NCBI GenBank assembly: GCA_030248295.1
Contig: JASANH010001343.1
Coordinates: 88,804 to 152,803, forward strand
Source: Mesodorylaimus sp. YZB2_4
Lineage: Eukaryota; Nematoda; Enoplea; Dorylaimida; Dorylaimidae
DNA length: 64,000 nucleotides
Direction of reading: 5' to 3'
Part shown: positions 1-64,000 of the stretch, in pieces
Numbering within the stretch: the first letter of the stretch is position 1
Layout: each line of letters begins with the position of its first letter
The notes under the pieces: generated by a model
What the model was told of the DNA's origin: nothing
The model's database searches: none
Seen by the model: only the letters and a program-made list of their open reading frames with translations
Program-made: the position numbers and the translations under genes

Positions 1-667
1 AACCTCAGTCAAGTGTGAAATATTCTTTGCTGTTAAGTTGTAATGATCACCTCACTTACTTATATAATCGTCTTTGAGGTGCTCGAAACCAGAATCAATA
101 TAAACTGGCGTGTGAATGTACAAGAAAAAAAAGAAACCAAATGCGACTGTTACTATTGAAATTTTTCCTGTTTTTGATTTCAGTATCTGTGCAAAATAAA
201 AAATTCGTACCCGCACCATCATTTCTATTGACTCCAACCGGCGATCAGTCAACATGCACCTTGAATTGAGAGTCTGAAGGCTATCTAAAGGCTGGCCCAA
301 CTATACTTCGCACCGCAGGTGAAATCTAACCCAAGATACTGTAGACTGGGTCGTACAGTATACTGTAAATTCTGAATGGACGAAATTTTACGAAAGAGAC
401 TCGTGCGAATAGATGGTGTGCTAATTGTGCTTTTCTTAGTAAACTGTACTGCAGCGTGCCATACTGCAGGTCGTGCTGTCAGCGTCACTTAGCATTGCTA
501 GTAGGTAACGAAAGTAAGGTACTCGTGGTGATCAGCAACACCTCCGAGTATTCTCTCTTATCAACATCATACGACCAGCCAGTGGGGAGACAGGATCTTT
601 CTACCCTTTTGCCAACTAATTGTCAGACTGCCAGGCGATGCGTACGTAATACCACTGTTTTCTCAAA
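1..667. other. No gene recognised
   Basis: Only short unsupported open frames occur here. I see no protein family, RNA gene or clear repeat. Confidence 0.5.
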
Positions 668-788
668 CCGGGGGCCGTATTCACAAACATCCCTTTCCGG
701 AAGAGTCACTTTTGGCGGAAATATCCCTTTCCGGCCCGAAGGGACACTATGCGAAGAGAAGCTCGAAAGTGGTATTCACAATGCTAAA
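668..788. repeat. MITE-like fragment with GGCCGTATTCACAAAC end
   Basis: A segment starts with the motif ccgggggccgtattcacaaa at 668-687 and contains the internal block gcgaagagaa. It ends near gtggtattcacaatgc, about 770-785. The same end motif, inverted, and the same internal block occur in the repeat at 3439-3580. I infer two members of one small non-autonomous DNA-transposon family. No coding capacity is seen. Confidence 0.5.
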
Positions 789-3438
789 GAGCACCTTTCG
801 AACCTTCTTTTTCAAAGTTACTGCGAAAGAGAGGTGTGCGCAATCCTTTCGTGAGAATGAGGGTTACTGTAGGTTTCCGGAGAATTTCGAAAAATTTTTT
901 CTCGACGAAACTCGAATGAAAAATTATGATTATTTGCGTTTATATGTAATTTTTCACGCTCTTTCTGAATACGGTCTTAAAAAGTAATTTTTCATGACCG
1001 AACATCGTCGATTTTCAATTTTTTAATTCAAAGTGAGTTAAAAATTATTGTTTTTTTTACCTTAGGCCTACCTAATTAATTTTTTATCGAGCTTTAATAC
1101 AGTTGGAAGCCTTATTACATATCTGCTTCGCGTTCTTGATAACAGAACGACGTTCCTTTGAATACTTCGCAATATCTGATCATTTTGTTCCTTTTTTTCC
1201 AAAAGCTGGTGACGATGATTTGTGACCGAATTATCGACCAGCAGGCGTACTGTCTCGCATTTGTAGTTTAGCCAAGATCGCTGCAAATCAGTTGCTGGAA
1301 CTAAAGAAAAGAGAGGAAGAGCGGCACGGTGTCTGAAAAATAAAAGGCTCCGACTGGTTATTACCGCGGTGGCTCGAAATTTCAGATTATGATTTTATGA
1401 AAACATAGGCCTAATGCAGGCGCGCGTGAAAAAAGTGGAGACGGCATGGAACGAAACGTGTAGGTGAGTGGAATTCGGCCTATTCTACAGAAATTCCGGT
1501 ACCCCTATTTTGTGAAATTATTTTTTGAGTTGTCAGGGCCTGAAATTTGATTGGCACTGTTGGCTGCTCTACTTTAGCCCTTTCGTAAGATGCTCTTGCA
1601 AATTTTAGATTTCGGCTGCCAAGAGTGGGCGCCCGACATGTTGAACGAATGAAAGTCAAGCTGATTGAACGTGCCTTTGACAATATCGGAATGGGGGAAT
1701 CTCTGTAATAAGTTTTCTCGTGGATTATTTATCTGTCGTTCAAGGACGTCTTACAGGTTGAGGCTGCCGTGGCGGCGGCTCCCACCTTCGAGCTTACATC
1801 TTCGCCGCAGACAGTTATGGGTGATAGTTAATAGTGGCGAAAATTCTCTGCGGCACCAGCGAATTTCAATCATGCATTGATCATCGTAGCGCAAATTCAA
1901 CAAACTTACGACGATTTGGACGATGGCAGTTTTGAACTATTGGAAAAGTTTCCGAATTCATTGATCGATTAGAAGCCACCTATTAGAGCTGGTAAGTTGG
2001 CGTTCGGTCATATTTCATTTCATGCTGTATTGCTTAAGCAGTATTTCACGCGCAGATTTGGACCTTGAGGACGGTGCATGAAGAGCGTTGTTAAACCTTT
2101 GCGGCTTATCGGCGTCTCGAATTTCGTCATTTTCTCCATTCTCTATGCCGTCAGTCAACGAACATCGCCTTCTGGTCGGCAAACTTGTTGGCTAGATACA
2201 GCGAGGTTGAAACCTACAGTACCAGCCATCAAATAGAAAGCCAATTTCTTTAGGCATTCACGACTAACCTGGGCCAGAGTCAGTCCCACCTTTGGTGCAA
2301 ATGGGGCCACAGATTTTGCTGGAGGTGACAGACAGAGAATCAAGTGGTAAGACCAGTTATGACTTTGTTTATAGCTAATACGGTTTCAAAGCGGATGCTA
2401 AAAAACTTTTCCACCGTTGTCCATCCAGTGAATAGTCAATTTAGCTCTCAAATTTATAGATCATATGTACGGAGCAAACCAGCTAGGATGGCACGTCGGC
2501 GAAACGAGATCCGTCGTCTGGTCCACATGGGAAGCCAAAAGCGAAAACCGGCTCGTGAAGGATAGGCAAGCTATGGTGCAGTTCGAGAACGAAAATTACA
2601 AAATTTGGGACTACTATGAGATTTGTGTATGACCTTGCAGATTGAAACGTTGGGGTCAAAGTTGGAAAGTTGGAGAATCTGGGACTATCCTTCAATCTAA
2701 ATTGGAATGCTGAGCTAATTATTGTCAGCGTGCATCGTTTATCATTTTGGTTTTATGCACCTTCGGACAATTATTGAAGTTGCAATTGTCAGGCGCATGA
2801 ATATCCACATGTGGTCTATCACTTTCAAAATCAGGCGGACGAAGAGAACTGGCCAAGTTATTCAATATTTTGAGCAGTAATGGGAGAATGACTAGCCTGG
2901 GTTCCTTGGCTGCATTTCGAAGAGGCAAGGTGATAAGCGGAGAGAAGAGGGACAACTATGTACTCTACTCACGATCAGGTGTCGTGAACATGGCCTGATG
3001 ATGAAGGAACATCAGAGTCATAACCCCTAAAACATTCCCACCAGTGGCCTAATCGAATTGATATGATCGTGAATCAACGTGAACGAGCGAAACGGCTTAT
3101 CCAAGTTATCACCCTATGCAAATTCAGGTTTACAGTCCTACGATTCCGCAGCACATGGCCATGCAAGGCACTTTAACTTATCTAAGCGAACATGAGGTGT
3201 TTGGGCATTCAAGTCATGCGTAATTATATCACTGTACCGACACGTCTAGACCATTGAGAGTGTGAAATGAGCAAAAATGAGTGATACCATCGTTTTAAGC
3301 ACCCCAACCCCCCCCCCCCCCCCCCCGAAACGATGAAAATTGTTATGAGCAAGTTACATTTCATTCGAAAGAGAGCTCGGGAGGATGCTTGAGAGCATCC
3401 TATCTTGAAAGGATGACTTGAAGCCTCCCCCACTCACA
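789..3438. other. No gene recognised; one poly-C run
   Basis: Open frames here are short and show no recognisable domain. A run of 19 C lies at 3308-3326. Nothing else supports a gene. Confidence 0.5.
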
Positions 3439-3580
3439 TATTCACAAACCTCCCTTTCCTGAAGGGGAGGTTTGTGAATACGGCGCGAAATCCAAAGAGA
3501 AGGTGCGAAGAGAACCACCAGCTGAAAGGCACACTTTGCTGAAAAGTCACCATAAGAGGAGTTTGTGAATACGGCCGGGG
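3439..3580. repeat. Fold-back MITE-like repeat
   Basis: A perfect 16-bp inverted repeat (tattcacaaacctccc at 3439-3454 and gggaggtttgtgaata at 3465-3480) is separated by 10 bases. A further inverted copy of the end motif, gtttgtgaatacggccgggg, lies at 3561-3580. The last motif is the near-exact reverse complement of the end of the repeat at 668. This suggests a composite or nested fold-back element. Confidence 0.6.
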
Positions 3581-5278
3581 ATTCTTCTCACGTTAGCCAT
3601 TACCACTTTTAATACCCTTGGTGCCGCGTTAAGGCATCTTCTAGCATCAGCCCTTTTTTGCAAAAAACTATGTCGCCAGGGATAGGTCTTTTTGTTGTAC
3701 AACTCGTGATTAGCCTCAGTAATATTCGGGCGGAAGTACAGTTCGATCCGACATGTCAAATAACCGTAAGATGTGACACTTTAAGTCTATTTTGCACTGG
3801 TAACTCAAGCAAACGCGTCAAATCGGGCGCCCGTTTGCTGCATCGAGTAGAACTACTACAGCACACAGAGTTGGGCGCTACTTTTTAAACGGAAGTTTTC
3901 AGCGATTCAGAGCGAAGTCAGAACACCGTTATCATTCTCGAATATTTGTAGAGCTAGCATAATCGAAGCACCAAACCTTCTTCCCACATACCACTCTGCA
4001 GCTCTCATTTAACGAGATAAAAGAATTCTAATTAATATCTTTTTAGTCTCACATTGCAATAAGTCCGCCCTATCCCATAAAATCACTGCGAGTCGGCACT
4101 AGGGTGAATTCTCTACTGTAGTACAGCTGTTGGAAATGCTTTCTCGTTTTTTAATCAATTCAATCGGCTTGAAATACAAGTTTCCCGCCTAAAGTCACAT
4201 ACTCGCATCTCAGTTCTTCAGCGATCCGACAATCGACAGAACCTAAAAACTCACGACATAGAGTTAAAAAACTGAACACTGCTTTTAGAATATGTCCCAA
4301 CATGGACCGACAACAAGAAAAAGGTTTTCCTGTATGTAAACTGGGACTGTTGTCTGCCACTGCACCTGCTGTGTGTTCACCATTCAAAGCTTGTGTTACC
4401 TGGGCTCCTTCCCTGCCCTATTCTGCTATGGCTTACTGCTAGGATAATCTGACGTTTGGTGTTCTCAATTCCTAACTAATGTCTAGTTGCTTGGGATTAG
4501 AAAACCGATATTCCTGAGCAACTAGGCCTTAATCCATTTTATGGACCTTTTCCGGGGAAGGGTGGTGGCTGTATTGGCAGCAAGACGTCTGCAAAGGTTA
4601 AGAACGTTTTGTCATTTGCGCCTTATACTAAGCACTACTTGCGTGAAGTTTCCTACAACTCTTGCAGTTAAAAAATAATGATGGCCAGAAGAGCTGATTG
4701 TGAGACTATTGCATGCGTCATGTCTCTGTGCGGTGTATTCACGTGGCAAATACAACGAAAAGCGCACAGTTTCCTGTCGCTGTGATGGCGCAGCACGATT
4801 GTCAATGTGCACCCCATTCTGTCGCCCACTCCAACAGGGCACTGTCCATGGACTTAAGTACAGTAGGCGAGGTTACTTACAGTCGGCGAGGTTTATCGTA
4901 CTTATGCTTTCGAAAAAAGACCCCATTTTTGTCATATTGCCAAATGACACAGGTCTCTTCCTGAACTTCCAGATATTTTTCAAAATTATTCAATAGTCCC
5001 AAAAATATTTTATCCCCACTAAAACAAGCTGTGCAAGCACCCATCTGTGCCCAACGAATTCCGAAAAATTTGCTTTAATGACCAACAACACAAAACCGCA
5101 ATGAATTAGTCCAAAACTTTCAAATATTACTTAAAAACAATTGTGAAAATCCTAAATATATTTTCTGTGCAAAACTTGCTCTACAAAAAGCTAGGTAACC
5201 CCAATTAAACAACCATTTTGTCCTACTGCGCAACACAACTGAAATTTCCACCAAAAATTTCCCGTTCATACACTTCTA
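3581..5278. other. No gene recognised
   Basis: Overlapping short frames on both strands near 4.6-5.0 kb have no recognisable domains. Nothing else is supported. Confidence 0.45.
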
Positions 5279-5329
5279 GAAGAAGAAGAAGAAGAAGAAG
5301 AAGAAGAAGAAGGAGAAGAAGAAGAAGAA
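5279..5329 (+). repeat. (GAA)n microsatellite
   Basis: About 50 bases of nearly pure agaagaagaa repeat with a single agg interruption. Confidence 0.95.
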
Positions 5330-7680
5330 TAGATGAGGCTACAGCTATAAGGGTGACAGGTTCAAAGGAAAAAAATTAGGTTTCATGAAAGCTCGGGAGA
5401 CGAATTGGTGCATGGCACAAAAAATTTCAAAACAACAGAACTTTTAGAAATATCTGAATTTCCCTCCAAGGTGTCGCCTTGTGATAAAAAGCGGATTGGC
5501 GGTGTGGGTGTGCCAATGACGCGATACGCGATGGCATGGCTAAACTTAGGGTTCAGGCTCTCCTAACCACGCTCAAACCCGTTCTTTAAAACGGAAAGAA
5601 CTAGCCCATAGGCTCGCGTGCATGGAGCAGTAGGGTTGAAATTTGAAATTCAAACGCTATCGCGGGGGTAATAGTTTAACTAGACCGTCTAACTAACTAT
5701 CATGTTTCATTTGTTCCAATAAAAAAATTTGAATTTGGCGGCACGCAGCTTCTTGTCTATGCGCTTGCTACAAGCTGCAACAAGCGCGAAATTAGCTGCA
5801 GTATGCGTATCCAGTTACGTAGTGCTTCCAGCACTCTGTACCCATGTGCACAGAGCAGTACAAAGCCAATTGTGAAAAGAATTACTGTTGATAATTTCCC
5901 CGTGCGCGGTTGTTCATGTAGTTCCAGTCTGTAACAGTAATGCCTCTGAACTGAAGAAAGCTCCAGAGCGACGTCAGCACAAAAGCAATAGCCGCGGCAC
6001 GCAGCTGTTCTCGCTTAAAACTTCTGAAGTAAAGCGCTCTGCACTCGTTATCATCTTGCGCGTATGATGCCCGCTATATGTAAGATGCGCACGCAGGTGC
6101 TTTTGCGCTCTGGCAAACGCTACAGAGAAATATCAGTAGAAATATCAGTGTTAACACAAACAATCTTCTCTTTCTCTAGCCAGCATATTCTGCTGGTCTG
6201 TTAAATAGGACATCAGTTACTGATTTAATTCGGCAAGATTTCCAGTTTTTTTCGCCGATGTAACGGATTGCTTGCCTGCGCCTCAAGGTCAGATAGCCGA
6301 ATTCTATTTTTTTGATTGGAAAAAGATAAAACATAATAGTTTGACAGAAGGTCAAGTCTGATGCGAGGAATTCAATGAAACTATTATTTCCGCGATAGCG
6401 TAAAATTCCAAATCTGAACCCCATTGTTCCATGCATGCGAGCCCATGGGTCAGTTCAGTCCGTGTTAGAGAACCAGTTTGAGCCTGGTTCGGAGAGCCTG
6501 AGAATTCCTTAAGTATAGCGATAAGGAAAATAGAAAAATTGTAAATTTTAAATTATTTCGTCATTGAAAAAACGGACAAACTTTGTGTATTTTTCGAGTT
6601 TATTTGATTGGACCAGCAGTTCGTCACATCAATTTTATTGGATCAAAGAAGTTTGGCAAATTTTCACTACCCAAATGGCTTTTGAGGTTTGGAAAGAACG
6701 GAAAGCCAATAAATGGCTCGCCAAAAATCAAAAACATCAGAAATCCTGAAAGGACTAAAACTTTGAATATTTCTGAAATAGTCAAGGCCTTGTGTGTTTT
6801 GTTGGCAGCAAAGAAATCCAGAAGCTTGTAAAACTCCTTGAAAACTTTTTTTCAGTAAACTTGCCGTAACCTGAAAATTGATGCAGAAGCGACAAACAGG
6901 CGCTTGGGCGAAAGAAATAGAGATCGCCTTGCAGCAGTGATAAAGCAGTGACTAAAACACGTTAGGAGAGTAAAACTTTAGACTTTGGCCTAGCGTTAGA
7001 ATTGAAAGTCTGTTAAGATACTGCAGATCGAGAATGGTCTCATGAAAAACCGGCAGTTTTCTCATTGACTACAAGGGTATTTAAGAAATCCTAGACTCGA
7101 GTACGAGATATGTCAGCAGCGTGCTACATCATCTGTTCATTGAATGCAGTATTTACAATATGAAAAATAAAGGTGAGCTTGAGCAATATCTATAATGAAT
7201 TCTTTGATCAGGCTTTAGAAGCTAGCGAGGATAAAAATTTAGGAACCTCGAGCGGGTTGATAGATCCTTCTGACCAGATATGGCCTATAAATTTATTGAC
7301 AGTTTGAAACAGGGCCGCAATTTCCATGCGATGGCCAGGTGAGTCAAATTTTGATGCAAGTTGGCCCCGCCCTTGGCTTGCAGCCAGATTATTGGAAGTT
7401 TGCCGAGAGGTTTGTGCGGACATTAATTTTTTGGAAGTGTGTTGCTTACCTGGAGGACTCCTGCACTTATCTCAATCATATCAAGAATCGCATCTAATCG
7501 AACTGCGCTTGCGAGGTGGTACTCAAGAACACAGCCGGGAGTTCGCGAAAGCTTTAAATTCTCTAACCTACAAGGCATTTTCAGCAGATCGCAAAAGCTA
7601 TTTACTTCACAATAAAAAAAGAGCGTTTCTCCTAGCTAAAAACAAACTTGCTTTGCAAAAAAATGATTCAAATTAACTGA
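5330..7680. other. No gene recognised
   Basis: I see no coding domain or strong structure. Two overlapping short plus-strand frames near 6.56-6.83 kb are low-complexity and unconvincing. Confidence 0.45.
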
Positions 7681-9081
7681 AAAATGTTTTGAAATCAGAA
7701 CTGAAAGGGGCCAGTAAAGCCGGGATAGCGACCACTGCATGCAAAAGGGCACAAAAACTTCCCTTGTGGCTTTACTGGGGACATTAGGAAACAAAAATTA
7801 AAGTTTGAAAAGAGTAGCATCAAGTGGAATACGAAATGGCGAGTACCAGTACACAGTACAAGTATCTGGTATCATGAAGTACAAGAATATAATATATGTT
7901 ATATCTTCACTGTCGCAAAACGACCAATTTCGTTGCCGAACGAAGAACACAGTGTCTGCGCCTGGAGGTGCAAAAGACAAATATGCCATCATAAACTGTC
8001 TTATTCCTTGCTCTTCTACTGAAAACAACAATGTCTAATGCATACTTCTCTCCTCTTATTTCTGCATTTGCGCCCATCCACTCGCAATAAACAGTTCTAT
8101 AGCCTACTATAGCCAAGTAAACCGCGAGTCTCAGGCCGCGGTCGCACTAGGGTTGAGAATAATTCTAAACCTATTTTTCGTTTATTTCTTGCGGTTGCAC
8201 CAGTGGTAGCAAACGAATTTGAGTTCTAGTGCGACCTGGCCTTTCTTTTCGGTAAAATAGACCGGGAACAATTCTCATGAGAGTAGACCCAAATCCTCGC
8301 TCCAAGAACAACTCTCAAGCGAGAACGATTCTTTGTTCTGATAGAACCTTGAGACTGGCGTAAGTAGAACCATTCTTTCAGCAGAAGCCACTGAGAAACG
8401 CGGTATCATTTCACTGCCAGAGATGTTGGAAGGTTTTGAGCAGATCAGAGTACTTGTGTGATTAGTTGTTAAATGAAGGAAGCTAGAAAAACCTAACGAG
8501 TTGATCGTACCAAGCCAAAAGTTCATCTCCGCAGGAGCTGCAGGCTTAATACATTCGGCCATCAAATTTTTCTGGGCTGCAAGTTGAATAATGTGATGAG
8601 CAATTGGAAAGTTGAAGTATAACGTGATGAGGGAGGAATTTCATTATGAGAGATTTGCAGTTTGCTGCTACAGTAAAACAATCAAGAAGCGAATCTTTTT
8701 ATGTGAAGGGTGAATGACTGCTGACTCGAGGATCTGGCGCGTAATTTAAGCTGAGAGCGTCTCTGGAAAAATTCTAGTGAAAACTGCACGAATCAGCAGA
8801 ACGATTCCCTATTCTTTAGTGCGACCCACTCCCAAAAACAGCAATCGAGATAAATCTCGAGAATAGGCCTAGAATAGTTCCTGTAAATTAATTGCTAGAG
8901 CGACCGTGGGCTCAGATTGCATGTGGTTCTATTTCCTACCTGACTAGACTTTCGACCTTTCATTGTTGTTCTCGAATGTCGCTAGTAAAGCCACAAGAGA
9001 AGTTTTTGTGCTCTTTTGCATGCAGTGGTCGTTTTCCAGGCTTTACTGGCTCCTTTCAGTTTCGATTTCAAAACTTTTTCC
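7681..9081. repeat. About 1.4-kb segment with ~99-bp inverted terminal arms
   Basis: The left arm (7681-7779) and the reverse complement of the right arm (8983-9081) match over almost their whole length, including the shared core cgaccactgcatgcaaaag. Each arm also contains its own small hairpin bounded by CCAGTAAAGCC and GGCTTTACT(GG). The 1.2 kb between the arms has no gene but carries another MITE-like repeat. This could be a non-autonomous DNA transposon, or two copies of a short hairpin element in opposite orientation. Confidence 0.7.
8131..8905. repeat. MITE-like repeat nested inside the 7.7-9.1 kb segment
   Basis: The left end (ctcaggccgcggtcgcacta, about 8129-8148) resembles the reverse complement of the right end (ctgagcccacggtcgctcta, about 8894-8913). 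The motif GTGCGAC with CTAG is repeated inward on both sides (around 8235 and 8817). The ends are imperfect and no target-site duplication was fixed. Confidence 0.4.
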
Positions 9082-9727
9082 CGTGAATAACCTATTAATC
9101 CTTACTATAACCCGCCGTTTTTAAAAACTTGCAATAGGCTACACACAGCTAGTCTGTAGCAACAAACTCGAAAACTTTATGCAGTGAAATCGTTCCGAAC
9201 TTTCGAAATATTCGCCAAAATAATATAATAATACTAAATAGATTACACTTCCTCGACAACTGGCTCTATAAGCAACCAGGTATGTCCACAAGTATGACTT
9301 TCCCTTTTAGCACCCAATTTCTGAACAACCACCCGCCAACTTCATCGTAAGCTTTTTATAAAAACTGCTGACTCACTTAATATTCCAAAATCCAAAAATA
9401 CGTAACAAACGATAGTGTGATAGCTGCCCATCAACTTGTACCAATGTATGTAAGCAAACATGATGAATCACGCACAGGGCCTCCACCAGTTGTCAAAGCT
9501 GCATATCTTGATTTCGTTGTAGTCCATGCGCTGTTGAAAGGGGGGGGGCAGTGTTCGAAGCTGTTGTTGTTGGGTGCGTTGGATAAGGAGAGTCTACATA
9601 TTTCTTATCGCTGCTTCTATTTTCTATCTTCGTTGACTAGAACGCGCGAGCTCCTAATTTTCATTCATGTAAATTTTCAAGACAGAAAAAGACATATACG
9701 CTTGCTCTTTTCGTAGATACGTTTACC
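9082..9727. other. No gene recognised
   Basis: A 99-codon open frame at 9417-9716 contains a G-run-derived tract and has no recognisable domain. I do not call it. Confidence 0.45.
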
Positions 9728-9943
9728 GATTGGCTGAAAGGAACGATCAAAAGTTGGAGGTATTTCAAGAAGAACTGCAAAGGCAAGCGGTAGACAAACT
9801 TGGACGATGGGCAACCCATCCAGCGCGGCGATCACAACTATACTCCAAATCCTGACGATGCAGTGATCAAGAAAGCAGTATCAGATATGAAGCAACGAGC
9901 GAGGAAATATACGACTCCGACTCCTCGGTTTCATGTGGGTGCA
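9728..9943 (+). pseudogene. FLYWCH-type zinc-finger exon remnant (MULE-associated)
   Basis: Read in one frame from 9728, the segment has the pattern of a FLYWCH DNA-binding domain. It shows WRYFKKNCKGK (W and C ligands), then a TAG stop at 9791-9793, then GDHNYTPNPDDA (the H-x-H pair), followed by a basic helix KKAVSDMKQRARK. FLYWCH domains commonly accompany MULE transposases. The frame ends at a good splice donor (gtatgt at about 9943), so this was probably an exon. The rest of the gene is not visible, so I call it a transposon-derived pseudogene fragment. Confidence 0.65.
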
Positions 9944-10440
9944 GGTATGTGTGACATTCGTTTGAGTCAACCTGGGTCCTGTACTCTCTAATTTATTCAT
10001 GCTTAGCGGCTACCTTCGCCAGTCCCACTTCTGTAATGCCTTTTTCCAGAGAAATTAATTCAAATGTACAAGACATTATTCAGGTATTCCTACTCCGACC
10101 CACACACATATACAGATAGTGCGGTACAGTATGTTAGTTTTTTGTTTTAAAGAAATGGAGCCAGGTCGTCAGTTAGCTTTAACATCCATCACATCTAATT
10201 TTGGAAATGGCTGTCACCTGCAATCAAAGACGAATTTCTAATGGCACAGCATATTGGTTGCTTTTTCTATTTTTGTAAATGTATCTATGTGTCCACCAAA
10301 CATTTTCCAATCATTACGTGTTGATATCTCCCGTGGTGATAGACGAAAGGCAGCAAATGAGTTTTGTCAGAATACGGCGAAGTTCGATAGGGCGCTTTAA
10401 CGATAATGAGTCCAGTCTTGGTCAAACGCCTTTTTAAATC
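9944..10440. other. No gene recognised
   Basis: Follows the FLYWCH remnant. I see no further exons of that gene and no repeat. Confidence 0.4.
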
Positions 10441-10545
10441 AATGATTTGATGAATCGATAAATCGATAAATCGATGAATCTATGAATCGATGAGTTGATG
10501 AATCGATGTATCTATAAATTAATGAATTGAACAATGAATCAATGA
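10441..10545 (+). repeat. Degenerate ATCGATGA-type tandem repeat
   Basis: About 100 bases built from drifting copies of an 8-base unit (atcgatga, atcgataa, atctatga). It sits directly upstream of the non-LTR element. Confidence 0.8.
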
Positions 10546-12362
10546 AGAGTTGGTGGAGCTTGTACCTCGGAAAAACATTCGATGTGACAAATGGTCCCCC
10601 TGGATGACTTCGAGCTTATTAGCTATCATTCGACACTAGAACATGGCTTTTAAAGTCAAGGAAATCGACTGGATACAGTATTGATCAACGTATCTATTTG
10701 TCTCTACGATCGGAAGTCGGAAATTGATCATGAAGGCATTGACAACTCAGCTGGTTTCTGGTCTGCGTTTCGTCGACTGTCTCCAGAAGATCAAAATCTT
10801 CATGCGCTAATCGACGATTATGATCGACCCTTGCTTAGCTTTGGAGAAAAGGCGATGGCTCTGTATGGTTACTTTATCAAAAACTTTAACGAGCATGATT
10901 TTGGTGAATTCCAAGTTCCGGCTATCGACCCTGATGCTTTTGCTATTATTCAGTTACCAAATCATTTATTTCAAAAAAAACCGTTAACTTCGAAACAACT
11001 CTGCCCCTGGTGAAGACGGTTTGACTGTATCAATCATTGAGCAAATTTCTGGACAAATCGTCCCTGCTTTAGTATTTCTTTTTAACTGGGCGATAAAATA
11101 GGAGTCACTCCTTGCGGTATGGAAGCTAGCCAACATTACGGCGGCCCCCAAACCTGGCGATCAGAATGCGATTAATTCCTACTTATTCCGTTATTATCGA
11201 TCATCTCCGAATTATTGAAATGACATGTAGAACGACTGATTCGACAAAAACTACTGTTATCACCATTGCAACATGGATTCTGCAAGAGGCGAGGCAGGAA
11301 TAGCGCCCTCATTTCAGCGAGTCAGTTTATTCATGATTCATTGGACTCAAAAAATACAAAATGGTCGTTGTTGTTTTTCTCCAAAAGATTTGACCAAGTA
11401 CCACACGCTCTTTTTTTAAAACGCATTTCATCGAACAACCGATTACGATCGAAAATTTTCCGCTGGCTTTTTTCATATTTATCTGGTCGCCAGCAACGCG
11501 TCATTGTGAATGAATGTTCGTCGAGTTTTTTGAACGTTACTTCGGGTGTCCCCCAAGGCAGCATACTAGGTCCGACCTTATTTGTAGCATATTTTTTACT
11601 TCAGGCGTACGCTAATGACACAGGTTTATTTATCCCAGTTGGCAGCTTGACCAAGTCCACAGAATTGATCCAGCCAGTGATTGACTATATTAATGCCCCG
11701 GTCAAAGAAGCAGGACTGGATTTCAACACAACAAAATCGAAAGAAATTGTTTTTCTATATGAACATACAGGTAACAAAATGCCTTGACTTCCAAATTTCT
11801 TTTTATGCAGGCAAAAAGTGGAATTTTTTGACTCTTTAACCTATCATGCATTACTTTTTGCAAGGATAAGAAAGTTTCTGAGCATATTTCTAATCTGGTC
11901 CGCAAATGCATGAACATGATTGGAGCTCTCAGGCGTAAGCTGGGTAGAAATATCTCTCCCACTGTTTTTGGATCAGTTTACTTGTCTTGTATACGTTCTG
12001 TGTTGGAGTATGGTATTGTCGTCTGGGACCCAGTTTTGAAGCATGACATTATTGAATTGGAGCGTGTGCAGTTTTATGCAGTTTGCCTTTTTCTCAACAA
12101 TTTTACTCTTCCTTGTGATGACGCTTTGAAACTGTCTGGCTGGTTATCTTTATCTGAACGTAGGAAGCTATTAAAACTGTACAAGTGTTATAAATTCCAT
12201 CATGGCCACCATCACTTTTGTGACATTCGTTTTGTTAGTACAGATTCTACTGTTCACGCCAGTAATCGATAAGCCGATACTGATCACAATCTTATTGTGC
12301 CACGACAAAATCTGGAATCGTATAAGAAGTGTTTTTTTGCATTCTTCAATATCTCTCTGCAA
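10546..12362 (+). pseudogene. Non-LTR retrotransposon (LINE) reverse transcriptase remnant, plus strand
   Basis: Broken frames together make the back half of a Jockey/CR1-type LINE ORF2. The open piece at 11266-11787 carries QHGFCKRRGRNSALISASQF, FSKRFDQVPH (motif A region), SGVPQGSILGP and YANDT (motif C region). The piece at 11910-12272 carries the RT tail with RSVLEYGIVVWDPVLK and ELERVQF. The region before 11000 has the linker part. Several frameshifts separate these pieces. Motif C reads YAND where active enzymes have YADD, and the usual first Asp of motif A is Phe, so the copy is catalytically dead as well as frame-broken. The tail closely resembles the copy at 29.1-29.7 kb. Confidence 0.85.
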
Positions 12363-13710
12363 ATGAGGAAATCATGGATAAATTGCATGGCAATGATCAG
12401 AGCACTGTTTGTTCTCCGACGTTTTAAAAACTCATGCTGATTCAGCGATAATGATAAGCAGGGGCGAATGAGTTGATCAACGTGGCATTCCCATAGTTTC
12501 GATAATAACAATGACAGGGAAATTTGGCGATACGATTTGAGGCTGCTTCTATTAATAGGCTTTAGAATCTGCGTGATCTTGGCTCTTTTCAGATCGTTGG
12601 AAAAGCTATTCCGACAGAGACCAATTCATGGAAGTTCGTAAGGCTGGCGGAATAACAGGCGCGATACTTTTAATAATCGGCACAGTCAATCCATCTTCAC
12701 CAGTGCGCTATTTCTTTTCAAACGTTGGATTTCCCGCAAAATAGATAAGTCGTCGACTGAATAATCCATAAAATCGTCAACGTCCACCTCCGGTGGTTTG
12801 AAATCGCTGTAAAAATTCGTCCTTTTTGAACTCTTGCACATAGTGCATTTCAAGAATTCGCTTTTTCCGCCGTTGTAATCAGTGGTCGATCAAAATCATC
12901 CACTAGAGCTGGAATTTCCCAACCCTCAGGCGGTAGCCTCTGATGCGCGCCCAAAACTCGGCACGAAATTTTAGAAAAGTTTCAATGAATGAATTTAGCT
13001 TTTGCTTTTTTCGACGGCCGTTTTTGTTTCCACACGAAGCGATACGAGAATCAGTCGATCAGTTTTGGGATTGTTTTTTCCACCGCGTGTAAGCTAAATT
13101 TTTCTTGCTGATCATCGCCAAAATGTCCGACTTAATCCTGGAATTACGTCTGTCGCTACGGATATTCTTCTGCGGAATTAATCGATGAAGGACCTTTGTG
13201 ACATCTCTTGTGTGGCTTTCAGCTGACCACAAGCATAATTGACTATTGCCGCAGAGGAGACCAGTTTGACTGAATTAAGTTCACGGAGACATGAATTGAG
13301 CGATTCCTAGACGACCCATCTCAATAACTTTAACGAAAACTAGTCATCGAGACGGATATCGCATTGTGATCGGAAATCAGATGGAGAATAGTAGTGAATA
13401 CATTTCGATTTATATATCCAAAAATTACCAGATCCAATAAAGTTCAGCTTTTATGTGTCCGCTCAACTACGGTTTGATTCCCGCCAATAGCTCACAGCAG
13501 TGCTAACAGACAGGCAGGAGAATCAACGAGGTAATCAGCATTGAAATCTCTAATTATCAATAATCTGTGAATGTTTCGAGGAAATGCTCGGAGTAAATAT
13601 TTGTGGAGACTGTCTATCGCTGCAAGGAATGTCTTTTGTATATGGACGCTGACAATAATAAAGCCCGATCTGTACAAAGTCGAACGGCTAAGGTTTATCA
13701 ACCTTTTTGG
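12362..13710 (-). pseudogene. Second LINE remnant: endonuclease and RT start, minus strand
   Basis: Read on the minus strand from about 13701 down, the first part is an APE-type endonuclease. RDFNAD (normally GDFN, near 13545) is followed, after a stop, by LLDLVIFGY and SDHNAIS around 13330-13420. Further down, at 12284-12511, comes the RT entry region, NQHEFLKRRRTNSALIIAMQ, which matches the equivalent part of the plus-strand copy. Stops and frameshifts are numerous. It ends where the plus-strand LINE ends (about 12362), so the two copies meet tail to middle. Confidence 0.75.
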
Positions 13711-13737
13711 TCGATGCCAAAATCGATGTCACTCCCA

Positions 13738-13856
13738 AGGGACCCCAGATTGGGTCGGGTTCTTTCGGGTTGGGTCAGGTTGAGTCGGATCAGCAGTATT
13801 TTGGGTCAGGTCAGGTTATATCAGATCTCGTCACTTTTTCAAAAGATCGGGTCAAA
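13738..13856 (+). repeat. GGGTCAGGTT-type degenerate repeat
   Basis: A stretch dominated by variations of gggtcgggtt/gggtcaggtt. Similar patches occur at 14836-14896, 18010-18062 (opposite strand), 25440-25700 and 43199-43340. It looks like drifted short tandem DNA, not coding sequence. Confidence 0.6.
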
Positions 13857-16800
13857 AAAAAGTAATTTTGCAAGTTACCACTATAAGCACGTACCGAAAC
13901 CTTTACATAGCTTTTCGACTCAAGAATTTGCAGTATATGCCTCATGTATGCATGCGTAAGGTGTTTTATTCCACGTTTTCATTCTCCCTCTTCCAAGAAT
14001 GTCAGACAAATTGTAAGCTGTGTGGATGACCAATTTCTTGGAGTACTTCCTGCAAAGGGAAGGGTCCATATGTGAGAGTTCTTATAAACATTCTTGTCAA
14101 CTATGATGAATGGGTGAGACTACCCATACTCTTACAAAAGAAGGAATTGATAATTTCAAGCAGGTCGTGGGGGTATCTACAATCACATTTGATCCCTGAA
14201 TATGACATAACTTCCTGGGTGTACCTGGCTGGAAGAGCAATATAGTCCGTACATAAACACCAGATATGCACCGATAAAAGCCCCCTTCACCAACATCCAT
14301 GTTAGCATTGCAGAACAGTTTGCTATGTTCAAAAGTCACAACTACCCTCCGCACTCCTCCATCAGTAGTGAAGGTTCTGACAGGAGCTAGTGTCCAGCAC
14401 AATATGACTTCGTAAGCAATATCTTTTGTGAAGACTAGATGCAACTCTAGCCTAGGGTTTATATATATTTAGGTATTTTTTTGTTTAACCAATGATAAAC
14501 TGTCTCAGACTCCGAAAGTTATGACAGATTTGTCTCTATTATTCACGCCCATTATTTAGATTGGTTAAATCTTGTCTCTAGTAGACAGACGCTACTCGCT
14601 TTTAGATCTGAGGTTTTTAAAAAAGTATTCGACCACTATTGTGGGAAATATAAAGGAACGTTATTGCATTCACATAGGATAACTAGGGGAATAACAAAAG
14701 ATGAAGATTCGCTTGCGTGAGATGTCTCCATCTCTTTTTTTCTCACAGTCACCTTTACAGCAACGCCACCACGTTCTGAGGATTTGTGAATGGTTTTTAT
14801 TGCGAGAACTTTTAATTACTTATAACGAGTTCAGGTCAGCCCCCGGGTCAGGTACTATCAGGTTGGGCCGGGTTGAGCCCGACCTGATCCGGGTTAAGGA
14901 AGAGAATTTTTCGCGTATAACGCATCACTGCAGCCTAGTTCTTTCAGTCATATTCAGGAAGAAAAATTTCGCTGCTAAGGGTAGAGGAATTGTTTTCCGT
15001 TTTCACCACTCCATAAAAATTATAATCTTTAGCCAAAATGTTTGATTTTAAATTATCGAACATGCCAATAATGCAATAAATGTTTGCCGAGCCAAACTTC
15101 TAATGCATTATGAACAGAAGATAAAAACAAAACGATGAATTCCTTTATTCAAACATTTTCTTCCTGGGCGAAACCCGTTTTTCACACACAGTAGGAAGCA
15201 TTGGCCCTCCGCAAAGCAAGAACAGACACGAATGCCCATCATGGACACGACAGCAAACGCTACCGATTCTGTCCTTCCGGCTAGCGAGTTAAAGGAAGAA
15301 CAATTTTTCATTTTTCGTATTTTTCGGTTTCAAAAACACGTATCTATGTACACATACCTACATAAATAAATAGATATGTACATATATGATGCGGGCACGT
15401 TGTGCATATAAAAAGATGAGTTCTAAAGATTTTTTAAAGATTTTTAGTATACACCTTCCCCAACTATGTAGTCCTGAATGTCAACACCAAATTTTATCTC
15501 ACACGGTTCGCGATAATTCCAAAAATAAAAATAACCTGGTTGGGATTTCCACCCTCACACCCCTAGCGTGCGTTTGAGTGGAGCACGAACGGAAAAACAT
15601 TTTGGAAAATCTATCAGTGGAACGCAATCAAGTGTAAAGCTACATCGAGAAACGAAATATCATTGCCTCATCATGTCAGACTATTGAGATATTGTTGTTG
15701 GAGTGGCACATGTTCGACATGGGGGAGCGCTACGCTGCCCAATGGATCGAAGTAGCAAATTTTTGACGCGACTGCCGAATGATACTCGTAAAATTGCACC
15801 TCGCGTATAGGGAAAAAAAGTATTTTTTACCACTAAGAGCTTTCACTAATGAGTAGCATGTGTCTATCTTTTGATAGAAATATCTAAGTTCAGCTAGCTT
15901 CGAAATTTTTGATAAGGAAAGGAGCCTTTTAGCGAATACAGTGATTAACAACGGTTTAATAGCTCATTAAGTACTTAGAGTCAGAAACTTCATCTCGAAG
16001 AGCGATAATCGAAAGTTATCACAGAAATGGAGCATACAAATATTAAAAACTTTTTAACTTGACTCATCAGAATATAATTGATTAGCAAAATTTGAAGTCG
16101 ACTCTGTTTTTTAAAACGACGGAATCATACATTACAACGTCACACAAAATGCAAAGTGGACACGCAGTGCTAGAAAAGTTTCCGTGCTCTTTTAAGCGAT
16201 CAAGTGAGGGAAATATTTTCATCATTCCATGAGGAGTATTCTCGACGAATTCAAATTTCCATACTCTTACATCAATGCTCGCCCAATCGAATCCTTTTCA
16301 AAACGTCCAGCTCAGCTCCCTGTACGTCCAGTGGAAAATAGTCAATCCTCGTCATGTTTAGCGATCTCAAGACAGCATTTAATGGAGAACACCACACTAT
16401 GGCCTTGGTCTCGCGTTCATACCAGCGCAAGTATGCGTATTTCCTGCGTAATATAAGCCAGACATCGTTCTTTGCGCCATATTATTGGTCAAATCTACTT
16501 TGGGCTTCTTGCCTCCATAAATACATCCTTTCAATAACTAAGCGTTTCGTCGTTTCTTTCGTAATAGCTTCATGCTGATTGGATTCTGCTCGACCAAAAG
16601 TCCGCCCCATCCGGAATCTCTCTCCAGTGCCAGGGTGTTGGAGTCAGTCTCACCATCGAATGCACCAGCCTCAACAAACACACAATTGCGTTAACCACAA
16701 AAAAATTCTCTCTAAATTATTTCGATCCGCAATAAAGCTAAAATCCGTTTCGGGATTTGGGGAGTCGGAGCTGGAAATCGTACATATGACACTGAGCATA

Positions 16801-16857
16801 AGTGTTCTCGCAGTCGCCACCAGTTGCATCGAAATTACAAATAAGATGGTGACCTGT
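13857..16857. other. No gene recognised
   Basis: Open frames up to 118 codons (for example 14097-14444 minus and 14701-15045 plus) have no recognisable domain. A second GGGTCAGGTT-type patch lies at 14836-14896. Confidence 0.45.
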
Positions 16858-17994
16858 CAATATTCATGCAGATAAAGCAGCTTTTACCCATACATTTTTC
16901 CTAAACCGTGATTGCGCTTAGCAGTGGCCGAGTAGACCAGACATCCCAAACCCTGGTTCCACTCTGTGCATCGGCTGGTCTAAAAGTTTCGAGTCTCTCA
17001 TAACAGACTTTTTTGAAATAATAAAACTTTTTTTCGTTTCTTGCTAGAAACTAGTTTGGCCCAAAACACTTGTTACTACAATTGAGAGAATTTGGTAAAT
17101 TAGGGGCTTCTTCCGAGCCTCTGAAAAGAAAATCATAAAACGGAAAGTGAACCCGCGCCCATAAAATTACTCGTAAAGACCGCCCACAGATCGACCATTT
17201 CATACTCATAAACTCTTACCGAGCTACCCTGCCTGCTGATGAAATACGCAGATTTTTCGAATATGTACTCACGATTAGACATGCACGTGACAGAAAAAAC
17301 AACAAAAATACTTTTTTGATGCCTCTATTATGCACGATACCATCTTTGAGTAAACAAAAAGTCTGATCGCTCATATTTTCTTGTTCGCAAAACATGCTCT
17401 ATGGCAAAAAATATGCTGACATTAGTGACATACGAGTCTGACATCACGAGAAGGGAAGCAGACGCAAGTAACAAATGAACTAGAAGTGGCAACCCCCCTA
17501 GGCAGCCGAAGCCCTAGCCAGCAAAAGGAGAACTTGCTCATTCTCGGGGCGGTCTTGACTTCTTTATCCTCAGAGCTTTCCATCTAAAGCTGAAACAGAA
17601 CACTCAGGATCCGCAAGTTGTATCAGGTAATCATAAGCTTTAATTTTCCTTAACAACATTATTTTACATGACTTATGACTTTACTTTCAATAAAGCACTT
17701 GCACTGCACTCAAGCAATTGAGAGACATGAAAGGGCAGAGCATTGAGAACTGAAAAATGAAGCATCAAATAAAAGCATGTCCTTCCCATGGAAACTCTTT
17801 CCACATCATTCATATTCGTTCACATAGTCTCAATTTATTATCGGCAAATTTATTGTTGTACACCAAACATTTTTGTGAGAGGGCGCTAAGCCTAGGCATT
17901 CAATGGCGCGGCGCCTCAACCCGTTCACTTAATGTTTCTACGCGCAGAAAACTCAACGGCCAGCCACTTTTGATAGTCGATCACTCAAGAATAG
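16858..17994 (+). repeat. Dispersed repeat, copy A
   Basis: Matches the segment at 38318-39215 in the same orientation over several blocks. These include the start (atgcagataaagcagctt), taaaccgtgattgcgct, ctggttccact, ctcattctcggggcggtctt, and near the end tctcaatttattatcggcaa. Copy A carries roughly 110 bases (about 17190-17300) lacking in copy B. I recognise no protein or structural RNA in it. Confidence 0.8.
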
Positions 17995-19714
17995 ACACCA
18001 GATCGAGTCGCCGACCCGAAAGTCCCTGACCCAAAATTTCGGTTCGGGCTGACCCGAATTATCTATAAGCAGCTGAACTTGGCCCAGTTGAAAGCTTTGC
18101 GCAATTGTTTCCTTAAGTGCAATATTATGATCATGAAGATCTCGCAAAATGCTCATGGTGTAGTATCCAAGAAAACATCTTTCAGAGATATGCGGTAGGA
18201 GTTAAGTGAATACTTCACAGATTTTTTTCCGGCTACGACATATTGTTTGGCCAGACTCAGAAACCAGGAAGGTGAAAGATGTGGCGAAAGAGGCTGAAAA
18301 TCAAGGCTCAGTTAAACGCAACCTTGCTCTTTCAACACAAAACAAAAGTTTTCATAGTAATGTACTGTTAAATGGTTTTCAGTTACATTTATAAAGCAGC
18401 CAAAAGCTCAACGTATCCATTTAATGCGCCATACTTTTCTTGAATCCAATGCGCCCAAGTTGCAGCCGACATTTGTCAAGAGAAGAAGCTAGAGAAAGAA
18501 TCCGACATTGCCTCAACATGCAGTGCTTTGTTACTTCGCCACCAAATGATTTAAATTCTTGCGTGTTTGCTTTCACACTGACTGCAAAAAGCGATTCACT
18601 CGGAAATTCACGAAAAACCCTTCATAATTTGATACATGTATTGATGTTAACAGATCCCTGTTGCTAATTTAATCCCTATGCAAAAGTCACATTTTGTCAA
18701 GGTCAAGATGAAGGCTGATTCTCAGGCTATTCCCCGCTGTTAGCTGATTACATATTCTCATTCCTTCCCTATTCCCCCACTTTTGGTTTTTGCGCGAAAT
18801 CCGCGAAAGTTTTCGTATTGACGTATCGTTTCCGGAGCATCAGGCTGAAATCGTTGCGAAAAGAGCGCAAGTCCACTATTTGTTCGCGTTCTCTAGTTTG
18901 CTAATCGCAAGTGTGGTAATTCACTATTAGATGGTGTGTTAACGATGCATCAAAAAATTTTCACAGCGCTTTTCAACTGTATTAGTGTTAATTTTGCTTC
19001 AGGTGAAGTTTGTTTTCCCTTTTTACTTCGATAAGTTACTGTCAATCCCGTCGTTCACCCCTTATTGAGGCTGCAATGTAACGTTTTAATGATTCCTTTC
19101 GTTCCCATTATATCAGGGGCGACGACTGCAGTAGCCGCAGATATTATTGTAGCATCATTTCATTGAGCGAGCTTCTTTCTAGGCTGCATATGCTCAGAGA
19201 GTGTTCATTCACTGTACCTCCGTTTTTTGAAAAAAATTGGATTTCTGTGTAAAAAATTAATGAGTCTGAATCAATATTTTCATTTAAGCATTGATCAGTG
19301 CACTTGATTGTCTTAATACTACGGCTAGAGTTGTTTAAGGCTTGTGGTTCTTCGAACAAGATTTTGCATGGTGGTAGTTTTTTATACCATATTTCACGGC
19401 AGCAGTAAATTTCTCGATTCGTTGTTTCTCCAAAACATGTGAATGTGACTTACGTGCTTTTTGTATTGAGGGCCCCAATTGTAAAACAAGATGCATAATG
19501 ATTTTTGTGATAAAACCTTTATAGAAAACCAAATGCTAGAGTTTTTGAAGAAAAAAAACCTATTGAACAAGAATTCTGACTTCCGCCTTTTTTTCGAAGC
19601 CGCAATTTTTGTCAATTATTTATCTAAGTGGTTTTGTTCAGAACCACTCTATATAGGGAAATCCTTGACGAGTCTTTAAGCTATGTTCATTCCGCGTAAA
19701 CGCTAATGGAACCT
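17995..19714. other. No gene recognised; short GACCCGA-type patch
   Basis: A reverse-strand version of the GGGTC repeat (gacccgaaa...gacccgaatt) lies at about 18010-18062. No coding domain is seen. Confidence 0.45.
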
Positions 19715-19800
19715 GTGCTATTGTCATAATCAAATATTAATTGATATTGACACTCCAGATCAGTTTAATATCGATCAATATTTCATTCTGACAATAGCAC
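19715..19800. repeat. 86-bp hairpin (MITE-like)
   Basis: The ends gtgctattgtca (19715-19726) and tgacaatagcac (19789-19800) are perfect inverted repeats. The inner blocks aatattaattgatatt and aatatcgatcaatatt extend the pairing imperfectly. Total length is 86 bases, the size of a tiny MITE or a structured RNA precursor. Confidence 0.65.
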
Positions 19801-22680
19801 ATCTTTTTTGCATTCGCGGCCACACAAAATAAATATAGCCAGAAGACACGTCTAGTTTTGTTCTATATTGGGTAGTTTCAAACAAAATCAGTTCGATAAA
19901 TATTTGTCAAAATTTGCAGATTAGAGAAGAAGTCAACAATCGGAATTCTGGTTTCGAAAAGTTTTGTCTTTTTGTTTTTAAATCCTCAGCAATTTGTGTT
20001 CTTTTTAAATTCTCTTACAAAAATCACTCTCTCGATCTCCTCACAGAAACCTTTACAAAACCTGGCTTTATTTGAAAGATTTAGTCCAGACAGAACTGCT
20101 CAAGTGTAAATTGCAAAGTCAGCGCTTTGAAAAAGTGCGATCTCCAGCTATTTCGATGGATGTTGCCAGTCTTCTGTCTTGCCTCTATAGTAGTTACTAA
20201 CTTCGGTGGTTTTTATCTTAAATAAAAAACGTCGAACTGCAAGTTACCACTAGGATAAATTTTAGATGCGATGGTTACTGTTTTTCGCTCCCTTAGCTTT
20301 TTTCACTCTGTTGTTCACAAAATGTGTACTCTGAAGCTCAATTAATCGACACGAGAAGGAAATCGATTCATTCCATCACAATAAGAAACTTATCGCCGCG
20401 ACAGTGAGACACGATTTGTATAATCAAGGTCGATATTACACAAGGTCCTCCCTTTAACGAATTTCTTCTCACTAACTAGTATCCAAATTCCAGGTTAATG
20501 GTAAGTTTTAAACATTTTGCACCAGAGCATAAACAGTTTGACATGCTTTATGAGAGCCAAGAGAAACACAAAACAACAACACCCACAAGTTTATTGCTCT
20601 TGTAATATGTGCTACCGACTATATGACATTGTAAAAGGGTTCGCCCCAAGCTGGAAAGAAGATTTTCGAGCAAACTTTTCTTTAAAATGTTTTAGCGCTA
20701 GATTTTCATTTATAAGTTCTCTCAAGGCAAAACCAAGATGATTACGAATACGATAAAATTAAATGTCCGCTACTCATGGTTTTCTTAGGGATTTGTCCAT
20801 TTCGCGCTCTCCATTCTGGTTTTTAAGATTTTGTGCTAAACCTTTCTTCCTGCCCCACGTTTTGGACATTTCCCATGGGTCTAGAGTTCTGATCACTGCC
20901 TCTTTGACCTCACTACCCACGCTGATTACGTCTGTGATGAGAGCGAATATGCGAGATGTTTGTTCTGCTGTGAACAACATTTAGTTTCGCTTATTTTCCA
21001 AGTTTTATCATGACCCAGCGCCTGTCACTTAATAAATTTTTTCTTTTTTCAAGGAAAGAAAACAACGTCGGGTACAGTTTGGACCACGAGCTAACCTATA
21101 CTTTATTAGCTGTTATCACTTCCCTTCGAATACAGACAAATGCCAGCCAGTTGTCACGCCTCAACTTTGCAGATACAAAGATGCTCAGGTGAGTCCTACA
21201 TTGTAAATAACTTTTTTTATCCAATGTTCGTGATTGTGTATGCCTCGACTACGGCTTGGGCCATTAGGGCTTAGGCTAAGCCCTAGGCCAAGCAGCGAAG
21301 CAGTCCAAGCTTGAGTGGGGGCGCAGGCTGCGGCGAATCGATATAATGCAAACGATGAGCGAAAAATTTGCGCTTCAAAGTGCAATTTCTCGACAAATTT
21401 GCGCTCATAACACATGGAAACGCTTAGCGTTGTTGAGAACAATGACTGAGTGACTGAAAAATGACCACTTCTTCAATCACTTTGCTGCAATAATCGCGTT
21501 TTTAGTCATTGCGATATCTTATTAGTCGGGTAATTGTGTTATCAGTTGCAATAACGCGTTGTCAATTGTGTGATGAGGTTGGCTTAGACTCAGGCGACTT
21601 AGGAGTGTGGGCGACTATAAGAGCTGACTACAGCCGACTCTTACTGTATCTTAAGGTTACTTTCTTAATGCAACTTAAAACTATTTAACAGGATATTTCT
21701 GTTACAGGTTTTGTTCCTGCGAAGAAAGCAGATTTGCATCACATTTTTCCAACACAACTGCTTCAAGATGACACACTTCCAGTGTATTCATATTAAAATG
21801 ATGACAGAACACATTTTCAGGCACTTTTTTGAGGGAGCACGAAAATTTTTGTTGTGGTTTTTCATTCCTAGTGCGAATACAGTATGTTTCAACGAGTGGT
21901 GCGCTAAGCCAAATGATTCACCTAAAAAAATTCAGTGCTCTCGAAATGCGAAAATATTTGCCTAGGAATGATTCGACAGCATCGTCCTTGGCAGCGCACA
22001 TTTATTGTGCTAAGATTTTTTCCGCTGCTTCAACAAGAAATTTGTGTGAGAAATCTTTTTTTTGAATGCAGAATGCAAAACTTTTTTGAATTCAGTTAGT
22101 GCGAAGACAGATTTAATCAGGAATGCTTCTTTTTACCAACACTGCTTTAGTTTCAGGGAAGAATTTTGCTTTAAGAATTTTGCTGTCAGTACAGACAGAG
22201 GAAAGAAATCTTTTTGTGAAGAAAGAACATTGTCTGGAAATTTTTTGCGTCGGCGTCGTAATGAGGAATTAGAAACTTTTAAACAACAGTTTAAGGGTGA
22301 TTTTTGAAGACCTGAGCAAGTGTGGATTATGATTTATTTTGTAAGGTAGTGCTCCAAGTACTGCTTTACCAAAAACCATTTACCCATGGTTATAGATAAT
22401 AGATATTATCATGGTTTTCTACCAATGGATATTATCTGTGTTTCACCACGCGTAGGCAGGAAACCATTGGTTTTACCCACGAATTATCAATGAAAATTAC
22501 CCATGAATAATCTGATTTTCAAGTACATCTACTGTAGAAATGTCGTCTAGGTGCGCAGACGCCACAAAAATCGTTGAAATTCGAGAAATTGAAGGCAGCA
22601 AGTACTGATAAAATTATCAAAAACTAATATTCGTCATCGAAAAATTCCCTTATCGACTGATCAGAAACTGATCATGCTAC
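19801..22680. other. No gene recognised
   Basis: Frames at 21711-22307 are rich in Phe and Cys because of T-rich DNA and have no recognisable domain. Palindromic patches occur at 21268-21295 (gggcttaggctaagccc) and around 22361-22500. Confidence 0.4.
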
Positions 22681-22689
22681 GTATGATTC

Positions 22690-23797
22690 TGAAAAGCAAG
22701 GACGTTTTTTTGGAAAATCCACCAATACTGTTACAAGCGACGTTAAAACCAAGAAATGGAAAGAAATAATCAAAAAATGCCGTCGCCACTACGCTTTCGA
22801 GGCAGTTCCCGCCAATGAGGTTGGAAAATACCTTCGCGATTTGATGTGGAAGAACTGGAAGAAAACGGCCAAGGAAAAGTTGGACGGAAATAACAAGACG
22901 AGGGCTGGAGGCGGTGTCGAAAATCTTATTTCGACGTAAGGCTACGCCTCGTTTTTCACAAAATCCCTGTTGTATGAATTCATCCGTTTTTATCGTAAAA
23001 TAAATTAATTTCAAACTAAACTGGGTGAGCTTCAAATCGATTAAATTCATGCTAATTAAATAGTTAATTCACTTTGAAGTTAGTAAATTTAAATTTAGTA
23101 AACTAGATTTCAGTAATTAATTTAGAATTAATTTGAATAATAATTGAAGGGGGTTTCAGGTCGATTTAGCCGTATTTGATATGCAGGCTGTGAGTCCCCG
23201 GGAATGGTCGGATTGCCTGTCAAAGAACAATCGGATAATTTGGATAACGGCCCTCTATCTCAAAGTTCGAGCGATAATGAGGCTGAGAATAAGGAGTTAC
23301 GTGAATTATTGTTATATGATCACCGTCAAAAGTCTTAACCAATACCGTCAGCATCACCAAACTGTGGCCATCGACCATCGACTGGTGCGCCGCCAGCAAA
23401 AACGTTCCATTTCGCTCCACCATCAGCAAAAACCTCAGACTTGCAGCGATTAGAGAATCGTTCGCGCGAAACATTGGCATCGCCGAGCAGCAATGACATC
23501 GATTTGGAATCACAGGCTGTTTGCCCGACTCATTCGCAGGGTCTAGTTGCACTCCCTCCCCCTCGGCCGAGTCTCGAAAATTCTTTCGCAGCACTGCTCG
23601 AGGTTGCCGATCGACGAGTGGATCTGCTTCACGTTCTTCATCTACATCTGGAGTTGCTTCCGAATGGCCGACATTTTTAGGAAGCGAGAAAACGTCACAT
23701 GAAACTCCAAAATGAGTTGGCTGAAATGCAGAGAGCTTATTTGAAGCTGAGAATATACCAATTAGAATCGGAAATTAAATCGATGAGAAAGGATTGA
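22690..23797 (+). pseudogene. Myb/SANT-like accessory gene of a PIF/Harbinger element
   Basis: The first exon (to about 22935) encodes a helix-rich basic segment including KYLRDLMWKNWKKTAKEK and a Gly-rich AGGGV turn. This is the pattern of Myb/SANT-like DNA-binding proteins that accompany animal Harbinger transposases. It ends at a donor (gtaagg, 22936); an acceptor lies near 23159 (gggtttcag). Downstream pieces are acidic, Ser/Asn-rich and finally coiled-coil-like (MQRAYLKLRIYQLESEIKSM, ending about 23797), but they need frameshifts to join. It lies upstream of, and divergent in strand from, the HARBI1-like transposase remnant. Confidence 0.55.
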
Positions 23798-24333
23798 ACA
23801 CGTGCAGCGTACTTGTTCAGTACCTAGTGGAAACAGATTTACGATTATTATGCAGGATATTGAGGGCCGTGTCACAGACAGTGGTAGGTTTTTGTTTGTT
23901 TCGAAAAGGGTGACGAATGTGTTTGACTGGGCGTTCTCAGTGTCATGCATTTTCCTGTTCCTTGTATAGGTTCTATGTTGCGTATTTTATGCAGGCAGTC
24001 TTGTACTCAGCAGTTATTTTTGATGGACGTGCATGCGACCAGCGAAGGCCATTTCGTGCTATGAAAACGGTTATGTCCGGTTTGGCGTGCATTAAATATT
24101 CGTTATATGCCTGGCAATCAGGTAAGTTGCGATGCGTACTTGGATGGAAGGTTGGAAATAGGATGGATATTCACAACAGTGCTCTTAAATGTTCCTTTAC
24201 TTTCCCTATCATCCCAGTGTATCTAGAAAAATCCAGAGTATCCTGATACACGCACATTTTTAATATAGAAAAATCTGGCGAGCAAGCCCCACATTTAAGA
24301 GTCGCAATCCTGGATCAAAATTCGATTTCAAGT
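23798..24333. other. Spacer inside the Harbinger remnant
   Basis: A 109-codon plus-strand open frame (23917-24246) has no recognisable domain. It lies between the accessory gene and the 3' end of the transposase. Confidence 0.4.
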
Positions 24334-27300
24334 TTAAATTTCAACCGTCTGAAACAAAGCAATGAGCTCCCTTTTCCTGGTCATATCACCAGGGACAACT
24401 TCGTAGTCATGGTCGTCCTCTCCATCGTGATTACGATCGAACTCGACAAATTCTTTTGCGACTCCATCGTCATCCATAGCAAGTTGTGCGAGGCCGATCA
24501 GCAACAGATAACCTCGGCCGCGAAAGTCAACACCAAATTTGCTTTTTAAACAAGCATCGAAACCGTTGCTTTTGTATGCCAATCGCGCATTCTACGAGAT
24601 TGCGGGTTCGACGATGGGCCTTGTTATAATGGCATTCAGATTGATTCCTGGGATCGGCGACCGGAGTGACCAGGTGATCGCAGTCGGAGTGAGCGGAGTC
24701 GCTCAATAAAACGCCTGCGGAATCGGCCTCCAACCTGCGTCCAAGCGACTTTTCAGGGTGCTATTTCGAAAGACACGGGCATCGTGGACCGACTCGGGCC
24801 ATCGACTCGACACGTAGTAAAACCTGAAAGTCAAAATTTGTAAGTGATGTACAGCACTCGATTAGCTGACTGCTAAAGTGAGTCATGATCGAAAAAAGCA
24901 AAGAAAGAATCCCACTCACCGCCTTGTTGGTCCACATACGGATAGAGACAAGCAGCTTTCGAACAGCTTTCTTGCAAGGAGAAGAAGACGAAATGCAGGC
25001 TTATGTTGAGAACATCCAACGACAAGATATGGAGAATAATTCGTTTTTGGGGAGTCCAGTTTCACAAAACGTGCATTCGATTTCTCCAGAAGTGGTTTTC
25101 ATCAATCCGTCGGAATCAACAAGAAAAAGAAAAATTGGACAGAATCCATGGACTCCATTGTCACCATCGAAACAGACAAATGTTGTGGAAAGTTACCCGG
25201 AAGCGGGGCACATCCGCCGCCCCACCGTGGCCAAAACGTTTAGAAATTACTAGTTTTTAATGCCCCTTCCACGCATTTTCCTGTTATGGAAGCTATGCTT
25301 CAAAATTTTACACCCTTCAGTGTTTCCTTGACTTTAATGCCCTTTTTAAAAGTGTTTGACTGATTCTGAGAATAGCAAGGGACCTTGCTTGATATGTATA
25401 GATAATATAACAAGCAGGACTTGGCTGCTGGCTGCCCGGTTAGCTCAGGCTAGGAACTTGGTGAGTCAAGCTTGTGAGTATTGCTGAGAAGAAAAAAGCG
25501 GGACTTGCCCAAGCCTGGCTAGGCTGGCTTTCCTGTGCTATGACAAAGGCAAGCCTGATCTGATTGCGTGTGAGACAGGTCAGGTTTAGGTCAGTCGAGT
25601 TGAGTGAGTTGTATGACTTTTGACATACAGTACTCCAAGCTGGCTGGATAATTGGCCTGTGCTTGGAGGTCAGGGCTTGGTAAGTCAGGTCAGGTCTTGG
25701 TCCAGCCCAGATATAATTTGATCGCTTTTGTTTCTTCCTGCTGGACATGAGGTGGGGGAGGGGGTTCTAGGGGAACGCTTCAAGGTCCTTGCCGGCTTAA
25801 CAGGGGGGGGGGGGGGGGCTTACCCATCCTACCTCCCTCTTACCCAAATTTGCCGAGGTGCATTGGTTGGCTCCATGCTCATTGCTCATTGCTCAGCTCA
25901 TTCCAACAGAATGGAGGATGAATCAGAGGCTGTCAAGCAAATATCAGACCAGCTAATCATCAAATTTTGTTCATCAAAATTTTAAATCCGTTTGATTATA
26001 AAAATTCAAAATGTTTTAGTTGGCCAATCGAGAGCAAATTTTTTCCTGGTCGGAAAAAGAGCAGCACAAACCGAATCAACACTGGTCGATATGGGATGAA
26101 GTTTCTCAATGTAAAGCCACCTCGCTGAAAATTGGGAAACGCAAGCTGCAGCAGATATTTCTCCACTGTATCGCCTCGAAGTGCTCGAATTAAAAATTAA
26201 AATCAACAATTCGCCGAGTGAGGGTGAGAAAATACATTTAAAGTCCGAACACGATGAATTTGAAAAGGTGTCAGAATAGTATTAGATAAAAGATAGAGGC
26301 GAGAAAAATTTTTTGTGAAGTGCCCAAGCTGCCTTTTTTAATTTGTTGTTTTTGCCATATGCTTTACTGGTAAGATCTTGCCATTTTTGCTTTATTGAAC
26401 GGCCATTCCAGTGCAGTGTCATTTCAGTAACTTGGTTGCTTTATCAGCACCAGTTACTGATATAACATAAGCTGAATGTATCTAATTTTTGCTATTTTAA
26501 CTCCCATTTAGAGGCTTGCTGATGTTTACAAAGCTCTTAGCATGCGATAGTAAAATCGATGTTTGTTTTCTGAATGATGAAAGTAGGATCTCTACTTTTT
26601 CAGAGCAGCCATCTTGCCATGACTTGTTGTTTTCTTGGTAAGACTTGCCCAGATACTGGTTTGCCATAGCAAGTTCTTGATATCTTCTTATCAAGATCCA
26701 CTCTCGATCTCCTCATGACTTGACAAGGAGATTCCCACAGATCTTGCCAAGAAACACAATCCGGCAATGCGGGGGGTGATTCTGATGTCGATCGATAAAT
26801 TGGGCTCCGCCATCCTTTAGAGCTTTAATGTTGCAGTAGCTGCAGTCTATGTATCCGAATACGCAAGAAAGGCCTCGATCGTCTAAGAACTTATTGGCCA
26901 TTCCATTCAATTCTTGTTGTTCCCCCGGCCAGTCGACGATTGTTGGAAAAATATGCCGGTTCACGGCATCGACGAATCGATGGATGGTCCTTGACAGAGT
27001 CGCTTTACTGACACCTTGAGCATCGCTGATCGATTGATATCCATCGCCCGAGGCGAAATACCTAGAAAAAAGCATGAGCAACATGAGTCTTTTGTTCCAT
27101 TCCTGAAAACGATAACGCAGAGGGAGTGTAAAGTTGGCACTGCAGTGTGAAATGTACAGTATATGGAAGGTTTTTTATTGTTTCTGACTAAAATTTAAAA
27201 AAAGTTTTTCAGTTATTCATACCTTGAAAAATAACGGACAAACTTCACAAAACCAATATCACTCACCGTGAAGTCAGCGAAATTTGTTGCAATTCTTCTC

Positions 27301-27587
27301 GGTGTTATTCGTGATAACTCTACCGATTCGACCCACAATAATTTCAGGTGATTCAATGTCAGGCGAAACCGTTTTCTCGTGTCAATATTATCGAGACTGC
27401 AGTAATTCCGGGGACGGAAAATTCGAGGTCTTTCCGGTGATTGTTCGCCCTCATATTCTTCATCCAACTCAAAAAAAAATTTTGTCGATGTTACAAACCG
27501 ATATTCATTTTCCACAAGTACTCGACACTTTTGGATGAAAGTAAGCTTTTTCTGCCTATCTCTAGCAAATTTTGACGACGGATACAA
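24334..27587 (-). pseudogene. HARBI1-like PIF/Harbinger transposase, broken and interrupted
   Basis: Read on the minus strand in three blocks. 27587-27213 is the N-terminal part (RPRIFRPRNY, FRLTLNHLKLL). 27064-26713 holds the helix-turn-helix region (ASGDGYQSISDAQGVSKATL) and the first catalytic Asp (FGYIDCSYCNIK). 24860-24334 holds the second Asp (SVHDARVFRNS), the catalytic Glu (RTRNLVECAIGIQKQRF) and the tail. The DDE triad is present, but frameshifts and stops break the frame. About 1.85 kb (24.87-26.71 kb) separates the middle and last blocks, far more than the small introns seen elsewhere, so later material probably inserted there. Acceptor-like tttcag precedes the last block. Confidence 0.75.
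24870..26712. other. Non-coding insert within the Harbinger transposase
   Basis: Contains a GGTCAGG/CTTGG-type degenerate repeat (25440-25700), a 16-base G run (25803-25818) and AT-rich DNA. A 122-codon plus-strand frame (24885-25253) has no recognised domain. Confidence 0.4.
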
Positions 27588-29049
27588 TCGAGTCCACTTA
27601 TATTCACACCGGATAATGTCACAGCCCGGTTATCTCAGGTTTTCAAAGCCCAAAATTTTTTCAAACCCCCAAATCCGTCGGTAGACTACCAATGGATAAT
27701 AGTAGGGGTATGGTCTTTGGTGAAACACAGCTAGGTGCCACCATAATAAAATCCGTGGTGAAACAGTCTCCTGATGTCGTTTATAGCACAAGGCGTTGTC
27801 TTCTGGGCAGATCCTTTTTCTACTCATATCCTGTTTCTTCTAATGTAAAGATGGGAGCAATTTTATTACCGTGTCTTGTTTACCACCAGTATAACTAGTT
27901 CTGTTGGGTCAGACAGGATCTTACATTTGCCCCCCAGCCAGTGATATGGTTTGCATGAAGCTCTCTTTGAATGCGGTGTACCTTCTAAGACAATTGTTGC
28001 GGGGACGAGGCGTGCATTACCAACGACCTATATTTTATCGACGTAATCACGGATCCGAATGCGTTTTGACTGCAAATGGCAGCTAAAAGCGATCTCTTGT
28101 AAGCCTGTACATTGCGGTTACTCATGTGAGCAGGCATATTTACAGTAGTCTCTTGTGGGAGAACGCATGAGTAAGGGACGACTACCAGGCAATATCGATA
28201 CTACAGTCACCAGTCCTTCATTCTTCGGCGTTACGGCATCGTTGGAAAGGGCTATTGCGTAAGTACTGCACAAACTTGGCTGCTCCCTGTAGCCGGAATC
28301 TAGAGTGCCTGTCGCCTGCACTTCTTCTACATTTCAAGGAAAGGAAGGAAGTGCGACGTCTAACCCACCGGACAAACAGTTCCAGTTATGGTACTTTTGC
28401 CTGATACATACTTATTATAACTAGCTGGGTTCATCGTGTTGTTGCAGTCCTCTGAATCAACGAATGGTGTACCCGTGTTTGGTTGTTTCACTAGCCGAGT
28501 CAATTACTTTGAGGGCGAGCTTGATTGTTTCGTGCCTACGTGACCAACTCGTGGATTTTCGTGCACATAGAAATCACTGGGTCTCAAATTTTTGTCGCGC
28601 AAAATCAAAAAGGACATGCTGACGCAAAAAAACATCAAAATTACATGGTGCAATCAATGAGAAATCAACGTTTCGTAATCCTTTGGAAACCAACTATGGC
28701 AGCGCCTCCCCCTCCCTTTCGACTCACTTTACCCCCGCCTTCTCCGTACAGTAAACATCAGAATGACCCAACCTTCTCCAAAAAATTGGTCCATGTGCAC
28801 ACTTCACGATGGATGATGTGGCACTTGAACGCAATTGTCGTTTCAAAAGAGTGCGTCGGGAGCCACAGCCGTACTGTAGCGTTCTTGATCCTGTCAGCTT
28901 CTTGACCCCAGCACTGGAGCTTCCTGGAGATTTCCACAAAATCATCATCATCAACATCATGTTTTATTCTTAACTAAACGCTTGGAGCGCGCTCATGGGT
29001 TGAGAAATATACAAAGTAAACAAAGTCAATAAAAACCGATCAAAGCATT
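27588..29049. other. No gene recognised
   Basis: tggtgaaacacag near 27718 is the inverse of ctgtgtttcacca near 22436. This might mark the terminal regions of the Harbinger element, but full termini were not defined. Frames up to 126 codons (28525-28905) are unconvincing. Confidence 0.4.
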
Positions 29050-29765
29050 CCGAGAACGAAACTATTCTGCAGTACCCCTAGCGACTTCGAGTGGCAAACC
29101 ATTTTAAAGCGATAAGGCAGAAAACATGAAACTTTGCTTAAAAGCCTCGAAGTCGTGTTCAGTGACAATCATATGATGATCAACGTCAGCAAGGCGGGTA
29201 CTCACACGAACATGATCAGACTTACGCACGAAGCGAGCATTGAAAAAATCATGATAGCCGTGATAAAATTTATAGAACTGGTACAGTTTCATAAGTTGCC
29301 TCCGGTCATACAATCTAGACCAACCGGCACGCTAAAGAGCCCTATTATATGACACTGTAAAATCGTTCAAGTAAAGCCTGACCGCATAAAACTGAGCACG
29401 TTCTGGCTCTGCTATGTCCTTTTTCAGCACAAAATCCCAGCATACAGCACAATATTCGAGTACAGAGCGAATGTATGCATTAAAAACCGAGCCCAGAACA
29501 GCTGGATTAACATGACGACACAGCTTGCGAAGCAGAGCGCCCAACATATTAGTGGCCTTACGAACAGTATGCGACACATGTTCAGAAAATTTCAAGTCGC
29601 TACTAAATGAAACACCGAGGTATTTTTCCTGGTCAAGGAATTCCAACTGGTGCTCACGCAGATAAAGCTCGGGCAACACCGCCAATTTTGAATGACTATA
29701 TCGAAATAAAATAGCTTGAGATTCCGAGACATTGAAGTCCAAACCAGACGACCAATACCTGTCGG
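29050..29765 (-). pseudogene. 5'-truncated LINE copy, RT tail only
   Basis: On the minus strand, 29742-29332 encodes the end of a non-LTR reverse transcriptase (EKYLGVSFSSDLKFSEHV, RKATNMLGALLRKL, YIRSVLEYCAVCWDFVLKK). It continues in the same frame past a TAG (29332-29334) into YDRRQLMKLYQFYKFYHGYH. After a TAA replacing the usual Trp it ends with NGLPLEVARG at about 29060. It resembles the tail of the LINE at 11.9-12.3 kb and stops abruptly near 29765, the typical 5' truncation of LINE insertions. Confidence 0.85.
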
Positions 29766-32700
29766 GTTGGGTTTTTTCTGCAGCTGTAGTGGCTAGCTAG
29801 CTAAATAAGATTGCGCTCAGAATAACTGTAATCACTAACACGACTGGCCGCATGCCTAAAATAGAAAACCAGTTGCAGAGAGTATGAACGAATAGCACGC
29901 GATTAATATTCCTACATGAATCAAGTAGGCCTAAAAATGAAGTCTCTGATCAAGGAGCATCCTTATTTCTACAGTGTATTCTGTGACAAGTATATAAATG
30001 CGTAATGCACTAAAGGCGCTATCTCTGTCTTTGCTTTGTAGTTGGTAAAAGTTTTTATGTTATTCGGAAATTGGCACCGAGATAATAGTTGGTTAGTCAT
30101 GAGATGATGGTTCCGTAGGTCCAGTTTATTGTGAAGCAGTAATGCTTAGTGGCGAGTGAATGCTGTGCCAAGTGGATTACTCATGGCTATTTTACATTTT
30201 GGCAGGTTATCGAAGTTAGGCTTTTGGGTAGGTTAGCTGGCCGTATTTAATAGAGATGCCGGTTGCATAGAGGCCATTGTCGAGTGAACGCTTGGAGGAA
30301 CAGTGTTGCGGAACTCGGAAGGGCAACCGTAACAATTCACAAAAGATTGAATTATCACCCACAATATCGGTCGCTCAGGATAGCATCGGATGTCTCTGCT
30401 TTTCGTCTCTGCTAGCCATATAATGGATATGCAAGTGGAGAACTGAGGTATATTCTGTCTCAAAGTACAGTAGCTAAGCATAGTAACTTACATACAGCAA
30501 ATTGTCTACGTGACATATGCCACGCGAGTGGTGATCACATAGAGGTCTACTGGGCCACAGGTCAAAACCGGGTTGAGAGTTCGTTATCATTCTTTGCTAA
30601 ACAGCCTCTCTAAACAACTGGACCCGCTTTACCCAAAAACCCCAAAAAAGGATTGGGTTTTGGGACCCAATCTCTGACCTGGAGCAGGCCTATGGACCAG
30701 AATTGGTTCAATTTGAGACAAGTTCGCCTATCGCTATTACGCACCCAGGAGACTGTTTGAGTGTGCATTCCAATAAACCAAGAAATCAGGCTTTCTTATC
30801 TGTGGTAAGGTCACAAAAAGTAAAATCCAATGGCACCCACTCATTTCTTGTAAACTTTTCTCACCCATCAAATTGGCGACGATGCCAACTACAGTGAGCA
30901 ATCGAGTCCTGATGGGCCGGAGCTTCAGCGAGAATTGAACAATCAAATAAATATAGAAAGGCCTCGTATTTTTCTCATAGTTTTTTGGACAAACTGAGCC
31001 CATCCGCCAAATGTAAAAAACCCCAAGTGACTGGCTGGTGCTTTTCCGAAATGGCGTAGATATGGCGGAGAGTGATTTGAAAATGGCGACCATTGAGACT
31101 GCGACGTTTTACCTCGTTATCGCGACTCGATACAGACGACTGTACAAAAGCCATGATAAACGAGCCATTTTAAGTCCAAATCTCCGAGAGAAGATAAGTT
31201 CGCCGCCATTGACTTTGCTCGCCCATTAGTGATATCCTTATTTTGCGTTATCACTCTCTTGGTTCCTAACTCAAAGACGACTGGGCTCATTTATCGCAGC
31301 AAAAAAACCAAAATACTTTTTAACTATCCTCCTCTTGTGGAAGGGGCTAGGGAATAATTTTGCACAAGGCCCGTGCTTTTATCTTGATCAGCAAAGGGAA
31401 GAGAAAACGTGAAAAATTGGCTAGCGAACAGGATTTTACAAGATAAAACTTTGAGGGCCTCATACGTGAGAAAGAAACAAACTGACGAATGAGCATAAAC
31501 TCTGTGTGAATGCAAAAATTTTAAAGGCAGGCTGGAGCAGCTCAAAAAACTCTGAGCACAATAAAGGCGGGAGTTTTAAAAAAATCTTTTTGATTTACGT
31601 TCGATGTTTCTTCGAACTCATTTGGGGTGTACAGTAATTCTTATAAGTTGAATACTCGATACCTGTTTTGATTGATGTCTAGTTTGCAAATGTAGGTCGC
31701 GCATATACGCACACAAAATTCTTCAAGAGACTGGCGTCGCAAGGGACGATGCTGTCGAATCGCCCACCAGGGAAAATTGACGCATTCCAAAAAAACGGAA
31801 TACTTTCCAGGTGAAACATTTCGCTTTGGGGCCATCCATAAAGGTCGACCGCACAAAATCTTGATTTTTGACCCCCTCCCCCCTTGACCGCATGCCGACC
31901 ACTCATCGCGAGCCCCCCCTCAAAAATGGTCGGCCACTTCAGCCAGACCCCCTTTCCTTTCCAAACGCAGTTCTGTGAAATGTTTCGTCTTATGCTTTCT
32001 CGAGCTCGACAAGATGCCATCTCCTTCAAAGACAAATCGTTTTTTTAAATAATGGAGCGGATTTCTCTTTTGTAAAAGCCTCCACAAACTTTTCCAACAA
32101 CTTTTCCCCATATTTTTTAGAGTGACTTCGCCAATTTTTGACAGTTTTTGCAAGAATTCTTGTCGATTCGCAAAAACGAAAAACTTTGCATACGCTTTTT
32201 AAACTAGCTCACCTGGAAGAGCATTCTTTTTTGACCATGAAACCACCTTTGCTTTAGTTTCAGACTGCATAAGTCGGCTACTATGACCGTCTGATTAAAG
32301 TTTGGTCCAATTCTCATGCAAAATCTGCTGACGGGAAACTGCCTTTCTTCCTCCATACCTGGTGACCGCCACACGAGTATGGCCGTTCATGAACTAGTCT
32401 ATCCCCACCTTGTCTTGGACGAGGAATCGAATGAGACTAGTTAAAATGTGTCAGCTCTTCTAGTTTTTTTCGAAAAACTCGGCTTTTTGCGACTTTTGTC
32501 TTGCTCTGGTGCTCGACCTCATTTGACTCTAATCCATTTTTCTTGAGTTAAAAAAATAATTCCCCCCCCCCCCCCCCCCAATTTTTTTATATGTTGTCTG
32601 GTACCGGAACACAAAAAAATGTGAAATTCTTGAAAAATTCAATTTTTCCTTTCTTGCTTCAAAAGTGTTTTCGTGGCTCCAGACAAGCGGCGATGCATTT

Positions 32701-33048
32701 TTAATAGTTAAAAAACATTGAAGAAGCATTTTCAAACACACTTATATATCCTTCGCGCGAGATATAACTGGTCAGAAGCAGATGCATACAATAAGTACTA
32801 ACGTTATATTCTGTTTCTTAAGTGTTTAAAAATTAGGTTAGTCTCATGGTATGACGTTATAGAATGCAAAAGCACACATGTGGTACATCTTTAAGAAACG
32901 TGAGTTCTTATAGGTGTAGTGGAGTCAGGGTGGTGTAGGAAGTGGCGTCAGGTGTAGTGGCGTAGGAAGTGGCGTCATCTTTGCGTTATCAAGCTTCATG
33001 CGGTTTGATTCGGCAGCGAAAATTCTCCCAGAGTAATGTCGCGATGTC
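29766..33048. other. No gene recognised; poly-C run
   Basis: Short frames only. A run of 18 C is at 32562-32579. No protein family, RNA gene or repeat was recognised. Confidence 0.45.
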
Positions 33049-34077
33049 TCAGACAGCAACATTTCCGTAATCAGCAGATATTTGCTTTAGGAACACCATC
33101 CCATCGATCCCTACTACCGTAATGAAGTTCTGATCGTGGATTACTTGGATGTTGCGATTGCGAAGCCACAGAGTCATTCTCGCTTGTCGATACGATTTTG
33201 TAGCTGTAATGATTTTCAAGGCCATCGAACACGTGAGCATAACGGCCAGCAAAAATAGCAACAATGTGTGAAAAATAAAAACGGTTTGAAGCCAAGCGTT
33301 AATTCCCAAGTAGCACTGCTGAAAATGCTTTTGCATACTCCCGAATTTGTACCATGTCACTTCGCATCCCACGTCTAAAAAAAAAGTATTGTTTCCGATC
33401 CTTTCATCAATGCTGTCCAGCCAAATCTGCGGGATGATGGCAAAGTGACTTCCAACGGTTATTATGCCCAGATTTATCGCAAAAATCCATATGCTCAACA
33501 GAAGACAAAGAAATTTGAATATCAGAGTGCGCAAAAACACTTTAGATAAACAATCATTGAGAGCTGTATATGCTGAGCAGGATTCCAGATGTTCAACGAT
33601 TGCTTGGAGCTTCTTCTTCATTTCAGTGATCTTTCCAGTTTTCGACAACTCGCGCTGTTGAGCGGCAATGAAACATTTGTTTAGGGGTTGTGGGAAAGAC
33701 TGAAACAGTCCCAGCAGTCCTCGAAGGGAAGTCAAGGCGCCAAATTCTAATAATAAAATATGAATTGCGTACCAATGAAATGGAAAAACTTGCTTTATGT
33801 GCAGTTGGTCATTATACTTCATCAAATACCCATCCATTTGATACAGACCAGAGCGAAAACAGCGTTTCGACGCATAATTTTGCCATGATATTGGGTACTC
33901 AGGCGGAAATGTGCAATCAATTGACATAGCGCTCGTGTTATTCACGACAACAGCGAAAAGTAGCGAAAATAGAATCAAAAGAGGCGAATGCGTGTGCACA
34001 CATCGATCTGCTGCATCCTTTAAGAGCTGAGGCGAAAAATTTGGACAATACAGGCTGTATGAAGGAGTACATTTCAT
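33049..34077 (-). CDS. Innexin-family gap-junction / hemichannel protein (divergent)
   Basis: A 342-residue, single-exon frame with four membrane segments at about 32-48, 97-115, 184-208 and 265-290. Innexins form intercellular channels and hemichannels in invertebrate plasma membranes. The first extracellular loop has the Cys pair C55 and C73 around a W..Y pattern (EYPISWQNYASKRC). The second has C238 and C255 with GSMQKHFQQCYLGIN followed by FIF, which mirrors the conserved innexin second loop. The N-terminus has the Asp-Arg followed by a hydrophobic helix typical of the family. TM2 lacks the usual Tyr-Gln-Trp-Val-Pro string and reads QVFPFHWYAIH, so the protein is divergent. The open frame is intact. 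Chordate-type pannexin is the main alternative. No partner gene is adjacent. Confidence 0.85.
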   Translation of the reverse strand: MKCTPSYSLYCPNFSPQLLKDAADRCVHTHSPLLILFSLLFAVVVNNTSAMSIDCTFPPEYPISWQNYASKRCFRSGLYQMDGYLMKYNDQLHIKQVFPFHWYAIHILLLEFGALTSLRGLLGLFQSFPQPLNKCFIAAQQRELSKTGKITEMKKKLQAIVEHLESCSAYTALNDCLSKVFLRTLIFKFLCLLLSIWIFAINLGIITVGSHFAIIPQIWLDSIDERIGNNTFFLDVGCEVTWYKFGSMQKHFQQCYLGINAWLQTVFIFHTLLLFLLAVMLTCSMALKIITATKSYRQARMTLWLRNRNIQVIHDQNFITVVGIDGMVFLKQISADYGNVAV

Positions 34078-35342
34078 AAATTAGAAGGTATTTGCAGATG
34101 ATGACTGAACTGTGTAATTTGTAAAAAAAAACCTTTGACAGGATCACGAAGAGGAACACAGGCGGTAATACTGGAAATATACGGGCTTTCAGTATTCCAG
34201 TCTACGGGCATTTTAGTTTATGCACGTTTAGACAAACTTCAAAGGCTGAATGCCAATGTCACCAGCATCACGAGTAAAGATCCTACGTTTGATTACAGCC
34301 TCGCAATACCCGCTCGCTCCGAAGGGCAGGGATATGGGATATCCAAGTTTTGACCACGCGCCACGAAATCAAGACAAGGTACTGGCTCAGTCATCATGCG
34401 AACACATAGACTTATCGACAGCTTGAATGTTCAGTGAAAATGACACCCTGAGACAAACGTCAAAAAATGCGCAGAAAGGTAAGTCGCTGTTGCATGCCGA
34501 TGTCGCAATCTGTCCAGCTGATTAGCTTCATTCGATAGATTTTTCAAATGAGTTTGAATGTTCATCAAACGAGGTGCAACAGCCACAGGTAACAATAGGA
34601 GAAACAAATACTGAAGCAACCATATCGCACTATCAATTCGACCAAGAAAAAGAGCTAGAATGTATAATGACCCAATCGCCTGGACAATCAAGCGATCCAG
34701 AGAAAACAATGGAAGAGGTATCTCTTGCAATCAACTGGCCGGATAATCCTTTTACTCTTAAAAGTTTTGCGGGTTGGGCTGCGCCGGCTCAGTTCTCTAC
34801 GAGACTTCCAATCATAATAACTAGCAAGCAGTCATGATATGATAAGCGCGGCTGTGAGGGATAGGTTGGGATCCCAATCCTGATCCTGACATTGAGGCAC
34901 CGGGATTCTGCTGATAATAATGATATGCACAAGCATGGCGGGAACACTCTGATCCATCATATCTGCCATGAAGCAGTAGCAATGAAGAGGCAACAGCAAC
35001 ATCGGCTCAAATCGATAATAATAGCAACACTGATTTTACTCAGCCCAGGCTGACCTTGCTGGACGCGCATCGAAACTGCGAATGTACCGTATTTCCTCGA
35101 TATCCTCTCCCCTCTTGTTATTCTGGCGGGCTTCCTTGATGCAGCAAATTTCTAAGAACAGGTGCAGTACGGAGGGCGTGAAGAAAAGGGCTCAACATCA
35201 TAGCCCAACTTTGCGCTTAACGACTGTTTGAGTAGAAGGCTGACCAAGTGACTGATAAAAATTTGCCCAAAAATTTTCATAGTTAGGCAGAATATATGCT
35301 AGTTTTGCAGAATATATACGCAGATAATATTTTGCATATAAG
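34078..35342. other. Upstream region of the innexin; no other gene recognised
   Basis: A 99-codon minus-strand frame at 34431-34730 has two hydrophobic stretches but no family match. It could be a chance frame or a fragment of another membrane gene. No clear promoter motif was fixed. Confidence 0.35.
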
Positions 35343-35585
35343 CAGCTGACTAAATTTCCATTTATCAAATTGAAGAAATTCAAATTTTCCAAGTATCCTA
35401 TCAGGCTCATCAGTTTTCCAAGACAGGCAGAATATATTCCAGTCTTGGAAAACTGATAGGCCTAGTCCTTGGCTTACAGCTGTAATAAGTGGCGTCCAGC
35501 GGAATTGAAATGAGTCCCGAACGTATTATGGATACTTGGAAAATTTGAATTTCTTCAATTTGATAAATAGAAATTTAGTCAGCTG
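35343..35585. repeat. Double fold-back element
   Basis: The outer arms 35343-35398 and 35530-35585 are near-perfect inverted repeats of about 56 bases (cagctgactaaatttc... against its complement). Inside lies a second perfect inverted pair, atcagttttccaagac (35409-35424) and gtcttggaaaactgat (35442-35457). A 243-base structure with nested arms suggests a MITE; single-stranded it would fold into a cruciform. Confidence 0.8.
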
Positions 35586-38317
35586 AAAAAACTCTTTTTC
35601 AAAAAAAAAATTTTTTCGCGATGTTTGTTACCGCTTTTATTTGATTTTTTGTCAAGCCGAAATCACAGACCACAAGTTTGCTGCCTAGTCGCCTAAAAGT
35701 AGGTATAACCCATTTTGTAGCGATTTTATTATGATTGTCGGAAATTGCGGTGAGAAATTCGGGTGACTTCGACAGTATACGATGATCGTCGGTAGAAGTC
35801 ATATTATAAACCTTAAAAAGTCGAAAGAAGTGCATCAAGTTGAGAAGCAGTCCATTTAGTTGCACTCGTTCGAACAGACTTTTGAAAGAATTGTTCTCTA
35901 CATGCTGCTGTTTCCTGACCACTGGATTAGTTTTTCCTTATACTGACCGCAGAATAAAACCCTGCAAAAATAGTGGGCCCCTTAGGTGAACTTTGGAGAC
36001 ATAGTGTTCTAAAAAGACTGGTATTCATGATAGTCAATGTGAAATGTTAAGTTCTACAGGCAACATGAAGTTCCTGATTTTGACTAGACATGACTAAACC
36101 TACGGAACTGCTAGATTGCCTTTTTTAAGAGTGGAAGCGCATGTGAAACGTCCCAATTATGCGCTCATTATGCGCCACAAAAAAGAATTATGCGCTGTTG
36201 CAAAATTTGCATCATGGGTGGGCATCATGTCTTAGTGCAGAATGGGAATGCCTCTTTGAATGGCGGCGTAGACTTTCCTCAGTGTGAGTTAATGCTTGAT
36301 TCATTTACTGACAATGACGATAAAAAAATCTATTGCAAAATTAATAGCCAAATCGGTGAGACTGGATAATAATACAAGACCAATTATTTCACTCAAAATA
36401 GAAAACGCATTCTTGCATAATTCCACAAATGAATTCGAGAGAAACACTTCTCCACGCGGGAAACCACACAGGCTACATCCATACTGAAGACTAAAGCTCA
36501 ACCTCTCCAATCGAGTCTAATCGAAATTCTTTGCAGAGTGTGCCTGATTTTCAAGAAGTCCAGGTCTGACATTGGGTCCTAAGACGGATGAGACCAGACA
36601 TAGAAGGTAATAACTATTGCCTCAGACCAAAATAAGTCAGGCTAAGACGAATGAACATTTCGAAAAATATTGCAGTCAAAATCATCATTATGCAGATCAT
36701 TATGCTCAGTGTGCCATGTTCGAGGCTACCCGTTACCAATCCCCCCTTTATCGCTACCGCTCTTGCTCTATCTCCTCGTTCGTCGTTTCCTGTGTGTTAT
36801 TCTCCACCAGCGCTGCTTTCACAGAGAAGAGAGCGTTTTCGCGATGATAAATCAAATGCCGTTAGGATGACGGTAAATGCATTCCATCACGGCGAATACT
36901 GTAGAACATCAAAGTCTTGCCTGCCTCAGTTCTAATCGAAAATAGATTCTAACAGAAAGGAATTTGGACTGCGAGAGAGCCTCGAGCTGCGACAGAAATT
37001 GTAGCAGGGGGAGAAAGAGGTCAGGACAGTTGATTGCTGCAGCGAGTCTCTCGATATTTACGAATGCCATCATGCATTCCTGCTGGCATACTGTATTCAA
37101 AGGCTGACGTGCATAGGAATATCGCCAACCATTGAGTTCAACTTTGCAAAAATTCCAAGCAATTTTAGGTGCAAACAAAAGCTAGCCCTGTGCAAAATAT
37201 TAGAGGCATCTGGTCAATTGGTCAGCAGCAGTTGCTCCCAAAGTACCATACATGAAGGTTGACCGCAGCCCAGGATGGTTTGCTAATTTTCCTAGAAACT
37301 AAACTTGCCACCAGCTGCAGGTGCGATGCGTCGCGGCTTTTCAAAAAGTTTATGTTGCTTGAGCCCAACGTTATTCTAGATAGTTCCCCCAACCGTCCGC
37401 ATAGCCAGCCAGCAGTCAAGTCATGATCAGATAGGCCGCGAGGCCTGCAATTTTTATAGCATTTTCTCGCTGACGTCATCGCTAGAAGCTCCTTCGCACG
37501 AGGCCATCCTGTACCAAGACCAGCGTCCCTGGCCGGGATGACAATGGGACAGAAAGGAGAATTCTTTCCCACAGTTGTCGGAGGACACAAGATTTCCAGG
37601 AACAGGCATTCCAATGTGGGATCCGGGTGGATTACAAGTCAAAAAGCAGCGGATTCATAGAGATCCATTTTTAATTCACCTGGAATCCATAATGAAAAAC
37701 AAATATGTCCATCATTTGTATTTCGACTGCCTGCCTTGGATAAATCCAGATTTTCCAACATTCTCCCTAAAGAAAGTCGCAACACCGGCTCATGTATTCA
37801 AAACTTCTGACAAAATTGTCTGAAAACTAAAAGTTAGGGATTAAATCATGAGTTGAAAAATTAATTTTTCTTTCTACAGTATGAGCTGCGTCAGAGCTGT
37901 AGCATTTAAGGGCTGTATCAGTTCCAGACTAAAGTACTACTATCAAATGTGCTAAGAAACAACATTCAAAAAACCGTGCTCCTTTTTTCCTATTAGCGGT
38001 TGCAGGATACCATTTCTTGCAATGGTAGCATAAATCCGCCTCTCACCTAAAATCATAATTTCCAAAAAGGTCTATTATCACAGACTCAAAACTCTCAAAC
38101 CAGCCAATGCACACAGTAAACCAGGGATTGGTATCGCTGGTCTACTTGGCCACAAGAAAAAAAGGAAGTGTCCCAACATGTAAGGTGCTGCGCGCAGCGT
38201 GTAATCGCTCGCACATATATACTGTATGTATGCATTGAGATGTTGGCGTCAAATCCACCAAGCCCATAAGCACAGGATTGCATGGTCCTCTGCTCGTTGC
38301 CAGGATCAGTCGTCCAG
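35586..38317. other. No gene recognised
   Basis: Frames at 35599-35922 and 37222-37614 (both minus) exceed 100 codons but show no recognisable family. Nothing else is supported. Confidence 0.4.
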
Positions 38318-39215
38318 ATTTTCATGCAGAAAAAGCAGCTTCTGCTCAGGCATTTGTCTTAAACCGTGATTGCGCTCAGCACTGGCCGAGAAGACCAGCC
38401 ATCCTAAGCCCTGGTTCCACTGTGTGCATTGACTGGTCTAAAAATTTCGAGTCTGCCATAACAGAAATTTTTGGAAATAGTAAAACCGTTTTTCGTTTTT
38501 TGCAAGAAGCCACTGGAGTTTGGCTAAAAATACTGCATGTCCGTGCATAGATAACTGAGAGAAATTGTATGAATATCATGCGCCTTCTATCAAACCTCTG
38601 AAAAACAGAAACATGAAACAGAACGTGAGCCCGCGCCCATGAGATTCCTCGTGAAGACCGCCTATTCATCATGCCTCTATCATACCCGACACCATGTTTG
38701 AGCTGGCAAAAGGTCCAATCGTAACACCGCTCACATTCCTTCTTCACGAAACATGCTCTATTGCAAAAATATGCTGACATTGCTGATATTATGAGAAGGC
38801 AAGGAGGCAAATGTAACAAATGCAACTAAAGTGACAACCTATCACAACCGAAGCCAGCCTAAGCAAAACCAGCTCATTCTCGGGGCGGTCTTAACTTCTT
38901 TATCCTTAGAGGATTCCATCAGAAGATAGAACAGAACTCAGGATCCGCGAGCTCTATCGGATTATTATTAGCTTTAATTTTCGTAAACAAAGTACTTCAC
39001 ATCAAATAAAACATGTTCTGCCCATGGAAACTATTTCCAAATCATTCATGGTCGCTCACATAGTCTCAATTTATTATCGGCAAATTTATCCGTGTACACC
39101 AAACTTATCTTCGCGGGAGCGCCTGAGCCTAGCCAATCAATGGCGCTGCGCCTCAACCCGTTCTGTTGATTTTTCTAAGCTCCGCACCGAAAATAGTCGA
39201 TAACTCAAGAATGTC
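38318..39215 (+). repeat. Dispersed repeat, copy B
   Basis: Same-orientation relative of 16858-17994, sharing the block order and the most conserved piece ctcattctcggggcggtctt (38874-38893). It is shorter, with an internal deletion. Divergence is moderate, so both are old copies. Confidence 0.8.
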
Positions 39216-40239
39216 TGGACCAAAACAAATGATTTTTCGCCATCTTTGCAGGATAAGTCAGATCTCCAACCTTGTCAATTTTTATCGAAATCCGTCCAGT
39301 ACCTGACGAGCGACGGACAAAAAAAGCCAAAACAGTGACTATTCCAGGGAATAACTTGTCGGAAATTTAAGCTTATAAAACATGACCGTCAAAAGCCAGA
39401 GTCGGAAAGCTTAAGCTATCAGAAAAACTAACATTTACTAAAGCTGTACCACACACAGCTATAAGAAGATGGCAGCGATCTTGCTTTTAAATATCATGGG
39501 CTCGGCTTGACTGACAAAAACTATAATCGAATATTACAGCGTATTGTAACGTCGAGAGCTCAAGACTGCGAAACCCTATTGGCTCTGTCAATTCCATGAT
39601 TAACAAAAACCCTGTCGTGGCACTCCGTCTGATCAATCAAGATACAAATTTTCCTACGCAGTCGACCATCTTAAAAGTGATTAGAGCGCATTCTCACGAT
39701 GTGCCAGTGAGCTGACGTCGATGTTGGTTTGCTTGCGCAACTTTTTTTTGTTAGGCTTTTTCAATCAAATTCTATGGTGATGGATCAAATTCCACCGCGC
39801 GCTCGCCTTCTTGACTAGTGTGTCCCAGTGCGCTTCAGAGCCCAAAACTACCAGTAATGTATCAGTTTTTGGTCTGGTCGCCATTGGTGTACTGTTTTGC
39901 TATGTGATTCATGAAAGTCTTATTTTCAGGATATTAAGATCTTACAATTAGCTCATCTGTGAGTTGCTTAGGCCCTCTTGGAATAACTACAGAGTCATCG
40001 ATATTTTGAGCTCGAATTAGTGACTTTTTTTATAGCGTTACACACCATGAGTTACCTATGTCCGAACTGCTACAGTAACTATTTGGCTTTTGATGTCTCA
40101 TGACAAGTGGAGTAAACTGGCCTTCACTCTTTTAGAAACTATATTGTTATATTATACGTTCTGACCTGAGGGAGGAGCCGTTATGAAAATTTTTTCATTC
40201 TGATTTGTAGGTTGGTCGATCGATCTCTAATTTCCACCC
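39216..40239. other. Region upstream of the ALG10 gene; nothing recognised
   Basis: No coding domain. It probably contains the ALG10 promoter, but I could not fix a site. Confidence 0.4.
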
Positions 40240-41664
40240 ATGGAATCTTTGAGCCCCCGTTGCGCAGCGATTGGGCTTTTGGCAATCTTGCTATGTTGTT
40301 CTGTCGCACTCACATTATTGGTAAGCCATCTCGTGCCTTATCCATACAAGGATGAAAAATGTCACATTGATCAAATGCAACGATATTGCCAAGGCCGTTT
40401 TAATGAGTGGAACCCCTTACTTACTACACCGCCTGGTCTTTATCTTCTGACATACATTATATTCTGGCTCATCGATCTCATCGTCAACACGCGCTTGATT
40501 AGGCTCACATTTGGGAGCACATTATCGTTTGATTGCACTTCGCCCCGAAACTTGCGTTTTCTCAACATAGTTTTCCTTGGTATCTTGTATTTTGTTATCG
40601 CCAGTATCATGAAAACTCAGTGGAAGGCGAAGGCGAAAAAGATCAGCGATTACCATTTAATCCTTGCCTACGCGAACTCGCTGAATATATGTTTTTTTCC
40701 TATTTTATACTTCACCACATTTTGGTACTACACAGAGACCAGCGCAACAATTAGTGGTTTTTCGTGCTGTATTCGGCAAAACAACATTGTCTGGGTGGCA
40801 TTCTGCTGTTATTTAACCGCTGTAAACGGAATCATAGAGCAACTGCACGCAATCGATAAGACAGCAAGTGTGAAGAACAAGAACGGAAACGGCAGCGATT
40901 ATGAAAACGACATTCGCACCTTTTTTGGCGGTTTAAAAAAACTTATAGAACACCGATCAGAGAATGCTGTCCTGGTATTTGTGCGCATAAGGGGACTGTG
41001 GACTTATGTTTTAGTAATGGTGGGATTTGTTATTTTTGTTGTTTTGAATGGAGGCGTTGCACTTGGAGATCGCCTGCTACACCCAGTGTCTCTTCACTTG
41101 CCAGCAGTCTTTTATTGTTCTATTTACATCTTTTTTTTTGGATTACCTGTCATAGTTTCGAGCTCGTCAGTAGCTGCTGCTTATAAATTCTTCATTCACT
41201 ATCCATGGCACGTTTTCTTGTCACTGTGCGTGATGATTTTAGCGATTCACTTTTTTAGTCTCGACCATTTATACATGGATAACGATAACCGTTATTATTT
41301 AACCTACATATGGCGATATTTCTTTAAGGGGCATGTCTTATTCAAATATTTTGCAGCTGCAGCGTACATCTTTGCTATTGTGGCTCTGATGCAACCGCTA
41401 TCACCGATGAGCAGTTCTTTATGGCGATTAGGGTTTTACAGCAGTGTTATTCTTACAACTGTGCCGCATCCTCTTTTTGCACTTCGTTATTTTGTTCTGC
41501 ACTTTTCATTCTGGCGCTTAAGTGTTGGTTTCCTTCATCAAGCAACTTTAAAGCTAGAATTTTTGTTTTTTCTAGGTTTGAATGCACTTATTTTTGTAGT
41601 GTTTACCTTTTTTCCATTTAAGTGGCCTGATTCGGACAAGTGGCAGCGAATGACGTGCTTGTGA
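40240..41664 (+). CDS. ALG10: Dol-P-Glc:Glc2Man9GlcNAc2-PP-Dol alpha-1,2-glucosyltransferase (ALG10/DIE2 family)
   Basis: A 474-residue polytopic membrane protein of the ER. The family adds the third and last glucose to the lipid-linked N-glycan precursor, the mark that oligosaccharyltransferase prefers. After the first membrane segment comes the family signature PYKDEKCHIDQMQRYCQG with the acidic pair expected in a GT-C-type active loop, then W-P-LLTTPPGLYLLTY. Near residue 345 the DNDNRYYLTYIWR motif also matches the family. Around a dozen hydrophobic segments are visible, and length is normal for ALG10. The gene is one uninterrupted exon, which could be native or an old retrocopy. I chose the first ATG because it starts the leading hydrophobic segment. 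Confidence 0.93.
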   Translation: MESLSPRCAAIGLLAILLCCSVALTLLVSHLVPYPYKDEKCHIDQMQRYCQGRFNEWNPLLTTPPGLYLLTYIIFWLIDLIVNTRLIRLTFGSTLSFDCTSPRNLRFLNIVFLGILYFVIASIMKTQWKAKAKKISDYHLILAYANSLNICFFPILYFTTFWYYTETSATISGFSCCIRQNNIVWVAFCCYLTAVNGIIEQLHAIDKTASVKNKNGNGSDYENDIRTFFGGLKKLIEHRSENAVLVFVRIRGLWTYVLVMVGFVIFVVLNGGVALGDRLLHPVSLHLPAVFYCSIYIFFFGLPVIVSSSSVAAAYKFFIHYPWHVFLSLCVMILAIHFFSLDHLYMDNDNRYYLTYIWRYFFKGHVLFKYFAAAAYIFAIVALMQPLSPMSSSLWRLGFYSSVILTTVPHPLFALRYFVLHFSFWRLSVGFLHQATLKLEFLFFLGLNALIFVVFTFFPFKWPDSDKWQRMTCL

Positions 41665-43198
41665 TTTCACCTAGATTCTTATGTGTATACTCCGAGGCTG
41701 AGGCTTAACATTTGTCTTGCTAAGATCATGGCAAAATAGGATTAGAAGTGACTCCGTCAATTACTCACAATTTTTGACAGTTTTATGGTAGACTCGTTAA
41801 AACGCCTGCCACTCCCTATAATGATGCAGCCAACAAGTTTGCTGCCTATTAAAACAAACAGCACCAGATCATGCGCTTCACTGTGGGGGTGGAATCTTAT
41901 GCCTCGACTTAATTTTTGGGGGCTCCATAATGCGATCAAGCCAGGGCTTTAGCATCTCAACTTTTCGAAAACCAACTTTCACGCCTGTCCACCCAGTTTG
42001 AAAGTTGCATGCTACAGCGTTTTCAGATTCGATTCAGCCAGTTCTTCTTAATAAGGGGATTCTGACACCTGATACGCATTGTTGATTCGTTCATGCCTAA
42101 CAGCTTCGTAGCCAATTTTTTTATCAGTGCCACGTTGGCAAAACGAAGATACTTCATGCATGTCTGCCAGCCTGGTATTTTCAGGGCTTAATAATTACTT
42201 TTTAAGATTCTATTAAAAACGGCTTTGGATTTATTTGGTCCTTGTTAGTCATTCCTTATTTCATCGCCTAAAAGCGAAGATGGATATGCATTCAGGTCTT
42301 TTACTTGCAGCTGCGTATTATGCTTAGATCATCTATCATGCTATCAACTTTTTCGGCACGTGATTGGCTCGATGATGATCTTAGGCTTATGGCACACATT
42401 TTGAAGTATTACCTGATACCACCATCTCCAAGCCACGAGCCATACGTATTGTAGAACCCTAATCTGTATGATTATACACAGTATGACACAACTGATATAA
42501 AAGAAAAATTCCGCGCAGAGCTTTCTTGTGAACAAAAAAAATTACAATCATTGGTTATGGCAAGCTGAGATCAGAATGGTTACAAGGTGGAGGCATTTGG
42601 TCTGTCTGCGGACTTCTTGATGGATGGACAGTTGAGGCATCATCACGCATCGCTCTGCTCAGAAAGGATCTTCTAGTGCTGACTCCGTCTCAAGTTTTCG
42701 GGCGGAAGTTTCCCTGAACTACAGAAATATCTGAAACAGACCCTAGCAATTTTCGAAAAATCTAGAATTTTTTCTGGCGGATTGTGGGGGAGGCTTGGGA
42801 CACCAAGAGTCTAGCGATACGACTTTTAGAATCCAGAGATTTCTTTGAAATCTTTATCCATGTTGTCTGATGAATCCTAGCTTTCTCATCCTGGCTGTAT
42901 GCTAAATGATTTTTTTGGGAAGCTAGAGAAAAAACTTTTATCTAAACAGATAGATCCCGATAAGTCTTTAAAATCAAGTTGCTTTTTAGCCCAATCAATC
43001 TCAAATAGTCATCTTCGTAAGGCATAAGATTCCTCACATACGGGCATCGCATATAGAGTCAAGATAAATTTTTGAGCAGCGTCTCCGATATTACACAAAC
43101 GAATCGTGTCAGTGTGATCATCACGCTTAAAAAACCTCCCTAAGAATGAGCCTAATACAAGACTCGCAAAGCCATATCAGCTGTAGTGTTAGAAACGA
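41665..43198. other. No gene recognised
   Basis: Sequence downstream of ALG10. No domains or clear repeats seen. Confidence 0.45.
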
Positions 43199-43340
43199 CC
43201 TCGAGGTCAAGGTCAGAATTCTGTCAAAACCCTGATTGACCGATCATTGGTCAAAGTCAGGGTCAACGTCAGAAAATTTTTTAGGGTCCGGTCAAGGTCA
43301 GGGTTTTGAGGGGTCGGTCAAAGGTCAGGGTCAGGTCAGA
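43199..43340 (+). repeat. GGTCAAGGTCAGG-type degenerate repeat
   Basis: Drifting copies of ggtcaaggtcagggt over about 140 bases. Similar in style to the GGGTC patches elsewhere in the window. Confidence 0.75.
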
Positions 43341-43538
43341 ATTTCTTGCACCCCGTCAGAGCATTCTGACTGCGTAAGAAAGTGAATTTCGTGAGATGTT
43401 GATGAGAAAGATTTCAAGCTTCCGCCTTCCTGTGTATGGATCTGAAGGCAGTTTTACAGTTCTGAATCTCAAGGCATGTTGAATTCTGTGACGGTCGTAA
43501 GTCATTTCACAATCAGCTTGGTTTACTAATCGTCTTAA

Positions 43539-43721
43539 AGACGACCTGCACTGTAAAGCCGATGACTAAGAACAAAAAAGAACTTTTCATAGTGTCACTC
43601 AGCTCAGTCATGGACCACAAATCAAAAAAAATTTTTTTTTGCTTACCCCCTGTCGAGATCTAGAAGTTCGGTCTTTTCCCGCGCGGCATGTGCAAGTTCC
43701 ATGGTTTAAATCGGGGTTGTC
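43539..43721 (+). repeat. Left terminal inverted repeat of the Kolobok-like element
   Basis: 183 bases, matching the reverse complement of 47438-47622 almost throughout. Length differs by about 2 bases because of an A/T run. The outer border is immediately after TTAA. Confidence 0.92.
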
Positions 43722-43903
43722 TGCTGTGTGCGCGAAATCGCGTGTCAGGAAAATGAAAAAATCAAGCCACAATAAAATCAAATAACGAGCGCATCGGTCT
43801 GAATGGTATATCGAGACTTGGGGGTACCTAGATTATTATTATTGGCCAGTGGTAAAATTAATTTTCTCAGCTTTTTTAATTTCGCATTCTGTTGAGACGC
43901 AAA

Positions 43904-46131
43904 ATGGCTAGATATCGCGTAGTTTCTGGGTGTAATTCGAAAAGTGGCGGGGACATTCCTTTATTTGATTTTCCAGTCGCTGACTTTTAACGTCGCCGCC
44001 TGTGGCTTCGGAATGTGCGAGTCAATAAAGAAGATGTTACGAGTAAAGCAGTAGTTTGCAAATTGCACTTCGAAGAAAAGTTTCTCTCCCGACGAGGGGT
44101 CTCCCGCTATGTCACTACGGCAGATGCAGTGCCCACGATATTTCCTTGGACTCGCGAGTCGGTTCTAGGTACTGTGAATTAGGTAAGCCTCTGCTGATAA
44201 ACATTTCTAGAAAATGCACGTACATAGCCCTTGTGTGCGGTAGTGCTGCTTTCTACGTTTTCAAACAAAGCCCTTATTCCCAACCGTTATCATGAAAGGT
44301 GTGTTTGTTCGCAGGACGAAGCTGGACCCTCATTTTTTGAGGCGACATCTCCGACCGATCGGGCCGTGCAAACTTCTCACTCATTGGCCTCTACTCCTCC
44401 GCCAGCATGCCAAGAACAGCGCGAGCAAAGTGTTATCGACTCATTACCATCTTCAGCGACGACTAGAATCTCGGGCTTTCTCTACCACCCAACGCCCGAG
44501 CAGCAGTTCGTGCAAAAATCGATGACTGAAAACTTTTGTTCCCCAGATGACAGAGCATTCGTTATTATGGAAGAATATCTGCGGGAGCTTTTTCGAAGAT
44601 GTCACCAATGTGGAACAGAAATTAAAAAGGAAGTCAGGTTTTACTCTCGAGGAGCGCATCTTCGTGTTGAGTATTTTTGCGACACTTGTAGCGAACAGCA
44701 TTGGCACTCGTCTCCATTCATTTATGCAATGAGCAACTTAAATTTGGTAATTCCATCGTCAGTGGTCACAGCTGGAAACACGTTCCAGGATTTGCAAGGT
44801 ATTGCCAGTGCCATGAAGTTGGTAATTCCGTCAGAAAGAGAGTATTATGACGTCCTTAGAGCTTACGTCTACCCGACAATTCGTGCTGTTTATTATGAAA
44901 AAAATTGCGAAATGCTGGAGGCTATTCGAGATGATCAGAAAAGAGAAGATATATCTTTGAAAATCGCAATTGACACCAGGTATAGTCAGGGCGGTCATTC
45001 AGCAAGAATTGCCACAACATCGGCCATCGATTTGGAAACTAAAAAGGTCATCGCCTCAATCAACACAGTGAAAAATGTCGATGCCAAATCCAGCCCTAAT
45101 TTGGAACTTGTCGGCACTAAGATTCTTCTCAACTCACTTTTAAAACTAGACGACGGCGGAAGCGAACCCAGTTCGACATCATCAGTGTCGTCGTCGGCTT
45201 CATCGTCTGCAACTATCGCTGAACCCCCGCAACCAAAAGCTCCCCTTCGAATTTCAACTCTTGTCACTGATGAGCATACGTTTATCATCGCCGAAATGAA
45301 GAAGGAGCCGTATAAGGACATTCGCCATCAGTCCGACGTATGGCACTTTGTAAAACGTGTGACTTTGTAAAACGCTTGACCGAGCCAAAGTCTGTTGTTG
45401 TGCAGCGCGAGTTACTGCCATGGATCAAATCGATAACCAATTTTGTCTGGCTGATTTGTCAAGAGTGCAAAGGTGATCCTGATTTGCTGGAACAATTGTG
45501 GAAATCGCTTCTTTTTCATGTCACCAACAAACACTCTTGGGAAGAGACTGATGAATTCGACTTGATTTCGAGCTGTCTTCATGGCCCCCTCGACCCATCG
45601 AAAGTCAGCAACATCGCTTGGTTGAACGAAGGCTCGCGATCTTACTCAGTTATAAAGAACATGGTTTATGATAAGAAAATGATCGAGTCCTTGCGTCGAT
45701 GCTGCGATTTTCTACAAACTAGCGAGGTCGAGGCTTTCCATTCTTTTCTGCTGCACTTCATTCCCAAGAGACTGTCATTCGATAAGGAGGCCTTCGACGC
45801 TCGCACTCAAATGGCTATTTTGGACTTCAACGAGAATATATCGCGGCCAATCAGCCGATCAGCGACTGGGGCAGTGAGGGTTCGCCTGGAATTGCCGCCA
45901 AGCACAAAAACCTGGGTTGCGAAACCTAAATCTGTGGACAGAACTGAGAAATGGCGCCAGGAAATCATAGATCGAATCATCGAAACTCGCATTGCTCAAG
46001 CTATGACTCCAGGTCATCAATTGAAGAACCGAAAACTGCATGCCGAACCATCTCAAAGGTCTCTCGTTCCCCAGCCACCAAAGAAAGACCTGATCAAAAA
46101 TTTGTACAAGAGGCGACGTTTGCATGAGTAA
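43904..46131 (+). pseudogene. THAP-domain DDE transposase of the Kolobok-like element, disrupted
   Basis: Exon 1 (from ATG 43904) is a THAP zinc-binding domain with C10, the CKLH ligand pair and the AVPTIF ending. The expected first zinc ligand at residue 5 is Arg (CGC) and codon 29 is TAA (43988-43990). After an intron (acceptor at 44313-44314), exon 2 runs from 44315. It has a variable linker, a CHQCG/CDTC cysteine cluster, then catalytic-type acidic motifs AIDTRYSQGGHSA, VTDEHTF and HQSDVWHFVK. A 17-bp tandem duplication (45345-45361 repeated at 45362-45378) shifts the frame. The rest continues to 46131 with SEVEAFHSFLLHFIPKR and a basic C-terminus. An AATAAA lies at 46356. The family assignment rests on pattern recognition plus the TTAA context. 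Confidence 0.8.
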
Positions 46132-47437
46132 AAGGTATGAAAATCGTAGCATGCACCCAGCCAGACCTTTACAAGCCAGTTTTTACGAACCCACCATGCG
46201 TTGGGGCATGAAAACTGTTTTATTTCAGGCCCACGCACGATAAAGTCCGAAGTTCGACCTCATTGATACGCTGTAACACTTGATCTGCACGCATCTGGCT
46301 TGAAAACGTTTATTTTATAAGGTCACATGTTTCTATTTTTCACTTTCTGACGAACAATAAAAACCTACTGTGGCTTTGTAATTTCACATTTTTGAATGAC
46401 GATCACGAAAGATAAAAATCTGGACTATGACGCTAAATTCGCTAAGATCGCAGCGATTTATTCATCGGCAGCTTCAGAATAAGGCTTCTAGAGACCACTT
46501 TCTTCAGGGTAGATCTGAAACATTGAGCAAAAGATGGCACGCTGCAGACTAAGACCACGTAGCGTTAGGTCTTAAACTTCAGCTCTACAGTACAGTACAG
46601 CACAGAGCGACTAAAAACCTGTACGCCCGTACAGCTTTGCTGCCTCCACAGTTCAACCCTTAATTATAAGGAAAAGTACTGCCTGCGATAGCTTACCTCG
46701 CGGATTTTGGATACCACGCACGCTGGTATGACTTTTCTGTTACGCGCCCCCAACTCTCCATAAATCCAATTAGTGAAGCTGACGTAGGCCGCAAATCTAT
46801 AGGTCCTAAAACCATGTGTATAAAGAAGTGGAAAAGTTGACCAAATACCAACATCAGTCTTTCAGTGCTGAAAGTGTTAAACTCCACCAATGTGTTGATT
46901 ACAGCAGTCGCAATAGCAAATAGCACATCTTACTCCATCTTTGAGAAATCCAGTCTGCGAATCTGTCTCCTTTTTTCATTTTTTGTAGTAGCTACGACCT
47001 CTAACACCTAAAATAACACATATTAAGTGTCACATAACGAATTCCACTTTCTGCTTGCTGTAACTCACTGTCTTATCCAGGCAGAGTACAGAAAACTCGG
47101 GATTCTCGGTTATACATTTGGCGAATTTTTTATTTTACTGAACGCCTGGGAACTTGATTTATTGACCGGTTGCTCCTGACAGCAGTAACATTCCAATGGC
47201 TTGGACAAGGAGCTAGTCGAACATTTTCCACATGTGCACCAATCATCAAGCGATGATAAACGGCTATCGGGAAGCACACAATCAAGAACGCTGTTGAAAT
47301 TAAGAAATCGGCGAGAAAAGACTTTTAATTATTTTACGTGCAAAGAGAGGCCCCCTCACATCCTTTCCTTTTCTTGGATTTCGCTCCGTTTCTGCTGTTG
47401 TCCTTCGGTCAAAATGGGTTCGAAGCCATAACAATTT
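46132..47437. other. Internal 3' region of the Kolobok-like element
   Basis: No second gene was recognised between the transposase stop and the right inverted repeat. Confidence 0.5.
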
Positions 47438-47622
47438 GACAACCCCGATTTAAACCATGGAACCTGCACATGCCGCGCGGGAAAAGACCGAACTTCTAGA
47501 TCTCGACAGGGAGGGGGCAGAAAAAAATTTTTTTTCAGATTTGTGGTCCATGACTGAGCTGAGTGACACTGTGAAAAGTTCTTTTTTGTTCTTAGTCATC
47601 GGCTCTACAGTGCAGGTCGTCT
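47438..47622 (-). repeat. Right terminal inverted repeat of the Kolobok-like element
   Basis: 185 bases, the inverted partner of 43539-43721, ending at gcaggtcgtct just before TTAA at 47623. Confidence 0.92.
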
Positions 47623-47626
47623 TTAA

Positions 47627-48390
47627 ACCGTTGAGTGTCGAGAATCCATTCGAGTTGGTTGCTATTGATGCCAAGGGTCCACTTCCAGTGGCGAAAGGTG
47701 GTAGCAAGTACATTTTGATTCTTGGCAACTATCTGACGAAGTACATCAAGGCGTTTGCGGTTCCTGATATTACTGCTAGCACAGTGGCTGAAGTGTTCGT
47801 GGAGCACATTGTGTGCAGATGGGAAGCTCTGCGTCGTTTGTTATCGGATAGAGGTTCAAATTTCACTCCTGATTTAGTGAAGGGCGTTTGTAATGCACTG
47901 TCGATTAGGCGGTCTTAGACAGTAGCGTATCGACCCCAGACCGATGGGCAAGTCGAGAGAGTCAATCGGGTCTTCCGTGATATGTTGAGGATGTATGTGG
48001 ATCAGGAAAAGCAGGACGATTGGAACGAGTTTGTCCCTTTCGCCCGTTTTGCGTATAACACGGCAGTCCACGAAGCGACGGGCGAGACACCATTTTTCCT
48101 GATGGATAAATTTGACGCGCGGTTGGTCATTGAGAGCGGTGTTTCGAGTGCTGCTAACAAGTTTGGGTGTGCGGCTGATTACCGTGAACATGTCGTGTTG
48201 GAGCTTGAGAGGGCTAGGAGGAGAATATTGAGAATATTGAGAATGTTCAACAGCAGCGAAAAGAGCAGATCGATGCCACCAGGAAAGTGCGTCAGTTTCA
48301 GGTCGGCGAAATGGTTTTGTACCGACGAATGTTCACGCCAGTAGGCTCTTCAGCTAAGTTGTTGGGGTCGTGCATAGGTCCCTATCGGGT
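47627..48390 (+). pseudogene. Ty3/gypsy integrase fragment (plus strand)
   Basis: Starts in frame right at the border of the Kolobok-like element. It has the retroviral-type integrase core, with Asp in LVAIDAKG, Asp in LLSDRGSNF and Glu in PQTDGQVERVNR, so the DDE triad is complete. A TAG interrupts it at 47916-47918 just before AYRPQTDG. After a frameshift around 48230, in the repeated agaatattg tract, the C-terminal part follows (RQFQVGEMVLYRR, GPYRV). No protease, RT or LTR from this copy is visible. It ends against an oppositely oriented gypsy remnant near 48390. Confidence 0.85.
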
Positions 48391-49995
48391 AATGTTGGCT
48401 GTGATTCCGTACTCTCGTCGACTGGTGGCAACTGCCATGGCGCATAGCATGGTTTCAGCCGGTTATTGCGCACCAATTTGCGCTCTGCTGTGGGACATGT
48501 GAGCAAGCGCATTACGCTATCGACAGGTGATGGTCTCGCTACCATAACGTATGGTCTATCCCACTTTGGCTGAAGCTTAATTTCTAACCCCTTTAGTACT
48601 AAGCGAAGCCAGACCAGACTGTCCACTGGAAATTTATGATCTTTCGCGCCTTTATCATGATTTGTGTTTTGTCTTTCTTGGGTTTCCAACATGTTCTTAC
48701 GCAGGATAGATTTCATGGTCTGTAACGTGCGCACCATGAACAGTGCTTAAAGTAGCGCTCCACATCTTGAAAATATCCGTCCCAATAATACCGCTGTGCA
48801 ATTTTATCGAATGTCTTGCCCACTCCAAAATGTGACGCGAATGTATCACTATGGCACTGATGCAGAATCTCGCCTTTCATGCTGTGTGGTATCACAACCT
48901 GAAGTACTGGTTCCGCATTCTCACTCCACCGCATCAAATGAATTTGAATGCCGTCTTTCAAAGTGTACCTGGGTTTCTCGAATGAAAATTGTTTGGCTTG
49001 CCGCTCGCAGGTGGGAGGTGTCCCCGTCCTCTATGAAGTCAATCCTCGCTTTTATTGCCGGATCGTTTCTTTGCTGCAGTGCTAGATCAGACAGCCTTGC
49101 ATGTTCTTCCCAAGTGTCCAAGTCGGTGTGAGAAACTTTTCTTTCTATCGCTGCTAAAGCCGTCGGGTCCAGGCTAGCACGAGAGAGTGCATCTACATTC
49201 GAATGTTTCCTCCCAGGGCGGTACCGCATCTCAAAATGCATACCTGCTAAGTGCGCGATCCATCTGGCAAAACGACCATCATGGGTCTTCTTTTTAAACA
49301 TATAAACTAAGGGCAAATGATCTGTAATGATCGTGAACTTCTGTCCATACACATATGGCTTGAATAATTTCACTGCTTAATATATTCCTAGACCTTCGAG
49401 CTCTGTGGCAGGATACTTCGCCTCACTAGGCAGTAAAGTTCGGCTCGCATACGCAACAGGGTGTTCATGACCATCCTCGCCCACTTGAGCTAGTATTGCC
49501 CCTAGGCCTTCGCGGCTAGCGTCTGTGTAGATAAGGGATGGTTTGAGAAAATTCGGGTATGCCAGAATGGGTGCGGACGTCATTCTCTCTTTGAGCTCTT
49601 TATACGCCTGTTCCGCTTTTGTTCCCCATTCAAATTTCGCGTTCTCTTTCGTCAGGTCAAATAACGGTCGCGAAATCTTGGAGAAATTTTGAATAAACCT
49701 CTGATAAAATGTGCACATGCCAAGAAATCGTCGAACTCCTATTTGGTCTTTACGCGTCGGCATCGCGATGATCGCTTTTATCTTACTGTCATCCATTTCC
49801 AAACCTTGCGACGTCACCACATGGCCCAAAAAGGACACCTCCGTTCTAAGAAATTTGTATTTGGATAGTTTCATACGTAGATTGGCTCGGTGTAAGCGTT
49901 CAAAGACAGCTCGCAGCCTTTCTTGATGTTCCTCGTAAGTGGATGCAAATACCAGAATATCGTCCAAATAAACCAGGCATTGTTTCCACGTGAAG
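48354..49995 (-). pseudogene. Ty3/gypsy pol remnant: RT end, RNase H, zinc domain, integrase tail (minus strand)
   Basis: Read from about 49995 down. The RT catalytic motif YLDDILVFAS and the thumb/connection are in 49967-49377. The frame crosses a TAA at 49377-49379 into RNase H (TDHLPLVYMF, DALSR; 49373-48921). After a frameshift near 48975 the integrase HHCC zinc domain follows (HQCHSDTFASHFG, CSWCARY; to 48713). The integrase catalytic core is missing. At about 48720 the sequence jumps straight to the integrase C-terminal region (VDSLVWLRL, KWDRPYVM, NNRLKP). The upstream pol is cut off by the Harbinger element that begins near 50.0 kb. Confidence 0.88.
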
Positions 49996-50458
49996 GCCCG
50001 TACATACTTCGTCGTATCGACGTAGACGTAGCAAAATAGACGTAGCGCACACTTTGTGTAAGTTAATGATGTGCAGGCACGGCATACTGTAGCTACGTCG
50101 GGAATCCTACGTTGATTTGCTCCTACGTCGACAAGTATGAACGACCAAACGGAGTTAGTTTGGTTATGGACGTAGCAACTACGTCGACGTAGCTATTGCA
50201 CAAAGTTACGATTTTTCTGCAAAAACTACGCTGCTACGTCTGTTGATCGGATAAATCAAAAATTTGTTCAAAATTCAAAATTTTGTGGTTTCATGGAGAA
50301 TTTTTATCGTAGACTCTAAATTTTGAGTCAGAAATGTTGCTAGTTGAGCGGAATTAATTTTTTTCGAGTTTTTTGGATGTCACTTTTTAACTGTTGCAGC
50401 AATACGACTTTTCGGTTTTTAGTGGTGAAAAGAAGCTTTTTTTGTTTTTAGTGCCCAA

Positions 50459-51554
50459 ATGGCAAAGCGTTTGGAAAATATCGATGATAAATGGGTTTAC
50501 CCCATGATTGAAGAGGTGAGAAATCGGCCGCAATTATGGAATCCGCAGCACGCCGATTTTAAGAATAAAAGTATCAAAAAACGGGCGTGGGAACAGTTGG
50601 CTGTGGCTGTATTGGATATTACTGGCATTAAAAAAACTGGTTAGTTGTTTCTTCATTATTTAAAGTGATCAGAGTGAGAAATTTTTTTCTGGTTGCTAAT
50701 TTATCAGTGATTTGCTGACCCCATTATTTTCAGCTTTAGATTTACAAAAGCGGTGAAAAACAATACGCGACGCTTTTGTTCGGGACAAACGGAAACCTCC
50801 AACGGGATCATCAGCAGATGAAGTGCGGAAATCGAAATATACCGACGTGTTATCATTTTTGGATCAGCCGCAAATTCCTGCTGAGTAAGTGTCCACCATC
50901 TTTTCCTGGTTGCCAGTGCCTTTTAATATGCAAAGCGATAATTTTTAGGACTGTCACAAATTTGGCGCCCCTAGGGTTGGCGGCCATCGATCGTAGCGCT
51001 GCTAGCGATTGAATGGGGCCACCAGCATCCTCAGCCTTTTATGACTTAGCTGACCAAACGATCGACAACGGAGACGCCGAATTCCAGTCTGGTAAGTACA
51101 ATAAATCCAAATTTGTTACCCATGGACTGAAATTTCAAACGACTCAGTGGTATAAAGGAACCGAGTGTCTTTTAGGGGCACCAAGAAGCGAGGCTGCTGC
51201 GAGCTGCAGCAATTCGCTATCAACATTGTCAAAACGGCGCCGCTTGTCACGGGATAGCGACACTGGCAAGGAATCTGATGTGGACCGAAAGATAGTCGAA
51301 ATGCTGCAGGCTAGTCAGCAACGGAATCAATCGCCAAACAAAGAATATGGTAGGCGTCCTTAGATTGAAACTTATTAACGTTAGGCTCACTTGGATGTTT
51401 ACATTTTATAGGGGCCATTGTTGTCCGAATTCTCGATTCGTTAAGCGGACGGGCACGATCTCAGGCGCGTACGAAGCTGCTGTCATGGATAAACACGTAC
51501 GAGGCTTACATTGATCATGACAGTGATGACAATGAGAGCGATGACGATGATTGA
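50459..51554 (+). pseudogene. MADF-domain accessory protein gene, four exons, with two nonsense codons
   Basis: Exons 50459-50639, 50734-50884, 50949-51349 and 51412-51554 join in phase across GT-AG introns of 62-94 bases. The product begins with a MADF domain (WVYPMIEEVRNRPQLW, then the second half TIRDAFVRDKRKP, LSFLDQ). It continues through a Ser-rich linker to a C-terminal helix and an acidic tail (DDNESDDDD). MADF proteins bind DNA and in Harbinger elements assist the transposase. TGA replaces the conserved Trp before KTIRDAF at 50754-50756, and another TGA occurs at 51010-51012, so the gene is dead. Confidence 0.75.
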
Positions 51555-51613
51555 ACTTTGAATGTGAATTTCGAAGTTTGAAACTTCATAAACACGAGCT
51601 ATAATACAACTAA

Positions 51614-53048
51614 TCAGTATCGACCTTCTTGAACGTACCTATCCTGCCACGGTAACTTGCCGTCATCACTAGAAAAGTAAGTCTTGAAACGGTCACGAAT
51701 CATATACTGTAATCTAGTCGGATTTTGATCGACTTCGAACGGCCTCAATGAATAAGCTTCGTGGTCAGCCAGTTCCTGGCGCCAAGCTCCATGTACGACC
51801 TGACCATCATTCGTTTCGTAATCGACAAATCGATTAGGTAAGTATTGCGGCTCTTTGTAATCGGTCGCATCAGTAGCTTTGAGATAGTTGTGCAGGACAA
51901 CGCACGCCTTCACGATGTTGTTGGCAGTTGGCACCGATACGTCCATCCGATTAGCCAGCACTCGCCATCGGGCAGTCAAGATCCCAAACGCATTCTCGAC
52001 CACTCGCCTAGCCCTCGACAGGCGGTAATTAAAAGCATCTTCTGCACCAGTGGCCGAATGATATTGATATGGCTTCATCAAATGTCGTTTCAGTGGGAAG
52101 GCCTCGTCTCCCTAAAAAGCGTGGGGTGCTCGAATGTTGGTGCCTGGAATGAGGTCATCGAAGGGGATCTCCAAACCACCATTTTGGTAAGACTTTGTTG
52201 CATCGTCTATTCGTTGACCGAAGGACGAGCGCTCAAATAAGCCAGCATCACCATCTCTGCCACGGCCTCCAATGTCCACGAAAATGAACCCATAACTAGC
52301 ATCAACCAATGCTAAAAGGACGATCGAAAAAACCCTTTATAATTGTAATACATTGATCCAGACTTTGGCGGACACTATAAAAAATTCAGTTAGGCAGTTC
52401 TTCTTTTAAACTTATTCGTCCTACTAACTTTAATGGAAATGTGCTTTCCGTCGACGGCACCTAATGCCAAAGGAAAATTCCACCTTCTCCAAAATTCGAT
52501 TGAAATATCTTGCCATCTTCTTCGATTTGGCGGGGCTAAATAGTCATCTTTTAGGGCATCCCAGATCGCGCCTGTTGTCTCCAAAATAATTTTCGCCAAC
52601 GTTGATTTCCCAATGTGATGACTAAACGCCAATCCACTCAAAGATCCACCTTCACACATGAAGCTACAAATAATTAACAAATATATACTATTACAAGTTC
52701 CCAAAAATAAGTCCTAATTTATTCTTACCGTAACGTTAAAGCTAATCGATGCAAGGGTGAAATCGGCATCCGATGAGTATTCGCGTGCGAAATGGACTCT
52801 TGTACCCTCCTCAACAAATCGTCAAACCGAAATCTGGACATTCGAAAATAATTAAAATGATCTTCATCGAAGCGACTTCGCATAGGCATTATTAGAGTGG
52901 CCAAATCACTAACGACGGTTCTTTGTAAATTTATCCCACGAACGTAAATTCGACGCGATCGACGTTGCGTTCGCTCTTTTCTCCTTTTTAACAACCATAA
53001 TGCAACAGCGGCAATTTCTTCATCGCCCAATTCCATATTTCTATCCAC
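51614..53048 (-). pseudogene. HARBI1-like PIF/Harbinger transposase, three exons, disrupted
   Basis: Exons 53048-52729, 52663-52429 and 52374-51614 join in phase. The introns are 65 and 54 bases. Landmarks are YFRMSRFRFDDLLRRV, the HTH region HHIGKSTLAKI, first Asp in LGAVDGKHI, second Asp in GGRGRDGDAGLF, and Glu in RARRVVENAFGIL. Two lesions exist: a one-base-type frameshift at the T run 52327-52332 and a TAG at 52112-52114 just before GDEAFPL. The catalytic triad is intact. The family cuts and pastes DNA and makes 3-bp target duplications. Confidence 0.88.
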
Positions 53049-53228
53049 CTCGATTTATAATAACTGATGACCTTGAAATGCCTTTAGAAATACCTTCGAT
53101 TTAGGTAAACTCGCTGTTTCGCAATAAGTGCCAGGCCCAACTGGCTACGCACGTGGACTGGTTCAGCGTAGCCCCCACTCTAATACGTCGACGTAGGCCC
53201 TTCTGCAAAAACTACGTCTACGACGATA

Positions 53229-53463
53229 AGCATACGTCGCTCCGCTACTAGTATGAACGCGGCTCCTACGTCACTAGTAGTATATGTAAGTGTCGTGCTG
53301 GCGCAGCTAGCTGCGGGCGAACCCTCCAGCTTATCATACCAGCTTATTATCACCCCTCAGCTACTGACCACTAGCCTTAAGCCAAGCCCCGCAGGGCCTT
53401 AATTAGCTTACCAACCTAATAATCGTCAGTCCCTTGAGGCCCTTATTATCACTGTGAGCCCCC
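53229..53463. other. Possible left border zone of the Polinton-like element
   Basis: No coding frame. The left terminal inverted repeat of the Polinton should be near here, but its partner lies beyond the window, so I cannot confirm it. Confidence 0.35.
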
Positions 53464-53602
53464 TTATCAGTCATTAGCTGAACCTTATCAGTATCTAGTC
53501 ATTAGCTGAACCTTATCAGTATCTAGTCATTAGCTGAACCTTATCAGTATCTAGTCATTAGCTGAACCTTATCAGTATCTAGTCATTAGCTGAACCTTAT
53601 CA
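53464..53602 (+). repeat. 28-bp tandem repeat
   Basis: Four identical units of tcattagctgaaccttatca plus gtatctag at 53471-53582, then a 20-base partial fifth unit. The copies are perfect, so the array is recent or actively homogenised. Confidence 0.95.
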
Positions 53603-53700
53603 TCGACCAGTCAGCAAGTCAAGCTCCAATCTTCTTATCATATCACAAGTGTTTAATCAACCATTGATGAGCAATGATTTTAGAAAAGTGAAAAGTTTTG

Positions 53701-53775
53701 CGCCCGCTAAGAATCGAACTCGCCTCGCCTGATTGGAAGTCGAAAGTTCTACCAATCACACCACTAGGGCGGTTT
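53701..53775 (-). pseudogene. tRNA-like sequence, Gly(TCC)-like anticodon
   Basis: The minus strand has a tRNA-like layout: TAGTGGTGTGATTGGTAGAA (box A region), a loop with TCC in CTTCCAA, and AGTTCGATTCT (box B). A partial acceptor stem CGCCC/GGGCG is followed by TTTT runs. The T stem and acceptor stem have two mismatches each, so it is probably a decayed tRNA or a tRNA-derived SINE head and not a functional gene. Confidence 0.4.
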
Positions 53776-53933
53776 GCAATGAGGGGCGAGTGTGCATAGT
53801 GAAGACAGTTGACGATTAGAGAGTTAAGCTGCGTAACGAATTTCGGAATTGTGTCATAGTCTGAAGATTTTCATGTCATCGAGTGCTGTAGAATTCAAAT
53901 ATTTAATGTCTTATTGTGACTCCAATGAATGTG

Positions 53934-53939
53934 TATAAA
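53934..53939 (+). promoter_or_regulatory. TATA-like box of the leftmost Polinton gene
   Basis: GTGTATAAA, with TATAAA 28 bases before the first likely ATG. The same nonamer precedes the core-like protein gene at 57784. Confidence 0.5.
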
Positions 53940-53966
53940 CTAACGTCATTTTCCCCATTTCAGATC

Positions 53967-54614
53967 ATGATGGCTGGTCGTAACCCGTTCCTGTTTGAAA
54001 TGACAGAATTATTGGCTAGGGTTCAAAGACCGGGAAGATTAAATCATTTTGATAAGATATTAATCACTAATATTATAGTCACAGCGTTCATGATTCTAGT
54101 TATATTTTCACATATATTCGAAAAATATTCAACTCAACCGGAAATTTTTAATGCATCTGATTGCCTATGGATTGAGAAAGTCGATGACGGAAATGCAACT
54201 GTGCAACGTGAAATTAAAAACTGCGCACACGTCGATGGCGAAACTTATTTTTGCTCAAGTACTGAACGAAATGTTTACGAATTGGTTCAAGATGGAAAAC
54301 CCTGTTACCAGTACACGTCTGACGAAATTTTAATTTTATATGAAGCGTACACACGTTGTGTTCTCCAATTCGACAAGCATCAAGTATTCTGGCCGTGTGA
54401 TAAAACACTCCAGCTTTCTCACGACAACCCGAACCAATTACGCTACTTTCTGTCAGCCAACAATATCAAGCATGCCATCCTATTTGAAATTGACTCGTAC
54501 GCTCTGAAGCCAGTAAAGATAGTGTTGATTACTGATATGAATTGTTTCATTGCATCTACTGAGACAGTTGCCAGCTTGTTTCGAGTAATGTTAAATGTGC
54601 TCAAGATCAACTAA
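53967..54614 (+). CDS. Unknown single-pass membrane protein (type II-like) of the Polinton element
   Basis: 215 residues from the ATG at 53967. A short basic N-terminal part is followed by one strong membrane segment (about residues 31-51, ITNIIVTAFMILVIF). A C-terminal domain of some 160 residues follows, with about nine cysteines and two potential N-glycosylation sites (NAS, NAT), as in a type II surface protein. An acceptor-like ttccccatttcag lies just before the ATG, so an upstream non-coding exon is possible. I recognise no family. It could be a virion surface protein or cargo. Confidence 0.6.
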   Translation: MMAGRNPFLFEMTELLARVQRPGRLNHFDKILITNIIVTAFMILVIFSHIFEKYSTQPEIFNASDCLWIEKVDDGNATVQREIKNCAHVDGETYFCSSTERNVYELVQDGKPCYQYTSDEILILYEAYTRCVLQFDKHQVFWPCDKTLQLSHDNPNQLRYFLSANNIKHAILFEIDSYALKPVKIVLITDMNCFIASTETVASLFRVMLNVLKIN

Positions 54615-54690
54615 AACGATTCGATTTGGTTTTATAAATATAAAATATTGTTAATATTACATGAAAAATATGCAAACATACAGCTCTTGT

Positions 54691-55119
54691 CTAACGCGAC
54701 CAATGTTTATCACAGGTGCTTGGATCTTCGCAGTTTGAGGCTGCATATTTGATGCAGCAGTTGCATACTGCATAGCGCCTTCCAGGTTTATGAGGCCGCC
54801 CACAACAGGAACAAGTTTCCACAATTGTGGGACATACCTGGGCGGTCAGGTCAACCACAGTCGTCCGTCCGCATTCGCATCGTTCTTGCGTGTCATGATA
54901 TTCCGGAAGCCCGTTGACCAATCGCACCACCCTGACCTTTTCTGGATTCATTACACGCCGGCAGTATCGAGAATGGCATGTTACCGAAACCACTTGCCCA
55001 TTTCGATCCTTTTGCTCCCTAATCGAGGGAGAGCCGCACTTGCATACACGCATAAACTCGACGTGAGACATTTTCAACAACGACAACCCGACATCAGCCA
55101 ACCACTGGAACAACTCCAT
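54691..55119 (-). CDS. Cysteine-rich, probably zinc-binding protein of unknown function
   Basis: 142 residues with 15 cysteines in CxC, Cx4C and CxCC clusters (C26/C28, C48/C53, C81/C83, C103/C105/C106, C119/C121/C122, C130, C136). This is the spacing expected of multiple zinc sites. There is no membrane segment or signal peptide. It lies on the opposite strand between two element genes. The start may instead be Met17 (MSHVEFM). I recognise no family. Confidence 0.55.
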   Translation of the reverse strand: MELFQWLADVGLSLLKMSHVEFMRVCKCGSPSIREQKDRNGQVVSVTCHSRYCRRVMNPEKVRVVRLVNGLPEYHDTQERCECGRTTVVDLTAQVCPTIVETCSCCGRPHKPGRRYAVCNCCIKYAASNCEDPSTCDKHWSR

Positions 55120-55315
55120 GAACCTCCTTCCAGGAACAAATCTGGCGCACGTTTAGGGACATGACCAAACACGTTTTCGTCGCCATCGCGAAAAAATGAG
55201 TCATAGTGACTATACAGTAGACAAGTCCAAACATGAATCATGATAGCGTGTCTAGACAGTCACGGTGTCTTATGACTGGAATTCAATCAGCTGTCAAAGA
55301 CGAGACTTCCTAAAG

Positions 55316-55322
55316 TATTTAA
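55316..55322 (+). promoter_or_regulatory. TATA-like box of the zinc-finger gene
   Basis: TATTTAA lies 35 bases before the ATG at 55358. TCAGTC, an initiator-like motif, lies between at about 55341. Confidence 0.4.
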
Positions 55323-55357
55323 GTGACTGTCTGATCTTAGTCAGTCAATGTTAGAAA

Positions 55358-56105
55358 ATGTCGTCTCGTCGTCTTACTGCCGCCGATCCGAATGCTTGGT
55401 ACTGTTCTATTTGTTCGGAATTTTTAAGTTATTCGAATCGTTCTCGGTATGTTAATGTAAGACGCATAGTAATTACTTTACACTGTCCGCTCTTTTTTTA
55501 GACATATCAAAACACATCGAACATGTTCCGGATGTGGTGAAGTTGTCGGCCCGCGCCACGTTTGTCAGTCGTTAAAGAATCAGGCCCAGTTTCACCCGCT
55601 GTACATTGATAAAGAACTCAAGATGTACGTTCTGGGTATCTTACCAGAAGAATGGCCCGCCAAGCAGCAAGAGGCCACTCATCCAACGATCACTCCAGAG
55701 ATGCAGGAGCCTCCCACAATGGTCGTGGCTGGAGGAGAAAATGGAATCGATGTGGCTGGTACAAAAATTTTCCCAGTGTCTCACATTGACAATGCAAATC
55801 AAGTTCCATATTCTCCATCACTCCAGCCTCCGTCGCAGGAGGAAATCAAGAAAACGGGGGACGTGTCTGTGATGCAGAACAGTGAGGCGCGCAGAAATTC
55901 AATTCTAGCGAAGGTGTATTGTGACATGTTGTATTCTCACTTATGCCTATGTTGCTGCGGGAAAGGAGGGTGCGTGAACTGTACTAAAAGTGTTTTAGAT
56001 TTTTTCGAAGGCTCTGTCACTAAGCTCGGTCACGAGAAGGAGGTTACGCGTGATGATATGGTTCTGTATATGCTTATGAATGCTTCTTCGATTCCTGCTT
56101 TTTAG
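55358..56105 (+). CDS. Spliced C2H2 zinc-finger protein upstream of the integrase
   Basis: Exons 55358-55446 and 55502-56105 join in phase across a 55-base GT-AG intron (gtatgt...tttttttag) to give 230 residues. The splice restores a C2H2 finger split by the intron: CSIC from exon 1 and HIKTH from exon 2 (spacing C-x2-C-x11-H-x3-H), followed by CSGCGE. The rest has a Pro-rich middle and a cysteine cluster LCLCCCGKGGCVNC near residue 190. It ends six bases before the integrase ATG. It may be a DNA-binding regulator of the element. Only the finger is recognised. Confidence 0.75.
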
Positions 56106-56111
56106 AATAAA

Positions 56112-57390
56112 ATGGAAGAGTTGGAGAATGTGTATAAAACTCCAAATTCGAAAGGTGCATTTGGTGGTCAAGACAAACTTGCACGTGCTGTACCCGGTTT
56201 GAGTCGTAAACGTGCAGCTGAGTTCCTGACGACTCAAGAGTCGTATCAGCTGACTAAACCACCTCGTTTGAAATTTCCAACTAATCGAATTTATGTTCAC
56301 GGTCCGAACGAGATCCACGAGGCTGATCTATCCGACTTGACAATTTACAAAGATGACAATGATGGATATAAATTTTTACTTTTCATTATTGATTTATTTT
56401 CAAAAGTACTAACAGTAATCCCGCTCAAGAATAAAAGTGAGGTTTAGACTCTAAATTCTTTCTGATGAGTTCAAATTATTGTTTCGTACTTTAGGCAGTG
56501 ACGCGATGCATGAGGCATTTGTAAAAGCTTACAGTGATCCAAAGAGTAGACCCTTGTATCTCCATACAGATAAGGGGGTAAGTTTAAAATACCTTTTTCT
56601 TTTCATTCTTGTGCACACATGAACATTTTAGACTGAATTTTACAATTCAAAAATGAAAAAGCTCTATAAAACGTTGGGTATTCTCCGTCACTATTCTACT
56701 TATTCAGAAAAGAAGGCATCTACAGTAGAGAGGGTAAGAGTGTGATGCATGTTTCGACTTGTTCAGAAAACGCGTTGTCATAGGTTCAAAGAACATTCAA
56801 GTCAATGCTGATGCGCTATCTACTGGATCGAAAGACCAAACGATACATTGATGTGTTGCAACCTTTGGTTGAGTCATACAACCAGTCCTATCATCGAACG
56901 ATCGGCATGGCTCCAGCCGACGTCACTGACGCCGACGCAGACGTCATTCGAGGAAGGATGTACCCAATGACTGACCCTGTCCCACGCGAACCGAAATTTG
57001 CAGTCGATGACTATGTCAGAATCTCGATGCAGAGACCCGTCGTTGGTCATAAGGGTTACGATGTGCAGTGGAGTTTTCAAGTTTATCAGATCCATAGTGT
57101 TCTGGCCCATCGAGACCAAGTACAGTACCGCGTCAAGGATCACAGAGGACGCCTGCTTAAAGGTGATTTGAGTGGCTAATAATCTCATCTTTAAAATACA
57201 AGTGGCACTCTTTTCAGGTGCTTTTTACGAACCAGAATTGCAAAAGGTGCCAGCGCCGACAGAGTATAGAATTGAAAAAGTTATTCGCCAACGTAAAGGC
57301 AAGGACGGGAAAAAGCAATATTTGGTTCGATTCCAAGGATACGGTCCCGAAGACGACGCCTGGATATCTGAAGAAGAATTCACGACATGA
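56112..57390 (+). CDS. Polinton/Maverick retrovirus-like integrase with C-terminal chromodomain, five exons
   Basis: Exons 56112-56436, 56495-56577, 56632-56733, 56784-57162 and 57218-57390 join in phase (introns 58, 54, 50 and 55 bases) to give 353 residues. After an N-terminal helical region the RNase H-fold core shows Asp in HEADLSDL, Asp in LHTDKGTEFYN and Glu in KASTVERVQRTFK, the DDE triad with the spacing seen in Maverick integrases. The chromodomain YRIEKVIRQRKGK...WISEEEF closes the protein and probably guides integration to chromatin. The enzyme joins element ends to host DNA. No lesion is seen. Its last bases overlap the next start (ATGA). Confidence 0.92.
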
Positions 57391-57788
57391 ATCCGTTTAA
57401 CTTGCATCTTTGTAGTAGAGGGAGTAAGGAATATTTTCCAGATAATGTACCGAGTCATTTTACGAATATTTTATCAACTCCACTGTCTGACATGTTGAAT
57501 TTCAAGGTGGCCATTTCGGCCTGTCACCTGTTTTCCCCGATCCCGAGTGACATACCCCCGTGTCACATAATTTGCGATATTGTAACCCCATCCCCCTATG
57601 ATAATCGCAAGCTACCCATTATTGGTTTCTTGCCCAATTCAAATTTATGGACCCCCAGACCCGTTTTCTTCACTGTATGCAAGGATAATATCGAGTGTAT
57701 TACGGTATCGATTACTGATGATGACGGTAAAGTGGTGCAGCAGTTGACGAGTGATTTCATCCTTGCACTGACTTTTAAACGTGTATAA
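57387..57788 (+). CDS. Small capsid-associated protein (putative minor capsid/penton-type)
   Basis: 133 residues, starting at an ATG that overlaps the integrase stop (ATGA). It contains YFPDNVPSHFTNIL near the start and ends with ...DDDGKVVQQL...LTFKRV, a beta-rich pattern I associate with a short protein found next to Maverick capsid genes. It immediately precedes the core-like and major capsid genes. A penton or capsid-cement role is inferred from context; no catalytic motif is visible. Confidence 0.6.
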   Translation: MNPFNLHLCSRGSKEYFPDNVPSHFTNILSTPLSDMLNFKVAISACHLFSPIPSDIPPCHIICDIVTPSPYDNRKLPIIGFLPNSNLWTPRPVFFTVCKDNIECITVSITDDDGKVVQQLTSDFILALTFKRV

Positions 57789-57790
57789 AA
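57784..57790 (+). promoter_or_regulatory. TATA box overlapping a stop codon
   Basis: TATAAAA within GTGTATAAAA. The stop TAA of the upstream gene (57786-57788) is part of the box. The next start codon is 52 bases downstream. Confidence 0.55.
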
Positions 57791-57841
57791 TCTCGCGCTT
57801 TTCATTCTGCATTCTCATTGTTTGGTTGTCATGTTGGCTTC

Positions 57842-58138
57842 ATGGAAAGTAAACTCGGTTCCCTGCATATAAGTTCACAGTCTCAGAACCCGGTGGAAAG
57901 ACTTCATTTAATTCCTATGAAATATTTGGGTGGAAAAGTGTCAGTGCGGAAAAAGCGAGCCACCTCGACTACGACATCCACTGCTCAAAAGAAGAAAAAG
58001 AAGAATACCAAGGCACCGGCCAAGAAAGGAAAAGTAGTCTCGAAGCCTGGACGTGTGGCTGGAAAGAAGCCAGCGCCAAGAAAGAATGGCAGAAAAAGAG
58101 GATCAACTCGAACTGCCAGTAAGCGTGGCAGATATTAA
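57842..58138 (+). CDS. Lys/Arg-rich core-like (DNA-condensing) protein
   Basis: 98 residues from the ATG at 57842. The C-terminal 60 residues are almost wholly Lys, Arg, Ala, Pro, Thr and Ser (KKKKKNTKAPAKKGK, ending KRGRY). This composition is like adenovirus core proteins and histone tails. It sits directly before the major capsid gene and overlaps it by 53 bases in another frame. Inferred role: neutralise packaged DNA in the virion. Confidence 0.65.
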   Translation: MESKLGSLHISSQSQNPVERLHLIPMKYLGGKVSVRKKRATSTTTSTAQKKKKKNTKAPAKKGKVVSKPGRVAGKKPAPRKNGRKRGSTRTASKRGRY

Positions 58139-59423
58139 TCCATTCGAGGGCAAGTATGTGGAAAAAGCACTGGCCGAAACGCGTTTGGACATTATACCAT
58201 GCTCAGTTCCTCTTCCAAGTTCTGATGTGAACTCGAGTATAGATTTCCATATCCCCATTGTCGAAGGTTACTTGACCGATTTAAGTCCAACTCTACTCGA
58301 AGTGGAATTGAAAATTAGTTACATGGAAGAAAATGTGGAAGATCGTATGATAAAAATGAATGACGAGGTGGGATTGGTCAATAATGTTTTGGCCAGTTTA
58401 TTTTCGAGTGCACAAGTTCTGATCAATAATACACTGGTGGTTGCTCCGAACGGCGCTCTCTCATTCATCAGCTACAATTCGATCATATCCAATTATTCGT
58501 ACGAAACTCGACAGTCATTGCTGAAAAGTGCCGGATGGATGGACGATACAGCGGCTGATATTGCCAAGGGCACAAACAATCCAAATGCCATTAAACGTAT
58601 GGAACAATTCTTGCTCGGTATAACTGGTCGTCTGATGGGCATTTTGCCAGTGGATTTTTTCAAAATTAGAAAGTATATTATGCCCAACGCCGATATAATT
58701 TTAAAATTGCATAGGAATAGGCCAGAGTTTATAATTTTGTTTTCACAAGAGAAACCGCCAGCAAAGCAAAGGCAGTTTAGTATTAGCATTGAGAAGGCCT
58801 ACTTGCACGTCAAGAGAATCAGACCTCACGATGACACGATGGCAGTGCTGCATCGCACACACTTGCGTACGCCGGCACAGTACGACTATTTCGACACCCA
58901 AGTCAAGTCAATTCTATTGGCGCCCAAGGTGTACAGCATCGATGCGGAGATCTATCAGGGTTTGGCACCGAGTCAAATGTTTATTGTGATGACAAAACAG
59001 CCAATGTCTGGAGCAGTCAAGGAGAACCCATTCTATTATATGCATAACAACCTCAAGTCTATTTCACTGGAGAAAAATGGTGTAGTTGTGGGAGAGAATT
59101 ACCAGGCTGATTTTTCAAAGGGCGATGTTTCGCGTTTGTACATGTCCTACCTGAGATCGACTGGTTGTATTTTGGAACGTGCTGGTGTAAGTTTTCTCGA
59201 TCAGACGGCTTACTGTAACGGATTCACAATTATTGGCTACAATTTGGAAAAGTGGGATGAATGCACCAGCTCGTTGCATTCGCCTCGCGAGCTGGCCACG
59301 TTTCGTCTTCGTATGGATTACAATACAGCGGTCGAACGTGATTACACTGTTGTGGTTCTGGTGCTTTTGAAATTTAAACGCACTCTGCTGTTGTATTCTG
59401 ACGGTAACGTGTCAGTTCAGTGA
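58086..59423 (+). CDS. Polinton major capsid protein (double jelly-roll, F54H12.2-like)
   Basis: 445 residues from the ATG at 58086; an earlier non-preferred Met in the same frame lies at 58053. The order of conserved patches matches the Maverick capsid family often annotated as 'F54H12.2-like'. These include NDEVGLVNNVLASLFSSAQV (residues about 95-114), LMGILPVDFF, FSISIEKAYLHVKRI, and MHNNLKSISLEKNG followed by DFSKGDVSRLY, then the C-terminal GFTIIGYNL region. Such proteins form trimeric capsomers of icosahedral virions. The open frame is complete. It overlaps the core-like gene and is followed 69 bases later by the packaging ATPase. Confidence 0.88.
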   Translation: MAEKEDQLELPVSVADINPFEGKYVEKALAETRLDIIPCSVPLPSSDVNSSIDFHIPIVEGYLTDLSPTLLEVELKISYMEENVEDRMIKMNDEVGLVNNVLASLFSSAQVLINNTLVVAPNGALSFISYNSIISNYSYETRQSLLKSAGWMDDTAADIAKGTNNPNAIKRMEQFLLGITGRLMGILPVDFFKIRKYIMPNADIILKLHRNRPEFIILFSQEKPPAKQRQFSISIEKAYLHVKRIRPHDDTMAVLHRTHLRTPAQYDYFDTQVKSILLAPKVYSIDAEIYQGLAPSQMFIVMTKQPMSGAVKENPFYYMHNNLKSISLEKNGVVVGENYQADFSKGDVSRLYMSYLRSTGCILERAGVSFLDQTAYCNGFTIIGYNLEKWDECTSSLHSPRELATFRLRMDYNTAVERDYTVVVLVLLKFKRTLLLYSDGNVSVQ

Positions 59424-59452
59424 TCTTATTCAATTGATGCTGCTTGACAGAT

Positions 59453-59458
59453 ATAAGT
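59453..59458 (+). promoter_or_regulatory. TATA-like box of the packaging ATPase
   Basis: gatataagtac, about 40 bases before the ATPase start. Confidence 0.4.
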
Positions 59459-59497
59459 ACTGTGTAAATGATAAAATTTTAAAATCCACTCGTGGTT

Positions 59498-60127
59498 ATG
59501 GCGTTTAAACTGCAGCACCCGTCTACGTTTATTGTCGCTGGTGGTACAGGCACTGGAAAAACTAGATTCGTAAAGAAGCTTCTTGAAGAGAGTGATGAAT
59601 TATTTTCCAAGCCGTTTACAAAGATTGAATGGTACTATGGGGTGTACCAAAGTATTTTTTCTGAGATGCCGAAAGTGGAATTTAAAGAAGGTTTTCCTGA
59701 CGTGGCCAATTTAATTCCTGGTTCTTGCATAGTGCTGGATGATTTACAAGCATCGCTGACCAAGGACACCTACAAACAGCTGGTGCGTATGTTTACTGTG
59801 GATTCGCATCATACTCCATTCACGCTCATTTACATTATTCAAACTTTGTTCGATAATCGAGATGAAATGCGGACTATTGCTAGAAACTGCCAATACTTGA
59901 CACTAATGCGTGGCCCGAGAATGGAGGGAACCGTGGAAACATTTGCCCAACAAGCATTCCGTCGGAAAAATGGCTTCCTACTTGATGCCTACGAGAAAGC
60001 AACAACCGGCAAACGATTTTCATATTTATTCATTAATATGCACCCTTCAGAAACTGATCCAAAGCTCAAAGTGATGACAAACATTCTTCCATCTGAATAT
60101 CCCACGCATGTTTTCTTGCCAGTGTGA
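59498..60127 (+). CDS. FtsK/HerA-type genome-packaging ATPase (A32-like)
   Basis: 209 residues from the ATG at 59498 (an ATG two codons earlier is possible). Walker A is GGTGTGKT with the P-loop Lys near residue 21. Walker B is SCIVLDDLQ near residue 80. A polar conserved stretch, TLIYIIQTLFDNRDEMRTIA, fits the sensor region. In Polintons and related double-jelly-roll viruses this motor pumps DNA into the capsid. It lies directly after the capsid gene, as in the family. No lesion. An AATAAA (60166) lies just downstream. Confidence 0.9.
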   Translation: MAFKLQHPSTFIVAGGTGTGKTRFVKKLLEESDELFSKPFTKIEWYYGVYQSIFSEMPKVEFKEGFPDVANLIPGSCIVLDDLQASLTKDTYKQLVRMFTVDSHHTPFTLIYIIQTLFDNRDEMRTIARNCQYLTLMRGPRMEGTVETFAQQAFRRKNGFLLDAYEKATTGKRFSYLFINMHPSETDPKLKVMTNILPSEYPTHVFLPV

Positions 60128-60202
60128 AGAAGAGGGTGATTATCACATGAAGACTGTAAAGTGTAAATAAAAACATAGTGGCAGTGCATTCGCCTTTTAA
60201 AA

Positions 60203-60565
60203 ATGTCCGAGTCTGTCGGCAAAGTTAAACGTGAGTTGCAAATACTCTCCCTGTCACTCCCGTCTGCCGCCAAAAGGCAATTGACCGACGCCAGTCCCAC
60301 ACTCATCACAGCCATTGCCGAATTCGCTCTGAACCTGGTCAATAATTCCGATATTGATATTACGCCTCAACAAAATCGACATTTGGTCAAGTTCAAAAGA
60401 GATATTGCTTTCTTGGCCAACGAAAAGATTTGCTGGAAACGGAAAACTCATCTTATTCGAAAACGTGGTTTCAAATTTGTCCCAACTTTGATTCAAGCCA
60501 TTCTCCCGTATGTCGAAAGAGTACGTACTGATCTCAGTGTCGGAGTATCAACGCTTAAAAAATAA
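60203..60565 (+). CDS. Small basic conserved-type Polinton protein
   Basis: 120 residues, helical and basic (LTDASPTLITAIAEFALNLV, FKRDIAFLANEKI, KRKTHLIRKRG). I recognise the general shape as a short protein often found near capsid genes in Mavericks, but its role is not known to me. taaataaaa about 35 bases upstream could serve as a TATA box or as the polyadenylation signal of the ATPase. Its end overlaps the next gene by 56 bases in another frame. Confidence 0.6.
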   Translation: MSESVGKVKRELQILSLSLPSAAKRQLTDASPTLITAIAEFALNLVNNSDIDITPQQNRHLVKFKRDIAFLANEKICWKRKTHLIRKRGFKFVPTLIQAILPYVERVRTDLSVGVSTLKK

Positions 60566-60971
60566 TTTCCAAAAGTCCCACCCGGCACCCACCACGAATC
60601 AGCCAGAGCCACAAACTGACAATGGCCAAGTCCAGATTGCAAGCGAAGAGGTGGAGAGTGATCAAAATTATGATGTGTATTTAGATCTTCTACCCAAGGC
60701 TTACGTCAATCGTGCTAGGGTCATTTTGAAAACCCTGAAACCAACACTCACTGAGCATGGGCGAATTGTGTATTCAGATTCCAGTGTCGGTAGCCACATT
60801 GTCGATTTGCTAAAGTATGTTATTGCACCGTCTCATTTTCGTAAAAGGCGTCCTAAGGACACTTTAAATTTTATTGAAATTTTACGCAATGCCAATGTGC
60901 CGCAAAGTGTGTACTATGGCGGAATGCCAGCAAATGAGTCTACTGCATCTTGGTTAACCTTTGAGAAGTAA
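60510..60971 (+). CDS. Conserved-type Polinton protein with GSHIVDLLK motif
   Basis: 153 residues. The N-terminal half is Gln/Pro-rich and acidic (TTNQPEPQTDN). The C-terminal half has LPKAYVNRARVILKTLKP, then GRIVYSDSSVGSHIVDLLKY and a basic patch HFRKRRPKD. This is a pattern I associate with a recurrent Maverick protein of unknown function. It starts inside the previous gene; no promoter-like site was fixed. Confidence 0.6.
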   Translation: MSKEYVLISVSEYQRLKNNFQKSHPAPTTNQPEPQTDNGQVQIASEEVESDQNYDVYLDLLPKAYVNRARVILKTLKPTLTEHGRIVYSDSSVGSHIVDLLKYVIAPSHFRKRRPKDTLNFIEILRNANVPQSVYYGGMPANESTASWLTFEK

Positions 60972-61121
60972 AACACATACTTGGTTTGTAATGTGCACCT
61001 TGCTGCTCATCTTTCACGTCACATCAATCGCGTTGGAGCCAACAGCGCAATCATGATGTGCAGCTGCACATAATCTTGCGACCTTTGTTTGCTCAAATCA
61101 TCCCATTGCACAAGAAACGTC

Positions 61122-61445
61122 TTATAAACTGGCGATTTCTTTTATCATCCACTGTGCTACGATTCCAGTGATCAGCCAAGGCGTTGTGATCCAGGCGACA
61201 GTCGCTGTTCCGTTAATAGCGCACTGAATGGAGTCCAATGAATAATTTTGTCTGAAATTAAATGTCGCTTTATCTCTTGAAAACTGTTTCACTGTAAGAA
61301 GATACCGTTGCTGCCACATCGCCGCTATAGTGCTATTCAACGCTGCAATTTGCTCATTGAGACAAAACATTTGAGCCATCAGACAGCTCTGAGCACTGTA
61401 CAGCACTGTAAGCTTTCTTACTGCGCATATTTTGCCACCTTCCAT
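61122..61445 (-). CDS. Hypothetical small protein with C-terminal hydrophobic helix
   Basis: 107 residues. The middle part could form a short coiled coil (CLNEQIAALNSTIAAMWQQR). The end has a membrane-like stretch (ATVAWITTPWLITGIVAQWM). No family recognised. It is the longest frame in a gap of almost 800 bases within the element and could be chance. Confidence 0.35.
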   Translation of the reverse strand: MEGGKICAVRKLTVLYSAQSCLMAQMFCLNEQIAALNSTIAAMWQQRYLLTVKQFSRDKATFNFRQNYSLDSIQCAINGTATVAWITTPWLITGIVAQWMIKEIASL

Positions 61446-61772
61446 TCATATGGATTTCAGGCGGACACAGGCGGAACAGTATATGCAAAAGTACTCCACT
61501 TTACAGCACTGTCAATGCTGTAAAGTGCTACCCTGATTTTAAATCTAGCGCTAGACATGCATGCAGACTTATTGCATCAGGACATGTATCTGATTAGAAT
61601 GGAACAGTTTGCAGAGCCTGTGCTCTCAGAATGGTTAGACCTGCATGTTGTGATATATCTATCATTTACAGTGATGTAAGCTAGTCTACAAACTCGCTGT
61701 CAGCTCCCATAAAGTGACAAATTCATAATTTTTTCTATTTTGAATTTGATTTTTTTTCTCTTAAACTGCCAA
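61446..61772. other. Spacer with a 12-bp perfect hairpin
   Basis: cactttacagca and tgctgtaaagtg at about 61497-61527 pair perfectly around a seven-base loop. The related sequence cactgtacagcactgtaa lies about 100 bases upstream (61395-61412). No coding frame. Confidence 0.5.
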
Positions 61773-62579
61773 ATGATGATTATATATTATCTTATTTTTG
61801 CATCAATTCCATTGTTATCAAATGCGATTTGCTTATGTGAAATGAATCAATTGTCCTGTTCTGGCACAGTGGTATTGGGCGATCTATTTCACATCTCTTG
61901 CAAGTCGTTTGTGGAGAAAATCGTATTCGATTCGGACGCTGAGATTAAGAATTGTCCATTGAATTTAACGTCAATATTTCCAATGGTTAAAGTGGTTAGG
62001 GCCGATGATTTGACAATTTGCACTTGCTTCCTGAGCCCTATTTGCCAAAAGACAGATCAATCAAATATTCGCATTTCAACAACCACTCGAACCTGCTCAG
62101 TGCAAAATATCACTATTGCGGTCTTTGTGCTAGTTCTCATTGGCACTTGGATTGGTGCGGGAATCGGGTTGTGGAAATGTCGGCAACGTGTCCAACGTCC
62201 GTACGTTCGTGGTCTTCTGGAGACCTCGACCATGTCTAACTTGCACGAGCGGGACGATCGTAGAATAGAGCAATTGGAATTAGACCTTGCTCATCAACGT
62301 GATGAAATCGATCGTGTTCGAAAGCGAAATCAGCAACTGGAAGATCATAATAATCTGATCAATTTTCAAGGTGGAAATACTGAAATGTATGTCAAGGAAC
62401 TAGAAGAAGATCTGACACGCTTAAATAGAGAAAATGAGGAATGGAAAGAAAAATTTGCCATACGAGATGACGAGTACAATGCCTTACAATGGGAATTTAT
62501 CGCGAGCAAAGACGAGGTAGGCATTTTAAAGGAGGAAATTGAACGGTTGAAAACATTGCGTCATGTTAGCACCATTTGA
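61773..62579 (+). CDS. Type I membrane protein with Cys-rich ectodomain and cytoplasmic coiled coil
   Basis: 268 residues from the ATG at 61773. A signal peptide (residues 1-18, ending SNA) leads into an ectodomain of about 94 residues with nine cysteines and CLCEMNQLSC / TICTCFLSPIC ends. This resembles a minimal leucine-rich-repeat cap structure. Sites NLT and NIT could be glycosylated. The membrane helix is at about 113-134 (IAVFVLVLIGTWIGAGIG), followed by KCRQR as a stop-transfer. Residues 155-262 form a long charged coiled coil. It is uninterrupted. Possible roles are attachment protein, membrane anchor or cargo; I recognise no exact family. Confidence 0.7.
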   Translation: MMIIYYLIFASIPLLSNAICLCEMNQLSCSGTVVLGDLFHISCKSFVEKIVFDSDAEIKNCPLNLTSIFPMVKVVRADDLTICTCFLSPICQKTDQSNIRISTTTRTCSVQNITIAVFVLVLIGTWIGAGIGLWKCRQRVQRPYVRGLLETSTMSNLHERDDRRIEQLELDLAHQRDEIDRVRKRNQQLEDHNNLINFQGGNTEMYVKELEEDLTRLNRENEEWKEKFAIRDDEYNALQWEFIASKDEVGILKEEIERLKTLRHVSTI

Positions 62580-63173
62580 TGCTTGGCCGATCGTATATTC
62601 ATAGTTGACTTTATGTGGAAAATACAGATGATTGAAACTTGAATTTTTCTGAATGAATGCCATAGCCACAACACTCAATTTTCAGAATCAATAATGTTTT
62701 ATTTTGCGCCACCCGTCTTTTATAGAACGATAATACCAACAGAGCACTTTGAACTACTATGAGTCAACATTTAAATTTATCTCGCTATATCATGCTCATA
62801 GGTCTCTCACTACCAGTGGGTAAAAAAAAAATGGAGTATGTCAACCCCTAGGGATTATGCTACTGCCCAGGGACGGTGGCAACGAGGAGGAGGCAATTGG
62901 TGGGGCGAGGAGCGTGCTGTTGATGGAAAGTGTCCAGATACTGTGGTGAGAAAGCTCGAATTTTGATGCACGATGGCGGACATGTTGAATTTCGCAATGA
63001 TTCGTTAAAGATGATGGAAAACAAATGACTCAATTGGTTTATTTCAGGTTCCACACATACTGTACCTTACAAGAAATGGAAGACACGAGCAACGACAGGT
63101 TGCACGCACAACACAAGCATTGGCGGTCTATATTAAAAATATATATATATATATACATATAGACAATGACATG
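62580..63173. other. Spacer; possible small spliced gene; AT microsatellite
   Basis: A short plus-strand frame from 62836 (MSTPRDYATAQGRW...) ends at a donor-like gtgaga at about 62946. An acceptor-like tttatttcag lies at about 63049. Evidence is too weak for a gene call. An (AT)n run lies at 63139-63162. Confidence 0.35.
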
Positions 63174-64000
63174 TCACAGAAGCAATGGCGTAGAGGTACC
63201 ATCAGGCTTGAATACACGCTTTATATTAAGCACACCAAGACCAGATTTCTCCTGCAGGTAGGAGACTATACGCCCTCCAGGTCCCATTCTTATGCCAAAA
63301 TTATGCATGGCGGATATCTTTCCCTCATCCCCAAACAGTATCTTTTTATAATTCTCATACGTCAGAGCGTCGGTATTGTGGCTCATTGCACCTCCTTGTG
63401 CGACATTTTGACACCTTTGGTCCCCGTCAGAATATAGCATTTTGGACTAGGGCCGATAAAGTTGTCCCCCGACTTTTCAACCTGAAATTTAAACATGATT
63501 AGCTGAATTGACCGCATTGTAAAGCGAAATGCGAACCTTGAACAGCCCTGGCTCACGTAGAGTCATGGGGTCGTTATCGTCCACAAACCATTTGGACTTG
63601 ATTGCCTCAAACGCCTCGCGCTTGTCAGGAAGCACAGTCTCTTCGAGGGTGTCGGTACTGAGCGCCAAGTATATCTGAAATGAAAGAATTTTCAACATCG
63701 CAAATAAAACAATTGAAAACCAGAAACTTACAGAGTCGGTGTCACTTTCTAGCAGTATCCATTTACTCCGATCACAGTATTCGAGTAGAACGTCATAGAC
63801 GAAAGACAGCACCTAAAAGACTCAATCTCTAAATGAAGAAATTGGAAAAATTTTAAAAATCTCACTCTTAGCTTGGCAAATTGATACACAAAGAGCCCGA
63901 TAGTTAATGGTAGACCGAATCGTATCTTTTCTTTCCGACTGTGCACCTCGTAGCACTTTTCGGGTGACACCACAACAGTTCGAGCATGATAAGGGCTATT
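63174..64000 (-). CDS. Polinton DNA polymerase B (protein-primed type), C-terminal part, partial at window edge
   Basis: Minus-strand exons 64000-63866 (continuing beyond the window), 63812-63732, 63674-63537 and 63481-63174 join in phase across introns of 53, 57 and 55 bases. The first exon has the finger-region pattern IGLFVYQFAKLR. The next two give the catalytic palm motif LLESDTDSIYLALS (motif C, DTD). The last has PSPKCYILTGTKGVKMSHK and a C-terminal LTYENYKKILF region typical of Maverick polymerases. In the last exon the first frame hits TGA at 63383-63385 while the homologous C-terminus continues one frame over. A one-base deletion (or two-base insertion) near 63386 is likely, unless it is a sequence error. 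The donor at 63536 (gttcgc) is weak. Confidence 0.88.

What the first reader, a model, noticed from the sequence alone, without database searches (positions are those of the whole stretch)
53300..64000. Near-complete Polinton/Maverick (adintovirus-like) element with mostly intact, intron-containing genes
PolB, integrase with chromodomain, major capsid protein, packaging ATPase, a core-like basic protein and several unknown genes lie in one block. Once short introns are removed, all recognised frames but PolB are open. That implies a recent insertion or ongoing constraint, and the capsid genes imply the ability to form virions. The other transposons in the window are all broken.
Basis: partly seen in the sequence, partly recalled or inferred. 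Interest (0 to 1): 0.9.

Follow-up and report, generated by a model that had tools for sequence, protein, structure and literature searches.

The report
Nematode Maverick with swapping surface genes
The right end of this worm-genome piece holds part of a virus-like jumping element (a Maverick) of which the genome has many copies, and copies that are otherwise nearly identical carry very different, shuffled pairs of predicted surface-protein genes.

Summary
The element is real: a Maverick/Polinton with its left end at 53276, cut inside the polymerase gene by the contig end at 64000. The host is a nematode (133 Col_cuticle_N matches). One search lists 17 full-length ATPase copies at 89% identity or more, 14 without a stop. 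A complete sister copy has 650-bp inverted repeats (96.5% identical) and a 6-bp target duplication. Capsid and ATPase frames evolved under purifying selection (dN/dS about 0.17). The integrase has four phase-consistent GT-AG introns.

So the core claim holds. 'Near-complete, mostly intact' does not: most of PolB is off the contig, and one surface gene has lost its 5' part.

The new point lies between ATPase and PolB: two divergent genes whose products share a signal peptide and a Cys-rich domain without a clear relative. Copies 93.5-99.9% identical in the ATPase segment carry alleles here that mostly do not align, in all four combinations of two left and two right classes. That needs recombination, or misassembly. 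I read it as a swapped attachment-protein cassette; function and fold are inferred, and the capsid fold was not confirmed.

The parts
53276..54180 (.). left end and left terminal inverted repeat (inner border approximate); starts AGTAGTATA
   Evidence: only occurrence of AGTAGTATA in the window; copies C678 and C750 start matching at 53275/53276; right-end repeats of C418 and C225_1 match 53761-54198 inverted or as the far repeat
53465..53602 (.). 28-bp tandem repeat, 5 copies, inside the inverted repeat
53907..54614 (+). 235-aa frame of a predicted type II membrane protein (hydrophobic segment from residue 48); N-terminal part lies in the inverted repeat
   Evidence: pooled pN/pS 0.36 against six copies, no stops in them, frameshifts in C730 and C225_1
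54691..55152 (-). Cys-rich, zinc-ribbon-like frame, unknown
   Evidence: pooled pN/pS 0.25
55473..56105 (+). 210-aa Cys-rich frame, unknown; frameshifted against several copies
   Evidence: pooled pN/pS 0.24
56112..57390 (+). RVE integrase with C-terminal chromodomain; exons 56112-56436, 56495-56577, 56632-56733, 56784-57171, 57218-57390; introns of 58, 54, 50 and 46 bp
   Evidence: exons read apart, never joined
57387..57788 (+). about 134-aa frame, candidate minor capsid protein (by position and recalled resemblance only)
   Evidence: pooled pN/pS 0.28, no stop or frameshift in seven copies
57842..58138 (+). Lys/Arg-rich core-like protein
58086..59423 (+). putative major capsid protein, 445 aa, intact
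   Evidence: fold not confirmed
59498..60127 (+). packaging-type ATPase, 209 aa, intact
60203..60565 (+). conserved frame of about 120 aa, unknown; a counterpart follows the ATPase in the C713 family
60510..60971 (+). conserved frame of about 153 aa, unknown; counterpart in the C713 family
60972..61385 (-). remnant (3' part) of surface gene M, class a; its 5' exons (signal peptide, Cys-rich domain, collagen-like part) are missing in this copy
   Evidence: 97% identical to C418/C678/C724/C789, which have the rest
61392..61634 (.). intergenic stretch between the divergent surface genes (presumed two-way promoter)
   Evidence: 76% identical to the C418 stretch; found in all nine family A copies compared, only in part in C789
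61773..62579 (+). surface gene P, class 3: signal peptide, Cys-rich domain, transmembrane segment, coiled-coil tail; intact and unlike every other copy
63177..64000 (-). C-terminal part of the family B DNA polymerase, split by introns and cut by the contig end
   Evidence: tblastn with the C713 PolB frame, residues 703-913

Best explanation
The block is one copy of a multi-copy Maverick/Polinton family of a nematode, cut off by the contig end. Shown: family, ends and target duplication in a sister copy, intron-split integrase, constraint on capsid and ATPase frames, and a hypervariable two-gene locus between ATPase and PolB. Inferred: the element replicates by its own protein-primed polymerase, integrates with its chromodomain integrase and packages DNA with its ATPase. 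The two divergent genes (M on the minus strand, P on the plus strand, around a conserved intergenic stretch) encode surface proteins that meet through the same Cys-rich domain: P is anchored by a transmembrane segment, M is the exposed part (collagen-like stalk in class a, another distal domain in classes b and c). Recombination in the conserved stretches exchanges M and P independently between co-resident elements, so a conserved particle can change its attachment protein without changing its capsid. I give 0.9 to the Maverick identity, 0.75 to real recombination at the locus, and 0.4 to the attachment role.
For: Maverick identity. Separate insertions. Constraint: (MCP 0.166 and ATPase 0.168 as sum dN over sum dS, 45 pairs of ten copies each). 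Surface family: shared signal peptide and five invariant Cys in 9 of 9 aligned fragments; 22 of 37 places lie within 6 kb of an ATPase or MCP match, against about 1.2% of the genome. Hypervariability: the window's P has no match above 30% identity elsewhere in the genome, while its ATPase and MCP have 98-100% relatives. Exchange: M-a with P-1 (C418, C724), M-a with P-2 (C678), M-b with P-1 (C316), M-b with P-2 (C569; C1030 more weakly), M-c with P-2 (C750), M-a remnant with P-3 (window). C678 carries a partial duplication of the intergenic stretch exactly at the M/P border, the first copy 99.3% and the second 92.5% like C418. C418 also changes partner inside the MCP gene: 98-100% like C225_1 over bins 55400-57900, then 98-100% like C678 from 58400 on.
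Against: Near-identical repeats invite chimeric contigs, and no reads could be checked. The MCP has no profile, PDB or protein-database support beyond one metagenome fragment and its single-sequence model is useless. No copy outside this assembly was compared. The surface genes show no dN/dS above 1 (0.12-0.61 within classes). M has no strong transmembrane segment by a simple hydropathy scan. The C225 and C730 copies show no match to the surface family, so it is not needed by every copy. No maturation protease was found near this family.
Confidence: 0.7

Rival explanations
1. Assembly artefact: the mosaics are chimeric contigs built from near-identical repeats, and the surface alleles belong to different but internally uniform subfamilies.
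For: Most of these copies lie on short contigs (11-40 kb), several of which end inside the element.
Against: The alleles are real whatever their linkage, and four M/P pairings recur in different contigs. C316 and C569 were not among the near-identical copies (93.5-95.8% in the ATPase segment), where chimeras are less likely. C678 has a duplication scar at the border.
Confidence: 0.2
2. The variable genes are not for entry but for competition: membrane proteins that block superinfection by, or carry immunity against, related elements, hence diversified in pairs.
For: Paired divergent genes with matching domains, many alleles in one genome. No fusogen-like frame was recognised by eye, though none was searched for with a reference.
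Against: Collagen-like stalk in class a and N-glycosylation motifs seen by eye in class b/c distal parts suit an exposed protein.
Confidence: 0.25
3. An ordinary decaying Maverick family: variation between ATPase and PolB is only loose, low-constraint sequence in which old copies drifted and lost pieces.
For: Within-class dN/dS of 0.12-0.61 is weaker constraint than in the capsid block; several copies have stops or deletions.
Against: Drift cannot make genes on both sides unalignable between copies that are 99.9% identical around them (C418 against C678: ATPase segment 99.9%, M 100%, first part of P 0% aligned), and the Cys pattern is kept in all nine aligned fragments.
Confidence: 0.15
4. The block belongs to two insertions (PolB in one element, capsid block in another).
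For: PolB and capsid block have different divergence between groups.
Against: C418, C678, C750, C789 and C316 keep capsid/ATPase and the same PolB 3' part in the same order at unrelated sites.
Confidence: 0.03

Closest known systems
Polintons/Mavericks (Polintoviricetes), including the nematode element P1-CB named in PMC11071308 (passages seen)
   Same: PolB, RVE integrase with chromodomain, packaging ATPase, putative MCP, long inverted repeats, 6-bp target duplication (the last two in the sister copy C225_1)
   Different: no Ulp1/adenain-type protease found near this family, integrase and PolB split by introns, hypervariable paired surface genes
Nematode Mavericks with a putative fusogen and wosp/krma cargo (Widen and colleagues; known here only from one passage of the meeting report PMC10680173, and from recall; the paper itself is not held)
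   Same: nematode host, capsid and integrase module, extra genes that bear on transfer
   Different: the extra genes here are short Cys-rich membrane or collagen-like proteins; no fusogen, wosp or krma gene was identified, but none was searched for with a reference sequence
Adintoviruses
   Same: PolB plus integrase plus capsid layout (recalled)
   Different: not compared; no adintovirus sequence was available in the tools used
Exchangeable attachment genes of other viruses (phage tail fibres, adenovirus fibre; recalled)
   Same: conserved particle genes with a variable, recombining attachment locus
   Different: attachment role not shown here; two divergent genes with one shared domain

Membership tests
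[quoted passage not shown]
   C713 PolB frame passes PF03175 cut-off (26.1 against 25.8 bits) and matches C418 in eight pieces and the window in two; protein priming itself not tested
Polinton/Maverick | retrovirus-like (RVE) integrase | tested here: met
   Chromo E 2.5e-8; rve E 0.014 on the first exon only, below cut-off; exon series with D and E residues in the expected order by eye
Polinton/Maverick | packaging ATPase | tested here: met
   P-loop hits, best AAA_22 E 3.2e-5, FtsK and Pox_A32 only at about 0.1; position beside the MCP frame
Polinton/Maverick | double jelly-roll major capsid protein | tested here: inconclusive
   no Pfam, PHROG or PDB match; single-sequence model pLDDT 31
Polinton/Maverick | minor capsid protein | not tested
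   only a positional candidate, 57387-57788
Polinton/Maverick | Ulp1/adenain-type cysteine protease | tested here: inconclusive
   PF00770: 15 matches in the genome, none on the contigs of the window family, at least four about 5.6 kb from an ATPase of other families; exon-by-exon search could miss a split or diverged gene
Polinton/Maverick | long terminal inverted repeats and 6-bp target duplication | tested here: met
   in sister copy C225_1: 650 columns at 96.5%, AATCGG on both sides; in the window copy only the left end exists
Adintovirus | phylogenetic placement of PolB and capsid with adintoviruses | not tested
   no adintovirus sequence compared
Fusogen-bearing nematode Maverick | gene for a viral-type fusogen | not tested
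   no reference sequence in hand; no such gene recognised by eye in the frames listed

The most novel reading that the evidence does not exclude
Nematode Mavericks carry a dedicated two-gene surface cassette built on a new Cys-rich domain, and swap its halves by recombination inside the worm genome or in co-infected cells, making a reservoir of attachment types on one conserved particle.
Probability: 0.4. Interest if true: 0.8.

Novelty: new variant of a known kind. Interest (0 to 1): 0.58.

Why it matters
Mavericks are suspected vehicles of gene transfer between nematode species, and it is open how they reach new cells and hosts. A conserved particle module beside a variable, recombining surface locus would give that question a concrete object: a protein pair to look for in particles, and an allele set that population sequencing can follow. 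If it is misassembly, the allele diversity still stands but the exchange does not.

Tried and rejected
Extending to the right: impossible, the contig ends with the window. Host by spliced leader: SL1 22-mer, 0 matches, so the host call rests on the cuticle-collagen domain. MCP identity by database: no hit at E 0.001, one metagenome fragment with a ten-sequence profile, nothing in the PDB or in viral contigs; ATPase in viral contigs, none. MCP model useless; P model trustworthy only in the helical tail. Surface domain: Pfam only weak (best on the domain CFC E 0.0054 in 1 of 9; TM_ErbB1 E 0.00067 in 2 of 9 concerns the membrane segment), PDB only two at E about 0.5, no hit among 874 candidates. 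PolB pieces of C418 against Pfam: none, solved by the route through C713. Positive selection in the surface genes: not seen. Novelty in print: seven searches of the held library listed no paper on variable surface genes of nematode Mavericks, but the two nematode papers that matter most were not held, so no claim of priority is made. Rows left out: second rows of one place were dropped from the ATPase, MCP and surface lists (two rows of C330 among the surface ones), and two places were added.
Full report
What was checked. The window is the end of contig C222 of a 145-Mb assembly of 1067 contigs. The contig ends at window base 64000, so the finding cannot be extended to the right; sister copies were used instead. 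The host is a nematode: 133 matches to the nematode cuticle-collagen domain PF01484, 0 in the control genomes. An exact SL1 spliced leader was not found, so no clade is named.

The element. The left end is at 53276 (AGTAGTATA), where two sister copies also begin to match. Copy C225_1 (G000:C225, about 61308-76302) is complete: its ends form an inverted repeat of 650 columns at 96.5% identity, and AATCGG stands on both sides (read by eye). Long inverted repeats and 6-bp duplications are hallmarks of Polintons (recalled). The block 53276-60971 recurs in copies elsewhere, in pieces over 1.8 kb at 89-99% identity. The flanks compared share nothing next to the element (for C1030, C418 and C225_2 only partial flanks were compared), so these are separate insertions, not alternative haplotypes of one.

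Copy number. The ATPase frame has 150 scored matches in the genome (201 candidates, so a lower bound), 17 of them full length at 89% or more, 14 of these without a stop. The MCP frame has 102 matches. More distant families, at about 46% and 30-40% ATPase identity, live in the same genome.

Genes. The integrase carries a chromodomain. Its five exons are bordered by GT and AG, their phases fit (1, 0, 0, 1), and the length differences of six sister copies fall in the introns except for one compensating pair; C418 and C225_1 share most of these differences. The polymerase was recognised through copy C713 of another family, whose 913-aa frame passes the PF03175 cut-off and matches C418 in eight pieces and the window in two, the latter covering residues 703-913. 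That PolB frame is open over 913 codons in C713 but intron-split in C418, so introns differ between Maverick families of one genome. MCP and ATPase show dN/dS of 0.08-0.25 and 0-0.28 between the window and nine copies; the pooled ratio is about 0.17 for both (for MCP only 122 codons of C1030). Ten other frames or exons gave pooled pN/pS of 0.15-0.5 against up to seven copies, with stops or frameshifts in some copies. The MCP call rests on position, length, conservation and a recalled resemblance; no library confirmed it.

The variable locus. After the frame ending at 60971, copies diverge. Two genes point away from each other around a stretch of about 365 bp that is found in nine of nine family A copies (76-100% identical where it aligns, in C789 only in part). 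Both products begin with a signal peptide and a domain with five invariant Cys (nine fragments, 22-30% identity to the first). The window's P protein adds a membrane segment and a coiled-coil tail. M of class a adds collagen-like triplets over three exons; classes b and c have another distal part. The domain has no clear relative in Pfam, the PDB or the protein collection. Of 37 places of this family in the genome, 22 lie within 6 kb of an ATPase or MCP match, against about 1.2% of the genome, including copies of the 46% family such as C604, C24, C446, C349, C713 and C579. The other 15 places may be decayed elements or something else. No place lies on C225 or C730.

Exchange. In the ATPase segment eight copies are 93.5-99.9% identical (C789 was left out there because its piece starts later). 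In M they fall into class a (C418, C678, C724, C789, and the window's remnant; 97-100%), class b (C1030, C569, C316; 96-98%) and class c (C750), with 0-7% of the length alignable between a and the others and 19-23% between b and c. In P: class 1 (C418, C724, C316; 81-98%), class 2 (C678, C750, C569; 84-94%, and C1030 at 71-73% over its 242 bp), class 3 (window); C789 has lost P. Pairings a1, a2, b1 and b2 all occur. Four combinations of two classes at two neighbouring genes cannot arise by descent without exchange or repeated replacement. C678 shows a partial duplication of the intergenic stretch at the border. C418 also switches partner inside the MCP gene. The weak point is assembly: near-identical repeats can be joined wrongly, and reads were not available.

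Window copy. M is a remnant (about 1.07 kb missing relative to C418 and C724), P is intact and has no relative above 30% in the genome. The copy has therefore lost part of the cassette and, on this contig, most of PolB.

How it most likely works. As a Maverick it should copy its DNA with its own polymerase, insert with its integrase, and package with its ATPase (inferred from named families). The surface pair would give the particle its attachment part, with P as anchor and M as exposed arm joined by the common domain (inferred). Recombination in conserved flanks swaps the halves (supported). Surface genes are less constrained than capsid genes (0.12-0.61 within classes) but show no sign of dN/dS above 1.

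Compared with what is known. Polintons are described as encoding pPolB, RVE integrase, an Ulp1-type protease and a packaging ATPase, with capsid genes recognised later (PMC11071308, passages). Nematode Mavericks with a putative fusogen and exchanged cargo are reported (PMC10680173, one passage). Here no protease was found near the window's family, though PF00770 rings about 5.6 kb from ATPases of other families on C162, C682, C268 and C851. I file the element as a Maverick/Polinton of a nematode, a new variant because of the surface locus, with the capsid fold and protease open.

Noticed in passing
window:51614-53054: Harbinger-like transposase remnants on the minus strand (DDE_Tnp_4, E 3.7e-15) end about 220 bases left of the Maverick end.
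   Followed up: no
L054 (G000:C713:3800-12800): A Maverick of another family has an intron-free PolB frame of 913 codons and a single surface gene after the ATPase, while the window's family has intron-split PolB and two surface genes.
   Followed up: partly
G000:C162, C268, C682, C851: Adenain-type protease matches about 5.6 kb from ATPase genes of the most distant Maverick families; not seen on contigs of the window's family.
   Followed up: partly
G000:C225: Two Maverick copies in opposite orientation about 25 kb apart, with a PolB only about 65% like the window's where it aligns.
   Followed up: partly
G000:C320 48-50 kb and C450 43-45 kb: A surface gene pair of another class lies 14-32 kb from the nearest MCP match on its contig; decayed element or independent genes.
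   Followed up: no
window:53907-54614: The predicted type II membrane protein starts inside the terminal inverted repeat, so its first part exists twice in a complete element.
   Followed up: partly
whole genome: No exact SL1 spliced-leader 22-mer in this nematode assembly.
   Followed up: no
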